A program made the position numbers and the translations under genes. A model generated the notes under the pieces. The model saw only the letters and a list, made by a program, of their open reading frames with translations, did not search any database and was not told the DNA's origin. A DNA stretch of 49,587 nt from Bdellovibrio sp. Its GTDB lineage: Bacteria; Bdellovibrionota; Bdellovibrionia; Bdellovibrionales; Bdellovibrionaceae. The stretch covers positions 1-49,587 of the forward strand of contig JABWCO010000007.1 of the NCBI GenBank assembly GCA_013360185.1. Direction: 5' to 3'. This document shows positions 1 through 49,587 of this stretch, piece by piece. Positions within the stretch are counted from its first letter, which is position 1; every line of letters begins with the position of its first letter.

Positions 1-828
1 ACCCGGCGTACCGACCAGTGAAGGTGACTTACCGTCGTCGCGGAATTCCGCCACCCCCATATAAGTACCGCCCCCGGCAACATAAGGCGCAAGCCACTGA
101 CGGGACATCCACTCCAAGCGATAAACCAGACCGACGTTCAATGGAATCGCAGCAAACGTGTATTTTTCTTTCGGAGTTTTCCCGTCCGCAGGTGGAGTCA
201 CGAAACGACCTGAGCCGTTTGCTAACAACACACCAAAACCCGCTTGCACACCCAACTTCCCAAAGCCCGTAAATGGTTGCCATTCATAGTCGAACATAAA
301 TACAGGTTGCTGCCCTTTGGAATACATCATCTCAAAGCTGGTTCCATCGGCGGCGCTGATTTTGGGTGGATCCATCAAACCAAAACGGAAAGAACCTGTG
401 TTATTAAACTTCCCGCTGTCTTTAGTTTTATAAATATACGAACCATCTTTAGTGATCGCGATCAAACCTTTTGCTGCCAAAGGATGTTCGATGTACTTCA
501 CTCCACCCTTTTTAGGATCACTTGTGGAGCGACCCACACTTGGACGAGCCGGTCTATAAACGGGCGCGACAGGATCCGCTGGAATCACGGCAGGTTCTTC
601 GGCAACGGGGACTGTTGTTTCCTCTTTAAAAATATCGTCAACACCCTCTGCGCCCATTATCTGAGAATCATTTAAGTTCACAGCTTCGGGTTCCGCTGGC
701 ACGGGGAGGTCTTCAAACTCATTATCTTCTTGGATATAAGGCGCTTCTTGGGGCGCAGACTCTTGCGCTTTTGCATGAAAGGATATCAAAGCTAAGGCGA
801 TGACAAGGTACTTGCTTAACGGATTCAT
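1..828 (-). CDS. Outer-membrane beta-barrel protein, 3' end cut by window edge
   Basis: The minus-strand frame is open from an ATG at 828 to the window edge (276 codons, no stop seen), so only the N-terminal part is present. Residues 1-21 form a signal peptide ending in FHAKA before QES. Residues of about 22-100 are acidic and proline-rich, a likely periplasmic or surface linker. From about residue 115 the chain alternates aromatic and polar residues in strands (for example FMFDYEWQPF, then GKLGVQAGFGVLL), as in an outer-membrane barrel of the OmpA/OmpW-like size class. The ATG overlaps the stop of the upstream CFI-box gene as ATGA, so the two are probably translated together. The precise family is not recognised. 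Confidence 0.8.
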   Translation of the reverse strand, partial: MNPLSKYLVIALALISFHAKAQESAPQEAPYIQEDNEFEDLPVPAEPEAVNLNDSQIMGAEGVDDIFKEETTVPVAEEPAVIPADPVAPVYRPARPSVGRSTSDPKKGGVKYIEHPLAAKGLIAITKDGSYIYKTKDSGKFNNTGSFRFGLMDPPKISAADGTSFEMMYSKGQQPVFMFDYEWQPFTGFGKLGVQAGFGVLLANGSGRFVTPPADGKTPKEKYTFAAIPLNVGLVYRLEWMSRQWLAPYVAGGGTYMGVAEFRDDGKSPSLVGTPG

Positions 829-2222
829 AGTTCACCCTTTAATCTTTTGCGCAAAACCATGCGGCAGTAAAATTCATAAAGAAGTGCTGCTGCCCCCGCT
901 ACGATTAAAAGACTGAGCCATATTCCGATCTCCACACTCATCCGCGCAAAAAGAAGCAATGGCCACAAAGCTGCGCGAACAATTGTTTTTGCGTATTCGT
1001 TTTCAGCGATCATGTGAGCATAATAAGGACTGTATTTGTAATATGTTTTTACAAACGCACGCCCCACAGGGTTGCTAAGCAAATATTCATTGCGGAAATC
1101 ACGAAAACTTTGAACTTCCGGAGCCATTTCGCTGCCAAAAGCCGCCGTCGCAATAAAACATTTCTTATCATCTAACAGACCAATAACTGCAGAGGGCGTC
1201 GCACAAATTTCATCCGTCGTTACGCCCCCGATTGTTCCTGGAAGTGGCGTATAATATGAAATGATTCCGGTCGTGTCTTGGTTCGCCATCACCGCGCAAT
1301 AGCGCGTTCCATTGGTTAAACCCGAAATACGATCGTCTGCCACAGGAGGGTCGGCCGCTTTATTCACGCTAAGAGTCACCATATTCGAATTATTCGATAA
1401 GGTATTTACGATATCCGCATCACTCATCGACCCCGTTTTGTCTTCAGCGGTGAAAAATACCAAATTTGTGTACTCGACTCCGGTGATACCGGTTGCGACT
1501 TTTTCAGCCGCTATGGCTAGGTCCACAGCATAAAGTTTTCCATCGCCGGGATAAGCTTGAAAATGACAGAAGCCGCTATTGACTGCGGCAGCGTCGGTAT
1601 TACAGTCGGTGTAAAACCAGCCGACACCTTCCGTCGTCGCATCAATATAGCGAGTATTCACATACACGCTCACCGACTCAGTAGTCGTTGCACCATTCAC
1701 TGTCGTTTCAATTCCGATGACCAGCTCTTTGTTAGGAATGTTGGCCGTGCAGTTAGTATCAGAGCCCATTTCATTACACAACTGACCCCATGGAAGCTGA
1801 GTTACCAGAACACTTCCACCGGACTCTACAGATTGCACAAAAGACGTGATTTTGTTGCTATCAATTTTTATGAAAGGGCTTGGTGATGTTCCCGCCGCCC
1901 CCGTAAATTGAGTGCGAATCGTTAAGACCAGACTGGGGTACGCATTATTAGCGTTGCAAGGAGCAAACTTCGGTCCCCCCGCTGAATCTCCAACACAACT
2001 GTTGCAAGTATTAGTTAAGTTGCCACCGTCCGTACAAGTTCCTGCAAATCCACCATAAATCTTTGGCTTTGTTAGATCAGACAGGTCCGTACGCGAAGCT
2101 CCTGTAATAGAAATCAACGTCATCGCAGCCATGGCTGACGAAGATACGGCGATGCCGGCAAAAACCCCGAGAGTTTTCGCAACAAAAGATTTCCGAATTC
2201 CAATCCTTGGAAATAGAGTCAT
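825..2222 (-). CDS. Secreted CFI-box-CTERM domain protein
   Basis: The product is 465 aa. Residues 1-33 look like a long signal peptide (basic RIGIRK, then a hydrophobic stretch ending SSAMA). The middle, about 35-350, is a cysteine-containing, Ser/Thr/Gly-rich extracytoplasmic region with a fibronectin-like tract near 255-335 (NGTRYCAVMAN). The last 111 residues begin with CFIATAAFGSEMAPEVQ at C355, followed by a conserved FRDFRNEYLL/GRAFVKTYY block, a hydrophobic segment near 435-452 and a basic tail. This matches the C-terminal module known as CFI-box-CTERM, thought to act in sorting or anchoring, although that role is an inference. It is coupled by ATGA to the beta-barrel gene downstream, suggesting a pair at the envelope. 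The only in-frame ATG is at 2222, with no well-spaced ribosome site. Confidence 0.75.
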   Translation of the reverse strand: MTLFPRIGIRKSFVAKTLGVFAGIAVSSSAMAAMTLISITGASRTDLSDLTKPKIYGGFAGTCTDGGNLTNTCNSCVGDSAGGPKFAPCNANNAYPSLVLTIRTQFTGAAGTSPSPFIKIDSNKITSFVQSVESGGSVLVTQLPWGQLCNEMGSDTNCTANIPNKELVIGIETTVNGATTTESVSVYVNTRYIDATTEGVGWFYTDCNTDAAAVNSGFCHFQAYPGDGKLYAVDLAIAAEKVATGITGVEYTNLVFFTAEDKTGSMSDADIVNTLSNNSNMVTLSVNKAADPPVADDRISGLTNGTRYCAVMANQDTTGIISYYTPLPGTIGGVTTDEICATPSAVIGLLDDKKCFIATAAFGSEMAPEVQSFRDFRNEYLLSNPVGRAFVKTYYKYSPYYAHMIAENEYAKTIVRAALWPLLLFARMSVEIGIWLSLLIVAGAAALLYEFYCRMVLRKRLKGEL

Positions 2223-2228
2223 TCCCTA

Positions 2229-2257
2229 ATCGAACCATGCTAAGGTCTGGATGTCAA
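2229..2257 (-). promoter_or_regulatory. Candidate sigma70 promoter, possibly leaderless
   Basis: On the minus strand a consensus -35 box TTGACA (2257-2252) is followed after 17 bases by a weak -10 TTCGAT (2234-2229). A start about seven bases downstream would fall on the ATG at 2222, so the mRNA would have no leader. The -10 is poor (three of six), so this is tentative. Confidence 0.35.
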
Positions 2258-2307
2258 AAAAAGCAGCTCGGCAGGACCTAGGTCGAACCTAAGCCCCTAT
2301 TCTTGAT

Positions 2308-3315
2308 CTAAAAGAAGATTTGTTCGGCGATCTGAATACCATTTAAAGCAGCACCCTTACGGATGTTGTCGGAAACCACCCACATCATCCACATCAGTGG
2401 ATTTTCAAGGTCGCGATGGACACGGCCGACATAAACCGGGTCTTGTCCAGACACGGTACGAGCCAAAGGATAAACGCCTTTCTTTGGTTCATCCTGGACC
2501 ACAATGCCTGGAAATTCTGACAACGCTGACATGACCTCGTCACGAGACACAGCCTTATTTAAAGTCACCCACACAGATTCACTGTGTGCATTCAGTGCAG
2601 GAATACGAACAGTGAACGCAGACACTTTTAATTTTTGCTGCCCTAAAATCTTGCGCGTTTCGCTCATGATTTTAACTTCTTCACTGCAAAAGCCTTCGTC
2701 ATTGAAAGAGCCGATTTGCGGAATGCAGTTAAAAAGAATGGCGTGGGGAAACATCTTGGCGGCGGGATCAGGTTGCGTGTGATTCGCCGTTTGTTCTAGC
2801 AACTCGTCGTACCCACCCTGACCGGCACCACTGACGGCCTGGTAAGTGCTGACTCGGACTTCTTCTAAACCGAAGCGATCTGCTAAAGGCTTTAAGGCCA
2901 CGACTAATTGAATTGTTGAGCAGTTAGGATTGGCAATAATTTGTGGACGAGAATCTTTCGTCACTAAATGGCCGTTCACCTCTGGCACAATCAAAACTGT
3001 ATTCGGGTCCATACGAAAGGCGGCAGAGTTATCAATTGCGAAAGCTCCGGCTTTGACAGCTTTAGGTGCCCACTCTTTAGAAATATCGTCGCCGGAAGAG
3101 AAAAACACCAAATCCAAATCATCGAAGCAGCCCTCTTTTAAAATGGCTACGGGCCAACTCTTACCTTGTAGGTCGATTTTTTTTCCTAAAGAATTTTCCG
3201 AGGCAAAAGGGTGCAATTCCGCGATGGGGAATTCACGCTCTTCTAGGATGTTCATGAATGTTTGGCCGACCATACCAGTCGCGCCAACGACACCAACTTT
3301 AAGTTTTCTTTTCAT
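2308..3315 (-). CDS. asd: Aspartate-semialdehyde dehydrogenase
   Basis: The 335 aa enzyme reduces L-aspartyl-4-phosphate to aspartate semialdehyde with NADPH. This is the branch point to diaminopimelate/lysine (peptidoglycan), threonine and methionine. The N-terminal nucleotide-binding loop is VGVVGATGMVGQTF (7-20). The catalytic cysteine is C132 in ANPNCSTIQ, the substrate loop is VSGAGQGGYDE (161-171), and the active-site histidine is H244 in RIPALNAHSESV. Length is normal for the family. The frame is open upstream to 3432, but that part is pssA read out of frame. The start at 3315 has a GAAGAAGAG purine tract before it and places the Rossmann loop at the very N terminus. It overlaps the end of pssA by 17 bases, so the two are one operon. 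Confidence 0.97.
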   Translation of the reverse strand: MKRKLKVGVVGATGMVGQTFMNILEEREFPIAELHPFASENSLGKKIDLQGKSWPVAILKEGCFDDLDLVFFSSGDDISKEWAPKAVKAGAFAIDNSAAFRMDPNTVLIVPEVNGHLVTKDSRPQIIANPNCSTIQLVVALKPLADRFGLEEVRVSTYQAVSGAGQGGYDELLEQTANHTQPDPAAKMFPHAILFNCIPQIGSFNDEGFCSEEVKIMSETRKILGQQKLKVSAFTVRIPALNAHSESVWVTLNKAVSRDEVMSALSEFPGIVVQDEPKKGVYPLARTVSGQDPVYVGRVHRDLENPLMWMMWVVSDNIRKGAALNGIQIAEQIFF

Positions 3316-4153
3316 CTTTCGGGCTCTCTTCTTCCTCTTCTTCAAGGTAAAGATCACTTTCATGAACTTGCGCGGGAGCATACACACTTGGCTTGATCTT
3401 GCGGATATTCTTACCCAGCTTGAAAACGCCAAAGACCGCCCCTAAAGTGGCATAGGTCATAAACAATACGAAGAGCATAACTTCAGGACGAAGAGCGACG
3501 ACCACTAACAAGCCAACACCTAGAATCAGGTAACGGAATGGCAAACGCTCTTTCAAATCCAAATCTTTGAAGCTGCGGAAGCGGAAGTTGCTGACCATGA
3601 CAACGGCCAACAGGATCGTCATCACCAACAATCCATAATTACCCATAGGCTCAAGTTCCAAATCTTGGAATGCTAAAACAGACGATGCCACGATACCAGC
3701 AGCCATAGGAATTGGCAGACCTTGGAAATAGTTTTTTTCAACCACATTAGCTTGCACATTAAAACGTGCCAAACGCAAGGCTCCGCAAGCTACGAATAAG
3801 AAACACGCCACCCAACCTAAGCGACCAAAAGGCTGCAATGCCCATAAGAACAATAAAGTTGCTGGCGCCATACCAAAGCTGACCAAATCACACAACGAAT
3901 CGTACTCTGCACCGAACTTACTGGTGGAGCGTGTTAAGCGCGCCAAACGGCCATCAAGTTGGTCAAAGATTGAAGCCACGACAATCGCATAAGCTGCAAA
4001 CAAAAAGTTGCCTTTGATCGATTGGATCACGGCAAAAAATCCGCAAAAAAGATTTCCGGTGGTCATCAAGTTCGGCAAAATGTAAATATACATCGCCAAA
4101 CGTTGTGCTCTGGCGTCTTCGGCATCCATTTTATCAATATGAGTCTCTGTCAT
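3299..4153 (-). CDS. pssA: CDP-diacylglycerol--serine O-phosphatidyltransferase
   Basis: The 284 aa integral inner-membrane enzyme makes phosphatidylserine from CDP-diacylglycerol and serine, the first step to phosphatidylethanolamine. The CDP-alcohol phosphotransferase signature is complete: D67-G68-x2-A71-R72-x8-G81-x3-D85-x3-D89. The N-terminal ILPNLMTTGNLFCGF block is typical of the PssA/PgsA superfamily, with about six further hydrophobic segments. The acidic tail (YLEEEEEESPKD) is longer than in many relatives. The neighbour upstream is a lipid kinase and downstream is asd. The first two genes make this a phospholipid operon. Serine as substrate, rather than inositol or glycerol phosphate, is inferred from overall similarity. 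Confidence 0.92.
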   Translation of the reverse strand: MTETHIDKMDAEDARAQRLAMYIYILPNLMTTGNLFCGFFAVIQSIKGNFLFAAYAIVVASIFDQLDGRLARLTRSTSKFGAEYDSLCDLVSFGMAPATLLFLWALQPFGRLGWVACFLFVACGALRLARFNVQANVVEKNYFQGLPIPMAAGIVASSVLAFQDLELEPMGNYGLLVMTILLAVVMVSNFRFRSFKDLDLKERLPFRYLILGVGLLVVVALRPEVMLFVLFMTYATLGAVFGVFKLGKNIRKIKPSVYAPAQVHESDLYLEEEEEESPKDEKKT

Positions 4154-4189
4154 TTCGTCTCCAGCTATCAGGTGAATAGCTCGGCAAGA

Positions 4190-4855
4190 CTATCCGACAT
4201 TGGCAAAAAAACCAAAGAAATAAAACAGGACAGACAACCCCACGGCACTCATCACCGGCAGTGTTAGGTTGTCATCAAGTTTACCAATGGGAACTAATTC
4301 AGCGAAAGCGCCGACCAAACCCGCCAGCAAGCTTGCCACGATCACGCGATCTAACGCGAAATCATAATAGTGCAAGTACACAAATGTGACAGTTGCGCAG
4401 ACAAAAAATGCGGCCATAAAACCTTGGATCGATTTATGACCAAAGATTTTATCTTTGCCATACAAAATTCCAAAATAACTGGCGATCGGGTCTGCAAAAG
4501 CTAAAAATAAAAGTGTCAAAGCAACGACGGGACGCGGAAATAAAATGTCGACCAGCAAAACTCCCGAAAGCAGGAAGGTCGTACCGGCAAGTTTCTTCAC
4601 TTCGCTTTGCCGCATAATGGGTTTAAACGCGTGCACGGCCCAATCGTTTAAAGCTGGATTTTTGTGGCGTAAAAAATCAAAAGGAACAAAAAGACACCAC
4701 GCCGCAATTAAAATAGTCATTGAAAGGGCTGGCGGTAAATACACATAGGCCAGGAACATCGAAAAGACTCCGCCCATATGCCAAAATTTTCGAGCATAAT
4801 GAATGTCCGAACGTTTTTTTAAATCCACCGGTTGAAAAAACCCTTCAATGATCAT
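4190..4855 (-). CDS. SEC59/Dgk-like CTP-dependent lipid kinase family protein
   Basis: The 221 aa product is polytopic, with about six or seven hydrophobic segments. The C-terminal half carries the family pattern of dolichol kinase, phytol kinase and CTP-dependent diacylglycerol kinase: FADPIASYFGILYGKDKIFG followed by KSIQGFMAAF, then AELVPIGKLDDNLTLP. The family uses CTP to phosphorylate a lipid alcohol. The substrate here is unknown; the pssA neighbour makes diacylglycerol recycling or phosphatidic-acid supply plausible (inference). I chose the ATG at 4855 over a TTG one codon earlier. No clear ribosome site precedes either. The gap to pssA is 36 bases, so they are probably co-transcribed. 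Confidence 0.8.
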   Translation of the reverse strand: MIIEGFFQPVDLKKRSDIHYARKFWHMGGVFSMFLAYVYLPPALSMTILIAAWCLFVPFDFLRHKNPALNDWAVHAFKPIMRQSEVKKLAGTTFLLSGVLLVDILFPRPVVALTLLFLAFADPIASYFGILYGKDKIFGHKSIQGFMAAFFVCATVTFVYLHYYDFALDRVIVASLLAGLVGAFAELVPIGKLDDNLTLPVMSAVGLSVLFYFFGFFANVG

Positions 4856-4958
4856 CAATTTCTGTCCACAAGGGAGCCACCTTAAAGGCAGAGGAAAAGA
4901 ATATCAAACCAAATGATGGTACTCTAGCGGATCGCATTAAGACATTGATATTTTTATG

Positions 4959-5459
4959 TTAAATCTTAGGTGAGCGAATGTGAATGACCTCTTCAACGGG
5001 CTTTCCAGAGCGTTCACGATAACGAATCGCAATTTCGTTGTCCCCAGAGCGAAGTTGAATCAGGTCCGTTTGATATTGATCATTGCCGCTGCTGAAAATC
5101 GAAGCGGTATAGCCATTACTTTTATTAACGATTTCGATATCACCTGTTTTGAAATTTTTCAGACAGTTTTTACCCTGAAGTTGTACGTAGCTACCGTCCA
5201 CATTTAAGGTAACCAAGCCTTGCTTTTTGCAGCTTACATCATACGCAGTTAGCATCATAGGCTTCACCGCATACGGTTCGACACTGGCCACGGAACGCAC
5301 CGGAGATGAGGCCTGTACCGGCGCAATCTCGGCGGTTGCCAACTCATCCGGAGCCGTCTCTTCAGCCGTCAACGTGTGGAACGTCGGAATGCCCATAAGG
5401 GCTACCAACACCGCTGTGATGACCAAAAAATGTGTTTCCGAAGGCTGACTTTTGAACAT
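4959..5459 (-). CDS. Small membrane-anchored or secreted protein of unknown function
   Basis: The 166 aa product has a hydrophobic N-terminal segment at about 10-27 (FLVITAVLVALMGIPTF) which serves as a signal anchor or uncleaved signal. A low-complexity Ala/Pro/Thr/Glu linker follows (about 30-65), then a folded C-terminal part of about 95 residues. This contains two cysteines about 24 residues apart (SCKKQG and GKNCLKN) and alternating beta-strand-like segments ending in VEEVIHIRSPKI. I do not recognise the family; the fold may be a small beta-sandwich outside the cytoplasm. The gene is monocistronic and is divergent from the glycine-rich lipoprotein, with a shared 135-base promoter region. 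Confidence 0.65.
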   Translation of the reverse strand: MFKSQPSETHFLVITAVLVALMGIPTFHTLTAEETAPDELATAEIAPVQASSPVRSVASVEPYAVKPMMLTAYDVSCKKQGLVTLNVDGSYVQLQGKNCLKNFKTGDIEIVNKSNGYTASIFSSGNDQYQTDLIQLRSGDNEIAIRYRERSGKPVEEVIHIRSPKI

Positions 5460-5594
5460 AATCCTACATCGGCTCTTCTGTGCAGGACTTTAGCTGTGTC
5501 AAAATGGGATAAGAAAAAAAGATCAGACTTTTGTCTTAAGTCTTTGCACATTTCTTCCGTATATAAGTCTAGTAAATTCGGGGGGAAGGTTACT

Positions 5595-6686
5595 ATGGTG
5601 AAGCGTTTTCTCAAAAGAATCCGAAAAATTCGCCTTTTATTCAGCCTTGTCGCCCTTACGTTGACCATTCTAAGTTTTCAAAATTGTGCGCCTCAAAAAA
5701 AAACCTGCGACAGCAAAACCACAAACTGCAAAGAAGACTCCGCTTCGAACGCCTCTACAGGTGGAAACACCAGTGGCAATAGCGGTGGTTCCTCCGTGTG
5801 GGGCGGTCGCCCTTCGGGCTCTGGCGGTGTCGGCATTGGCGGCGGTGGCTCTTCTTCGGGTGGCGGCTCGGGAGGAGGAACCGGGGGTGGTATCGTCATC
5901 GGCGGTGGCGGTGGCGGTGGCGGCTCGGGAGGAGGAGGCGGTGGTGGCGGCGGCACTGGCACAGACACGACTTTCCGTATCGTCAAACAACCTGCCACAA
6001 CGAGTGTGAATGAAAAAACGTCCTTCACTCTTTCAGTTTCTGTAACGGGTGGAACGTATCCTTACAGCTATCAGTGGTTTAAAGACGGCCAAGCTATTTC
6101 CAACGGGGCTGGCACTTTTGAAATGTTCTCGGACACAGCGAACACCTATACTGTGGAAGGCAATTATCACGTGATCATCAAAGATGGAGCCGGTCGCAGC
6201 TTGCAAAGTGCGGTCGCACGCGTCACCATTCAAGAGATTGCGGGCAACTGCGACGCGGGGTCTTACTTTACTTTCACGTCACCTGACTATGACGTGGCCT
6301 ACAAATATATTCCAGATTATTTTGCCAGCACGCGCGGTAAATATCTGCTGCATAAAAGCTATGATACCCAAGGCTTTATTTACAATTATCGCAATTATTC
6401 TGGCCTGCATGAATACAACGTACCAACGACACTGGCGTATTTAGACAAAACCTTTATTTCATGTCGTTCGGCAATACCGCGCATCCATGAACCGCAACAA
6501 AATCCTGCCTATAATCATGAGTGGGGTTATTATGCACGCTTTGATGACGGTGGAAATTACAAGTACGAAGGTTCGGTGACTTTTGAATGCCGCAACAAAA
6601 AAATAAAATTTATATCTAATACCTGCAACTGGGTACACACGCCGCCTCCAGCTGATTCAGGTGGTAATTACGGCGGCGGGTACTAG
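5595..6686 (+). CDS. Glycine-rich Ig-like lipoprotein
   Basis: The 363 aa product has a basic N terminus (VKRFLKRIRKIR), a hydrophobic core and a lipobox-like LSFQNCAP, with C31 as likely lipidation site. FQNC-type ends recur in Bdellovibrio lipoproteins, by my recollection. Residues of about 45-120 are almost pure Gly/Ser. Residues of about 125-215 look like an immunoglobulin-like domain (IVKQPATTSVNEKTSFTLSV, then SYQWFKDGQAI). The rest is Tyr/Asn-rich with four or so cysteines, possibly surface-exposed and disulfide-bonded. The start at 5595 is chosen because a GGGGGAAGG ribosome site lies at 5581-5589 and it gives the signal peptide. The frame is open upstream to 5376 but lacks these. A role in surface contact is a guess. 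Confidence 0.8.
   Translation: MVKRFLKRIRKIRLLFSLVALTLTILSFQNCAPQKKTCDSKTTNCKEDSASNASTGGNTSGNSGGSSVWGGRPSGSGGVGIGGGGSSSGGGSGGGTGGGIVIGGGGGGGGSGGGGGGGGGTGTDTTFRIVKQPATTSVNEKTSFTLSVSVTGGTYPYSYQWFKDGQAISNGAGTFEMFSDTANTYTVEGNYHVIIKDGAGRSLQSAVARVTIQEIAGNCDAGSYFTFTSPDYDVAYKYIPDYFASTRGKYLLHKSYDTQGFIYNYRNYSGLHEYNVPTTLAYLDKTFISCRSAIPRIHEPQQNPAYNHEWGYYARFDDGGNYKYEGSVTFECRNKKIKFISNTCNWVHTPPPADSGGNYGGGY
5859..5936 (+). repeat. In-frame direct repeat within glycine-rich coding tract
   Basis: Two identical 21-base copies lie at 5859-5879 and 5916-5936, 57 bases (19 codons) apart, inside a tract made almost entirely of GGC, GGT, GGA and TCG codons. Recombination or slippage between the copies would remove or add exactly 19 codons and keep the reading frame. 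The flanking sequence (5821-5960) holds further short GGCGGT repeats. Confidence 0.8.
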
Positions 6687-6696
6687 CCTTTATATT

Positions 6697-6728
6697 AAAA
6701 GAGCGCCTTCTCGGCGCTCTTTTAAGTT
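6697..6728. terminator. Bidirectional intrinsic terminator
   Basis: An 11-base-pair stem, AAAAGAGCGCC (6697-6707) and GGCGCTCTTTT (6713-6723), encloses a five-base loop. It has T-runs on the plus side and A-runs (T on minus) on the other. It sits between the convergent ends of the glycine-rich lipoprotein (stop 6686) and exbD (stop 6731) and can serve both. Confidence 0.9.
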
Positions 6729-6730
6729 AG

Positions 6731-7138
6731 CTATTTTTTATCAATACTAATTGCGAACTTTTTAACCCCAGAACCTTTGACGACGTCTAAGACTCCGACA
6801 ACTTTTCCGTGGGGCACATCTTTATCTGCAGAAATAATTGCCTGAACCTCCGCATTTTTTGCGACCTCTTCAAGGGCTTTTGCTTTGACCTGCTCTTCGT
6901 CCACGAAAGTCCCATTTAAGTTGATTCGACCATCCGCAGTTAAAGCAATGTTCAATTTACTTGGAGCGGTTTGGTCTCCACTTGCGGCTTTCGGTAAGTT
7001 GACGTTAATGGTTGGTTTCATAAACATCGGTGCCGTCACCATAAAGATGATCAAAACCACCAGAATAATATCCACCAAAGGGACAACGTTAATGTCCGCT
7101 ATGGCTTCGTTGTCACCACTATCACCAAATGCTGCCAT
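6731..7138 (-). CDS. ExbD/TolR-family energy-transducing protein
   Basis: The 135 aa inner-membrane protein has one N-terminal membrane segment (about 19-41) carrying the family's conserved aspartate in VPLVDIILVVLIIFMVTAP, then a periplasmic domain of about 90 residues ending in VLDVVKGSGVKKFAISIDK. With the ExbB/TolQ partner upstream it forms a proton-driven motor that energises outer-membrane TonB-type or Tol-type processes. The start at 7138 is chosen because it follows the exbB stop by two bases. An upstream extension to 7174 would lie inside exbB. No TonB, TolA, TolB or Pal gene is adjacent, so ExbD, TolR or an AglS-like gliding-motor component cannot be told apart here. Confidence 0.9.
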   Translation of the reverse strand: MAAFGDSGDNEAIADINVVPLVDIILVVLIIFMVTAPMFMKPTINVNLPKAASGDQTAPSKLNIALTADGRINLNGTFVDEEQVKAKALEEVAKNAEVQAIISADKDVPHGKVVGVLDVVKGSGVKKFAISIDKK

Positions 7139-7140
7139 GA

Positions 7141-7770
7141 TTACATACCTTTTTTCTTCGCGTAAGCGAGGCAAAGTTCTTTGACACTCTCTAAGCTTTG
7201 GAAAATCGATTTCACTTGTTTGCTATAGTAATTGTAAGCCGCAACAGCAGGGATCGCGACGAAAAGGCCTGCTGCAGTTGCCACAAGAGCCATCGAAATG
7301 CCGGCCATCACCGTTTGTTGTCCAGCTTCTGGCGTCGTTGCCAAATCATTAAACGCCTTCATGATACCCAAAACAGTTCCGAACAATCCGATATAAGGAG
7401 CATTCGAACCCACGGTCGCCAGAAAACCTAAAAATTTTTCGAGCTCTGGGCGCTCTGTTAACGCAAATGTGTTAAATACTTGCTCTAAGCCACGGCCACC
7501 CGAATCACGCATATGTTTCAATGCATAACCTGCGGCGCGACCTTCTAAAGAGTTCGGATCTTTGGCAAGATCTTCAACATCTTCTAGACTGTTACTTTGT
7601 AATGCCATTTTTATACGTGCACGGACACGCTGAGATTCCGCGGCGACTTTTTTTAGGGCGAAAAAACGCTCTAAAATCATGCCTATGCTCATAACACTGA
7701 GAATAAGTAGGATCCAAAGTACGGCTTGATCCGCAAAATGAGCAACGGCGAAAATTTTCTCTGCAAACAT
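7141..7770 (-). CDS. ExbB/TolQ/MotA-family proton channel
   Basis: The 209 aa inner-membrane protein has a membrane segment at about 15-33 and two more at about 115-140 and 155-180, the second and third separated by a short loop. The MotA/TolQ/ExbB core is visible as FLGFLATVGSNAPYIGLFGT, then VLGIMKAFNDL and GISMALVATAAGLFVAIPAV. It forms the stator-like ring with the ExbD-type protein encoded two bases downstream. The ribosome site is a good GGAGG (complement at about 7780-7784). A candidate promoter at 7817-7844 faces the sulfatase promoter. Length is close to ExbB/TolQ. Confidence 0.93.
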   Translation of the reverse strand: MFAEKIFAVAHFADQAVLWILLILSVMSIGMILERFFALKKVAAESQRVRARIKMALQSNSLEDVEDLAKDPNSLEGRAAGYALKHMRDSGGRGLEQVFNTFALTERPELEKFLGFLATVGSNAPYIGLFGTVLGIMKAFNDLATTPEAGQQTVMAGISMALVATAAGLFVAIPAVAAYNYYSKQVKSIFQSLESVKELCLAYAKKKGM

Positions 7771-7790
7771 GGGTGATTTCCTCCAAATCT

Positions 7791-7819
7791 TTGACGAAGC
7801 AAAGTTATTGAACCATTAT
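7791..7819 (+). promoter_or_regulatory. Candidate sigma70 promoter of sulfatase-fold gene
   Basis: TTGACG (7791-7796) is separated by 17 bases from CATTAT (7814-7819), giving a start near 7826 and a leader of about 20 bases before the ATG at 7848. Its -10 overlaps the -10 of the opposing exbB promoter. Confidence 0.45.
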
Positions 7820-7844
7820 CTATAAAACACTTAGTCGCGGTCAA
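7817..7844 (-). promoter_or_regulatory. Candidate sigma70 promoter of exbB-exbD
   Basis: On the minus strand TTGACC (7844-7839) is followed after 16 bases by TAGATA (7822-7817). The leader to the exbB start would be about 39 bases and includes its GGAGG site. It is face to face with the plus-strand promoter, so simultaneous occupation is unlikely. Confidence 0.5.
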
Positions 7845-7847
7845 GGT

Positions 7848-9659
7848 ATGCGGAAAATCATTTTCTCTCTTTCCTTAGTTCTACTCAGCATGGTCCAGAT
7901 TTCTTGCAAAACTTCAGACAAGAAGTCGGTGCTTATTATTGCCGTGGACGAACTTACGACCACCGACGTTAATTGCAATCAAAACCCCGAGGACAATCAA
8001 CGCTCTGGTTTTCAATTGCTTTGCAATGAGTCTGTTCGCTTTACTCATGCCTTCACGCCCTCGACACTCTCGGTCCCCACTTTAAGTTCGCTTTTGACGG
8101 GACTTTATCCCTATCAGCATAAAGTGCGTCATAACTCAGGTCCTGGTCTAGCGCCGGAGTATGAAACTTTGCCAGAGGTTGCTTTGGCACAAGACTATCG
8201 CACCAGCTTCTTTTCTGGCGGCGCCCCCGTCTTTCGTCGGTCTGGATTGCATCAAGGTTTCGAGCTATTTGAAGACAACGTAATTCCTAATTTTAAATTT
8301 TTGTTTCGTCCGTTTAAAAAAAATGCGGATGCGTTTTTACAATGGCTGCATAATGACGTCGACACGAATCCCTTTTTAAGCGTGCTTTACGTTCCCGATC
8401 TTCTGTTCACCACCACCGAAACCGTGACGGACCTAGGTGAAACCCGAAATCTAAGTTTTGAAAGCCAAGTCGATGAGTTGGATGAAAGCCTTTTTGAACT
8501 TTTTAAAAACATGAAGGACAAGAAGATTTGGGATAAAACCACCGTGGTTGTGGTGGGCTTAAATGGGCACACAGCGGGCGACCGCTATCGTGAATTTTCA
8601 CCTTTGAATTTACACGGCGAAAACACTCAAGTCGCTTTACTGATCAAACCCTCCCAATCCAGAAAACGTGACGAAGCGATTCATTGGAAAATCGATCAGA
8701 ATGTGACCTTGGTAGACGTGGGTCGCACTTTATTTGATCTCTTAGGAGAAACCTCCGTCGAAGATGAAGTCCCCGCCTTTCCGACACACTCCTTACTGGA
8801 AGCTTTAAAAAGCCCGAACGCCTCATGGCCCGAAGATCGCCCCTTGTTACTGGAATCTGGCTGGGCCCTGTGGCGTAAAGCCGGACCTTTAAAAACCGGT
8901 GCAATTTCAGATCACGTTCTTTATATCAACGCCGAAAAACCACTGTTGTTTAATACTTTAGTAGATCGTCTCGAGGTCAATCCTTTGCCGCTGTTACAAC
9001 AAAGTATTTTACCGACCACACAACGACTGCGGGCTTTGCTGGAAAAAAATCAAATGCCTCCGTTTGTCCCTTTGAATTCCGAATGGGCTGCAAAACTAAG
9101 TATTCCCTTTTATCGCTGGATGCGCCTGGATCAGGAAGCTTTGTTACTGAAGGACCTAAAGCGTCTTTTAAGTTCCTCTTCACAAAGTATTGATCTTTTA
9201 AATTGGACAGCGCAGATCGCCTTGAACCAGAAAGATTGGGATACTTTAAAGCAGCTTGGCCTTAGAAATAAAATCGCCGTCTGGCAGTACGTCGGCGAAC
9301 GCAACCAGAACAATAAATTAGCCAAGATAAATGACTCGTGCTTCAACTTGCTGACGGCCCCTTTGGAAACTGAAATTTTAAAAAGCTGCAGCGATATTTT
9401 ATTTCTTGAGTTCATCGACTGGTTGCGCGCCGACGAGCGCGGCTTATACAAAGATGCCCAACGAAAACGATTTGAAAGATCTTTTAAAAATTACATGTTG
9501 GACCAACAGATTCAACGCGCGAACTTAGCCGCCGGTTTAATTTGGGACACCTCACGCGAGAACATCTTCGCGCCCTCAAGAACTGAATTAGCCTTAAGTT
9601 TGCCCGAATACAGTCGCGTCAAAAGTCAGGTTTATAAATCTTTGCAAAGTGAAGACTAA
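7848..9659 (+). CDS. Sulfatase/alkaline-phosphatase-fold lipoprotein
   Basis: The 603 aa product has a signal peptide ending VQISC with C20 as probable lipid anchor (the -3 residue Q is atypical). Residues of about 28-300 follow the sulfatase fold: a metal-binding aspartate in IIAVDELTTTDV, the nucleophile region TPSTLSVPTLSSLLTGLYPY, and a C-terminal metal-site block VVGLNGHTAGDRYREFSP. The canonical sulfatase sequence C/S-x-P-x-R reads S-V-P-T-L here, so the arginine is missing and the modified formylglycine residue would not be made in the usual way. The fold also includes phosphoglycerol and phosphoethanolamine transferases. The last 250 residues are helical and unfamiliar. The substrate is unknown. 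The AAGG before the ATG is very close, so initiation may be weak. Confidence 0.75.
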   Translation: MRKIIFSLSLVLLSMVQISCKTSDKKSVLIIAVDELTTTDVNCNQNPEDNQRSGFQLLCNESVRFTHAFTPSTLSVPTLSSLLTGLYPYQHKVRHNSGPGLAPEYETLPEVALAQDYRTSFFSGGAPVFRRSGLHQGFELFEDNVIPNFKFLFRPFKKNADAFLQWLHNDVDTNPFLSVLYVPDLLFTTTETVTDLGETRNLSFESQVDELDESLFELFKNMKDKKIWDKTTVVVVGLNGHTAGDRYREFSPLNLHGENTQVALLIKPSQSRKRDEAIHWKIDQNVTLVDVGRTLFDLLGETSVEDEVPAFPTHSLLEALKSPNASWPEDRPLLLESGWALWRKAGPLKTGAISDHVLYINAEKPLLFNTLVDRLEVNPLPLLQQSILPTTQRLRALLEKNQMPPFVPLNSEWAAKLSIPFYRWMRLDQEALLLKDLKRLLSSSSQSIDLLNWTAQIALNQKDWDTLKQLGLRNKIAVWQYVGERNQNNKLAKINDSCFNLLTAPLETEILKSCSDILFLEFIDWLRADERGLYKDAQRKRFERSFKNYMLDQQIQRANLAAGLIWDTSRENIFAPSRTELALSLPEYSRVKSQVYKSLQSED

Positions 9660-9666
9660 ACGGTCA

Positions 9667-10347
9667 CTAATCTAAATTCACTAAGCCCAACCAGAAGGGT
9701 GTCTCTGGCGATTCTTGAATCATTCGTTGTGTCAATGTACTCATGTCAGCGTTGCCGGCTTCAGTCCATAACGCAGTCGCAATCAATGGGCTGCCGAACA
9801 AAACCAACTGATCGTCCTCACTGACCCGAGTGTGTCCACACTGTATATAACAAGTGGGATCCATTCCTAACAATTGCGCCGGTAATGGAGGTAAGAAAGT
9901 ATCGTTAGGTGAAAGTTCACTTGAAAGATCTAAGCCTATTGAAAGCGGCTGTAAACGTTGTCCTTGCCGCTGAATCAGCACACTGGGATTGCCGACATGA
10001 GCCCAGGCCACCTGGGAACCACGTTTAAATAAAGTCAAAATTTCTACGCCGGAAAAATATTCTGACCTATTTTCACCACGATAAAGAATGTCATTAGTAA
10101 TTAATAAGGCCGTGCGCAAATAATTAACCTCGTCAGTTAAGGCCGACAAGAAATCAAATGGCGATGTCACCTCGACATCCGCTTGCGCAGCGCCAACATA
10201 CTTTACAACCTCTTCCACAGCCCGTTGCGCGTGCTCGGCCTTACCCCATGACGTCGCAACGACAATCAGTCCGCCATCGTCTTGTTGATGCACCAAAGGC
10301 TTGGGACGAATGATTTTTGTGCTGTACGAGCGCTCTTGCAGTTTCAC
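9667..10347 (-). CDS. PP2C-like protein, metal site apparently lost
   Basis: The 226 aa product is the last gene of the Tad/FHA operon. The chain has the order of a PPM/PP2C phosphatase: an N-terminal strand pair (GLIVVATSWGKAEHAQRAVE where active enzymes have DGMGGH and helix 1), TALLITNDILY (helix 2), VAWAHVGNPSVLIQRQGQ (normally the GDSR strand pair), and a C-terminal SPLIATALWTEAGNADMSTL. The aspartates that bind the two metals are not seen, so it may be a pseudophosphatase or a very divergent enzyme (inference). A GTG start lies two bases after the stop of the FHA gene. No Ser/Thr kinase gene is present in the window to pair with it. Confidence 0.6.
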   Translation of the reverse strand: MKLQERSYSTKIIRPKPLVHQQDDGGLIVVATSWGKAEHAQRAVEEVVKYVGAAQADVEVTSPFDFLSALTDEVNYLRTALLITNDILYRGENRSEYFSGVEILTLFKRGSQVAWAHVGNPSVLIQRQGQRLQPLSIGLDLSSELSPNDTFLPPLPAQLLGMDPTCYIQCGHTRVSEDDQLVLFGSPLIATALWTEAGNADMSTLTQRMIQESPETPFWLGLVNLD

Positions 10348-10349
10348 GT

Positions 10350-12341
10350 TTACAGTGCTCCGTATTTTTTGAGCTTTAGGTAAGCTTTTTTATAGTACTC
10401 CCCATCGGGAATATCCGTCTCAATAATTTTCTTCCATTTATCTTTAGCACCCGCTTTGGATTCGCCGCCGTCGACATTACCAAAACTTTCCTCCAAGATG
10501 CCCTCTTGATAAATCACCATCATATTTTTTCGAAGTTCGCTGACATAACCTTCAATTTTCTCCTGCAACTCAGTGTTGCTCGGATCAATCGAGCGCGCTT
10601 TTCGCAATGACAAAATCGCAGCCTTTAAATTTTGGGCTTGATAGTACTTGTCAGCATCTGCCTGATAGGAAGCCGTTTTCGAATTCATCTTCTGACGAAT
10701 CGAGGCTATATTTCGGCGAGATTGTTTTTTAAGACCATTGGGGTCTGGCAATGAAGAGCCTAATACTTTCTCGTAGGCCGAAATAGCATCTAGGGGTTTC
10801 CCCTTGTTATGGACTTTTTGGGCAGATTCGTAAATACCACGCAAGCGAGCCACCGACGACAGATACGCAGATCTTTCAGCCGCCTTGGCGTCCCGCTGCA
10901 TCGTGATGATTTCCACTTGCGATTTCAATTCGGAAATTCTTGGATGATCAGGATTGAACTGCAAAACCGGGCTTAAACAGTCATCCATGTCCGTCATAGT
11001 GATGGCCGGATTGATCTTCTTTTTGCAGATCACGGCTTGCTTTTGAATTTTATCCTCAATTTCAATTTTTGATTTTTCAATTTCTTCCTGACGACGAGCC
11101 TGCTCTTGAATGAACACGGCCTCTTTCGACAGACGTTCGATTTCTCGAATGTCTTCGTATTCAGGAACCAGTTCTTGAATCTTAACGATCTCGTCTTGGG
11201 CTAGCTGATACTTCCCTTGCATATAAAGATTTTTCGCATCTTTATAACGCTGACGAACCAATGCTTGTTGCTCTGGTTTTAATTTATTAAAAGCCTCTAG
11301 CGGTGAACCGGGTCCTGCTACGGCCCCTGGATTTGCTGCGGGTGGCACACCACCTTCATCACTTGTGAACATATAAACCACAGCCAAAAGTGCTACGGCC
11401 CCAGCAATTATTTTTGGACGATGCTTTTGAAAATCAAATTTGCCATCCGTCACCGGAGGAAGTGGCGTCGGAGGAGCTCCCATCGGATTTGGATATCCGA
11501 TCGCCCCGCCCTGTTGATAGGCTATCATTTCCTGCGCTTGAGGCTGTTGATATGGTGCAATCGCTTGATCCACATCATAATGATCTGTACGCACCAAATT
11601 GGTTGGTGGCAAATTTACCATTTCTAAACGACTTTGAAAGCTGGCATCGTGAAGTTCAAAGTAAAGATAATTGCTTAAAACACTTATCGCATCGCCACTC
11701 TTAAGGGGCGTTGTGTCCGTCGTCGAAAGAGGGTTTCCATTTAATAGGGTGCCGTTGACACTGCCCAAATCAATAATGTGATACTGAGAACCCACTCGGC
11801 GGATTTCAAATTGGCGCCGACTGACTCGCTGATCACGAATATGAATGTGACAAGTCGATTCCCGACCGGCAACCCAAGAATCGCCGGCGTCTAGGCGAAG
11901 AAGCTCAATGGGCTGATTTTCAGCATCGACCATTTTAATAAAAGCGGCCGTCGGGGCGACACCAATCACCGTTTTTTCTTCACTGCCTTGGAAGTCTTCA
12001 TTCGAATCGCCTTGCAGGGTCGCTGGCAAGTGAGCGCTGGAATCAAAACCCGCATCTGAAAAATCAAATTCATAGGGAGGGATCGAGAATTGTCCGCCAT
12101 GCTCTAGGTCAAATTGCTGAGTTTGTTGCCCTTGATAAGATACTTCTCCATAGCGCGACATCACTTCAACATGCCACTGCCCGTTGATGAAAGAAATTTT
12201 CACGTGTTCACGGGAAATTCCTTTTTCGGAATCGAGAACGATATCGCAGTCCTCTTTACGACCGGCAACATACACTTTATCTTCGGCCAGAGTAATATCG
12301 TAAACTGGTTTTCCCTTCAAACGCACCACGAGGCGAGCCAT
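10350..12341 (-). CDS. Double-FHA, membrane-anchored protein with TPR-like C terminus
   Basis: The 663 aa product carries two forkhead-associated domains in its N-terminal part. The first (about 1-90) shows GRKEDCDIVL and the S-R-E-H strand. The second (about 145-240) is more canonical, with GRESTCHIHI, VSRRQFEIRR and GSVNGTLLNG. A Pro/Gln-rich linker leads to a single membrane segment at about 313-332. Beyond it is a helical, lysine-rich C terminus with TPR-like repeats (about 360-650). FHA domains bind phosphothreonine, so the cytosolic half probably reads phosphorylated partners while the C-terminal half lies in the periplasm (inference). Its start overlaps the previous stop as TAATG. Confidence 0.85.
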   Translation of the reverse strand: MARLVVRLKGKPVYDITLAEDKVYVAGRKEDCDIVLDSEKGISREHVKISFINGQWHVEVMSRYGEVSYQGQQTQQFDLEHGGQFSIPPYEFDFSDAGFDSSAHLPATLQGDSNEDFQGSEEKTVIGVAPTAAFIKMVDAENQPIELLRLDAGDSWVAGRESTCHIHIRDQRVSRRQFEIRRVGSQYHIIDLGSVNGTLLNGNPLSTTDTTPLKSGDAISVLSNYLYFELHDASFQSRLEMVNLPPTNLVRTDHYDVDQAIAPYQQPQAQEMIAYQQGGAIGYPNPMGAPPTPLPPVTDGKFDFQKHRPKIIAGAVALLAVVYMFTSDEGGVPPAANPGAVAGPGSPLEAFNKLKPEQQALVRQRYKDAKNLYMQGKYQLAQDEIVKIQELVPEYEDIREIERLSKEAVFIQEQARRQEEIEKSKIEIEDKIQKQAVICKKKINPAITMTDMDDCLSPVLQFNPDHPRISELKSQVEIITMQRDAKAAERSAYLSSVARLRGIYESAQKVHNKGKPLDAISAYEKVLGSSLPDPNGLKKQSRRNIASIRQKMNSKTASYQADADKYYQAQNLKAAILSLRKARSIDPSNTELQEKIEGYVSELRKNMMVIYQEGILEESFGNVDGGESKAGAKDKWKKIIETDIPDGEYYKKAYLKLKKYGAL

Positions 12342-13462
12342 TAGAACCGCCCTTCTAAGTTAAGGGTGCATTCTTCATAGAATTGTTTTGCTTCTTTAAA
12401 TGAGGGATCATCTTTACGATACTGTAACATCGTCATGACATTGGTATAATTAGACTGACACATGCGCCAGTTCTTCTTTTCACGGTAACGGTTGCCTTGA
12501 ATCATGTTGAATTTCACCAGCTCATCAAATTTGATCTTTGATAAGTGATAATACCGTTTTGCCAGCTCGTTGTCAGGGTCCAGATTTAAGACCACTTGGA
12601 AAGCCTCTCGGGCGCGCGCGTACTGACCTTGCTGATAGTCCCGGAACCCCTTAATGAAGTTTTCTTGAGCACGACGGTACTGAACAGAGTCGTATTTTTC
12701 TCTTTTAAGCGTTAATAGCTCCTGCGAACGCTTTTCAGCATTCGCCACGTCTTGCATCGACATCGCCGAAGTACGAATGGCATTGGGATCTTTAACGACG
12801 GGCTTTGACGCCGTCATTAAGTAACCACCCACAAGCACTAAAATCGCTATGATACCATAAAAGCGCACCTTCGGATTTTGCAACGGACTAAGCCCCGGAC
12901 TTGGCACCGCTTTAAATTGCGGAGCTTGATACGCTGGCATTCCTGGTTGCTGCATCGTGGGCGGCAATGCCGAGTTTGGCATTTGCGGCAACGGCGCTTG
13001 CTGTTGAATCACTGGCTGCTGCGGCAGCGGATTCTGCGCAGTCATCGGTCTGTGGTTTGGAGCGACAGGCGATGGTTGGCTCTGATGTTGTTGTAATGGA
13101 AACGCTGGGGCCGGTTTCGCTGGCGCCACGACAGGAGTCTCAATTTTCACGCGAATTTCTGTATCACCAATCTGAATGACTGAGTCATCGCTAAGCAACT
13201 CAGTTTGCACACTTTGCCCGTTAAGCAAAATAAAGTTTTTTGCACTCAGATTGACGATCACAAATTCCGAAGCTCCACGCATTTTAATTTCTGCATGGTG
13301 ACGGCTAGCGCGAGGATCGTTAGACAATACGACGTCATTTTCAGGTCCCCGTCCCAAGGAAATTGCCGCTTTATTGAAAGACATTTTCAGGCCCGCATGC
13401 GGACCCTTGGTGACTTCAATAGCCAGCTTTAAGGCATCTTTGATTTGTGGCGCTGCACCCAT
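12341..13462 (-). CDS. FHA-domain, single-pass membrane protein with TPR-like tail
   Basis: The 373 aa product has an N-terminal FHA domain (about 10-108): SLGRGPENDVVL, then ASRHHAEI and AKNFILLNGQSV. A Gln/Pro-rich disordered linker covers about 110-195. A membrane segment (FYGIIAILVLVGGYLM) follows, then a tail of about 145 residues with TPR-like helices (GFRDYQQGQYARAREAFQ, then LNLDPDNELAKRYYHL). Layout matches the neighbouring FHA protein, as if the two arose by duplication. The start at 13462 overlaps the stop of the PAS/FHA gene as TGATG; a TTG one codon earlier is less likely. Confidence 0.85.
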   Translation of the reverse strand: MGAAPQIKDALKLAIEVTKGPHAGLKMSFNKAAISLGRGPENDVVLSNDPRASRHHAEIKMRGASEFVIVNLSAKNFILLNGQSVQTELLSDDSVIQIGDTEIRVKIETPVVAPAKPAPAFPLQQHQSQPSPVAPNHRPMTAQNPLPQQPVIQQQAPLPQMPNSALPPTMQQPGMPAYQAPQFKAVPSPGLSPLQNPKVRFYGIIAILVLVGGYLMTASKPVVKDPNAIRTSAMSMQDVANAEKRSQELLTLKREKYDSVQYRRAQENFIKGFRDYQQGQYARAREAFQVVLNLDPDNELAKRYYHLSKIKFDELVKFNMIQGNRYREKKNWRMCQSNYTNVMTMLQYRKDDPSFKEAKQFYEECTLNLEGRF

Positions 13463-15108
13463 CAAGTCCCCCCTTCGGCAGGCGACACTGTCACCACAAA
13501 ATAGTCAATACCACTAGCCGAGCTAAATGCTTGGCAGCTTAGAATGCACAAATGACCACTGAACTCTAACTGATCGTTATGGATCATACGTGGATTTTCA
13601 CGCGCTCTTGCAATCAGACCGTCCACGTTCTGCTGTAAAGCTGCATCGGGCATTGATTGATAGGCTTGACCCACGAGCTGGGCAACCTCAGCATGGGCGA
13701 CCTGAGCAAAGGCCGCGTTGCATGCGATGATGCGACCTTCGTTCGCAATAGCCACACAAGGGAATCCGACAATTTGCACTAAATTTTCTGCTTCGCCATC
13801 CCGGTTAACAAAACCACTTCCGCCATTTGCAGCCTCACTATCTCCATGAATATAGCGAGTTAACAAACTATTGATATTACCTATCAACGCTTGCAATGGC
13901 GGGAACATAAAATTTATTTCTGTGCCGTCTTTCTTTTCACGCATGGCCGCATCCAACTGCGAGTTCAAGGCGACCAAAGGAAACTCAATCAACTTATACA
14001 TAAAGAAGAAGATCACTAAGCCAAGCAAAGAAGCGATGACCAGTGTTTGCATAAACAGACTGATTGCTCGGCCGTCATCAAAAGCTAGGCTGCCGATATC
14101 ATACAAAACAATCGCATGGGCTTTCACTGTTTGTTCGCCCGTGTTTGGATCAAAGAAACCAATCGGAAAACTAGCGCCAATCGTCGATGAATCCACCTCG
14201 ACAGTCTGTGGGCGCATTTCACGCCGAGCCACATGCACGAACGGCAAATCCGGTGTTGTGCCAGCGCGCGTGGCCGGCGCCAAGATCATGCCGTCGGACT
14301 GTTGAATGATCAAAACTTGCGTAACCCCGTCTTCGGATTCTGCCGCATTTGTACTTAATGATGAATAGCTATCTTGCAGCAAGGCCGACTGATTGATTGT
14401 CGCCAAAGTTCTGGCAATCGAGGCCGCCCGACGTTTACTTTCGTTAACGATGCTAGCTCTGGTAATTTGCACCATCGGAATCATCGACAACAACGTCGTC
14501 GAAAAAATAAATAAGGTCACAAAACCCAAAAGCACCATTTTAAGTTCAACGAATTGAGGAAGTTTATAAACTCCCGGCAACGCCACTCGATCCAGGTACT
14601 CTTGCGCCTTAGTGATCAACCCCTTTAATCCACCCTCTTGATAAGCCGGCGCTGGCGTCGGTGCTGCTCCCATTTGCGCTTGGCCACTGGCCATCGGTTG
14701 CGGCATACCCATCGGCATTTGTGGCGCAGCCCCACCACCATAATAAGGCATTGGTGCTTGTTGATTATGAAGGGGCGGAGAAATCGTTCGCGTCGCTGTG
14801 GTATTAGCCCGAGCTTCGTTTTGTGATGGAATTACATCTGCCAGCACATCATGAATACCCAGCTTGTCGCCCAGACGAATGATCCCATTTTGAATACGAA
14901 TACCATTTAAAAAAGTTCCGTTGCTCGACTTCAAATCAGCGACAACGATCTTTTCTTTAAAAACCGTGACCTCCGTGTGCTCTTTAGAAACACCCGGACT
15001 TAAAAGTTTTATGTTGCATTGAGGAGCCCTGCCGATAAGATTTCGTCCCATCTTCAGATCCATCACTTGTCCCGCTTGCGGGCCTGTCAATATTCTAAGA
15101 GCCCACAT
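13462..15108 (-). CDS. FHA - transmembrane sensor - PAS-like protein
   Basis: The 548 aa product starts with an FHA domain (1-95): MGRNLIGRAPQCNIKL, VSKEHTEV and SSNGTFLNG hold the usual R, S, H and N positions. A Met/Pro/Gly-rich linker follows to about 160. Membrane segments lie at about 190-211 and 349-371, with a periplasmic domain of about 135 residues between them, the size and layout of a dCache- or double-PAS-like sensor. A cytosolic PAS-like domain fills 441-548 (VQIVGFPCVAIANEGRIIAC). There is no kinase, cyclase or methyl-accepting domain, so output presumably passes through the FHA domain. It begins 14 bases inside the DUF192 gene, so translation is coupled. Confidence 0.85.
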   Translation of the reverse strand: MWALRILTGPQAGQVMDLKMGRNLIGRAPQCNIKLLSPGVSKEHTEVTVFKEKIVVADLKSSNGTFLNGIRIQNGIIRLGDKLGIHDVLADVIPSQNEARANTTATRTISPPLHNQQAPMPYYGGGAAPQMPMGMPQPMASGQAQMGAAPTPAPAYQEGGLKGLITKAQEYLDRVALPGVYKLPQFVELKMVLLGFVTLFIFSTTLLSMIPMVQITRASIVNESKRRAASIARTLATINQSALLQDSYSSLSTNAAESEDGVTQVLIIQQSDGMILAPATRAGTTPDLPFVHVARREMRPQTVEVDSSTIGASFPIGFFDPNTGEQTVKAHAIVLYDIGSLAFDDGRAISLFMQTLVIASLLGLVIFFFMYKLIEFPLVALNSQLDAAMREKKDGTEINFMFPPLQALIGNINSLLTRYIHGDSEAANGGSGFVNRDGEAENLVQIVGFPCVAIANEGRIIACNAAFAQVAHAEVAQLVGQAYQSMPDAALQQNVDGLIARARENPRMIHNDQLEFSGHLCILSCQAFSSASGIDYFVVTVSPAEGGT

Positions 15109-15445
15109 GCAGTTGGTCTCCTATTTTGACATTCATTTTATTTAAAACACCTGCAGCCATCTCGATAACAGAGCTAGCGCCCCAAACAGGTAATACTAAA
15201 CGCCAGGGTTTCACATCTTTATAGATGGCCTTCACTTTTAAGTTCTTATCAACAAAAACACAGTCGATGGGAAACTTCATAAAGAAGGTGTGAATGCTAT
15301 TGCAGTGATGAATCCACAAGGCCTGCTCTGGGGCCAGGGATTCCCGACCCAATAAGCCTTTGCCACGAGTTTTGAAAGTGGTCGCCACTTCCAAATTCGC
15401 AATCAAAGTTTGCTGTGTTGTTTCACTTCTTAAAACTGCCATCAT
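15095..15445 (-). CDS. DUF192 family protein
   Basis: The 116 aa product matches the DUF192 family: TRGKGLLGRESL, then HHCNSIHTFFMKFPIDCVFVD and the closing VKPWRLVLPVWGASSVIEMAAG. Many members are secreted, but this one has no signal peptide and looks cytosolic. DUF192 genes often sit beside Tad or type II secretion genes, as here between tadC and FHA genes; the biochemical role is not known. The start overlaps the tadC stop as TAATG. Confidence 0.88.
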   Translation of the reverse strand: MMAVLRSETTQQTLIANLEVATTFKTRGKGLLGRESLAPEQALWIHHCNSIHTFFMKFPIDCVFVDKNLKVKAIYKDVKPWRLVLPVWGASSVIEMAAGVLNKMNVKIGDQLHVGS

Positions 15446-16353
15446 TACTTATTCCCGTACATAAACGAAATAGCCACCGGTCCGAAGACGATAATGAACA
15501 CCGCTGGCAAAATAAAAATCATCAAAGGAATCAAAATTGTCTGCGAAGCTTTTGCACCGGCTTTTTCTGCGCGCACGAATCTTTCTAAACGCATTTGCAC
15601 CGATTGATCTTTTAGAACCTGGGAGATACTCGCTCCCGTCGCTTCCGCATCTATCAGCACGGCCACAAAACTGGTCATCTCGTTCATATCTAAACGCGAA
15701 GCCATGTCTTTTAACGCTTGGGTTTTCGAAGCACCGATCTTGATGTCCTTTAAAACTGTCGCAAGCTCATCCGCCAAAACGCTGTCTTGTCCCTGGGCCT
15801 TGTCGACAATCTTTTGAATGGCCGAAAAGAAATCCAGACCGGCCTCTACAGATAACGCCAGCAAATCGATAAAAAATGGCAAATCTGCACGCACAGAAAG
15901 TTCACGGCGTTTCTTTTCTCCGGACGCATGGACTTGAGGTAGGTAAAACCCGATCAAGCCTAAACCCACCAGCATTAACGGTGGCAATTCTAACTGCAAA
16001 GAGAAATTCATTATCAGCAAGAAAAGAGGGAACATCACGCCCCACAAAATCTGCAATCCGATAAATTCGTCTTCATTCAGTTCTTGCGACAATCCCGAGG
16101 TCAGAATATATTTGCGCACTTTTTTGCGATAGCCTTCACTGCGAATCTTCATCGCATGCTGCAAAGTGAATTGATGCACCAGAGGACGAGAGAAATTGAT
16201 GATCGCATTTTTTGATTTTACCGGCTCGTCATTGCTGGCCCATGACAGTTGTTGCTTATCAGAATTACTTGCGAAAATGGAATTCACAAAAAGGAAGACC
16301 GCCACTCCTGCGAGCAACAATCCAAGGATCAGCAATAATTCTGCACTTCCCAT
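15445..16353 (-). CDS. tadC: TadC-like type II/IV secretion system F-family protein
   Basis: The 302 aa inner-membrane protein is of the GspF/TadC class, the platform of Tad (type IVb) pili. It has membrane segments at about 5-27, 105-145 (two) and 275-298. The T2SSF domain lies at about 160-290, with LPFFIDLLALSVEAGLDFF, then DIKIGASKTQALKDMASRL and a C-terminal ILPAVFIIVFGPVAISF. It is the first gene of a six-gene operon on this strand, yet the usual partners TadA, TadB, CpaB and the pilin are absent here, so they would have to be encoded elsewhere. The spacer to the divergent maf is only 29 bases. The ribosome site is AGAGG. Confidence 0.9.
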   Translation of the reverse strand: MGSAELLLILGLLLAGVAVFLFVNSIFASNSDKQQLSWASNDEPVKSKNAIINFSRPLVHQFTLQHAMKIRSEGYRKKVRKYILTSGLSQELNEDEFIGLQILWGVMFPLFLLIMNFSLQLELPPLMLVGLGLIGFYLPQVHASGEKKRRELSVRADLPFFIDLLALSVEAGLDFFSAIQKIVDKAQGQDSVLADELATVLKDIKIGASKTQALKDMASRLDMNEMTSFVAVLIDAEATGASISQVLKDQSVQMRLERFVRAEKAGAKASQTILIPLMIFILPAVFIIVFGPVAISFMYGNK

Positions 16354-16382
16354 TTTTGCCTCTTTGTGTTCAAGTAAAACTC

Positions 16383-16961
16383 ATGACACCACTTGTTCTG
16401 GCATCAGAGTCACCACGTCGTCGCGAACTTCTTACCGCAGCCGGTTTTGTCTTTGACGTGGTACCTGTTAAAGTATCGGAAATTCCTAACAAAAACCTGA
16501 ATGTGAATGAGCAGATTTTAGATATTGCTAGACGTAAGGCCCGGGCCGCATTTGCCCACCTTAAGTCCAGCCGCAGCGACCCTTTTCGTGTCTTAGCCGC
16601 TGATACCGAAGTGATTTTTGGTGATGCCCCCTTAGGTAAACCCCAAGATGAGGCCGACGCCTATCGGATTCTAAGACTTTTGTCGGGAAACTTTCATGAA
16701 GTGATCACCGCGGTTTGCATCATCGACAGCACCTCGACCAAGGAACTGTCTCAGAGTGAGATCACGCAGGTACACTTTCGCAAGCTTTCTAACGAGGAAA
16801 TCTGGACCTATATAAAAACGGGCGAACCCATGGACAAGGCCGGAGCCTATGGCATCCAGGGCCAAGGGGGAAAATTGATCGACCGCTTCGAGGGCCCTTT
16901 CGATAACGTCGTCGGTTTACCGGTCGATTTAGTCAAAAAAATGCTGGCACAGTTTTCATAA
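16383..16961 (+). CDS. maf: Maf/YhdE-family nucleotide pyrophosphatase
   Basis: The 192 aa cytosolic enzyme belongs to the Maf family, which hydrolyses dTTP, UTP or modified nucleotides to monophosphates. The N-terminal LASESPRRRELLTAAG (6-21) is the phosphate-binding signature. DTEVIFGDAPLGKP and KAGAYGIQGQGGKLIDRF carry the remaining active-site residues. FDNVVGLPVDLV closes the fold. The start at 16383 puts the signature at the N terminus; the open frame continues upstream to 16212 but there it is antisense to tadC. No good ribosome site is visible, and the promoter must overlap the start of tadC. Maf proteins in some bacteria affect septum formation, and divIVA lies downstream. Confidence 0.93.
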   Translation: MTPLVLASESPRRRELLTAAGFVFDVVPVKVSEIPNKNLNVNEQILDIARRKARAAFAHLKSSRSDPFRVLAADTEVIFGDAPLGKPQDEADAYRILRLLSGNFHEVITAVCIIDSTSTKELSQSEITQVHFRKLSNEEIWTYIKTGEPMDKAGAYGIQGQGGKLIDRFEGPFDNVVGLPVDLVKKMLAQFS

Positions 16962-17114
16962 TGAATTTTAGCAAGGCCCGCATGAAAATGCTTTACGCCA
17001 AAGCAGACTTTTCTGAAATTATTGCTGTCTAATATTTCGACACCACACAATTAGCTGCAGTCGCCGAATATCTCTGCTAATTTACTCCCGATTTAAAAAA
17101 TTTCGGAGGCATTC

Positions 17115-17960
17115 GTGAAGAAGTCGCTCTTTCTTTTAGGTTCATTTTTAACTCTGCAAACCGGCACCGCTTTGGCACAAGCGATGCCCAGTGAAGAACA
17201 AATTATCGCAGAAACCACGGAAATCGGAAGACTCCGAGCTCAAGAACTTTCACGCGAAAACTTTTTCGGCTTATTTTCGCCTTTCAATCGGTGCCGTTAC
17301 GCCATTAAAACTCCTGACAAAGTGACTCGTGGAACTGTCGCTTTAACTTTTGATGATGGTCCGCACCCAACAATAACTCCAAAAATTTTAGATGCACTGA
17401 AAGCACACAGGGCCCAGGCAACTTTTTTTGTAATGGGCGGCAAAATCAAAGGCAACGAAGCCATCCTTCGCCGCATCTTGGATGAAGGCCATCTGCTTGC
17501 AAATCATTCTTACAGTCACAAAAACTTTCACACCGCCAGCTCTTCAGTGAAAGAAAGTGAAGTAGTTTCGACTCATAAATTGTTATCTAATTTTATCCAC
17601 CCGCGCTTTTTCCGTTATCCGTACGGAAATTCAACATGTGACGCCAATACGATGATCGAAAATTTAGGATACAACATCGTGGGCTGGAATATCGACACCT
17701 GCGACTGGGCATTTTCGGATGGCTATCTCAGTGACAAAGAAAATGAAGTCTGTGCAGCGCCGACGTCTTTACGCAGAGACTTTTTCGGGTACGTGCGCCT
17801 GCAAACGCAACGAACTCAGGGAGGCATTTTACTTATGCACGACGTTCACCAAGCAACTGCGGACAATCTTCACAACTTGCTAACCATGTTGGAAAACGAT
17901 GGCTATCGCTTCGTCACCTTGGACGACGTGAACGTCTTCCCACTGTTAAACAAAAGATAA
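17115..17960 (+). CDS. Secreted polysaccharide (peptidoglycan) deacetylase
   Basis: The 281 aa product has a signal peptide (1-21, ending TALA before QAM) and a NodB homology domain. Motif 1 is TFDDGPH (78-84, catalytic D80 and metal D81). Motif 2 is HSYSH (131-135, metal histidines). Motif 3 is RYPYG (167-171), motif 4 is WNIDTCDW (191-198) and motif 5 is LLMHDVH (239-245). All are present, so it should be active. In Bdellovibrio two such enzymes (Bd0468 and Bd3279 in HD100) deacetylate prey peptidoglycan, marking it for destruction. The divIVA neighbourhood suggests this is the Bd0468 orthologue (from memory). GTG start with a GGAGG site at 17105-17109. Confidence 0.9.
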   Translation: MKKSLFLLGSFLTLQTGTALAQAMPSEEQIIAETTEIGRLRAQELSRENFFGLFSPFNRCRYAIKTPDKVTRGTVALTFDDGPHPTITPKILDALKAHRAQATFFVMGGKIKGNEAILRRILDEGHLLANHSYSHKNFHTASSSVKESEVVSTHKLLSNFIHPRFFRYPYGNSTCDANTMIENLGYNIVGWNIDTCDWAFSDGYLSDKENEVCAAPTSLRRDFFGYVRLQTQRTQGGILLMHDVHQATADNLHNLLTMLENDGYRFVTLDDVNVFPLLNKR

Positions 17961-17984
17961 ATTTTCTGCCGATTATTTTTCTTC

Positions 17985-18692
17985 ATGTCCGCAAACTCCG
18001 TGACGCTCGCAAACCCGAGTGTTAACCTCGGGCCCATGGATCTTCAGACTCTCACTAAGCAGTGTGCACCGGCAAAAATTCTGGCAGTTTCAAAGCTGCA
18101 ACCAGAAGACAGGATCCGTGCACTTTATGCGCAAGGGCAACGTCAATTTGGCGAAAATTACGTGCAAGAAGCCTTGGAAAAAATCCAACACTTACAAGAT
18201 TTGCAGATCGAGTGGCACCTGATCGGCAGTTTACAAAAAAATAAAGCGAAGTTTGTGGTGGGTCAGTTTGCGTTGATTCATTCCGTAGACTCTTTAGAAC
18301 TTGCCGAAGTTTTAAGTCGGCAATGCGTGAACAAAAAGGTGTCACAAAACATCTTACTGCAAGTAAACGTAGCCCACGAAGACAGCAAGGGTGGCTTTAC
18401 TCCAAATGCTGTAAAGTCCCTGTGGGGTCAGCTGACGGAGTTACCGCAAATCCATATTCAGGGATTTATGACGATGCCACCATTAACCGAAACGGGTGCC
18501 GAAGTCCGTCCCTACTTTATGGAACTTCGCCACTTAAGGGACGAACTTAAAACAAAAACAAACTTATCCGTACATTCCTTGCAAGAGCTCTCAATGGGCA
18601 CCAGCCATGATTATCCCGTGGCGATCGAAGAAGGAGCAACCATTGTGCGTCTTGGGACTATTTTGTTTGGCGAACGCCCGATGAAAAGGTAG
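17985..18692 (+). CDS. yggS: YggS/PLPBP-family pyridoxal-phosphate homeostasis protein
   Basis: The 235 aa protein is of the single-domain alanine-racemase-fold family that binds pyridoxal 5'-phosphate and buffers B6 and amino-acid pools. K37 in ILAVSKLQPED is the Schiff-base lysine. FGENYVQEALEKI, EWHLIGSLQKNKAKFVV and the C-terminal SMGTSHDYPVAIEEGATIVRLGT are the family's fixed blocks. The start is not certain: neither the ATG at 17985 nor the internal ATG at 18036 has a good ribosome site. The gene lies ahead of proC and divIVA, as ylmE does in the division cluster of many Gram-positives. Confidence 0.93.
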   Translation: MSANSVTLANPSVNLGPMDLQTLTKQCAPAKILAVSKLQPEDRIRALYAQGQRQFGENYVQEALEKIQHLQDLQIEWHLIGSLQKNKAKFVVGQFALIHSVDSLELAEVLSRQCVNKKVSQNILLQVNVAHEDSKGGFTPNAVKSLWGQLTELPQIHIQGFMTMPPLTETGAEVRPYFMELRHLRDELKTKTNLSVHSLQELSMGTSHDYPVAIEEGATIVRLGTILFGERPMKR

Positions 18693-18732
18693 GATTAAAG
18701 ACTAGTACATGAAGTACAGCGTTCGGAGTTAT

Positions 18733-19560
18733 ATGAATCCCCTGTTGAAGACGCAAAAAATTGGATTTATCGGTGCCGGCAATATGGCGCAAGCCATGAT
18801 CAAAGGTCTTATCGAAGGCGGGATTCCCGCAAAAAATATTTTCGCAACAAATCGCTCGGAGGGAAAACTGCTTAAACTGGCAGAGTCCTTTAAAATTAAT
18901 CCCGTTAAATCAAACGGTGAACTTATCGACCAGTGCGAAATCATCATCCTGGCGGTCAAACCGCAGGACCTCTTGGTCGCTTTAGAGCCCGTGACACGTG
19001 CTTTTGACGAACATAAAATTGTTATCAGTGTGGCCGCAGGTATCCGGATGGAAATGTTAGAACGTTATATTCACGAAGCCCGCCTAGCACGGGTGATGCC
19101 GAACACTCCCTCTCTGATTGGTCGAGGCGTGATTGGTTATCTTTTAAATGATGATGACGATGATGCTTTAGACAGCACTGTCGCAGATTTATTTGCTCCT
19201 CTGGGGCGCGTGATCCAGGTAAATGATGAAGATCAGTTTGAGACTTTGATGATTTCTTGCTCTAGCGGCACAGGTTTCGTTTTTGAAATGATGATGTACT
19301 GGCAAGATTGGATTGAGGAACACGGTTTTTCGGCAGAAGAGGCGCAAGTAATGACGATTGAAACTTTCGTTGGCGCCTCCTTACTGGCCGCGCAAGCGCG
19401 CGAGGGCGTTGAAGAGTTGCAGGCCCGCGTGACTTCAAAAAAGGGCGTGACAGCAGCTGGACTTCAGTCCATGCGCGAACTAGAAATTGAACGCGCTTTG
19501 CGTATCAGCTTTGAAAAAGCCGCGATGAGAAACAAAGAAATGGCCCGGGAAATCAAATAG
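18733..19560 (+). CDS. proC: Pyrroline-5-carboxylate reductase
   Basis: The 275 aa enzyme reduces 1-pyrroline-5-carboxylate to proline with NAD(P)H. The Rossmann loop KIGFIGAGNMAQAMIKGL starts near residue 8. IILAVKPQDL and ARVMPNTPSLIGRGV are characteristic, and the C-terminal dimerisation domain ends with TSKKGVTAAGLQSM in place of the common PGGTT-type loop. I chose the ATG at 18733 over one at 18709, because GGAG (18725-18728) is well placed before it and the loop then sits at the usual distance from the N terminus. It runs in the same direction as yggS 40 bases upstream. Confidence 0.94.
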   Translation: MNPLLKTQKIGFIGAGNMAQAMIKGLIEGGIPAKNIFATNRSEGKLLKLAESFKINPVKSNGELIDQCEIIILAVKPQDLLVALEPVTRAFDEHKIVISVAAGIRMEMLERYIHEARLARVMPNTPSLIGRGVIGYLLNDDDDDALDSTVADLFAPLGRVIQVNDEDQFETLMISCSSGTGFVFEMMMYWQDWIEEHGFSAEEAQVMTIETFVGASLLAAQAREGVEELQARVTSKKGVTAAGLQSMRELEIERALRISFEKAAMRNKEMAREIK

Positions 19561-19620
19561 CCTTGCACCTTGCGGGGCAATGACTTTATCCTTAATTCAT
19601 ATTGTTCAAGGAGGAACAAA

Positions 19621-20163
19621 ATGAGAATAACTCCTATCGACATCGCCCATAAATCTTTCGGCAAAAAAATCATGGGTTTGGATACTGATGAAGTCATGGA
19701 TTTTCTTCAGCAAATCGCTTCGCAAATGGAAGCATTGATTCAAGAAAGAAATTCCTTGAAAGAAGCGATCCGCGAAAAAGAACTTTCCTTGTTGGAATAT
19801 AAAGAACGCGATCAAGTTCTTAAAGAAACAATTGCGACGGCATCACAAATGTCAGAGCGCCTACGCCAAGATGCGGATCGCGAAGCCCGCTTGATTATCG
19901 CCGATGCTCAACAAAAATCCGAGATCATCACGCGCGACTCTCGTGACTCCTTGAAAAAAATGTATCAAGAAGTAACGGACTTAAAACGCGCTCGTATGCA
20001 ATTTGAAGCAAACTTGAAAGCTCTGGCTCAAGCTCATTTGTCACTGCTTGAACAAGGCGAAAAATATATGCCACAAATGCAACTTCCGAATCACAACATG
20101 GCAGGAACAGCAGCGCCCACGGCCGCTCGCTCTGCGAATGTCTCTCCGCTTTCTGCGGAATAG
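19621..20163 (+). CDS. divIVA: DivIVA-domain cell pole/division protein
   Basis: The 180 aa cytosolic protein starts with the DivIVA N-terminal domain: MRITPIDIAHKSFGKKIMGL then DTDEVMDFL, which in the family carries the membrane-binding loop. A long coiled coil follows at about 30-150 (EALIQERNSLKEAIREKE onward). The tail is short and Ala/Ser/Pro-rich. DivIVA recognises curved membrane at poles and septa. In B. bacteriovorus the homologue (Bd0464, from memory) controls the shape of progeny cells. The ribosome site AAGGAGGA at 19608-19615 is strong, suggesting good expression. Confidence 0.95.
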   Translation: MRITPIDIAHKSFGKKIMGLDTDEVMDFLQQIASQMEALIQERNSLKEAIREKELSLLEYKERDQVLKETIATASQMSERLRQDADREARLIIADAQQKSEIITRDSRDSLKKMYQEVTDLKRARMQFEANLKALAQAHLSLLEQGEKYMPQMQLPNHNMAGTAAPTAARSANVSPLSAE

Positions 20164-20181
20164 TCCTTCGGACGTCTTTGC

Positions 20182-20463
20182 ATGATAGAATCTATAAAGG
20201 GTGGAGTTCGGCTCCACCTTTTTATTCAGCCGAAGGCATCTAAGAATGAAGTCATTGGGCTTCATAACGGTGAAATCAAAATTAAAATCACAGCCCCACC
20301 GCTTGATGGTCGCGCCAACGAAGGCCTGATTGAATACCTCTCGGATCTATTTGATATTCCAAAACGGGATATTCATTTAGTGAAAGGCGAAACAGGTCGC
20401 CATAAGACCGTAGACATTGCAGGCGTCGAATTGGATGCCGCCCGCGTTCTTTTGAAAGTTTAA
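20182..20463 (+). CDS. yggU: YggU/DUF167 family protein
   Basis: The 93 aa cytosolic protein has the DUF167 core: LFIQPKASKNEVIGLHNGE, IKITAPPLDGRANEGLIEYL, then VKGETGRHKTVDI. It is widely conserved, mostly near yggS/yggT, and its function is not established. It starts 18 bases after divIVA and should share its transcript. Its TAA stop abuts the TAA stop of the convergent barrel-protein gene with no space between. Confidence 0.92.
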   Translation: MIESIKGGVRLHLFIQPKASKNEVIGLHNGEIKIKITAPPLDGRANEGLIEYLSDLFDIPKRDIHLVKGETGRHKTVDIAGVELDAARVLLKV

Positions 20464-21618
20464 TTAACGGCTTTTGCGCTTCTTTTTGGATTTCAATTCG
20501 ATATCAAACTCTGTTTGATCTAATTGCTGTTGCAATTGCTTTTCCTTCACGCGCTTAGGACCGGGTTTTTGCGTGGGCCGGGCCTTAAAGATATCTTGCT
20601 GCACACCATCTGACGTGTCCTCTCGAAACTGATTTACTTTTTTCTCTGATCCTAGCTCCGAGTTGTACATATTCGAACGATACGAGGGTACGGGAGAATC
20701 AATTGGCGCCACTGCGGGCTCTTCGACATAGCCTTCAGTCAGGTCAAAACTATAACGAATCACTCCGCCAGCATGCAAGCCGGCAGCCGAGTTGGAACCC
20801 ATCAACGTCAAACCACCATTTACTTGGATACTCCATTTGGGACTGACCAACCAGGTGACGAAAACTTGCGTATCCATGAGCGACGGATTAATGCCATAAT
20901 ACTTCATAGAGCCCGCGTTGACACCATTGATATATGCGATGCGCGTGGTGGAATTTTTGTCTGTGTCGTCGCTGATACTTTGATAACCGAAAAGCTCGCC
21001 CCCCCAAAGGAAACGATTTTTCTTCATTTGTATGCCGAGTCCCCAAGGCATCAAGAAGGAACGGCCGTCCCCGCGATAGTTATAACCCAACCAGCCATAA
21101 CCTCGCCAAGTTCCGAGATCTTTTTGAAAAATCAATCGAGAGCGGACCTCCAGGACACCTTCGGAATTCAAAACGGTGTCAGATCCTGAATTGACTTTTT
21201 CTGTGGGTAAGACGGCAACGACTTCGGGAATCATTTGAAATAAATCCGAATACATCACAAAATCCAAACCCAAATGCACTTCGCTAAACGAGCTATTCGT
21301 GCGCGTCGCTAAGGAATCTTTGCTTTCCGCATTGGAAACCGTCCCTTGAGCAAACATCGACCACGTCTGACGAGGCATATAACGCGTACCGAAAGTAAAA
21401 TCCAAAGTCTGGAAATAATTGCCGCTGTTTAAGCTTTGACTGCCACCTCCGGAAGAGGGGTAGTTGGCCTCAGATCGAAAGAACTCTGTTCCTGCCTCAA
21501 AGTCCCAGTGATCACGCTTAAATTCTTTGTAATTGTCCCAAGCCAACGCCGGAAGCGAAAAGAAAAGAAGGCTTACACAAGTAGAGGTCAAACGCTGAAG
21601 ATTAATTGCCATTTTCAT
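20464..21618 (-). CDS. Outer-membrane beta-barrel protein with basic C-terminal tail
   Basis: The 384 aa product has a signal peptide (about 1-26, ending PALA before WDN). Residues of about 35-290 show many amphipathic strands with aromatic girdles (FQTLDFTFGTRYMPRQTWSM, then GLDFVMYSDLFQMIP), as in a transporter-like or structural barrel. The last 90 residues are a proline-containing, then lysine-rich tail (TEFDIELKSKKKRKSR), unusual after a barrel and perhaps periplasmic. AGGAAG precedes the ATG. The family is not recognised. Confidence 0.75.
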   Translation of the reverse strand: MKMAINLQRLTSTCVSLLFFSLPALAWDNYKEFKRDHWDFEAGTEFFRSEANYPSSGGGSQSLNSGNYFQTLDFTFGTRYMPRQTWSMFAQGTVSNAESKDSLATRTNSSFSEVHLGLDFVMYSDLFQMIPEVVAVLPTEKVNSGSDTVLNSEGVLEVRSRLIFQKDLGTWRGYGWLGYNYRGDGRSFLMPWGLGIQMKKNRFLWGGELFGYQSISDDTDKNSTTRIAYINGVNAGSMKYYGINPSLMDTQVFVTWLVSPKWSIQVNGGLTLMGSNSAAGLHAGGVIRYSFDLTEGYVEEPAVAPIDSPVPSYRSNMYNSELGSEKKVNQFREDTSDGVQQDIFKARPTQKPGPKRVKEKQLQQQLDQTEFDIELKSKKKRKSR

Positions 21619-21641
21619 AACTTCCTAATATTAACAACCGT

Positions 21642-22859
21642 ATGAGTTCGACATCAAACAAATCACGGCTTGCAATCATCTTTTTCACCGTTTTCCTTTA
21701 TTTAGTAGGCTTTGGTGTAGTCATCCCAATTATCCCAATCCTTAGTCGCAACTTTGGCGCCACTGCGCTTGAAACCGGTTTGTTGCTTTCGGTCTATTCT
21801 TTAATGCAGTTTCTGTTCGCCCCTTTTTGGGGTCGCCTCAGTGATAAACTTGGTCGGCGTCCTATATTGCTGTTCTGCTTAGTCGGAGAAGGCCTTTCTT
21901 ATGTCCTATTTGCTTGGGCCCGCTCTTTGGAATGGCTTTTTATCGCGCGACTCTTAGCTGGCTTCTTTGGTGCCAGTCTTTCGACAGCATCTGCCTATAT
22001 TTCCGACATCACTCCTAAGCACGAACGCTCGAAGGGCATGGCATTGATTGGAGCTGCGTTCGGCCTGGGTTTTGTGGTAGGTCCTGCGTTAGGTGGTGCC
22101 TTCGCCTTATGGGGGCACTCGATCAATCCAGCGCCACACTTTGATACTTCTTTTTCCGCTTATTGGGTCGCGGCTTTGTGTTTCGCCAATTTCTTATTTG
22201 GCTTGAAGTTCCTTAGCGAATCACTGAATGAAAAAAGCGAGTCGGCAGCCAAAAAGAAGCGTTTTTCTTTGCTGTGGCATTACCTAAATTTAAAAACAGT
22301 CGGTCCGTTAATTTTAGTTTTCTTACTTTCTTCACTTGCAATGTCGTCAATGGAAGCGACGCTGATCTTGTTCATGGGAGAAAAATTTCAGTGGACAATC
22401 AAACAAGTCAGCTTTGGCTTTGCTTATATCGGTGTGATCATTGTCTTCACACAAGGTTTTTTGGTGCGTCGTCTTTTGCCAAAGTGGGGCGAGAGAAAAG
22501 TGTTACGCCTAGGTCTTACCCTCTTTGCCCTAGGTCTCACCACGATTGCCGTCTCTGAAAATCTGACTTTCATGGCCATCGCGATGACCTTGTTATCTTT
22601 GGGCAATGGACTTTCGAATCCATCCATCCTGGGTAGTATCAGCTTGCTGACAGATCCCGCAGAACAAGGCGCAACGATGGGAGTCACACAGAGCATGGCT
22701 TCCTTAGGGCGTATCATCGGCCCCGCGCTTGGTGGTTTTTTGTATGGCACAGTCACGATCACCGCACCATTTTGGGCATCGGGTTTGTTAGCATTCCTCG
22801 GATTAGCAGTGGCTTTGGTAATTTATAAATTTATTCCTGAACACGGACGCGTAGGTTAA
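21642..22859 (+). CDS. MFS efflux transporter, TetA/DHA1-like
   Basis: The 405 aa inner-membrane protein has about twelve hydrophobic segments in two halves. Motif A is PFWGRLSDKLGRRPILL (about 62-78), and the drug-exporter motif C is seen as GFVVGPALGGAF. This is typical of proton-coupled DHA1 exporters such as TetA; the substrate cannot be told. The gene is divergent from a barrel-protein gene with only 23 bases between the starts, and has no clear ribosome site. A rhodanese-like gene follows after three bases. Confidence 0.88.
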   Translation: MSSTSNKSRLAIIFFTVFLYLVGFGVVIPIIPILSRNFGATALETGLLLSVYSLMQFLFAPFWGRLSDKLGRRPILLFCLVGEGLSYVLFAWARSLEWLFIARLLAGFFGASLSTASAYISDITPKHERSKGMALIGAAFGLGFVVGPALGGAFALWGHSINPAPHFDTSFSAYWVAALCFANFLFGLKFLSESLNEKSESAAKKKRFSLLWHYLNLKTVGPLILVFLLSSLAMSSMEATLILFMGEKFQWTIKQVSFGFAYIGVIIVFTQGFLVRRLLPKWGERKVLRLGLTLFALGLTTIAVSENLTFMAIAMTLLSLGNGLSNPSILGSISLLTDPAEQGATMGVTQSMASLGRIIGPALGGFLYGTVTITAPFWASGLLAFLGLAVALVIYKFIPEHGRVG

Positions 22860-22862
22860 AAA

Positions 22863-23198
22863 ATGGACTTCAACAGCATCGGATACTTTCAATTTAATAA
22901 CTTGTTACAAAGCCGAATCCCGCTTCTGCTGCTGGTTTTAGACAATGTTGATGTGAAACCATGGTTCAACAGTATGATAAAAATGCACCTTGAAAATATC
23001 ACGATATTTTGTGATCAAGATCGTGTTGTGGTAAGTGTAGAAAACAAAAAAGTCCCTAGTAATTTTGGCATCGTCGTTCTTGATGCCGACGGGACAAAGA
23101 CTCCCACTATTGTTCGACAACTTGAGCAGTTGGGCTTCACGAACGCATATTATGTTAAGGGCGGATTTCAGGGACTATCTGCCGAGCGCGAATCTTAA
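22863..23198 (+). CDS. Rhodanese-fold protein lacking catalytic cysteine
   Basis: The 111 aa product ends like a rhodanese domain: IVVLDADGTKTPTIVRQLEQ, then LGFTNAYYVKGGFQGLS. Where active sulfurtransferases have a C-R-S-G-x-R-S loop after the central strand, this one has DADGTKT, so sulfur transfer is unlikely. The first 60 residues are divergent. It starts three bases after the MFS gene and is probably translated with it; a regulatory or binding role is a guess. Confidence 0.7.
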   Translation: MDFNSIGYFQFNNLLQSRIPLLLLVLDNVDVKPWFNSMIKMHLENITIFCDQDRVVVSVENKKVPSNFGIVVLDADGTKTPTIVRQLEQLGFTNAYYVKGGFQGLSAERES

Positions 23199-23238
23199 AC
23201 TCGGCGCTAAGGTGACCTACAACATACAAAAAAAAAGA

Positions 23239-23265
23239 AACCATTGTTGGTTGCGATTTTTTTTT
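23239..23265 (+). terminator. Possible weak intrinsic terminator
   Basis: A short stem, AACCA (23239-23243) and TGGTT (23248-23252), is followed by a run of nine T at 23257-23265 and preceded by a run of A. It would end the MFS/rhodanese transcript. The stem is weak, so the call is tentative. Confidence 0.35.
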
Positions 23266-23322
23266 GTAGCATTTGAGTGCATTCAAAAAACAAAATAGCT
23301 AACTTTCAACAAGGATGTACTA

Positions 23323-24357
23323 ATGAAAATGTTTTTGACTCAAGTTGTGGCATTGGTTGCCGTGACTTCAGCAGCTCACGCAGGTTCTTTGAATTTGGAC
23401 ATGCGTGCCGACTACAACTCTACAACTTACAAAGACTCTGCAACTGCAGATTCTTCGAAGTTTTACTTCAAAACGGGTCGCCTGGATTACTCCGGAAAAG
23501 CTATGGAAGATCTAAGCTTCCGCGCTCGTATTGCTTTCAACAAGTCTACAACCAGTGGCATTGATGCTTCTCACACAGCAGTGGAGCTTGCATACTTAAC
23601 TCACAAAATGTCTGATAATTTTTCTTTGACTGCAGGTAAATTCAATACCGAATTCGGCGGCTTCGAAGGCGCTACGAGCGGTGCAGACTTGTATATGACT
23701 TCTCCGTTTTACACGCCATCAGGTAACGCTGCTACTTTGCTGGGAACAAAAGATTTACTTTACATGACTGGTGCAAAAGGCACACTGACCTTCGGCGGCA
23801 ACCAAATCCACTTGATGGCTACAAATGAAACAGACACCAAGGCAGGACCAGTAGCCACGCAAAACTCCAACATGTATGGCGTAACTTGGAAAGGGGCTTT
23901 CATGGAAAAAGCTCTTAACTTTATTCTAAGTCACCATATGCTAGCGGGTCCTGTTAAGGACGATAAGCATGCTTATACAGCTGCTGGCGTTATGTGGAAC
24001 TCAGCTCCAGTCGCGATCTCTGTTGATTACTTGATGGGCGAATTCAAAACAGACGCAACTGGATTTAAAGATTCAATGACTTCAATTGTTGCGAAACTTG
24101 CTTATACGGACTTAGAAGGCATTACTCCACGTATCGAGTTCGCATCTTCTGAAGAAAAAATCGGCGGCGCCACTGACAAAACGAACAAGTACACTACTAT
24201 CGGCGCCGTGGTTGAATACAAACCATACAACGATGTGAACTTCCGTTACCACTTGGCGTACAACAACACCAAAGCTGCTTTGGATGGCGTTGCTAATGAC
24301 GCAATTAAAGACGAAGTTGTTGTTGGTGCTCGCATCATGGCTGACTTCTTGAAGTAA
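23323..24357 (+). CDS. Outer-membrane porin-like protein
   Basis: The 344 aa product has a signal peptide (1-20, ending SAAHA before GSL), then about sixteen amphipathic strands rich in Tyr, Thr, Lys and Gly. Examples are KFYFKTGRLDYSGKAMEDL, LTAGKFNTEFGGFEG and VNFRYHLAYNNTKAAL. The GKFNTEFGG stretch resembles the loop-side strand of phosphate-selective (OprO/P-like) porins, but the match is loose. AAGGA lies 8 bases before the ATG. It is monocistronic, with a strong terminator at 24387. Confidence 0.82.
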   Translation: MKMFLTQVVALVAVTSAAHAGSLNLDMRADYNSTTYKDSATADSSKFYFKTGRLDYSGKAMEDLSFRARIAFNKSTTSGIDASHTAVELAYLTHKMSDNFSLTAGKFNTEFGGFEGATSGADLYMTSPFYTPSGNAATLLGTKDLLYMTGAKGTLTFGGNQIHLMATNETDTKAGPVATQNSNMYGVTWKGAFMEKALNFILSHHMLAGPVKDDKHAYTAAGVMWNSAPVAISVDYLMGEFKTDATGFKDSMTSIVAKLAYTDLEGITPRIEFASSEEKIGGATDKTNKYTTIGAVVEYKPYNDVNFRYHLAYNNTKAALDGVANDAIKDEVVVGARIMADFLK

Positions 24358-24386
24358 TAGTTCGATAAAAAATTATCTGCTTTTAC

Positions 24387-24421
24387 AAACCCACATCTTT
24401 AATTAGATGTGGGTTTTTTTA
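24387..24421 (+). terminator. Intrinsic terminator after porin gene
   Basis: A 12-base-pair stem, AAACCCACATCT (24387-24398) and AGATGTGGGTTT (24405-24416), with a six-base loop and a following T-run to 24420. It ends the porin transcript. Confidence 0.93.
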
Positions 24422-24576
24422 TTTTGCCGGACCTAGACGAAAGAGAAGCCGGCACAGAGCGGATGCTGCGATGTTTCATCTAAGGATCTCATCGCCCAAC
24501 CCCCGATTTACCCTACCGAAAGAGCCCCATATTTGATAACCTCTAAGGGCTAAAAACCCTCAGGGAGTCTCTGAAA

Positions 24577-27255
24577 ATGTCACAACAATTATCTGATCGT
24601 TATAATCCCGCGGACGTTGAAAATCGCACGTACCAATGGTGGGAAAGTTCTGGTTATTTTAAAGCTCAAGACCAATCAACAAAGCCTCCATTTTCTATCA
24701 TCTTACCTCCACCGAACGTCACTGGCTTTCTGCATATGGGCCATGCTTTGGATCACACGATCCAAGACATCTTGATTCGCTGGAAGCGTATGAATGGTTA
24801 CAATACTATGTGGTTGCCGGGCACGGACCATGCCGGAATCGCCACCCAATCGGTGGTTGAACGTGAGCTCAAAAAAGAAGGCGTGACCCGCCACGATTTG
24901 GGTCGTGAAAAATTCGTAGAAAAAGTCTGGGACTGGAAGCACCAATACGGCGATCGTATTTATTCACAAATGCGCCGTTTGGGCGACTCATGTGATTGGG
25001 ATCGCGCAGTTTTCACCTTAGATGAAGGCGTGTCGAAAGCTGTAAAAAAAGTTTTCGTAAGCTTGCACAAAAAAGGCATGATCTATCGCGGGAAGCGCTT
25101 AGTAAATTGGTCAGGACCTTTGGAAACTGCAATCTCGGATTTGGAAGTTGAACACAAACAAATCAAAGGTTCGATGTACCATCTTAAGTACGCCCTTGAA
25201 GGCAGCTCTGAGATGCTGATCGTTGCAACGACTCGTCCAGAAACTATGTTAGGCGATAGCGCTTTGTGCGTTCATCCTGAGGATGATCGTTACAAACACT
25301 TGATCGGCAAGAACGCACTTATTCCATTGATCAACAGAAAGATCCCGATCATCGCGGACACTTACGTCGACAAAGAGTTCGGTTCCGGTGTCGTTAAAAT
25401 CACACCGGCACATGATTTTAACGATTATAAAATCGGAAAATCACACAACCTAGAGTTCATTAACATTTTGAATAAAAAAACAGAGCTAAATGAAAATGGC
25501 GGCCCCTACCAGGGCCTTAAAGTTCAAGAAGCTCGCAAACGCATTCTTGAAGATTTAAAAGCCCAAAACCTGTTAGAAAAAGAAGAAGTGCATGTACATT
25601 CTGTCGGCCACTGCTCACGCTCTGGCGCGGTCGTTGAGCCGTACTTATCTGAACAGTGGTTCGTTAAGATGGAACAATTGGCGACACCAGGAAAACGCGT
25701 GGTTGAAAATGGGACGATCCGCTTTGAGCCCGAATCTTGGACAAAAGTTTACCTGCACTGGCTAAACAACATCGAAGACTGGTGTATTTCGCGTCAGTTA
25801 TGGTGGGGCCACCGAATTCCAGTTTGGTATTGCGCTGATTGTGAACACCAGACCGTCAGCGAAACGGAAGTGACTTCTTGTGAAAAGTGTAACAGCAAAA
25901 AAGTTTCTCAAGACGAAGACGTCTTGGACACTTGGTTCAGCTCTGCTTTATGGCCGTTTTCAACAATGGGCTGGCCAAATGAAACTGAAACATTAAAGAC
26001 ATTCTATCCCACAAGTTACCTAGTGACGGGTCACGATATTATCTTCTTCTGGGTGGCTCGTATGATCATGATGGGACTTGAGTTCCAACGTGATGTTCCT
26101 TTCCGCACGGTTTACATCCACGGCTTGGTGCGCGACTCTCAAGGCAGAAAGATGTCGAAGTCTTTAGGCAACTCTATTGACCCGGTGGAGATGATTGAAA
26201 AATATGGTGCGGATGCTTTACGTTTCACATTCGCAGCGCACCTGTATTCTGGAAAAGATTTTAAGTTTAGCGAACAACGCCTTGAGGGCTACCGTAACTT
26301 TATGAACAAGATTTGGAATGCGGCTCGTTTCGCGCTTTCAAATCTGCAAGACTTCAAAGTTCCAGCAGATGGCGTGAAAGCACTTCCGAACAAGTCACAA
26401 ATCAGCGTGTTCGATCAATGGATCATCACGAAGCTTGCCGAAGTGACCAAAGAAGTTGAAGACGCGATGGAAGCTGAAAAGTTTTCTGAAGCCGCAACGG
26501 CTTTGTACCAATTCATTTGGAATCAATTCTGCGACTGGTACATCGAGTTCACAAAACCAATTATGAACGGAACAAACGCCGAAGAAAAACAAGCAACACA
26601 ACTAGTGATCGCGCAGATTTTAAATCGTATCACTCGCTTGTTGCACCCGTTTGCACCATTTATTTCGGAAGAGATCTATCAAAAGCTGCCAATCAAAGGG
26701 GCTGCTTGTATCGTGGATCAATTCCCGAACACCCGTAACGATAAAGAATTCCTAAGCCTGGGTTCATCCCAAGCGGCGTTAGAAATTGATATCGTGAAAG
26801 AAGTAATTACAGCTATCCGTAACATTCGCGGCGAAAACCGCATCAGTCCAGCTGTGAAAATCAACGCACGCTTGGGTGTAACGAACGATCAAGTGCAAAA
26901 GATCCTTGGCAACAATCGCACGGCGATTTTGAATATGGGACGTATTGAAAACTTGGATATAGGCACTGAAGGCAATCTGATGAAGTGCGCGGTGGCCCCG
27001 GTTGCTGTGAAAGATGTGAGTGTTAAAGTGATCATTCCACTTGAGGGTCTGGTCGATTTTGACGAAGAAGTAAAACGTATCAATAAGCTGGTTGAAAAAC
27101 TGCAAAAAGATATCGGGATGCTTTCAAGCAAACTTTCTAACGAAAAGTTTATTGCGAACGCAGATGAAGACGTGGTTGCCGCGGACAAAGTTCTTTTAGC
27201 GCAATCGAAAGTGCAGTTGGATTCACTTCGAGACGCCTTGACTCGTTTTCAATAA
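24577..27255 (+). CDS. valS: Valyl-tRNA synthetase
   Basis: The 892 aa class I synthetase charges tRNA-Val. HIGH motif is HMGH (53-56) within PPPNVTGFLHMGHALD. The CP1 editing domain lies at about 190-350 (ATTRPETMLGDSALCVHPED). KMSKS is intact at 525-529. The anticodon-binding helical domain covers about 600-760, and the C-terminal ValS coiled-coil arm (VDFDEEVKRINKLVEKLQKD) ends the protein. A small zinc-ribbon-like insert with two CxxC pairs is seen near 424-445 (YCADCE, then CEKC). Length is normal. No T-box leader is visible upstream. GGGAG precedes the ATG. Confidence 0.98.
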   Translation: MSQQLSDRYNPADVENRTYQWWESSGYFKAQDQSTKPPFSIILPPPNVTGFLHMGHALDHTIQDILIRWKRMNGYNTMWLPGTDHAGIATQSVVERELKKEGVTRHDLGREKFVEKVWDWKHQYGDRIYSQMRRLGDSCDWDRAVFTLDEGVSKAVKKVFVSLHKKGMIYRGKRLVNWSGPLETAISDLEVEHKQIKGSMYHLKYALEGSSEMLIVATTRPETMLGDSALCVHPEDDRYKHLIGKNALIPLINRKIPIIADTYVDKEFGSGVVKITPAHDFNDYKIGKSHNLEFINILNKKTELNENGGPYQGLKVQEARKRILEDLKAQNLLEKEEVHVHSVGHCSRSGAVVEPYLSEQWFVKMEQLATPGKRVVENGTIRFEPESWTKVYLHWLNNIEDWCISRQLWWGHRIPVWYCADCEHQTVSETEVTSCEKCNSKKVSQDEDVLDTWFSSALWPFSTMGWPNETETLKTFYPTSYLVTGHDIIFFWVARMIMMGLEFQRDVPFRTVYIHGLVRDSQGRKMSKSLGNSIDPVEMIEKYGADALRFTFAAHLYSGKDFKFSEQRLEGYRNFMNKIWNAARFALSNLQDFKVPADGVKALPNKSQISVFDQWIITKLAEVTKEVEDAMEAEKFSEAATALYQFIWNQFCDWYIEFTKPIMNGTNAEEKQATQLVIAQILNRITRLLHPFAPFISEEIYQKLPIKGAACIVDQFPNTRNDKEFLSLGSSQAALEIDIVKEVITAIRNIRGENRISPAVKINARLGVTNDQVQKILGNNRTAILNMGRIENLDIGTEGNLMKCAVAPVAVKDVSVKVIIPLEGLVDFDEEVKRINKLVEKLQKDIGMLSSKLSNEKFIANADEDVVAADKVLLAQSKVQLDSLRDALTRFQ

Positions 27256-27277
27256 TCATAATTATTTTAGACAAAAT

Positions 27278-27310
27278 AAAAAAAGGAGCTCCGATGGAGC
27301 TCCTTTTTTA
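27278..27310. terminator. Bidirectional intrinsic terminator after valS
   Basis: An eight-base palindromic stem GGAGCTCC (27285-27292 and 27296-27303) with a three-base loop lies between A7 and T6 runs, so it can work in both directions. It lies between valS (stop 27255) and the convergent secreted-protein gene (stop 27346). Confidence 0.93.
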
Positions 27311-27345
27311 TTCTCAAAAGTTTCTAATTTAGAATCAAAAAAAAT

Positions 27346-27816
27346 TTATCTGCTGATATCTAAAACTAAATTTGATTTTTCAGTCGCAGAAATGGCGACC
27401 CCAGCAAAATGCATACGAATTTGCAAATCATCAAAAAGCTTTGCTACGCGCTGACAGTTTGATCCCTTTAAAGTCACAAACATTAAATAACTAGGTAATC
27501 CCGGCTGATAATCAAACTGCGAATGCACCACGGTTTCACATCCTTCAAGCAGCTCTGGCACATCTGTCGCGGTGTAAGACACACCTTCCGCAAGGGAAAA
27601 GCGCAGCTCTTGGTCCACCAGAACAGGATCCGCCTTCACCAAAACCAGGCCTAAACGCAGATTGGCTTCCTCGGTGACGGGATTCCACACGAATGAGTAA
27701 TCGTATTGTTTGGGTCCCAGCTCACGGATTTTAAAGCTCATGAAGTTGTAAGCAGCTTCACTTGCATTTGCCCAAAAAACCACGACCGCTATAAGCGACA
27801 TTATCGTGTACTTCAT
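27346..27816 (-). CDS. Small secreted protein of unknown function
   Basis: The 156 aa product has a signal peptide (1-21, ending NASEA before AYN). The rest is rich in beta-type segments (YDYSFVWNPVTEEANLRLGL, then LMFVTLKGSNCQRVA) with two cysteines about 34 residues apart that may form a disulfide. It looks like a small periplasmic beta protein. I do not recognise a family. It starts 12 bases after the 2OG oxygenase gene, so the two are probably one transcript. GGGGG lies before the ATG. Confidence 0.65.
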   Translation of the reverse strand: MKYTIMSLIAVVVFWANASEAAYNFMSFKIRELGPKQYDYSFVWNPVTEEANLRLGLVLVKADPVLVDQELRFSLAEGVSYTATDVPELLEGCETVVHSQFDYQPGLPSYLMFVTLKGSNCQRVAKLFDDLQIRMHFAGVAISATEKSNLVLDISR

Positions 27817-27828
27817 GCGGCCCCCTTT

Positions 27829-28812
27829 TTATTTGATAAGACCGATTTCTTTCAACCGTTGCATCAGAAAGTCATGACCAGTGATATCAGGGTATTTAGC
27901 GCCTGTCCCTTTACATGATGGTAAGCAACTTAACATCGCCTCGGGGTGCGGATGCATAAAGAAGGGCATCGAGTAACGAGCTTGATTTGTTCCGTCCTGC
28001 GGATTGATCACTCGATGAGTTGTCGAAGGCAATACATCGTTCGTCAAACGCGCTAACATATCGCCCACGTCGACGATCAAGGTATCAGGTTCTGATACGA
28101 TCTCTAACCACTGACCATCGCGATCTTTTAATTGCAAACCAGAAGCTGTCGCCGCCGGTAAGATCGTAATAAAGTTAATGTCTTCGTGAGCTGCCGCACG
28201 CACGCAACGTGGGTCCACGCCTTCGGGAATGGGAGGGTAATGCAAAAGACGCAAAATAGAATTTCCATCTTTAGTCATTTTTGCGAAGAAGTCTTTTGGG
28301 ACTTCTAAAGGCATTGTTAATGCTTCTAGCATAACATCGCCGGCTTCTTCCAAAGCATTAAACAACGAGATGAAGTGCTCTTTGAATTCTGGAACCTCTG
28401 CAGGCCAAACGTTTTCAGGGTACACGGATTTTAAAGCGTTCCCCTCAGAAAGAACACGGCCTACGTGCCAAAACTCTTTTAAATCCATTACTGGAGAGTC
28501 TTTCGCGTGCTCTTGCCCAAACGGTGTGTAACCCCGCTGAAAACCCGCATTTGGTGAAATGTAGGATTTTTTAACTTCTGTGGGTAAGGCATAAAACTTT
28601 TTAAGAAGTTCATAGGCTTTATGCAAAGATTCAGCTTTGACGTTGTGGTCTTTTAGAATAATGAAGCCGTATTCTTTCAGTCCTGTAAAAAGACTGTCGA
28701 TGAACTTCGCACGATCAGCATCAGATCCTTTGGTGTAACTTGCAAGACTGAGTGTCGGAACTTTACGAAGAGTGCTGTTTTCAGAATGAGAAGCAGTATC
28801 CAGTGTTCTCAT
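27829..28812 (-). CDS. 2-oxoglutarate/Fe(II)-dependent oxygenase, isopenicillin-N-synthase family
   Basis: The 327 aa cytosolic oxygenase has the DIOX_N region at about 18-130 and the double-stranded beta-helix after it. Fe ligands are H209-x-D211 (AAHEDINF) and H266 (PSTTHRVIN). The 2-oxoglutarate anchor is R279-x-S281 (ARYSMPFF). The lineage matches the family that includes isopenicillin N synthase, ACC oxidase and ethylene-forming enzyme; bacterial members with this layout have varied or unknown substrates. AAGGGGGA before the ATG is a good ribosome site. It is followed by a small secreted-protein gene. Confidence 0.9.
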   Translation of the reverse strand: MRTLDTASHSENSTLRKVPTLSLASYTKGSDADRAKFIDSLFTGLKEYGFIILKDHNVKAESLHKAYELLKKFYALPTEVKKSYISPNAGFQRGYTPFGQEHAKDSPVMDLKEFWHVGRVLSEGNALKSVYPENVWPAEVPEFKEHFISLFNALEEAGDVMLEALTMPLEVPKDFFAKMTKDGNSILRLLHYPPIPEGVDPRCVRAAAHEDINFITILPAATASGLQLKDRDGQWLEIVSEPDTLIVDVGDMLARLTNDVLPSTTHRVINPQDGTNQARYSMPFFMHPHPEAMLSCLPSCKGTGAKYPDITGHDFLMQRLKEIGLIK

Positions 28813-28877
28813 GATTTCCCCCTTATTTTGGTTCTAGAGGGACTGTAACAAGGTGCTGAATTAAAAAGCAACAGCAA

Positions 28878-29585
28878 CTAATTATGCGTAAAAAGAATAT
28901 CGTGAACGCTGACCAAATTCGGCCCTACAAATTTAAAATGAATGTCCCCGTCAAAAAGCCGAACCGCGTGTTCATTGCGATACGGGGACTCCCCCGCTTC
29001 ATAACCGCGATAAACCACCGGGCGGGGATCTAATTTCAATGTTTCTTCAATAATTTCCTGCAGAGCCGTTTCAGGATAACGTTTTTGCCAATCCGCCATA
29101 AGTTTTGCGGCGTGCTCTGTAAATTCCACACGAATGGGCTCTTGGGCGACCTCTGCCGGCCAACCAGAGCGCGCTTCTGGCAAGGATTCAACAAAAGGAA
29201 GATAAGGCTTAATATCTAAGATCGGCGTGCCATCGACCAGATCAGCTCCGGCAACGACAATACCATCTTTTTCAACGCGAATAAGTTCAACTAAAGACAA
29301 ACCAATGGGATTAGGACGATGCGGACTGCGAGTCGCAAAAAGGCCCATGGTAGCCCCCCCTAAACGAGGTGGATGAACTTTGGCATGAAAGCGAGCTGTT
29401 TTGTTTTGATGAAAAACCCAAATCAGCCACACATGGCTAAACCCCTCCAAACCTTGAAGGGATTCCTCGGGCTGTAAGTCGGCGCGGATTTTAAGCTGCG
29501 CCCAAGCCTTCTTCACCAGACCGGGCTGGCGCGGAGTTCCGAATTTATCGCGAAAACACGATTCAATATAACCAATGGGTTCCAT
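28878..29585 (-). CDS. trmO: tRNA (N6-threonylcarbamoyladenosine-37) N6-methyltransferase
   Basis: The 235 aa enzyme of the TrmO/YaeB family uses S-adenosylmethionine to methylate t6A37 in threonine tRNA. Blocks are PIGYIESCFRDKFGTPRQPG at the N terminus, PRLGGATMGLFATRSPHRPN, then NPIGLSLVEL and LVDGTPILDIKPYLPF. The C-terminal LDPRPVYRG is also typical. I chose the ATG at 29585, which gives the same length as I recall for the E. coli protein; a TTG at 29633 would start inside a hairpin and add 16 unmatched residues. The ribosome site is unclear. Confidence 0.93.
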   Translation of the reverse strand: MEPIGYIESCFRDKFGTPRQPGLVKKAWAQLKIRADLQPEESLQGLEGFSHVWLIWVFHQNKTARFHAKVHPPRLGGATMGLFATRSPHRPNPIGLSLVELIRVEKDGIVVAGADLVDGTPILDIKPYLPFVESLPEARSGWPAEVAQEPIRVEFTEHAAKLMADWQKRYPETALQEIIEETLKLDPRPVVYRGYEAGESPYRNEHAVRLFDGDIHFKFVGPNLVSVHDILFTHN

Positions 29586-29630
29586 CGAGGTACGCCGTAC
29601 CTTTTTCGGATGTCTTGCGTCAAGCAATTT

Positions 29631-29661
29631 CAACTCGCCCTAGGATTTCTAAGGCGAGTTG
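29631..29661. terminator. Hairpin between crp-type gene and trmO
   Basis: CAACTCGCC (29631-29639) pairs with GGCGAGTTG (29653-29661) around a 13-base loop. There is no strong T-run on the minus side, so it may be a weak terminator or an mRNA-stabilising end for the regulator gene. Confidence 0.5.
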
Positions 29662-29669
29662 AAAAATTA

Positions 29670-30392
29670 TTAGAAATTTCCCGATCTTTTCATCAAACCC
29701 TCGCGGTTTTTGATGATGATTTCTTTACCATTCAGATCAATCAATCCTTCGTTTTTAAACTCGGTCAAGTGACGCGATAAAGACTCGTTGATGGTGCTTG
29801 CCAGCTGCGCAAACTCGTTGCGTGTCAGGCGCAGATTTAAAGAGATCCCCTGCGGAGTTTGCACGCCAAAACGATCCGAAAGCATGACCAGCTGATACGC
29901 GATACGCTCTTGCACCGAAGCCAAGTAGTGCAACTGACTAGTGTTTTCAAAGGACTCTAGATCATTCACAGACTGATTCAAAAGTAGCTTCACCAGGGGG
30001 CTTGCCTGAGCAATGGCCACCTGAATAAGCTCTCGCGGATAAAGCCAAAGGACGGTGGGCTTGACCGCCTTCGCGTGGCATTGGATAGGCGCATTCTTAA
30101 CAAGTGCTTTGTATCCAAAATATTCACTGGGCGAAACTAGTTTTGTAACATACTCATTTGTGGTCGTGCGGCCTCTGGCATGGGACCGATTCACTACAAC
30201 CTTCACACATCCAGATTGCACATAATAAAGGCCCTTGGACTGCTCACCCTCTTTAAAGATCGTTTCTTCTTCCTTCAGGTGAATGACCTCATAAGGCACA
30301 TTTGAAGTGTTTGGAATATTTAGGTTTAGGTTTTGATTTGCCATAAAACCAAGAGAGTTAACGCCGCCATTTAGGATTGTTTGAGATTCCAT
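29670..30392 (-). CDS. Crp/Fnr-family transcriptional regulator
   Basis: The 240 aa product has a cyclic-nucleotide-binding-type beta barrel at about 35-145 (ETIFKEGEQSKGLYYVQSGC, then SEYFGYKALV) and a C-terminal winged helix at about 165-228. The recognition region is RLTRNEFAQLASTINESLSR. The usual cAMP-phosphate arginine loop (RSAT-type) is not obvious, and no Fnr cysteine cluster is present, so the effector is unknown. The first 30 residues are a low-complexity extension. GGAGG lies before the ATG. It is divergent from the nucleoside-importer operon with about 256 bases between the starts, and may regulate it (inference). Confidence 0.88.
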   Translation of the reverse strand: MESQTILNGGVNSLGFMANQNLNLNIPNTSNVPYEVIHLKEEETIFKEGEQSKGLYYVQSGCVKVVVNRSHARGRTTTNEYVTKLVSPSEYFGYKALVKNAPIQCHAKAVKPTVLWLYPRELIQVAIAQASPLVKLLLNQSVNDLESFENTSQLHYLASVQERIAYQLVMLSDRFGVQTPQGISLNLRLTRNEFAQLASTINESLSRHLTEFKNEGLIDLNGKEIIIKNREGLMKRSGNF

Positions 30393-30528
30393 TCTTATTA
30401 CCTCCGAGTTGCTTCGTTGAGTTCATCGTTACGGCAATCCTAATCTGGTATTAAACAATCAACTAATTGAAATTAAGACATAACAGCGTTGTAACGGCGG
30501 AGTATATTTACCTGGCTGTCCTTTCGGC

Positions 30529-30557
30529 TTGACTCACTCAGGCACTGCTCTTACGTT
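30529..30557 (+). promoter_or_regulatory. Candidate sigma70 promoter of nucleoside-importer operon
   Basis: TTGACT (30529-30534) and TACGTT (30552-30557) are spaced by 17 bases, upstream of the binding-protein start at 30649. A leader of about 85 bases would follow. The -10 is only fair. Confidence 0.4.
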
Positions 30558-30648
30558 CACGGACCAAGAAATCAAAGTTTTTTTTGTAAAATCAAACGCT
30601 TACTTGATGCCAAAAAGCACTCAAGTTTCTTTGCTCTTGGGGGACCAA

Positions 30649-31632
30649 ATGATGTTTAAGTCGATCCTTACCAACTTGTTAATAATGCTAATCAGCACAT
30701 TTTCATTCGCAAATACACTTAAAGTCGGCCTGGTTTTAGATAAGGGCGGCAAAGATGATAAGTCTTTCAATGCGGCAGCTTACTTAGGTGCAACGAAAGC
30801 GCAAAAAGATTTAAAGATCGATTTGAAATATGTCGAGGCAACTGACACAAATGCGATTGAAAATTTACATCGTTCTTTTGCCCGAAAGAATTTCGACTTA
30901 GTGATCGGAATTGGCTTTGCACAAAAAGATGCCGTTCAAAAAGTCGCAGCCCAATTTCCTAAAGTAAAATTCGCGATCGTCGACGGCGAAATCAATGCGG
31001 CGAACGTACGCTCTTTGTTGTTTGAAGAGCACGAAGGTTCTTTCCTCGTCGGTGCTCTTGCGGCAATGACTTCAAAAACAAACTCTGTTGGTTTTGTCGG
31101 GGGCATGGATATTCCACTGATCCGCCGCTTTGCGATGGGTTATGTTGCCGGGGCAAAATATATCAATCCAAAAATCACGACGACAGAAAACTATGTTGGC
31201 GTCACTGGTGAGGCTTGGAACAATCCCGCAAAGGCCAAAGAGCTGGCGTTGGCACAATTTGCAAAAGGTGCTGACGTAATTTATGCAGGCGCTGGCGCCT
31301 CAAACACCGGCGTTTTTGATGCCGCTGAAGATAAAAAGAAATTCGCTATTGGTTGTGATTCCAATCAGAACTGGATTAAGCCGGGCGTAATTTTAACAAG
31401 CATGTTGAAAGCCGTGGACGTTGCCGTTTATGACACCATCAAAGAAACCCAAGAGGGTAAGTTCACCGGTGGCGTCAGCCGCTTTGGTTTGAAAAATAAA
31501 GGTGTTGATTACACTTTGGACCAATACAATGAAAAGCTAATCCCAGCTGAAACTCGTAAAAAATTAGAAGACATCAAAGCTAAAATCATCGCGGGACAAA
31601 TCCAAGTTCCTGATTATTACAAAAAGAAATAA
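30649..31632 (+). CDS. BMP/PnrA-family nucleoside-binding protein of ABC importer
   Basis: The 327 aa product has a signal peptide (1-21, ending FSFA before NTL) and the BMP/Med fold: LKVGLVLDKGGKDDKSFN at the N terminus, then FDLVIGIGFAQKDAVQKVA and VGFVGGMDIPLIRRFAMGYV. No lipobox cysteine is present, so it should be a free periplasmic binding protein rather than a lipoprotein as in many relatives. The family binds purine nucleosides. The upstream open frame reaches 30529, but the double ATG at 30649 has a GGGGGA ribosome site and gives the signal peptide. The ATPase gene follows after three bases. Confidence 0.9.
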   Translation: MMFKSILTNLLIMLISTFSFANTLKVGLVLDKGGKDDKSFNAAAYLGATKAQKDLKIDLKYVEATDTNAIENLHRSFARKNFDLVIGIGFAQKDAVQKVAAQFPKVKFAIVDGEINAANVRSLLFEEHEGSFLVGALAAMTSKTNSVGFVGGMDIPLIRRFAMGYVAGAKYINPKITTTENYVGVTGEAWNNPAKAKELALAQFAKGADVIYAGAGASNTGVFDAAEDKKKFAIGCDSNQNWIKPGVILTSMLKAVDVAVYDTIKETQEGKFTGGVSRFGLKNKGVDYTLDQYNEKLIPAETRKKLEDIKAKIIAGQIQVPDYYKKK

Positions 31633-31635
31633 GCG

Positions 31636-33114
31636 ATGACCATTCCAGCGGCGATAGAGTTCAAAGGAGTATCGAAGTTTTTCGGCGAAGTTCACGCCAA
31701 TTCTGATGTTTCTTTTTATGTCGCGAAAGGCAGCATTCACGGCATCGTTGGTGAAAACGGTGCCGGCAAATCCACTGCCATGAAAATCCTTTTTGGTCTT
31801 TACCAACCTGATGCCGGCCAAGTTTTTTTAAATGGCAAACCTGTTGCGTTTTCTTCGCCTATTGATGCGATGAACGCCAAGGTTGGCATGGTTCACCAGC
31901 ACTTTATGCTGGCAGAACCCTATACGGCTTTAGATAATATTTTATTGCAACAAAAAGGCTCCGCATTTTCGCTGTTGCCACGCAAAGAACAAAAAGCTCG
32001 TTTGCAGTCTTTAGCCGAACACTATGGCTTTTCAATCAACTTAGATTCTTTGGTTGAAGATCTTTCCGTGGGCGAACAACAACGTATCGAAATTTTGAAA
32101 ATTCTGTCCCAGGATTCTGAAATTTTAATTCTTGATGAACCCTCGGCAGTTTTAACACCTCAAGAAGTTCAGGATTTATTCAAAAACTTGCGCCGCCTGC
32201 GCGACGAAGGCAAAACAATTTTAATTATCACCCATAAGCTTAAAGAAGTGATGAGTCTTACCGACGCCGTCACCGTGTTCCGGGCTGGGAAAGTTGTCGG
32301 TCATAAAAAAACTGTCGATACGAATTGCGAAGATCTCGCCGAAATGATGGTCGGTCGCCGACCACAAAAGCCCCAAGAGCGCAGCACGACTGTGGATGAG
32401 AAGTCCCCGATCCTTAAGTTTGAAAATGTCAGTGCGTCTTTAGGCAATCACAGTGTTGCAAATATCAACTTTACACTGCATCGCCGAGAAATCTTGGGCA
32501 TCGCGGGAGTTGAGGGCAACGGACAAGATATCATCATTCGCGCTTTGTTAGATAAGTCAGCTTTAAAAAAGTCTTCTTTCGTGGGCACGGTCACCAGCAC
32601 GGGTCTGGTGGGCTCATTCCCTGAAGATCGATTGCGTTTTGGTGTTTTGCCATCGCGTCCGATTTATGAAAATTTTCTTTTGGGTCAGCAGTATAACCCA
32701 CAGTTTCGTCGTGGGATCTTTTTGAAAGTACGACAGATTATTTCGCGCACCCAAGAAATCATGAACGCCTATGACGTTCGGCCCCACAATCCCCTGCTGC
32801 CTTTCGAAAAGCTTTCCGGTGGGAATCAGCAGAAGTTGGTTGTGGCCCGCACCCTTTCGCAAAAACCGGACGTGGTGATCGCGGCTCAACCTACGCGTGG
32901 CGTGGACATCGGCGCTGTTGAGTTTATTCATGGTGAAATTCGCAAAGCCCGCGATGAGGGCGCCGGGATTCTTTTGATTTCATCAGAACTTGATGAATTG
33001 ATGACCCTGTCAGATCGTATTCTAGTTTTGTACAAAGGAAAAATCGTCGCGGAGTTTACCCGCAAGGAATTTGACGAAGTAGCCTTAGGAACATCAATGG
33101 GAGGCGGACGATGA
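31636..33114 (+). CDS. Nucleoside ABC importer, tandem ATPase
   Basis: The 492 aa cytosolic protein has two ABC domains of the RbsA/NupA type. The first has Walker A GENGAGKST (39-47), signature LSVGEQQRIEI and Walker B ILILDEPSAVL. In the second, the Walker A position reads VEGNGQDI without the lysine, a change usual in the C-terminal half of this class, while signature LSGGNQQK and Walker B PDVVIAAQPTRG remain. So probably one strong ATP site operates. Its stop overlaps the next gene as ATGA. It is the energy unit for the two permeases and the BMP-type binding protein. Confidence 0.94.
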   Translation: MTIPAAIEFKGVSKFFGEVHANSDVSFYVAKGSIHGIVGENGAGKSTAMKILFGLYQPDAGQVFLNGKPVAFSSPIDAMNAKVGMVHQHFMLAEPYTALDNILLQQKGSAFSLLPRKEQKARLQSLAEHYGFSINLDSLVEDLSVGEQQRIEILKILSQDSEILILDEPSAVLTPQEVQDLFKNLRRLRDEGKTILIITHKLKEVMSLTDAVTVFRAGKVVGHKKTVDTNCEDLAEMMVGRRPQKPQERSTTVDEKSPILKFENVSASLGNHSVANINFTLHRREILGIAGVEGNGQDIIIRALLDKSALKKSSFVGTVTSTGLVGSFPEDRLRFGVLPSRPIYENFLLGQQYNPQFRRGIFLKVRQIISRTQEIMNAYDVRPHNPLLPFEKLSGGNQQKLVVARTLSQKPDVVIAAQPTRGVDIGAVEFIHGEIRKARDEGAGILLISSELDELMTLSDRILVLYKGKIVAEFTRKEFDEVALGTSMGGGR

Positions 33115-34142
33115 AACGCATCATTGGTTTAATCTTAGGCTTATGTATCGCACTTTCGTTAACTTTGTTTGCTGGCGAAAATCCTTTAAATGTTTTTATG
33201 ATCCTGATGCGCAGTGCTTTTGGTTCGATGTACGACTTGGGCCTGACTTTGTCTTACACAACCCCGCTGATTTTTTGTGGCCTTTCTGTGGCCGTTGGCT
33301 TTCATGCCGGATTATTTAATATCGGTGCTGAGGGACAGCTGACTATTGCCGTTGTCACAGCAGCAGCGGTGGGAATTCTATTTCCAAACATTCCATTTCC
33401 ACTAGCACCGATGGTGGCATTTGCTGCGGCTTTACTCGCGGGAGGCTTGTGGGGATGGATTGCAGGATGGTTGCGTGCCTATCGCGGCAGCCATGAAGTG
33501 ATTATTACAATCATGCTGAATTTTATCGCGGCTGGTTTAGCTAGCTGGTTCACTTTACAGATTATTCCGAATCCAAATTCACAGAGTCCTGAAACGGCCG
33601 TGGTCAGTCCCAACTATATGTTTAAGGATTATGACCTCATCGCCCGCCGCTTTCCTGATACACCAGCAAATGCCTCGTTAGTTTTTGCAATTGTGTTTGC
33701 CATTGTCATGTGGATATTTCTCTGGAAAACCCCGTGGGGCTTTGCTTTGCGGGCTGTGGGATCAAACCCTGAAGCGGCCCATCGTGCCGGAATTTCAGGG
33801 AAACGCGTGCAGATGTTAGCCATGACCATCGCGGGAGCTATGGCTGGTTGTGTGGCCTTATCTGAAGTTTTAGGCAGCACCGGGCAATATCGAATTGGGT
33901 TTTCTCCGGATTATGGTTTTATCGGAATTGCGGTGGCCCTGCTGGCTAACAACAATCCTTTAGGAATTATTGCTGCAGCTTTTTTAATGGGAGCTTTGCA
34001 TAAAGGGGCTTCGGATTTAGATCTTGAAACAGCGACGATTACGCGCAATTTTTCGCAAATCATTCAAGCGTTGATCATTCTTGGCGTGACCGCGCAAGGG
34101 TACTGGGCGTGGATTAGCAAAAATAAAAGGAGAAAAAACTAA
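33111..34142 (+). CDS. Nucleoside ABC importer permease 1
   Basis: The 343 aa inner-membrane protein has about eight to ten hydrophobic segments and the BPD_transp_2 (RbsC/NupB) layout: LSYTTPLIFCGLSVAVGFHA, FNIGAEGQLTIAVV, then the EAA-like loop in GFALRAVGSNPEAAHRAG, which contacts the ATPase. It is the larger of two permeases, as in BmpA-NupABC-type nucleoside systems. The start overlaps the ATPase gene by four bases and the stop overlaps the next start as TAATG. Confidence 0.92.
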   Translation: MKRIIGLILGLCIALSLTLFAGENPLNVFMILMRSAFGSMYDLGLTLSYTTPLIFCGLSVAVGFHAGLFNIGAEGQLTIAVVTAAAVGILFPNIPFPLAPMVAFAAALLAGGLWGWIAGWLRAYRGSHEVIITIMLNFIAAGLASWFTLQIIPNPNSQSPETAVVSPNYMFKDYDLIARRFPDTPANASLVFAIVFAIVMWIFLWKTPWGFALRAVGSNPEAAHRAGISGKRVQMLAMTIAGAMAGCVALSEVLGSTGQYRIGFSPDYGFIGIAVALLANNNPLGIIAAAFLMGALHKGASDLDLETATITRNFSQIIQALIILGVTAQGYWAWISKNKRRKN

Positions 34143-35011
34143 TGGAGTTCATGCTGCTCGTTTTTTCTTTGTTGTTTGCAACTTTGCGTCTGGCGACCCC
34201 GCTGATTTTTGCATCTATGGGTGGCTTTATGAGCGAACGCTCCGGAGTCGTCAATGTGGCGCTGGAAGGCTTTATGCTCGCAGGTGCCTTTGCCGGGGCT
34301 GTCGTGGGCTATTCCTTTGACTCTGCCTGGTTGGGCTGGGGAGCCGCTTTAATCGCGGGATTGGCAATGGGTGCATTCTATGCTTTCTTCACGATTGAGT
34401 TGAAAGCGGACCAAATCATCACGGGTATGGCGGTGAATCTTTTGGTAATGGGTTTAATTCCGTTTATCACAAAAATTCTTTATAGCTCGACAGGCTCTAC
34501 CCCAGCACTTTTATTAGAAGATCGTTTTAGATTTGAACCTATGCTGATGGCTTTTATCTTGGTGACGGCTTTAACCTACTGGTTATACAAAACCCGTTCG
34601 GGCCTGTGGTTGCTCTTTGCTGGCGAACATCCCGAGGCCCTTGTTGCGAGCGGCGTGAGTGTGCGCAAAGTGCGCTGGGCGGCCGTCAGCTTAAGTGGTG
34701 TCTTTGCCGCCTGGGGAGGCACAAGCTTATCACTATTCTTGGCTTCGTCGTATTCACCGATGATGACCGGGGGGCGAGGCTTTATGGCACTCGCCGCTTT
34801 GATTTTTGGTAAGTGGCGCCCGTTACCTGCGTTCTTAGCTTGTCTGCTATTTGCTTTTGCCGATGCTGTGCAAATTCGCCTGCAAGGGATGCACATCGGT
34901 AACTTCGAAATTCCTGTTCAGTTTATTCAAATTTTGCCTTACGTTGTCACCATCATCGCATTGGCCGGATTTATTGGTAAAAGTCGGGCTCCGAAGGCTT
35001 TGGGAAAATAA
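34142..35011 (+). CDS. Nucleoside ABC importer permease 2
   Basis: The 289 aa inner-membrane protein is the shorter partner permease (NupC-like) of the same family. LATPLIFASMGGFMSERSG, VVNVALEGFMLAGAFAG and the ATPase-contact loop LFAGEHPEALVASGVSVRKV are visible, with about eight membrane segments. Together with permease 1 it forms the heterodimeric channel. It is translationally coupled upstream (TAATG), and the S1/P1 nuclease gene follows 14 bases downstream. Confidence 0.92.
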   Translation: MEFMLLVFSLLFATLRLATPLIFASMGGFMSERSGVVNVALEGFMLAGAFAGAVVGYSFDSAWLGWGAALIAGLAMGAFYAFFTIELKADQIITGMAVNLLVMGLIPFITKILYSSTGSTPALLLEDRFRFEPMLMAFILVTALTYWLYKTRSGLWLLFAGEHPEALVASGVSVRKVRWAAVSLSGVFAAWGGTSLSLFLASSYSPMMTGGRGFMALAALIFGKWRPLPAFLACLLFAFADAVQIRLQGMHIGNFEIPVQFIQILPYVVTIIALAGFIGKSRAPKALGK

Positions 35012-35025
35012 TTAAGCGAGGTTTT

Positions 35026-36102
35026 ATGAAACATCTTTTGGTTGGTCTGCTGTTGCTTGGCTCTGCAAACGCTTTGGCTTGGGGCGGTCGTGGTCATGAT
35101 ACTATCTGCCGTGTAGCGAGCTTTTTAGTGAAGGAACCGGGCCTTAAAGAATATTTGCAGCACAAACCCCAAATGATGGGACACCTGTGCAACATGCCAG
35201 ACTTTTACTGGAAGAGCTTAGGTGGCGATGTCGGCAAACTAGGAAACCCGACACACTTTATCGATATCGAAGTGATCGGTCTGGATGTGAAAGACATTCC
35301 GATGGAGTATAAAAAAATTATCGCGGACTTTACTGGCAAGCCTGATAAATTTAAAAATGATGGCACCACAATTAAATCTATTCCCACAGAGTTTGGCTCT
35401 TCATGGTGGCGTGCAGATCAGTTCATGCGCATCATTGCAGCACTCGAGAAAGAATTCTCGTTGTCGTCTGTTCCCGCAAACTTCAAAGAAGAGCAAAACA
35501 ACGAGCTTCCCTACAATAAGATCGCGTACCAAATGGTCGTGTCGATGGGCCTGATGGGTCATTACGTTGGCGACAATGGACAGCCTTTTCATACAACGGC
35601 AGACTATGACGGCTATGCGACAGGTCACGGCGGCATCCATGCCTATTATGAAGATGCCGTAGTTGGAAATTTCGATGGCGATTTAGATTTCTTAGTCCTC
35701 AAAGAAGCGCGTGCAATGAAGAACCCAGCCTTCTTAAAGCCAGCAACGACGATTGAAAAAATGAAATCTTTGGGTGTCATTTCAAATAAAGAAATTTCGA
35801 AGATTTATAAATTAGACCCGATCAAGAAAAAATCAGTCCTGACCAAAGAACGTGGCATGGAAATCAAAACCGCAGCGGAACGTGAGCCAGCAATTGTCGC
35901 CTTCAAGAAAATGAAGCCTATGATTGTCACCCAAATGGCACGCAGCGCTTTGTTGTTAGCAAACTTGTGGGACACTTCTTATGCCCAAGCCGGCAAGCCG
36001 AAACTGGGCGCTTACAAGTCGTACAAATACCCATTCACCGTGGATTTTGTGGCTCCTGATTATCTTGATGCTTCAGAAAAAACTGCGGAAGAGAAAAAAT
36101 AA
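35026..36102 (+). CDS. Secreted S1/P1-type zinc nuclease
   Basis: The 358 aa product has a signal peptide (1-18, ending NALA); the mature chain would begin with W19, the N-terminal zinc ligand of the family, followed by H24 at mature position 6 as in P1. Other ligands are D59 (MPDFYW), H77 (PTHFID), H179 and D183 (GHYVGD), H189 (PFHTT) and H205 (GGIHAYYED). The last usual ligand, an aspartate four residues after H205, is E209 here, with D210 next to it. These enzymes cut single-stranded RNA and DNA to 5'-nucleotides and may act as 3'-nucleotidases. Being in an operon with a nucleoside importer, it probably prepares substrate in the periplasm or in prey. GAGG site before ATG. Confidence 0.92.
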   Translation: MKHLLVGLLLLGSANALAWGGRGHDTICRVASFLVKEPGLKEYLQHKPQMMGHLCNMPDFYWKSLGGDVGKLGNPTHFIDIEVIGLDVKDIPMEYKKIIADFTGKPDKFKNDGTTIKSIPTEFGSSWWRADQFMRIIAALEKEFSLSSVPANFKEEQNNELPYNKIAYQMVVSMGLMGHYVGDNGQPFHTTADYDGYATGHGGIHAYYEDAVVGNFDGDLDFLVLKEARAMKNPAFLKPATTIEKMKSLGVISNKEISKIYKLDPIKKKSVLTKERGMEIKTAAEREPAIVAFKKMKPMIVTQMARSALLLANLWDTSYAQAGKPKLGAYKSYKYPFTVDFVAPDYLDASEKTAEEKK

Positions 36103-36115
36103 TATGTTTTAAATT

Positions 36116-36142
36116 TTAGTGCGGATAAAAATGCCGCACTAA
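36116..36142. terminator. Hairpin between convergent nuclease and exporter genes
   Basis: TTAGTGCGG (36116-36124) pairs with CCGCACTAA (36134-36142) around a nine-base loop. It covers the stop of the minus-strand exporter gene (36139). T-runs are short on either side, so efficiency is doubtful. Confidence 0.5.
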
Positions 36143-37002
36143 GAATCGACAGAAGATCGCGCGGAGTTCGCCGTCAAAGAACTTCCCGCGGAAGCCACGA
36201 TCACGCAGGCAATCGCCACCCATTGCCACACCGTTAATACTTCTTTTAAAATTAAAATCCCCATCAGCGTTGCCACTGCGGGCTCCATGCTCATCAAAAC
36301 ACCGAAGGTTTTTGCTGGCAGGTCTTTCATCGCTTTCATTTCTAGGGAATAAGGTAAGGCACTGGACAATATTGCAATCATAAATCCTTGTGGCCACAAG
36401 GACAGATTCTGAATTTCAGCACCATTAAAAATAAATCCAGCAGGCAATGCGACCAGCGCCGCAAAGACCATCCCTAGGGCTGATACGTGCCTACTTTCGC
36501 CACGCTTGGCAGCAGCCTTACCAAAAATGATATACAAGGCCCAGAAAAATCCCGCCCCCAGAGCCAATAAAACGCCTTGGACATTTAAAGCCTCTGGCGC
36601 ATTGCCCGAAGGCAGAATTAAATAAATTCCTAAGCCCGCCAAAAGGACCCACAAAAAATCCCACTTATTCTGTGAAAACAGCAAGGCCACCGAAAGAGGC
36701 CCTACGAACTCTAAAGCCACGGCAACCCCTAGGGGGATTTTTTCGAGCGAAAAGTAAAAAAGCAAATTCATGAAACCCAAAGACAATCCGTAGGCCGCGA
36801 TCATGGGCATGTCTTGCCAGGAAATCTTATGTTTCCAAACGCGGGTGAAAAGACACAAAATCAAGGCGGACATCGTCACCCTTAAAGCTGTCAATCCCGC
36901 CGGCCCCGCCACCGGGAAGATCTGTTTGGCTAAAGATGCACCAAATTGAATCGAAAACATCGCAATCAGGATAAAGCCGATGGCTTTGAATAACGGGCGC
37001 AA
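36139..37002 (-). CDS. RhtA-like DMT/EamA exporter
   Basis: The 287 aa inner-membrane protein has about ten membrane segments in two EamA repeats. KIPLGVAVALEFVGPLSVAL and the C-terminal SSALPYSLEMKAMKDLPAKT then GVLMSMEPAVATLMG follow RhtA, the threonine/homoserine exporter. The substrate is inferred only. The open frame extends to 37041, but I chose TTG at 37002, which has AGGAG seven bases upstream; the added residues (LCALLCLRSV) are unlike the family. Confidence 0.88.
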   Translation of the reverse strand: MRPLFKAIGFILIAMFSIQFGASLAKQIFPVAGPAGLTALRVTMSALILCLFTRVWKHKISWQDMPMIAAYGLSLGFMNLLFYFSLEKIPLGVAVALEFVGPLSVALLFSQNKWDFLWVLLAGLGIYLILPSGNAPEALNVQGVLLALGAGFFWALYIIFGKAAAKRGESRHVSALGMVFAALVALPAGFIFNGAEIQNLSLWPQGFMIAILSSALPYSLEMKAMKDLPAKTFGVLMSMEPAVATLMGILILKEVLTVWQWVAIACVIVASAGSSLTANSARSSVDS

Positions 37003-37062
37003 AAGAACACTCCTTAGACACAGCAACGCACAAAGGGTCACTCGTCGCTAAGCAGATCTCAC

Positions 37063-37114
37063 TGTGAGAATCAGCTCTTGTAAGTACCTGAAAGGTCATA
37101 CGGCTTTTCTCACA
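37063..37114. promoter_or_regulatory. Spaced inverted repeat in divergent promoter region
   Basis: TGTGAGAA (37063-37070) and TTCTCACA (37107-37114) form a perfect eight-base inverted repeat with a 36-base spacer, between the exporter and the small secreted-protein gene. The arms contain TGTGA, as in Crp half-sites, though the spacing is not that of a single Crp site. A candidate -10 TATAAG lies at 37145-37150 for the plus-strand gene. Confidence 0.35.
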
Positions 37115-37182
37115 ATGAAGCAACTGCAATGGCATGCTCTTCGCTATAAGGATAAGTATACGCTGTTGCGAAGGAGTTAAAA

Positions 37183-37353
37183 ATGACACTAGTAAAAATC
37201 ATCACAACTACTTTGATCGCACTTTCGGCAACAACAGCTATGGCTGCTAAATGCACTCACCAAGACAACTCAGGTCGTTTTGCGAACACAAACCCGCCAA
37301 AAAGTGTTCAAGTTGCTAAAGTAGAAGCTAAGAAAGCAACTGCTACTCGCTAG
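37183..37353 (+). CDS. Small (56 aa) secreted protein
   Basis: A short gene with a strong ribosome site (AAGGAG at 37171-37176), ATG start and its own strong terminator. The product begins with a signal peptide of about 22 residues (hydrophobic TLIALSATTAMA before AKC), leaving about 34 residues: one cysteine, Thr/Asn/Pro-rich middle, then a Lys/Ala-rich end. I do not recognise the family. It may be lipidated only if cleavage occurs before C24 (AAKC is a poor lipobox). The signal, ribosome site and terminator make it a likely real gene of unknown role. Confidence 0.75.
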   Translation: MTLVKIITTTLIALSATTAMAAKCTHQDNSGRFANTNPPKSVQVAKVEAKKATATR

Positions 37354-37387
37354 TTGCTTTCTTTAAAAATTACTTAACCCCCTAAAG

Positions 37388-37416
37388 CCCAAGCAGCCCC
37401 CCCTGCTTGGGTTTTT
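37388..37416 (+). terminator. Intrinsic terminator after small secreted-protein gene
   Basis: CCCAAGCAG (37388-37396) pairs with CTGCTTGGG (37403-37411) around a C-rich loop, followed by TTTTT at 37412-37416. Confidence 0.93.
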
Positions 37417-37426
37417 CTTTTGAAGG

Positions 37427-38455
37427 CTATAGAATTCCAGGAATCGCTGTCGAATAGTCGTTCACGATCCAAGTAGTACCAGCGCCCGTGTGACCGCGGA
37501 CTCCAGATGTCGTTGGCGAAGCAGAAGACAGCGAGCTGCAAGCTGTTCCCGCATTGTCTACAGTTCCAGAATCTAAATTAGAATAACAATGACCAATAGA
37601 CGTTCCAGCCCAATTTGTATCCGGAGCACTATATGAAGTAGGAGGAGCCGCCGCATTGTTACTTGAATAAGAAATCTTCGCAATTTTTGGGCTGCCTAAA
37701 CTGGCTTGTCCAAAAATAGAAAAACTGATTGGAGTTCCAGAGTCGTACGGATTGGGATAATCCTTCCCGATAGCACCCAACGTGAAGGCTGTCGCAGATG
37801 TGCTGTTGAAATATAAAGTTAATTTACCACTGCCGATATCCGCTGCTGCTTCCAAGGATTTTGCATCGGTATTTGCAGAATCCACTTTAGCCCAAACTTC
37901 GTAGTGGTTTGTGGAGTCTACGAAAACTTTGACATAAATAGTACGAACAGTGCCCGAACAACCCATCTGGATTTCAGCTACCGCATCTGAAGAATACTTT
38001 ACCACAAAGCGTTTTGAAGTCGTTCCACCGAATGGCGAAGTTGTTGTCACACTCGTGATCGTTACAGTATAGCCGCTGCCAAGAGATTGATCCGTAGCAT
38101 TTGAAATACCAACAATTTGATCACATGTCTCATAGCCTAGAGTTTTAAAAGTCGACTCCATTTTATAAAGATTTTCGTTAATTTTTGGCAAGTACTCAGT
38201 GTTAAATTTGTCATACGCAAGCTCTCCATAGGCTGCGACCTCTTCAGCAGAATTCATCGCCATTGGGCTTACCATAATTGTAGAAGAGTTTAGGCAAGCA
38301 GAGGATCCACAATTTATATCAGGAATAGACAATGCTCCTGTCGCTTTCGTAGTCGTTGTGCCTGTGCCACCAGAGCCACCGCCACCGCCCGAACAAGCAC
38401 TTAAAAGAACCAAAACAGATGAGCTCAAGATAAATGTGTAGAACAAGTTCTGCAT
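37427..38455 (-). CDS. Lipoprotein of unknown function
   Basis: The 342 aa product starts with a standard lipoprotein signal: VLVLLSAC, then a Gly/Ser spacer (SGGGGGSGG). The mature part is Ser/Thr/Ala-rich with about six cysteines (INCGSSAC, GYETC, MGCSG, GHC, TACSS), likely extracytoplasmic and disulfide-bonded. The frame is open to 38530, but I chose 38455 because the lipobox then falls at residue 21 with a purine-rich site (AAAGG) upstream. No family is recognised; it could be a surface or adhesion-related lipoprotein. Confidence 0.78.
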   Translation of the reverse strand: MQNLFYTFILSSSVLVLLSACSGGGGGSGGTGTTTTKATGALSIPDINCGSSACLNSSTIMVSPMAMNSAEEVAAYGELAYDKFNTEYLPKINENLYKMESTFKTLGYETCDQIVGISNATDQSLGSGYTVTITSVTTTSPFGGTTSKRFVVKYSSDAVAEIQMGCSGTVRTIYVKVFVDSTNHYEVWAKVDSANTDAKSLEAAADIGSGKLTLYFNSTSATAFTLGAIGKDYPNPYDSGTPISFSIFGQASLGSPKIAKISYSSNNAAAPPTSYSAPDTNWAGTSIGHCYSNLDSGTVDNAGTACSSLSSASPTTSGVRGHTGAGTTWIVNDYSTAIPGIL

Positions 38456-38591
38456 TCCAAAACCTTTCGAAAAAATGTAAATAAAAGTATGATTTATGGA
38501 AATGCTAAAACGGGTTTTTGTCGGGGACAAAGAGAAAAAGGTCGAGGCTAGACAGCATCCGGAATGAGAAAAATAAAGGACTTTTAAATAT

Positions 38592-38622
38592 AAAAAAAGC
38601 CTGGGTTGCCCCAGGCTTTTTT
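38592..38622 (-). terminator. Intrinsic terminator of OmpF-like porin gene
   Basis: GCCTGGG (38599-38605) pairs with CCCAGGC (38610-38616) around a four-base loop, with an A-run on the left (T-run on the minus strand) and a T-run on the right. It ends the porin transcript (stop at 38648). Confidence 0.9.
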
Positions 38623-38647
38623 GCTTTAAACTGTACTAGTTCAAAAA

Positions 38648-39712
38648 TTAGAACATGTAAGTGTAAGCTACGTTCGTCAAGAACTCTTGGCCAGCAGCGC
38701 CGTTACCGAAGTTCAATTGACCTTTGTTAGCTGTACCGAAGTTTGCATCAAGCATACCTTTGCCCAATTTCAAACCCGCACCTGCGTTGAAAGTTACAGA
38801 ATCAAGATCAGATTTTGCACCAGCTGCAGTTTTAGTTTCGTTGATAAGAACGCTTTGTTTTACAGAAGCGCGCAATACCATCCAAGAAGTCGCGTTAGCT
38901 TCAATACCCATCCATACAGGAAGAGCTTGAACTTCGTCGCCATCTTTAGTTTTGTCTGAACCGTAAGCAACACCGTAGAAGAAGTTAACATCGTCGTTTT
39001 TAACAACAGTGTTTACGAAACCTACATTGATGATTGTTTTTTCAACAGTTGAGTCAAGAGCTGGAGTAGCAGTTGTGTCGCCTTCTACTTTAGCTGTTTT
39101 GAAATCAGCGTATACGTATTGTGCGTCAGTTAGTTTGTAACCACCACCAATTTTGATGTTTGATTTGTTTTCAACAGTCACAGCAGTTTGCTCTGATTTG
39201 CCAGCAAGACCGACAACCAAGTTAGCATCCCATGTACCGTTTGTTACACCCGCAGAAAAACCAGCAGAAGAAACTTTTTTGTCTCCTGTGTCGTTTTTAC
39301 CGTTGCTGTATTTCAAAGTCGCGCCCCAAGCAAGATCGCCAGACTTCATACCGTACATCAAGTTGATTGGATTTTGCTCTTCAAGAAGAGTAGAACCGAA
39401 ACCTGTGTTGGCAAGTGAAATAGCTGTGTTGAAATCAGTAGATTTACGACCGAAGTATACACCGTATACAGATTCGCCGTGAGCTTTAATGAAGCCACCT
39501 TCAGCATGTGGGCGGTTTGCAGCGCCATCACCAGAAGTACCCCACTCCATAGTTACCAACTCACCCACTGAGTGCATTTGGTAAGGTTTTTCGAACGTGT
39601 TTTGTACGTCAACCAATTGAGCTGAGTTGCCCAAAGCTGATAGACGAGCCTTAGAAGCCATTGCAGGAGCTGCTGCTACTGTCAAAGCTGCTACTAGTAA
39701 AAGATTTTTCAT
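38648..39712 (-). CDS. OmpF-like major outer-membrane porin of Bdellovibrio type
   Basis: The 354 aa product has a signal peptide (1-19, ending APAMA), then a mature N terminus SKARLSALGNSAQLVDVQNT. This resembles the main OmpF-like outer-membrane protein described in Bdellovibrio (Bd0427 in HD100; from memory and unchecked). The rest alternates strands with Lys/Thr/Asp-rich loops (VYGVYFGRKSTDFNTAI, then DAQYVYADFKTAK), and it ends in a C-terminal phenylalanine (AYTYMF), the hallmark of BAM-inserted barrels. The codon use looks biased to GTT, AAC and GAA-type codons, suiting high expression. AAAGGA lies before the ATG. Confidence 0.85.
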   Translation of the reverse strand: MKNLLLVAALTVAAAPAMASKARLSALGNSAQLVDVQNTFEKPYQMHSVGELVTMEWGTSGDGAANRPHAEGGFIKAHGESVYGVYFGRKSTDFNTAISLANTGFGSTLLEEQNPINLMYGMKSGDLAWGATLKYSNGKNDTGDKKVSSAGFSAGVTNGTWDANLVVGLAGKSEQTAVTVENKSNIKIGGGYKLTDAQYVYADFKTAKVEGDTTATPALDSTVEKTIINVGFVNTVVKNDDVNFFYGVAYGSDKTKDGDEVQALPVWMGIEANATSWMVLRASVKQSVLINETKTAAGAKSDLDSVTFNAGAGLKLGKGMLDANFGTANKGQLNFGNGAAGQEFLTNVAYTYMF

Positions 39713-40206
39713 AGTTGCATCCTTTCGTTTCGTTGCAATCTTTGTATTCTCTTAAAATACATTTTTTATTTCTGTACATTAAAAATGCTAATGATGAGCT
39801 GGACCGATATCAACAACAAAAATTTAGCCCCCCCTCGTCAAGTGCTCAATTATCAAACAGCTTTTTCAAACGTGTGGCATCAAGGACACAGCGTTTTTTG
39901 CGCAATGACAACTCGCAAAGAGTGGCCGTTTTCACAAACAGAAATCCCTTGAAAACCAATGCCCACGCTATTTTTATTCATTTTGTCAGATCAAAAACAA
40001 AACATGAATGTTTTTGCACTGAGGACTTTTCGTCGCGGTTTTTTCCAATTCTTAGGCAGCCACCAAAACAAATGACGCAAGTTATTAAAATGGAGCTGGC
40101 GCACTAGATCATAGTCTAGTTTTGATATTTCCCTTAGGCCGCCCCCCCTTTTTATCGAGATAATTTTCAAAAAAAACCCGACGCAGGGGAATAAAAGGAG
40201 ATCTTT
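39713..40206. other. 494-base intergenic region between divergent outer-membrane genes
   Basis: No gene is credible here. A frame at 39715-40107 is open but has no ribosome site, no domain and ends in ordinary intergenic sequence. The region is AT-rich near the porin (39760-39800) and holds runs of C and T near 40141-40155. A six-plus-six inverted repeat is at 40103-40120. The promoters of both porin genes must lie here, but I could not place them with confidence. Confidence 0.6.
40103..40120. repeat. Inverted repeat, possible operator
   Basis: ACTAGA (40103-40108) and TCTAGT (40115-40120) enclose a six-base spacer TCATAG, about 87 bases before the porin-like start at 40207. It could be a repressor site or a small hairpin; there is no further support. 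Confidence 0.3.
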
Positions 40207-41268
40207 GTGAACGTTTTTAAGGGCATCTTCCCATTACTATTTGTCTTGGGTGCAGTTACATCTCAAGCCGCCGATGTCAGCGGCATTACCGTAAATGGCG
40301 AAGCCGCTTTTGATTTTAACTTCGTTTCTTCCAAAAATGCGGCATATCCAAACAGCGATGGCAATGGATTGAGCCTAGGCAATGAGTCTTACCGGTTAGC
40401 AAAGGCGCAATTGTTACTGAAGAAGGAAACGGACGACCTTTCTTTTACCGGCCGCCTGGCTTACACGCCGATGTCTTATAATGATGGGACAAAGACTACG
40501 AAAGCTTACTTTGGTGCCTTGGAACAGATGGAACTTTTCTTTAAAGTTAATCCACAACTGCAAATCGGCTTCGGTCGCTTCTTAACAACAATGGGGTATG
40601 AGTCCTTAATGCGCTATGAAAACGCATTTTACAATCCCACGGTTGCTTACCAAGCCATTGTTCCGGGTTACGGAGAAGGCTTGCGCGTTCGCTATTTGCC
40701 AGGAACTTGGCTGACGGCGACCCTTTCGACATACAATCAGTTTAATTATGGCGCGATCGGCGAAGACCTGACTCCAACAAAGGCTACGGAACTTTCTTTA
40801 TTGTCAAATTTGGACAATTTGACCCTGTTCGCGGGCTACTTAATGGGCGCTGACAGCACCACGACTCCAGGAACGAATGAAGACAAATCTGCGACGAGTG
40901 TGTGGGCATCTTATAAATTTATGCCTGAGTTAATGTTGGCAATTACTTACGATGCCAAATCGAACAAAGTGAACGGCGGCACAGAGCTTAACGCAACCTC
41001 AACGAGCGCCGTTTTAACTTACACGGTCGACATTCACAATCTTGGATTGCGCTATGAAACGATTGGTAAAGCAGCCAACGCCGGCTATGGCACGGCTGAC
41101 AAAGTCGACGTGATTTCAATCACCGACAAGATCGCCCTTTCGAGCAATTTAAATGTCTATGTCGAATACCGTATGGATAAAGCAGACGAGAAAGTCTTCT
41201 TTGACAAAGATGGAGCGGCTGCGGACAACGCCAACGTTGTGACCCTGGGCGCCTTGGCATACTTCTAG
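40207..41268 (+). CDS. Outer-membrane beta-barrel (porin-like) protein
   Basis: The 353 aa product has a signal peptide (1-21, ending SQA before ADV). It is a long barrel with strands such as LQIGFGRFLTTMGYE, GEGLRVRYLPGTWLTATLST and LNVYVEYRMDKADEKVF, ending in a C-terminal phenylalanine (GALAYF). The RLAKAQLLLKKETDDLSFTG segment and FGRFLTTMGYE are features of the DUF1597/porin family of outer-membrane proteins (loose match). GTG start with AAAAGGAG at about 40194-40200. It is monocistronic with terminator at 41282. Confidence 0.82.
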   Translation: MNVFKGIFPLLFVLGAVTSQAADVSGITVNGEAAFDFNFVSSKNAAYPNSDGNGLSLGNESYRLAKAQLLLKKETDDLSFTGRLAYTPMSYNDGTKTTKAYFGALEQMELFFKVNPQLQIGFGRFLTTMGYESLMRYENAFYNPTVAYQAIVPGYGEGLRVRYLPGTWLTATLSTYNQFNYGAIGEDLTPTKATELSLLSNLDNLTLFAGYLMGADSTTTPGTNEDKSATSVWASYKFMPELMLAITYDAKSNKVNGGTELNATSTSAVLTYTVDIHNLGLRYETIGKAANAGYGTADKVDVISITDKIALSSNLNVYVEYRMDKADEKVFFDKDGAAADNANVVTLGALAYF

Positions 41269-41281
41269 TTTTATGAGAAAC

Positions 41282-41312
41282 AAAAGGCTCCGCAAGGGGC
41301 CTTTTAGTTTTT
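41282..41312 (+). terminator. Intrinsic terminator after barrel gene
   Basis: AAAAGGCTCC (41282-41291) pairs with GGGGCCTTTT (41296-41305), one pair being G-U, around a GCAA tetraloop; a T-rich stretch follows at 41308-41312. Confidence 0.85.
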
Positions 41313-41470
41313 GGTTTAAGCTCTACGATATCCTTATCATATTATAGTTCTCTCTCCCTCCCCTTGCTCCACTTCTAAAGTACATCGCCCATCAAAAATA
41401 AATGCGAATATTGTGCTTTTCCAGCACCTAAGTTGTGCTAGGCTTTAATAAAAGGAAATACATCCTGAAC

Positions 41471-44065
41471 ATGCAAAAAAAGAAAATCATCAACGGCACT
41501 ATCAAAAGACATCCGGACGGCTTTGGATTTTTTATTCCCGAAGACATCGAACATCCCGATGTCTATATCCCCCGCCAATCTATGGACGGGATCATGACTA
41601 ATGATAAAGTCGCGATCGAAGTGTTCCCAGAAAAAGGCACGGACCGTTTTCGCGGCGAGGTCGTCAAGGTCTTGTCCCGCGGAACTAAAGTAGTTGTCGG
41701 TCGCTTTTATAAAATTAACGAGCGTTTAGGCGCCATCCGTGACGAAGGCAAAGGTTGGGGGCAAGACCTTAAGATCAAGCTTGAAGACTCAATGGATGCC
41801 AAAGACAAAGAACTTGTTACTGCGGAAATTTCTACGTACCCCGATAACGGCAAATCTTTCACTGGAAAAGTGATCGAGATTATCGGCGATGCCTTAGATC
41901 CCTTAACCGACATCAAACGCGTGATTCGCTCAAACGGCATTCCTTTAGAGTTTTCTAAAGCAACCCTCGAAGAAGCCGAACAATTCGGAGAAGTCCCAGA
42001 AGAAAAGGACTTTAAAGGCCGTCGCGATCTGCGCGATAAAAATCTGATCACGATTGACGGCGCGACGGCGAAAGACTTCGACGACGCTGTTTATGTCGAA
42101 ACCCAGAGCGAAGGCTTCCTGTTATACGTGGCCATCGCGGACGTGAGTCATTATGTGCGCACCGGCTCCGCTATCGACAAAGACGCATATGAACGTGGCA
42201 CCTCAGTCTATTTCCCTAATTATGTCGTTCCGATGTTGCCCGAGGTTTTAAGTAACGGTTTGTGCTCTTTAAATCCGCACGTACCGCGTCTGTGTTTGGT
42301 TGCCGAGATTCTTTTCGATTTTGCTGGCGAAGTAAAACGGTCGGACTTCTATGAAGCCGTAATGGAAAGTAAAGCACGAGTCACCTATGGAGAAGCGCAA
42401 GAAGTTATCGACGGCAATGCCTCCGATAAGCACGCCCATGTGAAAGAAAATATCTTGCGTCTGGCAGACTTAGCAAAAATCCTCATGGCCAAACGCTTTA
42501 GAGAAGGCTCATTGGATTTAGAAATTCCCGAAGTCGAGTTGGTGATTGACGGCGCCGGGGTTCCTGTCGACATTCAAAAATCGGAACGTCTCTTTGCCCA
42601 TCGTCTGATTGAAGAAATGATGTTGGCGGCTAACGTCGCCGTGGCGACGTTCCTATCTAGCAAAAATATTCCCTCTTTGTATCGAATCCATGAGCCGCCC
42701 AATGAAATGGCGATCCGAGTTTTAGAAAAGTATCTGAACAACTTCGGCAGCAAAACCAAACTGAACCAAGGTAAGCTGCAAAAACGTCTGACCAAAGCGT
42801 TAGAGGAGTTTGCCCATCGCCCGGAAGCTCAGATTTTAAATATTTTAACTTTACGTTCTATGAGCCAAGCAAAGTACAGCATGAACAACTTAGGCCACTT
42901 CGGCTTAGGCTTTGAGTTCTATAGTCACTTTACTTCGCCGATTCGTCGTTATCCGGATTTGATAGTTCATCGCTTAATCAAAAATCAGGTAATGCCAAAC
43001 TCTCAATACCGCTTGATGAGCGAAGACGACTTAGCCACGGCTGGCACCATCTTGTCGGCGGCAGAACAACGTTCCACAAAAGCAGAGCGCCAAGTTCAGT
43101 CGATAAAAAAAGCACGCTTCATGGAAAAGTTCCTCGGCCAAGAATTCGACGGCATGATCAGCTCTGTCGCGAAATTCGGGGTTTTTGTCCTTTTACGTGA
43201 ATACGAAGTCGACGGCTTAGTCCGCTTAGAAGATCTAGGTGGGGACCGCTTTGAGTACGACGAAGAAAACATTCGTTTGATTGCAAAACGCTCCGGCTTT
43301 TCTTATGGCATCGGTGATTCAATCCGCATCCAAGTGGCAGCCGCTGATCCAGAGCTAGGGCAAATTAACTTTGTTTTAGCTGGTGCAGATAAAGAAGAAA
43401 ACGCAGGCAAAAAAACCTCGGCCGAAGCTTCCGCTGGAGCATATCTAAAAAAACTGCACAACCAACACAAAACTCGTGGCTCAGGCCGACCGGATCGTGG
43501 CGACCGCGACGAACGGCAAAATCGCGACGAGCGCTCCTCGTTTAAGGACCGCCATAAACAGGGAACAGACTTTGGCTCTGGCGGCGGTAAGAAAAAAGAT
43601 TTTGAAAGCAAAGAGCGATTGTCGGAATTTAAAAAGAATTCACCGAATCCGAAAGGCCGTTCACACTTTTTTGAGGACTCGCGCAAGGACGAAAGTGGCC
43701 AGCAGGAAAAGTTGCAAAAGATTCAGCGCCAACAAAAGTTTGAACCGGGCAAGCGCGCTGATGATGATGCTAAAAAAGGTCCTGACCAAAACTTGTTAAA
43801 CATGATCCTTGGTCCAGCCAAGTATCGTGGCAACTCGCCAGAGGTCCCAGCACAAGACAAACCCAAACTCAGTAAAAAATTGATGTTTGCCGAACAGTCT
43901 AAACTCCGAGATAATGACGAGAATTCGGAGAAAAATAGTGACAGCCTTAAACACCGGACGCCAGATCGGAAAGACCCTAAAAAACGCAGCTCGGCTAAGA
44001 ACGATAGTCGGGGTGTTCGCAAAGCACGGGTTTCACCAGGTCGCGGAAAAGGTAAAGCTCGGTAA
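41471..44065 (+). CDS. rnr: Ribonuclease R
   Basis: The 864 aa 3'-5' exoribonuclease degrades structured RNA. A cold-shock-type domain is at about 1-75 (NGTIKRHPDGFGFFI), a second OB region at about 80-150, then the RNB domain at about 185-515 with catalytic aspartates in KDFDDAVYV (D202, D204, D205), the HFTSPIRRYPDLIVHR block, and an S1 domain at about 555-640 (GMISSVAKFGVFVLL). The C-terminal 220 residues are Lys/Arg/Asp/Ser-rich and disordered, longer than in E. coli. The ATG at 41471 follows AAGGAAA at a slightly long distance. The last 128 bases overlap the start of ubiB in another frame. Confidence 0.96.
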   Translation: MQKKKIINGTIKRHPDGFGFFIPEDIEHPDVYIPRQSMDGIMTNDKVAIEVFPEKGTDRFRGEVVKVLSRGTKVVVGRFYKINERLGAIRDEGKGWGQDLKIKLEDSMDAKDKELVTAEISTYPDNGKSFTGKVIEIIGDALDPLTDIKRVIRSNGIPLEFSKATLEEAEQFGEVPEEKDFKGRRDLRDKNLITIDGATAKDFDDAVYVETQSEGFLLYVAIADVSHYVRTGSAIDKDAYERGTSVYFPNYVVPMLPEVLSNGLCSLNPHVPRLCLVAEILFDFAGEVKRSDFYEAVMESKARVTYGEAQEVIDGNASDKHAHVKENILRLADLAKILMAKRFREGSLDLEIPEVELVIDGAGVPVDIQKSERLFAHRLIEEMMLAANVAVATFLSSKNIPSLYRIHEPPNEMAIRVLEKYLNNFGSKTKLNQGKLQKRLTKALEEFAHRPEAQILNILTLRSMSQAKYSMNNLGHFGLGFEFYSHFTSPIRRYPDLIVHRLIKNQVMPNSQYRLMSEDDLATAGTILSAAEQRSTKAERQVQSIKKARFMEKFLGQEFDGMISSVAKFGVFVLLREYEVDGLVRLEDLGGDRFEYDEENIRLIAKRSGFSYGIGDSIRIQVAAADPELGQINFVLAGADKEENAGKKTSAEASAGAYLKKLHNQHKTRGSGRPDRGDRDERQNRDERSSFKDRHKQGTDFGSGGGKKKDFESKERLSEFKKNSPNPKGRSHFFEDSRKDESGQQEKLQKIQRQQKFEPGKRADDDAKKGPDQNLLNMILGPAKYRGNSPEVPAQDKPKLSKKLMFAEQSKLRDNDENSEKNSDSLKHRTPDRKDPKKRSSAKNDSRGVRKARVSPGRGKGKAR
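43927..43940 (+). promoter_or_regulatory. Ribosome site setting the ubiB GTG start
   Basis: GGAG (43927-43930) lies seven bases before GTG (43938), inside the rnr coding region. No comparable site precedes the ATGs at 43887 or 43914. Confidence 0.7.
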
Positions 44066-45614
44066 GTTCATTATCGAGCGCATGAACAGCAGCTCCGACA
44101 TCGAAGCCCTTTCGATGCCGGAAAGAATGCGCATGAGCTTTGAAGAGCTCGGTCCCACCTTCGTAAAATTAGGCCAGCTCTTAGCCACTCGTCCCGATCT
44201 TGTCCCTGAAGAATACGTGAATGAATTTGAAAAACTGCACGATCGCGTGCAACCACTTCCCTTCAGCGTGATCGAATCAGTGCTTAAGGACGAGTTTGGC
44301 AATGCCCTTTATCAAAAATTTGAAAGTATTGATCCAGAACCCTTAGGGTCTGCAAGTATTGCTCAGGTCCATCGCGCGCGCCTCAGTACCGGCGAACACG
44401 TTGTGATCAAAGTACAACGCCCAGGCATCATCCAGAAAATTAATGATGACCTTAGCGTCCTTTACCTTTTGGCCGAATTGATCGTTCACTATATCCCCGA
44501 AGCTCGACCTTACAATCCCATTGGCATCGTCGATGAATACTTTCGCACCTTAGAATTTGAAACGAACTTCGTGGTTGAAGCCAATAACATCCGCCGTTTT
44601 CAAGAAAACTTTGCGGATTATGAAGACATCAAAATTCCCAAAGTTTATTTAGATCACACCACCGAACGTGTTTTAATCATGGAAGCTCTTCCGGGCATTC
44701 CCCTTAGTCAAGAAGGGGCTTTGCTGCAGGAAAATATCGAACCCAACGAGGTCATCCGCAAAGGGCTGCGTGCCTATTTAAAAATGGTATTCGAAGATGG
44801 TTTATTTCATGGTGACTTGCACGCCGGAAACTTTTTTGTTTTACCTAACAATCAAATCGGCTTGATTGATTTTGGTGTCGTGGGCCGTCTAAATACACGC
44901 ACTCAGGCGGCTATCGCCAATATGCTTTTAGCTCTTTCCAAAGAAGACTATGAACGCATGGCTTATGAATATGTGGACCTGGCACCGTTCACGGATCGTG
45001 TGAATATAGATTTATTTGCCAAGGATCTACGTGAACTGATTGCTCCGTACTTTGGTTTGACACTAAAAAACGTAAATCTAGGCAGAATCCTGATGAAGTC
45101 ATCTGGAATTGCGGCTCGTCATCATCTGCAGGTGCCGACAGATTTAATGCTCTTTTTTAAATCGATCGTGTCGATTGAAGGCATGGGTCGTAAAATTAAT
45201 AAGAACTTTGATTTCCTTCATTACTCCTTAGAGTTCGCCGGAGAATTGGCAAAAACCCAGTACGGTCCACAACGTGTGATGAACGATATGACCCAGATGG
45301 CGCGGGAATCAAAAATGTTCTTAAACGCTTTACCGCGGCAATTGAACTTCTTTTTACGTAAGATCAACAGCCCCAATCATGCTTTCCGCATAAAAATCGC
45401 CGAAATGCGGGACCTAAAAATGGCCGTCATCAGCTCCTTTAATTTATTATTCTTAGGCGTTATTATGGCGTCCTTGATAATGAGTGCTTCGTATATTTTT
45501 GTGCACGATACCGCAAATCACATCGCAGGCATTCCAACGATCAGCTTTATTGGATACTTAATAGCCGGTTTGTTGGGCCTCATCGCGTTTTTTAACTATA
45601 TTCGAAAACCTTAA
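43938..45614 (+). CDS. ubiB: UbiB/ABC1/AarF-family atypical kinase
   Basis: The 558 aa protein belongs to the UbiB/COQ8 family, ATPase-type protein kinase-like proteins needed for quinone biosynthesis. The N-terminal KxGQ motif is seen as FVKLGQLLATRPDLVP. The nucleotide loop is PLGSASIAQVHRARLS, the ATP lysine is in VVIKVQRPG, the catalytic loop is HGDLHAGNFFV and the metal-binding DFG is in LIDFGVVGRL. Two membrane segments at the C terminus (LFLGVIMASLIMSASYIF, then FIGYLIAGLLGLIAF) anchor it. A GTG start at 43938 with GGAG is chosen, giving normal family length. The first 128 bases are shared out of frame with rnr. Confidence 0.93.
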   Translation: MTALNTGRQIGKTLKNAARLRTIVGVFAKHGFHQVAEKVKLGKFIIERMNSSSDIEALSMPERMRMSFEELGPTFVKLGQLLATRPDLVPEEYVNEFEKLHDRVQPLPFSVIESVLKDEFGNALYQKFESIDPEPLGSASIAQVHRARLSTGEHVVIKVQRPGIIQKINDDLSVLYLLAELIVHYIPEARPYNPIGIVDEYFRTLEFETNFVVEANNIRRFQENFADYEDIKIPKVYLDHTTERVLIMEALPGIPLSQEGALLQENIEPNEVIRKGLRAYLKMVFEDGLFHGDLHAGNFFVLPNNQIGLIDFGVVGRLNTRTQAAIANMLLALSKEDYERMAYEYVDLAPFTDRVNIDLFAKDLRELIAPYFGLTLKNVNLGRILMKSSGIAARHHLQVPTDLMLFFKSIVSIEGMGRKINKNFDFLHYSLEFAGELAKTQYGPQRVMNDMTQMARESKMFLNALPRQLNFFLRKINSPNHAFRIKIAEMRDLKMAVISSFNLLFLGVIMASLIMSASYIFVHDTANHIAGIPTISFIGYLIAGLLGLIAFFNYIRKP

Positions 45615-45626
45615 GGCGGAGTCTGC

Positions 45627-46397
45627 ATGCAACAACTTTATTATGAGCTGAGTGTTCTTTCCAAAGCGATTAACTTTAAAAATTTATCTGCAGCAGCTCT
45701 TCATGTTGGCTTAAGTCAGCCTCAGTTATCTCGAATTATTGCGAAGATTGAAGATGAGCTTAAAATCGTTCTTTTAGATCGTTCGGCAAAAAGAAAATCG
45801 GGATGGACGGCTGTAGCCTTTCAATTATCCGAAATTTTCGAAAAATCCATTCGTCGCTTAGAAACTGAAATGCAAGGGATCAGCAACAACCAATTGGTTG
45901 CGGAACTGCACATTGGAACCCTCGAAGGTCTTTCTGACTTTGCCTTGAACACATCTCGCCTTTGTTTTGAAGAAGTCGGTGTTAAAAGAATCACTTTAGA
46001 TATTTTCGACTTAAACGAGCTTGAGGCGAACTTTATGTCAGGCAACCTCGATATCATCTTTACTTCTAAAAGTCCTGGCCGGCAGAAGTTTAAATACCTC
46101 ACAGAACTTGGCTTTCAACGCTTAGAAAAAATCGAGTCATCGAAAAAATTTGGCGTTTTGAGCTCGTTTGAATACGGGCGTGCGAATAAAAAGGAACTCG
46201 ATTCATTCCCGCATGTGTTTGTCTCAAACTCCTTAGCAATTCGACGCTCGTGGTTTGATAAGCACGGAGGAACCGGACATATGCCGACAGAGGCAAAAAA
46301 GGGCCGCGCCAAAGATGCCGAACCAGTGATGATGATTGGCTCAGAACTTTTAAGTCCTGTGTTGTGGCAAAATATCACCGCGGCCATCGAAGACTAA
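45627..46397 (+). CDS. LysR-type transcriptional regulator, short form
   Basis: The 256 aa product has an N-terminal winged-helix domain (about 1-62): FKNLSAAALHVGLSQPQLSR and IIAKIEDELKIVLLDR. An effector-binding domain follows from about 90 (ELHIGTLEGLSDFAL, then MSGNLDIIFTSK). At 256 residues it is shorter than the usual 290-310, mainly in the second half of the effector domain, so ligand binding may be altered. It starts 12 bases after ubiB with a GGCGGAG site, so it is probably co-transcribed rather than divergent as many LysR genes are. Its stop overlaps the convergent gene by four bases. Confidence 0.85.
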   Translation: MQQLYYELSVLSKAINFKNLSAAALHVGLSQPQLSRIIAKIEDELKIVLLDRSAKRKSGWTAVAFQLSEIFEKSIRRLETEMQGISNNQLVAELHIGTLEGLSDFALNTSRLCFEEVGVKRITLDIFDLNELEANFMSGNLDIIFTSKSPGRQKFKYLTELGFQRLEKIESSKKFGVLSSFEYGRANKKELDSFPHVFVSNSLAIRRSWFDKHGGTGHMPTEAKKGRAKDAEPVMMIGSELLSPVLWQNITAAIED

Positions 46398-47566
46398 CGA
46401 AGTGGGGGCTGGGTCTTAACGGCTGTGCCTTGATTTAACTGATCTGCGACCTCTGCTGACTCGTTAATGACCCTTTGGCTGATGGCCATATTTCTGCCAA
46501 AATAACCAAATCCTCTGATAATTTGTGTATTCAAAAGATCTGGCGACACATTGGTCAAATCGTACTTTGGATTCTTATATATTTCGTGACTCCAAAGTTG
46601 ATCTAATTTTAGATGTGCCTGCTTGTTTAAAGCCCAATGAATCGCTGGCTGGGCGACGTGGCAGCTTACACAATCCATATTTTCTGGAGTATGGTTCTTA
46701 GGATTTTCAATGCGATAAGCGGCTTTAATTTCTTTGCGAATCGTGTCTTCGGAATTCACGTCAAGATGTTCAGATTCGTTCGTGATCGTACTTAATGTGT
46801 CAGCACCTGTAGGCAGCGGCAAAATGCCACCGCCCGTAAAGTGATCTGATGGAACAGCTAAATTGATAAAGGCTTGCGACATTCGATCAATCCGTGGAAT
46901 GCGCATCAGCTCCATCTTACCGTCTTTCATTTCAAAGCCAGCAAAAGCCCACATGTCACCAGCACCACGCAACACCATGACGGTCACGCGGCTTAAGTTT
47001 TCTAAGCCCGCAAGCTTGGTAATAATCTTATGAAATTCTGCCAAAGCCGGACTGCTATCGCCGTCCGCAGCCCAGGCGGGATGGATTTGTAATGGCACAA
47101 AGTTCGTATTTATTGCGTAGGTTTTTTTCCACTCTTCCAGATCTTTTAACAACGTCGCAAATTCCGCGTCCGTTAAAACATAAAAGCTGTGCAAGGCCGC
47201 ATCAATGGTTTTAACTTGGTTACGGCGGTCGGACTCTAAGGGCTGCCACACCAGGCGGATTTGTTTTTGGCAAGATTGTGGCGTCGGCAATGGAAAACAT
47301 GGATCTATGCGAACCGCCATCACGCGTAAACTTGCAGCTGCTTGTTCGCGGGTCAGTTGCGGCGAAAGAATCGGCAAACGCTGAACTAAAGCTTCCCTAA
47401 GTAAAAATCCCCCACGCGCTGACGACTTTAAGCTTAGCAAAGAATCTGTGGCCACTTTTTTGGGTAAGGGCATCAGGTAAGACACGTCATTTAAGTCCCA
47501 CGCCGCCAAAGTCGGAGCGCTGAGACCAAAGCCGAAAAGGAATAGAACGGAGTAAAGTAGTTTCAT
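46394..47566 (-). CDS. Secreted protein with single CxxCH haem-type motif
   Basis: The 390 aa product has a signal peptide (1-21, ending PTLA before AWD). A lone C299-V-S-C302-H303 lies in ENMDCVSCHVAQPAIH, the haem c attachment pattern, with histidines and methionines (NMAISQ) that could supply the distal ligand. The larger N-terminal part (about 22-290) is unfamiliar, with a cysteine pair at 90 and 99 (PCFPLPTPQSC). Either a c-type cytochrome of an unusual kind or a metal-binding secreted protein is possible. The gene has no cytochrome neighbours. Confidence 0.7.
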   Translation of the reverse strand: MKLLYSVLFLFGFGLSAPTLAAWDLNDVSYLMPLPKKVATDSLLSLKSSARGGFLLREALVQRLPILSPQLTREQAAASLRVMAVRIDPCFPLPTPQSCQKQIRLVWQPLESDRRNQVKTIDAALHSFYVLTDAEFATLLKDLEEWKKTYAINTNFVPLQIHPAWAADGDSSPALAEFHKIITKLAGLENLSRVTVMVLRGAGDMWAFAGFEMKDGKMELMRIPRIDRMSQAFINLAVPSDHFTGGGILPLPTGADTLSTITNESEHLDVNSEDTIRKEIKAAYRIENPKNHTPENMDCVSCHVAQPAIHWALNKQAHLKLDQLWSHEIYKNPKYDLTNVSPDLLNTQIIRGFGYFGRNMAISQRVINESAEVADQLNQGTAVKTQPPLR

Positions 47567-47873
47567 TCTCTTTAGGTGCCCGCAGAATCGTGTGGTTTCA
47601 ATAATATTCGCATGACTCTGAGTAGCAACGACCCTAAATGAAAGCGTGATGATTGCAGCAACAGCTTAAGTTGCGCCCGAACAATCTAGCGGAGATACAC
47701 GCTAAACGTTCACCCCGCGCAAGTCACATGGTACCTGTGAAACTTTATGCTCAAAAGTAATCTCGAAGTGAGAATGAACTTCGCTGAACTTAAAACCAAC
47801 TCGTATTCATGTTCGCATCTCTTTCGCGCTGCACATCGCGCACCGATAAGACCTCAAAGGATCGAGGCACGTT
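47567..47873. other. 307-base intergenic region, no gene seen
   Basis: This lies between the divergent CxxCH-protein and prepilin-like genes. An open frame at 47747-47986 overlaps the prepilin start in another frame and shows no domain or ribosome site. I see no RNA gene, repeat or clear promoter. Confidence 0.55.
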
Positions 47874-48827
47874 ATGGATTTATTCCGATCACAGAGAGGA
47901 TTTACCCTCGTACCAGCAATGATTGCGGTAGCCATTTCCGCGGTCACAGCGATGGGTATTGCGGCTGCCGTTTCGAACGGCATTGACGGATTGTCACATT
48001 CGCGTAATTTCAATCTTGCAGAAGACCTCAGTCTCTTCGTCGCTGGAGTGATGGGAGATCCAAATTACTGTGCCATACATTTCGCAGGAAAGACGATCTC
48101 AGACCCTTTGCCCTCGATTGTTGATGACAAGGTCATCTTCAAAGACATAGCTCCCGGCGGAGTCCTCGGCCAGAATATCTTACTGCAGGCTGGGAACAGG
48201 TATCAGAATATTCTGATGGTGGAGTCTATCCAACTGCAAGTCGACAGCATGATGGGTCCCCAAAGATATCTGGGGTCTATCGTGGTTTCACTTAAGGGCA
48301 ACACGGGATACAACCTGAACTTTCAAAGAACGATCCCACTTAATATTGCCACTAACTCTGCAAAAAAAATTGTCAGCTGTGGACGTCTCTCAGAGCCGTC
48401 TCAGGGAACAACAGAGGGCGTATGGTCTTTAACCTGTGATGATTTTGCCTCGAAGGGTTGGCCTACGCGAGACGCTTGCATTAAAGATGGCCGCTGGCAT
48501 TTGATTTTTCAGGTGACTGCGGCAGGTTCCGTCACTCGAGGTTCTTTAGAAGAAATGATTTCTTTTTCAAATGAAGGGGGAACGTTCAGAGTACATGTCC
48601 AACCCGGCACCCTTGGCTTTCGCGCAGGTTACGATCTATGCAGTGGCTTGGCCGTGATAGGCAATGACATGGCCTGTTTGGTCAATGCCCGCCCGGGGGT
48701 TCCCGATTGGAACACGAAACACATCTCGCCACCGAGCTCAGTGGTGTATTTTTCTAATGGGAAATTGGTGTACAATGCTCCGAACGAAAATGTCTTCATT
48801 CCATTAGATTGGTTAGTGAAGTTTTAA
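47874..48827 (+). CDS. Prepilin-like protein without the usual Glu5
   Basis: The 317 aa product begins with a short basic leader and a type IV prepilin/pseudopilin cleavage motif, QRGFTLVPAMIAVAIS: cleavage after G9 would leave F10 first, with a hydrophobic helix of about 22 residues. Position 5 of the mature chain is proline (P14), not the near-invariant glutamate. The C-terminal 280 residues include about six cysteines and several beta segments (RYLGSIVVSLKGNTGYNL, then SSVVYFSNGKLVYN), like a large minor pilin or tip pseudopilin. GAGG precedes the ATG. It is convergent with the RHS immunity gene; no link is proven. Confidence 0.75.
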   Translation: MDLFRSQRGFTLVPAMIAVAISAVTAMGIAAAVSNGIDGLSHSRNFNLAEDLSLFVAGVMGDPNYCAIHFAGKTISDPLPSIVDDKVIFKDIAPGGVLGQNILLQAGNRYQNILMVESIQLQVDSMMGPQRYLGSIVVSLKGNTGYNLNFQRTIPLNIATNSAKKIVSCGRLSEPSQGTTEGVWSLTCDDFASKGWPTRDACIKDGRWHLIFQVTAAGSVTRGSLEEMISFSNEGGTFRVHVQPGTLGFRAGYDLCSGLAVIGNDMACLVNARPGVPDWNTKHISPPSSVVYFSNGKLVYNAPNENVFIPLDWLVKF

Positions 48828-48901
48828 ACAGCAGCATTTTAGCTTTACTTAGATACTAGAATTAGGCACGAGCCTACAAAATATTAAGCTCCCCGCCTCG
48901 A

Positions 48902-49129
48902 TTATCCTATTTTTTTATATGCCACTCTCACCAGATTTCCTTCCAACTTAATTTCCTTGGTGAGGACTCTGGAGCAAGGCTTAAACTCCCATTCTTCACC
49001 AGAAGACATTTGATTGGTAGGATGTGGTAAAATCAAAAATGAATTAGCGTCAGGCCCGTTTTCAGCCAATACCGGGCGCCAAACATCGACGCCCTCATCA
49101 AGTAACTTCACATATATGGTTTGGCTCAT
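48902..49129 (-). CDS. Probable immunity protein of RHS toxin
   Basis: The 75 aa cytosolic product (no signal) starts with QTIYVKLLDEGVDVWRPVLA and ends with VRVAYKKIG. Small proteins with a YVKLLDEGxDVWRPV start are common near toxin genes, as I recall, but I cannot name a family. It starts 10 bases after the RHS stop; the AGGAG ribosome site overlaps that TAG stop, so the two are read together. This position and size fit an immunity protein neutralising the toxin tip. The frame continues upstream to 49195 but that is toxin coding sequence. It is followed by no clear terminator before the convergent prepilin gene. Confidence 0.7.
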   Translation of the reverse strand: MSQTIYVKLLDEGVDVWRPVLAENGPDANSFLILPHPTNQMSSGEEWEFKPCSRVLTKEIKLEGNLVRVAYKKIG

Positions 49130-49139
49130 AAAATAGCTC

Positions 49140-49587
49140 CTAATATTTATATCCTGGCCCACCAACATGGAAAATCTCGCCCGTGGCATTGTCAATCACT
49201 ATTGACTGACCAGTTCCCGGATTTACATACCTTGTTGCTGGACCATTTTTTCCAGTGGCCGGAATTCCCGGCGTTGAAATCGCTTGGTTAATTTTCTCCA
49301 CGTCCCAATTACGTTGCTGCATTTGACTTTGTATCTTCGGGCTCAGTGTCGGATTCACATTCGGACAGTTTGATGTTGGGAAGATGCCACTTCCGCTTCC
49401 TCCACGAGCCCCACCGCCGCCTCCCGCATCTGGCATTCGGCTTTGAACCAGTCTGTTCTTACTTTCCCCTTCTACGTCAATCCAATTGACCGGATCATTG
49501 GCAACGTAGCCATACAAATTCGTATCTCCACCATCAAATAAAATAGGATCTTTTGTTAGCCATCTGCCCACTGAAGGGTCATAAATT
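49140..49587 (-). CDS. RHS polymorphic toxin, C-terminal end (partial)
   Basis: The frame is open across the right edge; 148 residues are visible. They begin with the end of the RHS repeat-associated core, [15 protein letters not shown], then [19 protein letters not shown] Gly/Ser-rich linker ([13 protein letters not shown]) leads to a C-terminal tip of about 65 residues: [37 protein letters not shown], then [14 protein letters not shown]. The tip looks like the colicin-E5-type RNase family (anticodon-cutting tRNases) of polymorphic toxins; this is recognition from pattern, not a search. The core end usually reads DPxGL but here is DVEG. Delivery could be by type VI or another system; no such gene is in the window. 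Confidence 0.8.

Follow-up and report, generated by a model that had tools for sequence, protein, structure and literature searches.

The window analysed here, 49,587 nucleotides of Bdellovibrio sp. (GCA_013360185.1, contig JABWCO010000007.1, positions 1-49,587 of the forward strand), holds five intact open reading frames at 30649-36102 that combine a predicted nucleoside importer with a secreted S1/P1-type zinc enzyme. We read the five genes as a single operon and consider it likely, with a probability of roughly two in three, that they serve nucleic-acid salvage. Comparison with about 150 relatives suggests that enzyme and importer form a genuine unit that recycles prey nucleic acids; that prey supply the substrate we infer from the lifestyle of the predator, which prey salvage fits.

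Organization of the locus and its upstream region

All five genes lie on the forward strand. The first encodes a BMP/PnrA-like substrate-binding protein, non-lipidated and a predicted nucleoside binder (30649-31632; PF02608 (Bmp), E = 1.5e-68), followed by an importer ATPase with two nucleotide-binding domains in a single chain (31636-33114; PF00005 (ABC_tran), two stretches, E = 7.8e-42), two permeases (33111-34142 and 34142-35011; PF02653 (BPD_transp_2), E = 3.2e-42 and 7e-32) and the zinc enzyme, a predicted nuclease (35026-36102). The original prediction of a BMP-type binding protein, a tandem ATPase and two permeases is thus backed by Pfam for all three, and the intergenic gaps that it gave (3, -4, -1 and 14 bases) agree with the open reading frame coordinates and point to one operon. 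Separation of nuclease and permease by a promoter and a terminator had been named as the arrangement that would speak against this; no candidate for either was found at the junction between 35011 and 35026. In L069, L070 and L096, three of the relatives, the ends of these two genes share 4 bases. A viral structure library returned no hit down to E = 0.001.

A sigma-70-like promoter (TTGACT, 17 bases, TACGTT; 30529-30557, forward strand) is kept in the loci of the genus, taking the form TTGACT-17-TANNTT in 23 of the 23 Bdellovibrio loci compared. These include G016, a species that lacks all four importer genes and in which the conserved promoter runs directly into the nuclease gene. An intergenic element at 30462-30484 (forward strand; consensus CCTAATTGAAATTNNGACATAAC from 23 aligned genus loci, with one mismatch in the window) is a candidate operator. 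It occurs once in each of two whole genomes, and a regulon sharing it was rejected because both carry it at the operon locus only. The divergent gene at 29670-30392 (reverse strand) encodes a Crp/Fnr-family protein (PF00027, cNMP-binding; PF13545, HTH_Crp_2) and is a candidate regulator of the operon; most loci of the Bdellovibrionaceae have such a gene beside the operon or beside the nuclease on its own. The genus alignment also revealed a conserved leader stretch, TTTTTTGTAAAATCAAACGCTTA (30580-30602, forward strand), with a single occurrence in the window. A riboswitch or structured leader 5' of the binding-protein gene was rejected, as Rfam gave no match and RNAalifold no pairs.

The importer and its predicted substrate

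The locus has the composition of a PnrA/BMP importer, a single operon encoding its Bmp domain, double ATPase and pair of BPD_transp_2 permeases, and it shares the double ATPase and two permeases with the systems of PnrA/TmpC (Treponema pallidum), BmpD (Borrelia), PnrA (Streptococcus pneumoniae) and Lbp (Clostridium thermocellum). The binding protein also has their BMP fold (Z 37-40) and pocket residues. A structure search with its model returned Lbp with guanosine (Z = 40.3), PnrA with inosine (Z = 38.5) and BmpD with adenosine (Z = 37.9) as the closest solved structures, every one with a nucleoside bound. Pocket residues F40, N41, D112, W190, D237 and K254 are conserved; by alignment, and with residue roles taken from PnrA/BMP proteins (PMC13325309, PMC7093131), the aromatic sandwich (F40 and W190) and the Asp/Lys ribose contacts (D112, D237 and K254) are present. 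The window protein differs from these four in that Trp replaces the second stacking Phe and in that its type-I signal peptide, MMFKSILTNLLIMLISTFSFA, has no cysteine for a lipobox or lipid anchor; its operon, unlike theirs, continues with a nuclease-type gene. Non-lipidated forms are a frequent variation among Gram-negative binding proteins and do not define function.

Independent support comes from the distribution of carriers. Across the relatives, the importer (73 of 149 genomes) and NupC/CNT nucleoside carriers (48 of 149) are almost mutually exclusive, both being present only in G061. On the ValS tree, 11 independent pairs showed the CNT carrier changing in the opposite way in an average of 8.8 and in the same way in none (median P = 0.004), and G016 is both the only Bdellovibrio without the importer and the only one with NupC. 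Because it holds across relatives and in independent pairs, this exclusion is good indirect evidence for nucleosides as the substrate. The earlier claim of a nucleoside-type importer is thus supported by its nearest structures, its conserved pocket and the exclusion, and nucleosides are the predicted substrate.

The same structures and the same exclusion make it very unlikely that the importer carries another small molecule, such as riboflavin, vitamin B6 or purine-like compounds, even though RfuA (riboflavin; Z = 34.6) and AtzT (Z = 33.3) belong to the same fold family and NCBIfam vitamin B6 transporter models matched weakly. We rejected a vitamin B6 importer because those models scored far below their curated cut-offs (the binding protein reached 85 of 400 bits, the others 366 of 670, 162 of 400 and 138 of 465 bits).

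The secreted zinc enzyme and the fate of its products

The enzyme was expected to be secreted with an intact signal peptide, and this is borne out: cleavage between ALA and W would leave the essential Trp as the very first residue of the mature protein, which begins with Trp19 (35080; coding span 35080-36099). Its assignment to the S1/P1 family was right but weaker than it had sounded. The match to PF02265 (S1-P1_nuclease; E = 7.8e-5) reaches 23.1 bits and not the gathering score of 29.5, a threshold that L112, a relative further removed, clears at 41.5 bits. Nine zinc-ligand positions (W1, H6, D41, H59, H161, D165, H171, H187 and E191) are invariant in 34 relatives, the ninth being Glu rather than Asp. 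The AF2 model (pLDDT 94.6) aligned with S1, P1, TBN1, AtBFN2 and SmNuc1 at Z 19.3-21.1 (223-236 residues, rmsd 3.3-4.0) and with phospholipases C at Z 15.1-17.5; the fold is therefore nearer to the S1/P1 nucleases.

With the S1/P1 family, including SmNuc1 of Stenotrophomonas maltophilia, the enzyme shares the fold, the N-terminal Trp and the nine ligand positions, but it has only 12-17% identity to the solved members and about 45 more residues between His59 and His161. Nucleoside-binding site 1 is recognizable as H59-F60-I61-D62, with an aromatic residue next to the fourth ligand and Asp two positions on (compare Phe81/Asp83 in S1 and Tyr89/Asn91 in SmNuc1; PMC5201275, PMC11705217). Three residues past the catalytic Asp, where S1/P1 enzymes have Lys/Arg, stands an invariant Trp44, with Lys/Arg at +4 instead, and loop 171-187, the last loop, where an Asn for the sugar is expected, is 8 residues shorter than in SmNuc1. 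Nuclease activity seems likely.

Some of these departures lean towards zinc-dependent phospholipases C (B. cereus, Listeria), which share the superfamily fold, the Glu ninth ligand and the short last loop. The B. cereus phospholipase C has Glu as its last zinc ligand and a spacing of 14; Glu191 and the H171-H187 spacing of 16 are unlike P1 and SmNuc1 (Asp, 23-24), and 9 of the 34 relatives weakly match PF00882. The enzyme could then be a hydrolase of phospholipids or other phosphoesters, in an operon that would couple the breakdown of membranes or phosphoesters to the uptake of nucleosides. We regard this as unlikely, given a structure 3-4 Z units closer to nucleases, a W1-H6 spacing that suits nucleases and differs from that of the phospholipases, the lack of a PF00882 match in the window enzyme at E = 0.001 or 0.01, and adjacent genes predicted to import nucleosides. 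The score below the Pfam cut-off, the low identity to solved members, the Glu ligand and the short loop where characterized nucleases hold nucleoside-binding residues, the last two phospholipase C-like, do count against nucleic-acid salvage.

Characterized S1/P1 enzymes release 5'-nucleotides and dephosphorylate 3'-nucleotides (PMC5201275, PMC11705217). The suggestion that the 3'-nucleotidase activity of the family removes the phosphate from 5'-nucleotides consequently finds no support. A 5'-nucleotidase (PF02872) was found in none of six genomes (G000, G006, G016, G049, G044 and G027) by a search that was positive in 10 control genomes, which also counts against salvage; a TLC-type nucleotide carrier (PF03219) gave no match, though the controls gave none either. 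The original prediction left out of account the uptake of intact nucleoside monophosphates, which is reported for strain 109J (Ruby 1985; Rittenberg and Langley 1975, cited in PMC7529429) and which conflicts with a pure nucleoside route. Such reports, together with 5'-monophosphates as the S1/P1 product, the missing 5'-nucleotidase and a Trp where known members have their second stacking Phe, would suit an importer retuned for the monophosphates made by the operon's own nuclease; no phosphatase would be needed, and this would be the long-sought nucleotide uptake system described for Bdellovibrio between 1975 and 1985. We find that rather improbable: in all structurally characterized close relatives the bound ligand is a nucleoside, sitting deep inside the protein in a buried pocket (PMC13325309), and the CNT carriers that replace the importer are nucleoside carriers.

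Linkage across relatives and probable salvage from prey

The importer and nuclease adjoin in all 22 Bdellovibrio genomes that hold both and in 44 of 51 such genomes across the Bdellovibrionaceae, with the two apart in the remaining seven, and in 0 of 19 outside the family. Gene order is therefore conserved beyond chance within the Bdellovibrionaceae, and the general lack of conserved order in relatives that the original prediction had named as counting against it was not seen there. No importer was found beside more distant nuclease loci in other phyla. Importers of a Pseudobdellovibrio-like genus (g3) fall together with importers from a different family, and a tree with a single clade for the family was disfavoured (AU P = 0.005). 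On that topology the most economical history of the linkage would need three gains; the long joining branches weaken this point, and we do not rely on repeated independent origins.

Six genomes (G016, G024, G027, G044, G045 and G049) have the enzyme without an importer beside it. Persistence of the nuclease where the importer has been replaced indicates that it is useful without a BMP importer; these genomes, and the seven that hold the pair apart, count against salvage. The six would fit two functions that are merely co-expressed in the growth phase, the importer taking up free nucleosides and the enzyme serving biofilm or c-di-GMP breakdown, for example, as would the lack of linkage outside the family and the cleavage of c-di-GMP by SmNuc1 (PMC11705217). 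Although it is the least improbable of the alternatives, we still think it unlikely, since linkage is kept over the family, start and stop codons overlap in three lineages and the block occurs together at new sites, without its usual neighbours, in G025 and G056.

In the salvage that we favour, the promoter at 30529-30557 would give one five-gene message. The enzyme would be exported, trimmed to its Trp start and loaded with three zinc ions, and its fold and ligands suggest that it cleaves RNA and single-stranded DNA, with 5'-nucleotides as the products. A further extracytoplasmic phosphatase would have to strip the phosphate, the weakest step. The binding protein would then capture nucleosides for uptake by the importer of two permeases and one ATPase, as its structure and its replacement by NupC-type carriers suggest; as the predator grows inside its prey, the nucleic acid consumed would be that of the prey, RNA and DNA alike.

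The means by which Bdellovibrio breaks down the nucleic acid of its prey and takes it up are a long-standing question. The secreted HD100 nucleases Bd0934, Bd3507, Bd1244 and Bd1934, thought to digest prey nucleic acid, are exported like the window enzyme but belong to the Endonuclease I or SNase families; predation survives deletion of Bd1244 with Bd1934, and of Bd0934 with Bd3507 (PMC3593177, PMC7925074). The HD100 nuclease table does not list the S1/P1-type enzyme (PMC3593177). We found no paper naming a Bdellovibrio transporter for prey nucleic acid and, using guessed HD100 locus tags, nothing on the five genes. The operon offers one defined locus for this question, joining a secreted enzyme outside the published table to a transporter with an independently supported substrate prediction. 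The exclusion between BMP-type and NupC-type systems also offers a means of predicting nucleoside uptake from genomes across the Bdellovibrionota.

A family-specific five-gene block

Re-examination of the window, part of a draft Bdellovibrio genome, bore out the five open reading frames and spacings of the original prediction, which occupy positions 30649–36102 of the forward strand and comprise an ABC importer of four genes (30649–35011) and a predicted secreted nuclease, here termed the enzyme (35026–36102). Pfam assigns the products to Bmp, ABC_tran (two stretches in a single chain), BPD_transp_2 (both permeases) and S1-P1_nuclease, the last with a match below the curated score. A divergent Crp/Fnr-type regulator gene (29670–30392) lies to the left and a convergent EamA-type transporter gene (ending at 36139) to the right. 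Downstream (40207–44065) lie an OmpL-like porin (BBP2) and a gene of the RNase R type with an RNB domain; in many members of the family, the latter remains close to the enzyme.

For 148 relatives we compared where the second permease and the enzyme lie, and we inspected approximately 60 neighbourhoods. The two genes are adjacent in 22 of the 22 Bdellovibrio genomes that have both; the exceptions in the genus are G003, with a locus broken by a contig end, and G016, which has no importer. Adjacency also holds in 22 of 29 genomes from the remainder of the family (44 of 51 in the whole family) and in 0 of 19 outside it, many of these being draft assemblies. The pairing is therefore a trait of Bdellovibrionaceae that is retained often, not always, and the gene order that was expected to persist in relatives does so in genus and family and not beyond. 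The block is intact without its usual neighbours in G025 and G056, eight genomes have the enzyme at the usual site with no adjoining importer (G024, G027, G044, G045, G049, G052, G054 and G061), and G032 has the importer and no enzyme. Among 84,980 species genomes scanned, the more distant nuclease loci that turned up (Myxococcota, Vicinamibacteria, Oligoflexus, Hymenobacter and others) had no adjoining importer. For loci L101, L102 and L103 and for L071, L072, L075 and L100, the importers of Pseudobdellovibrio-like genomes cluster with importers from another family; a transfer of the genes, after which they became linked to the enzyme again, is possible, although we are unsure, the tree having long branches.

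The strongest support for one transcription unit is comparative. TTGACT, exactly 17 bases and TANNTT recur between the regulator and the importer at 23 of 23 genus loci (30529–30557 in the window); in G016 this conserved promoter and its leader lead directly into the enzyme gene; and at three loci outside the genus (L069, L070 and L096) the permease stop and enzyme start overlap by four bases. A consensus scan found no candidate promoter or terminator to separate the enzyme gene from the second permease; such a separation was named beforehand as evidence against the operon. The five genes are therefore likely to be cotranscribed in the window species, and by comparative standards the operon is real, as originally observed. 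Just 3′ of the promoter, a strongly conserved leader stretch (30580–30602; single copy in the window) is a candidate operator or RNA element, for which no common RNA fold was found.

Substrate of the importer

The predicted model of the binding protein (pLDDT 89) is nearest to nucleoside complexes of Lbp (guanosine), Treponema pallidum PnrA (inosine), BmpD (adenosine) and pneumococcal PnrA (adenosine, thymidine and uridine), with Z from 40.3 to 37.1; the riboflavin protein RfuA ranks behind these nucleoside-bound structures (Z 34.6). Published stacking and ribose-contact residues of the family (PMC13325309, PMC7093131) align with F40, N41, D112, W190, D237 and K254, all invariant in 20 relatives; the second stacking residue, Phe in known PnrA/BMP members, is Trp (W190) here and in those relatives.

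Gene content provides independent evidence. Among 149 genomes, the Bmp family occurs in 73 and NupC-type (CNT) nucleoside carriers in 48, with both in G061 only (locus L103); some genomes, such as G049, have neither (L073; 99% complete, enzyme in place). The only Bdellovibrio without the importer, G016, is also the only one with a CNT carrier: the importer is lost and its promoter kept before the enzyme gene at L065 (~7100–8000), with NupC elsewhere (L258, 9203–10474). Since relatedness alone might yield such exclusion, we made a ValS tree of 90 genomes; in 11 separate-path pairs differing in the importer, CNT differed in the opposite direction in 8.8 on average and in the same direction in 0 (median P = 0.004). 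For the 108 best genomes, a Fisher test gives P = 1.7 × 10−18, but it ignores relatedness and should not stand alone. That a nucleoside carrier has repeatedly replaced the importer is best accounted for if nucleosides are the cargo of both.

A putative nucleic-acid salvage route

The nine S1/P1 zinc-ligand positions (W1, H6, D41, H59, H161, D165, H171, H187 and E191, mature numbering; compared with SmNuc1, PMC11705217) are invariant in 34 relatives, and in those shown W1 follows an Ala, Gly or Ser residue, fitting the requirement of a signal peptidase site. The enzyme model (pLDDT 94.6, excellent) matches S1/P1 nucleases (Z 19.3–21.1) better than phospholipases C (Z 15.1–17.5) and has the nucleoside-site HFxD motif. 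Unlike S1/P1 nucleases, it has Glu as ninth ligand, a short last loop, a Lys/Arg shifted by one place and about 45 additional residues between H59 and H161. The enzyme is thus a divergent branch of the superfamily, and nuclease, its most likely predicted activity, is probably correct.

The entire locus is present in G006 (413–419.5 kb), which we take to be Bdellovibrio bacteriovorus HD100. In this genome, the stretch from the gliding cluster to DivIVA (Bd0464) has one cNMP-binding gene only, the regulator beside the operon. Bd0446, a ‘putative cyclic nucleotide binding’ protein raised at exit phase (log2 fold change 2.28; 2025 proteome, PMC12546842), is therefore very probably the counterpart of the window’s Crp/Fnr-type gene; its rise says nothing of expression of the operon itself. 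No S1/P1 enzyme is listed in a published table of 20 HD100 nucleases (PMC3593177, Table 1).

Sequence and comparison establish the operon’s architecture, conserved promoter, export signals, families and CNT exclusion. In the proposed route, the enzyme would cut RNA and single-stranded DNA in a zinc-dependent manner to 5′-nucleotides, a further enzyme would remove the phosphate and the importer would bring in the resulting nucleosides. The earlier suggestion that the nuclease family’s 3′-nucleotidase activity might perform the second step is at odds with known chemistry, S1/P1 phosphatase action being on 3′-nucleotides (PMC5201275, PMC11705217). A 5′-nucleotidase was not found in G000, G006, G016, G049, G044 or G027, in a search that was positive in 10 control genomes. 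The window also encodes a sulfatase/type I phosphodiesterase-family protein (7848–9659; PF00884, PF01663), a candidate for extracytoplasmic phosphoester cleavage. Acceptance of intact nucleotides by the importer, which we consider unlikely, would accord with the uptake of intact nucleoside monophosphates reported for B. bacteriovorus in work cited in PMC7529429. Both gene families are known, and their coupling within one predator operon is apparently undescribed in the papers searched; salvage is the best reading of that operon, in which nuclease activity, the form transported and a connection to prey are predictions.
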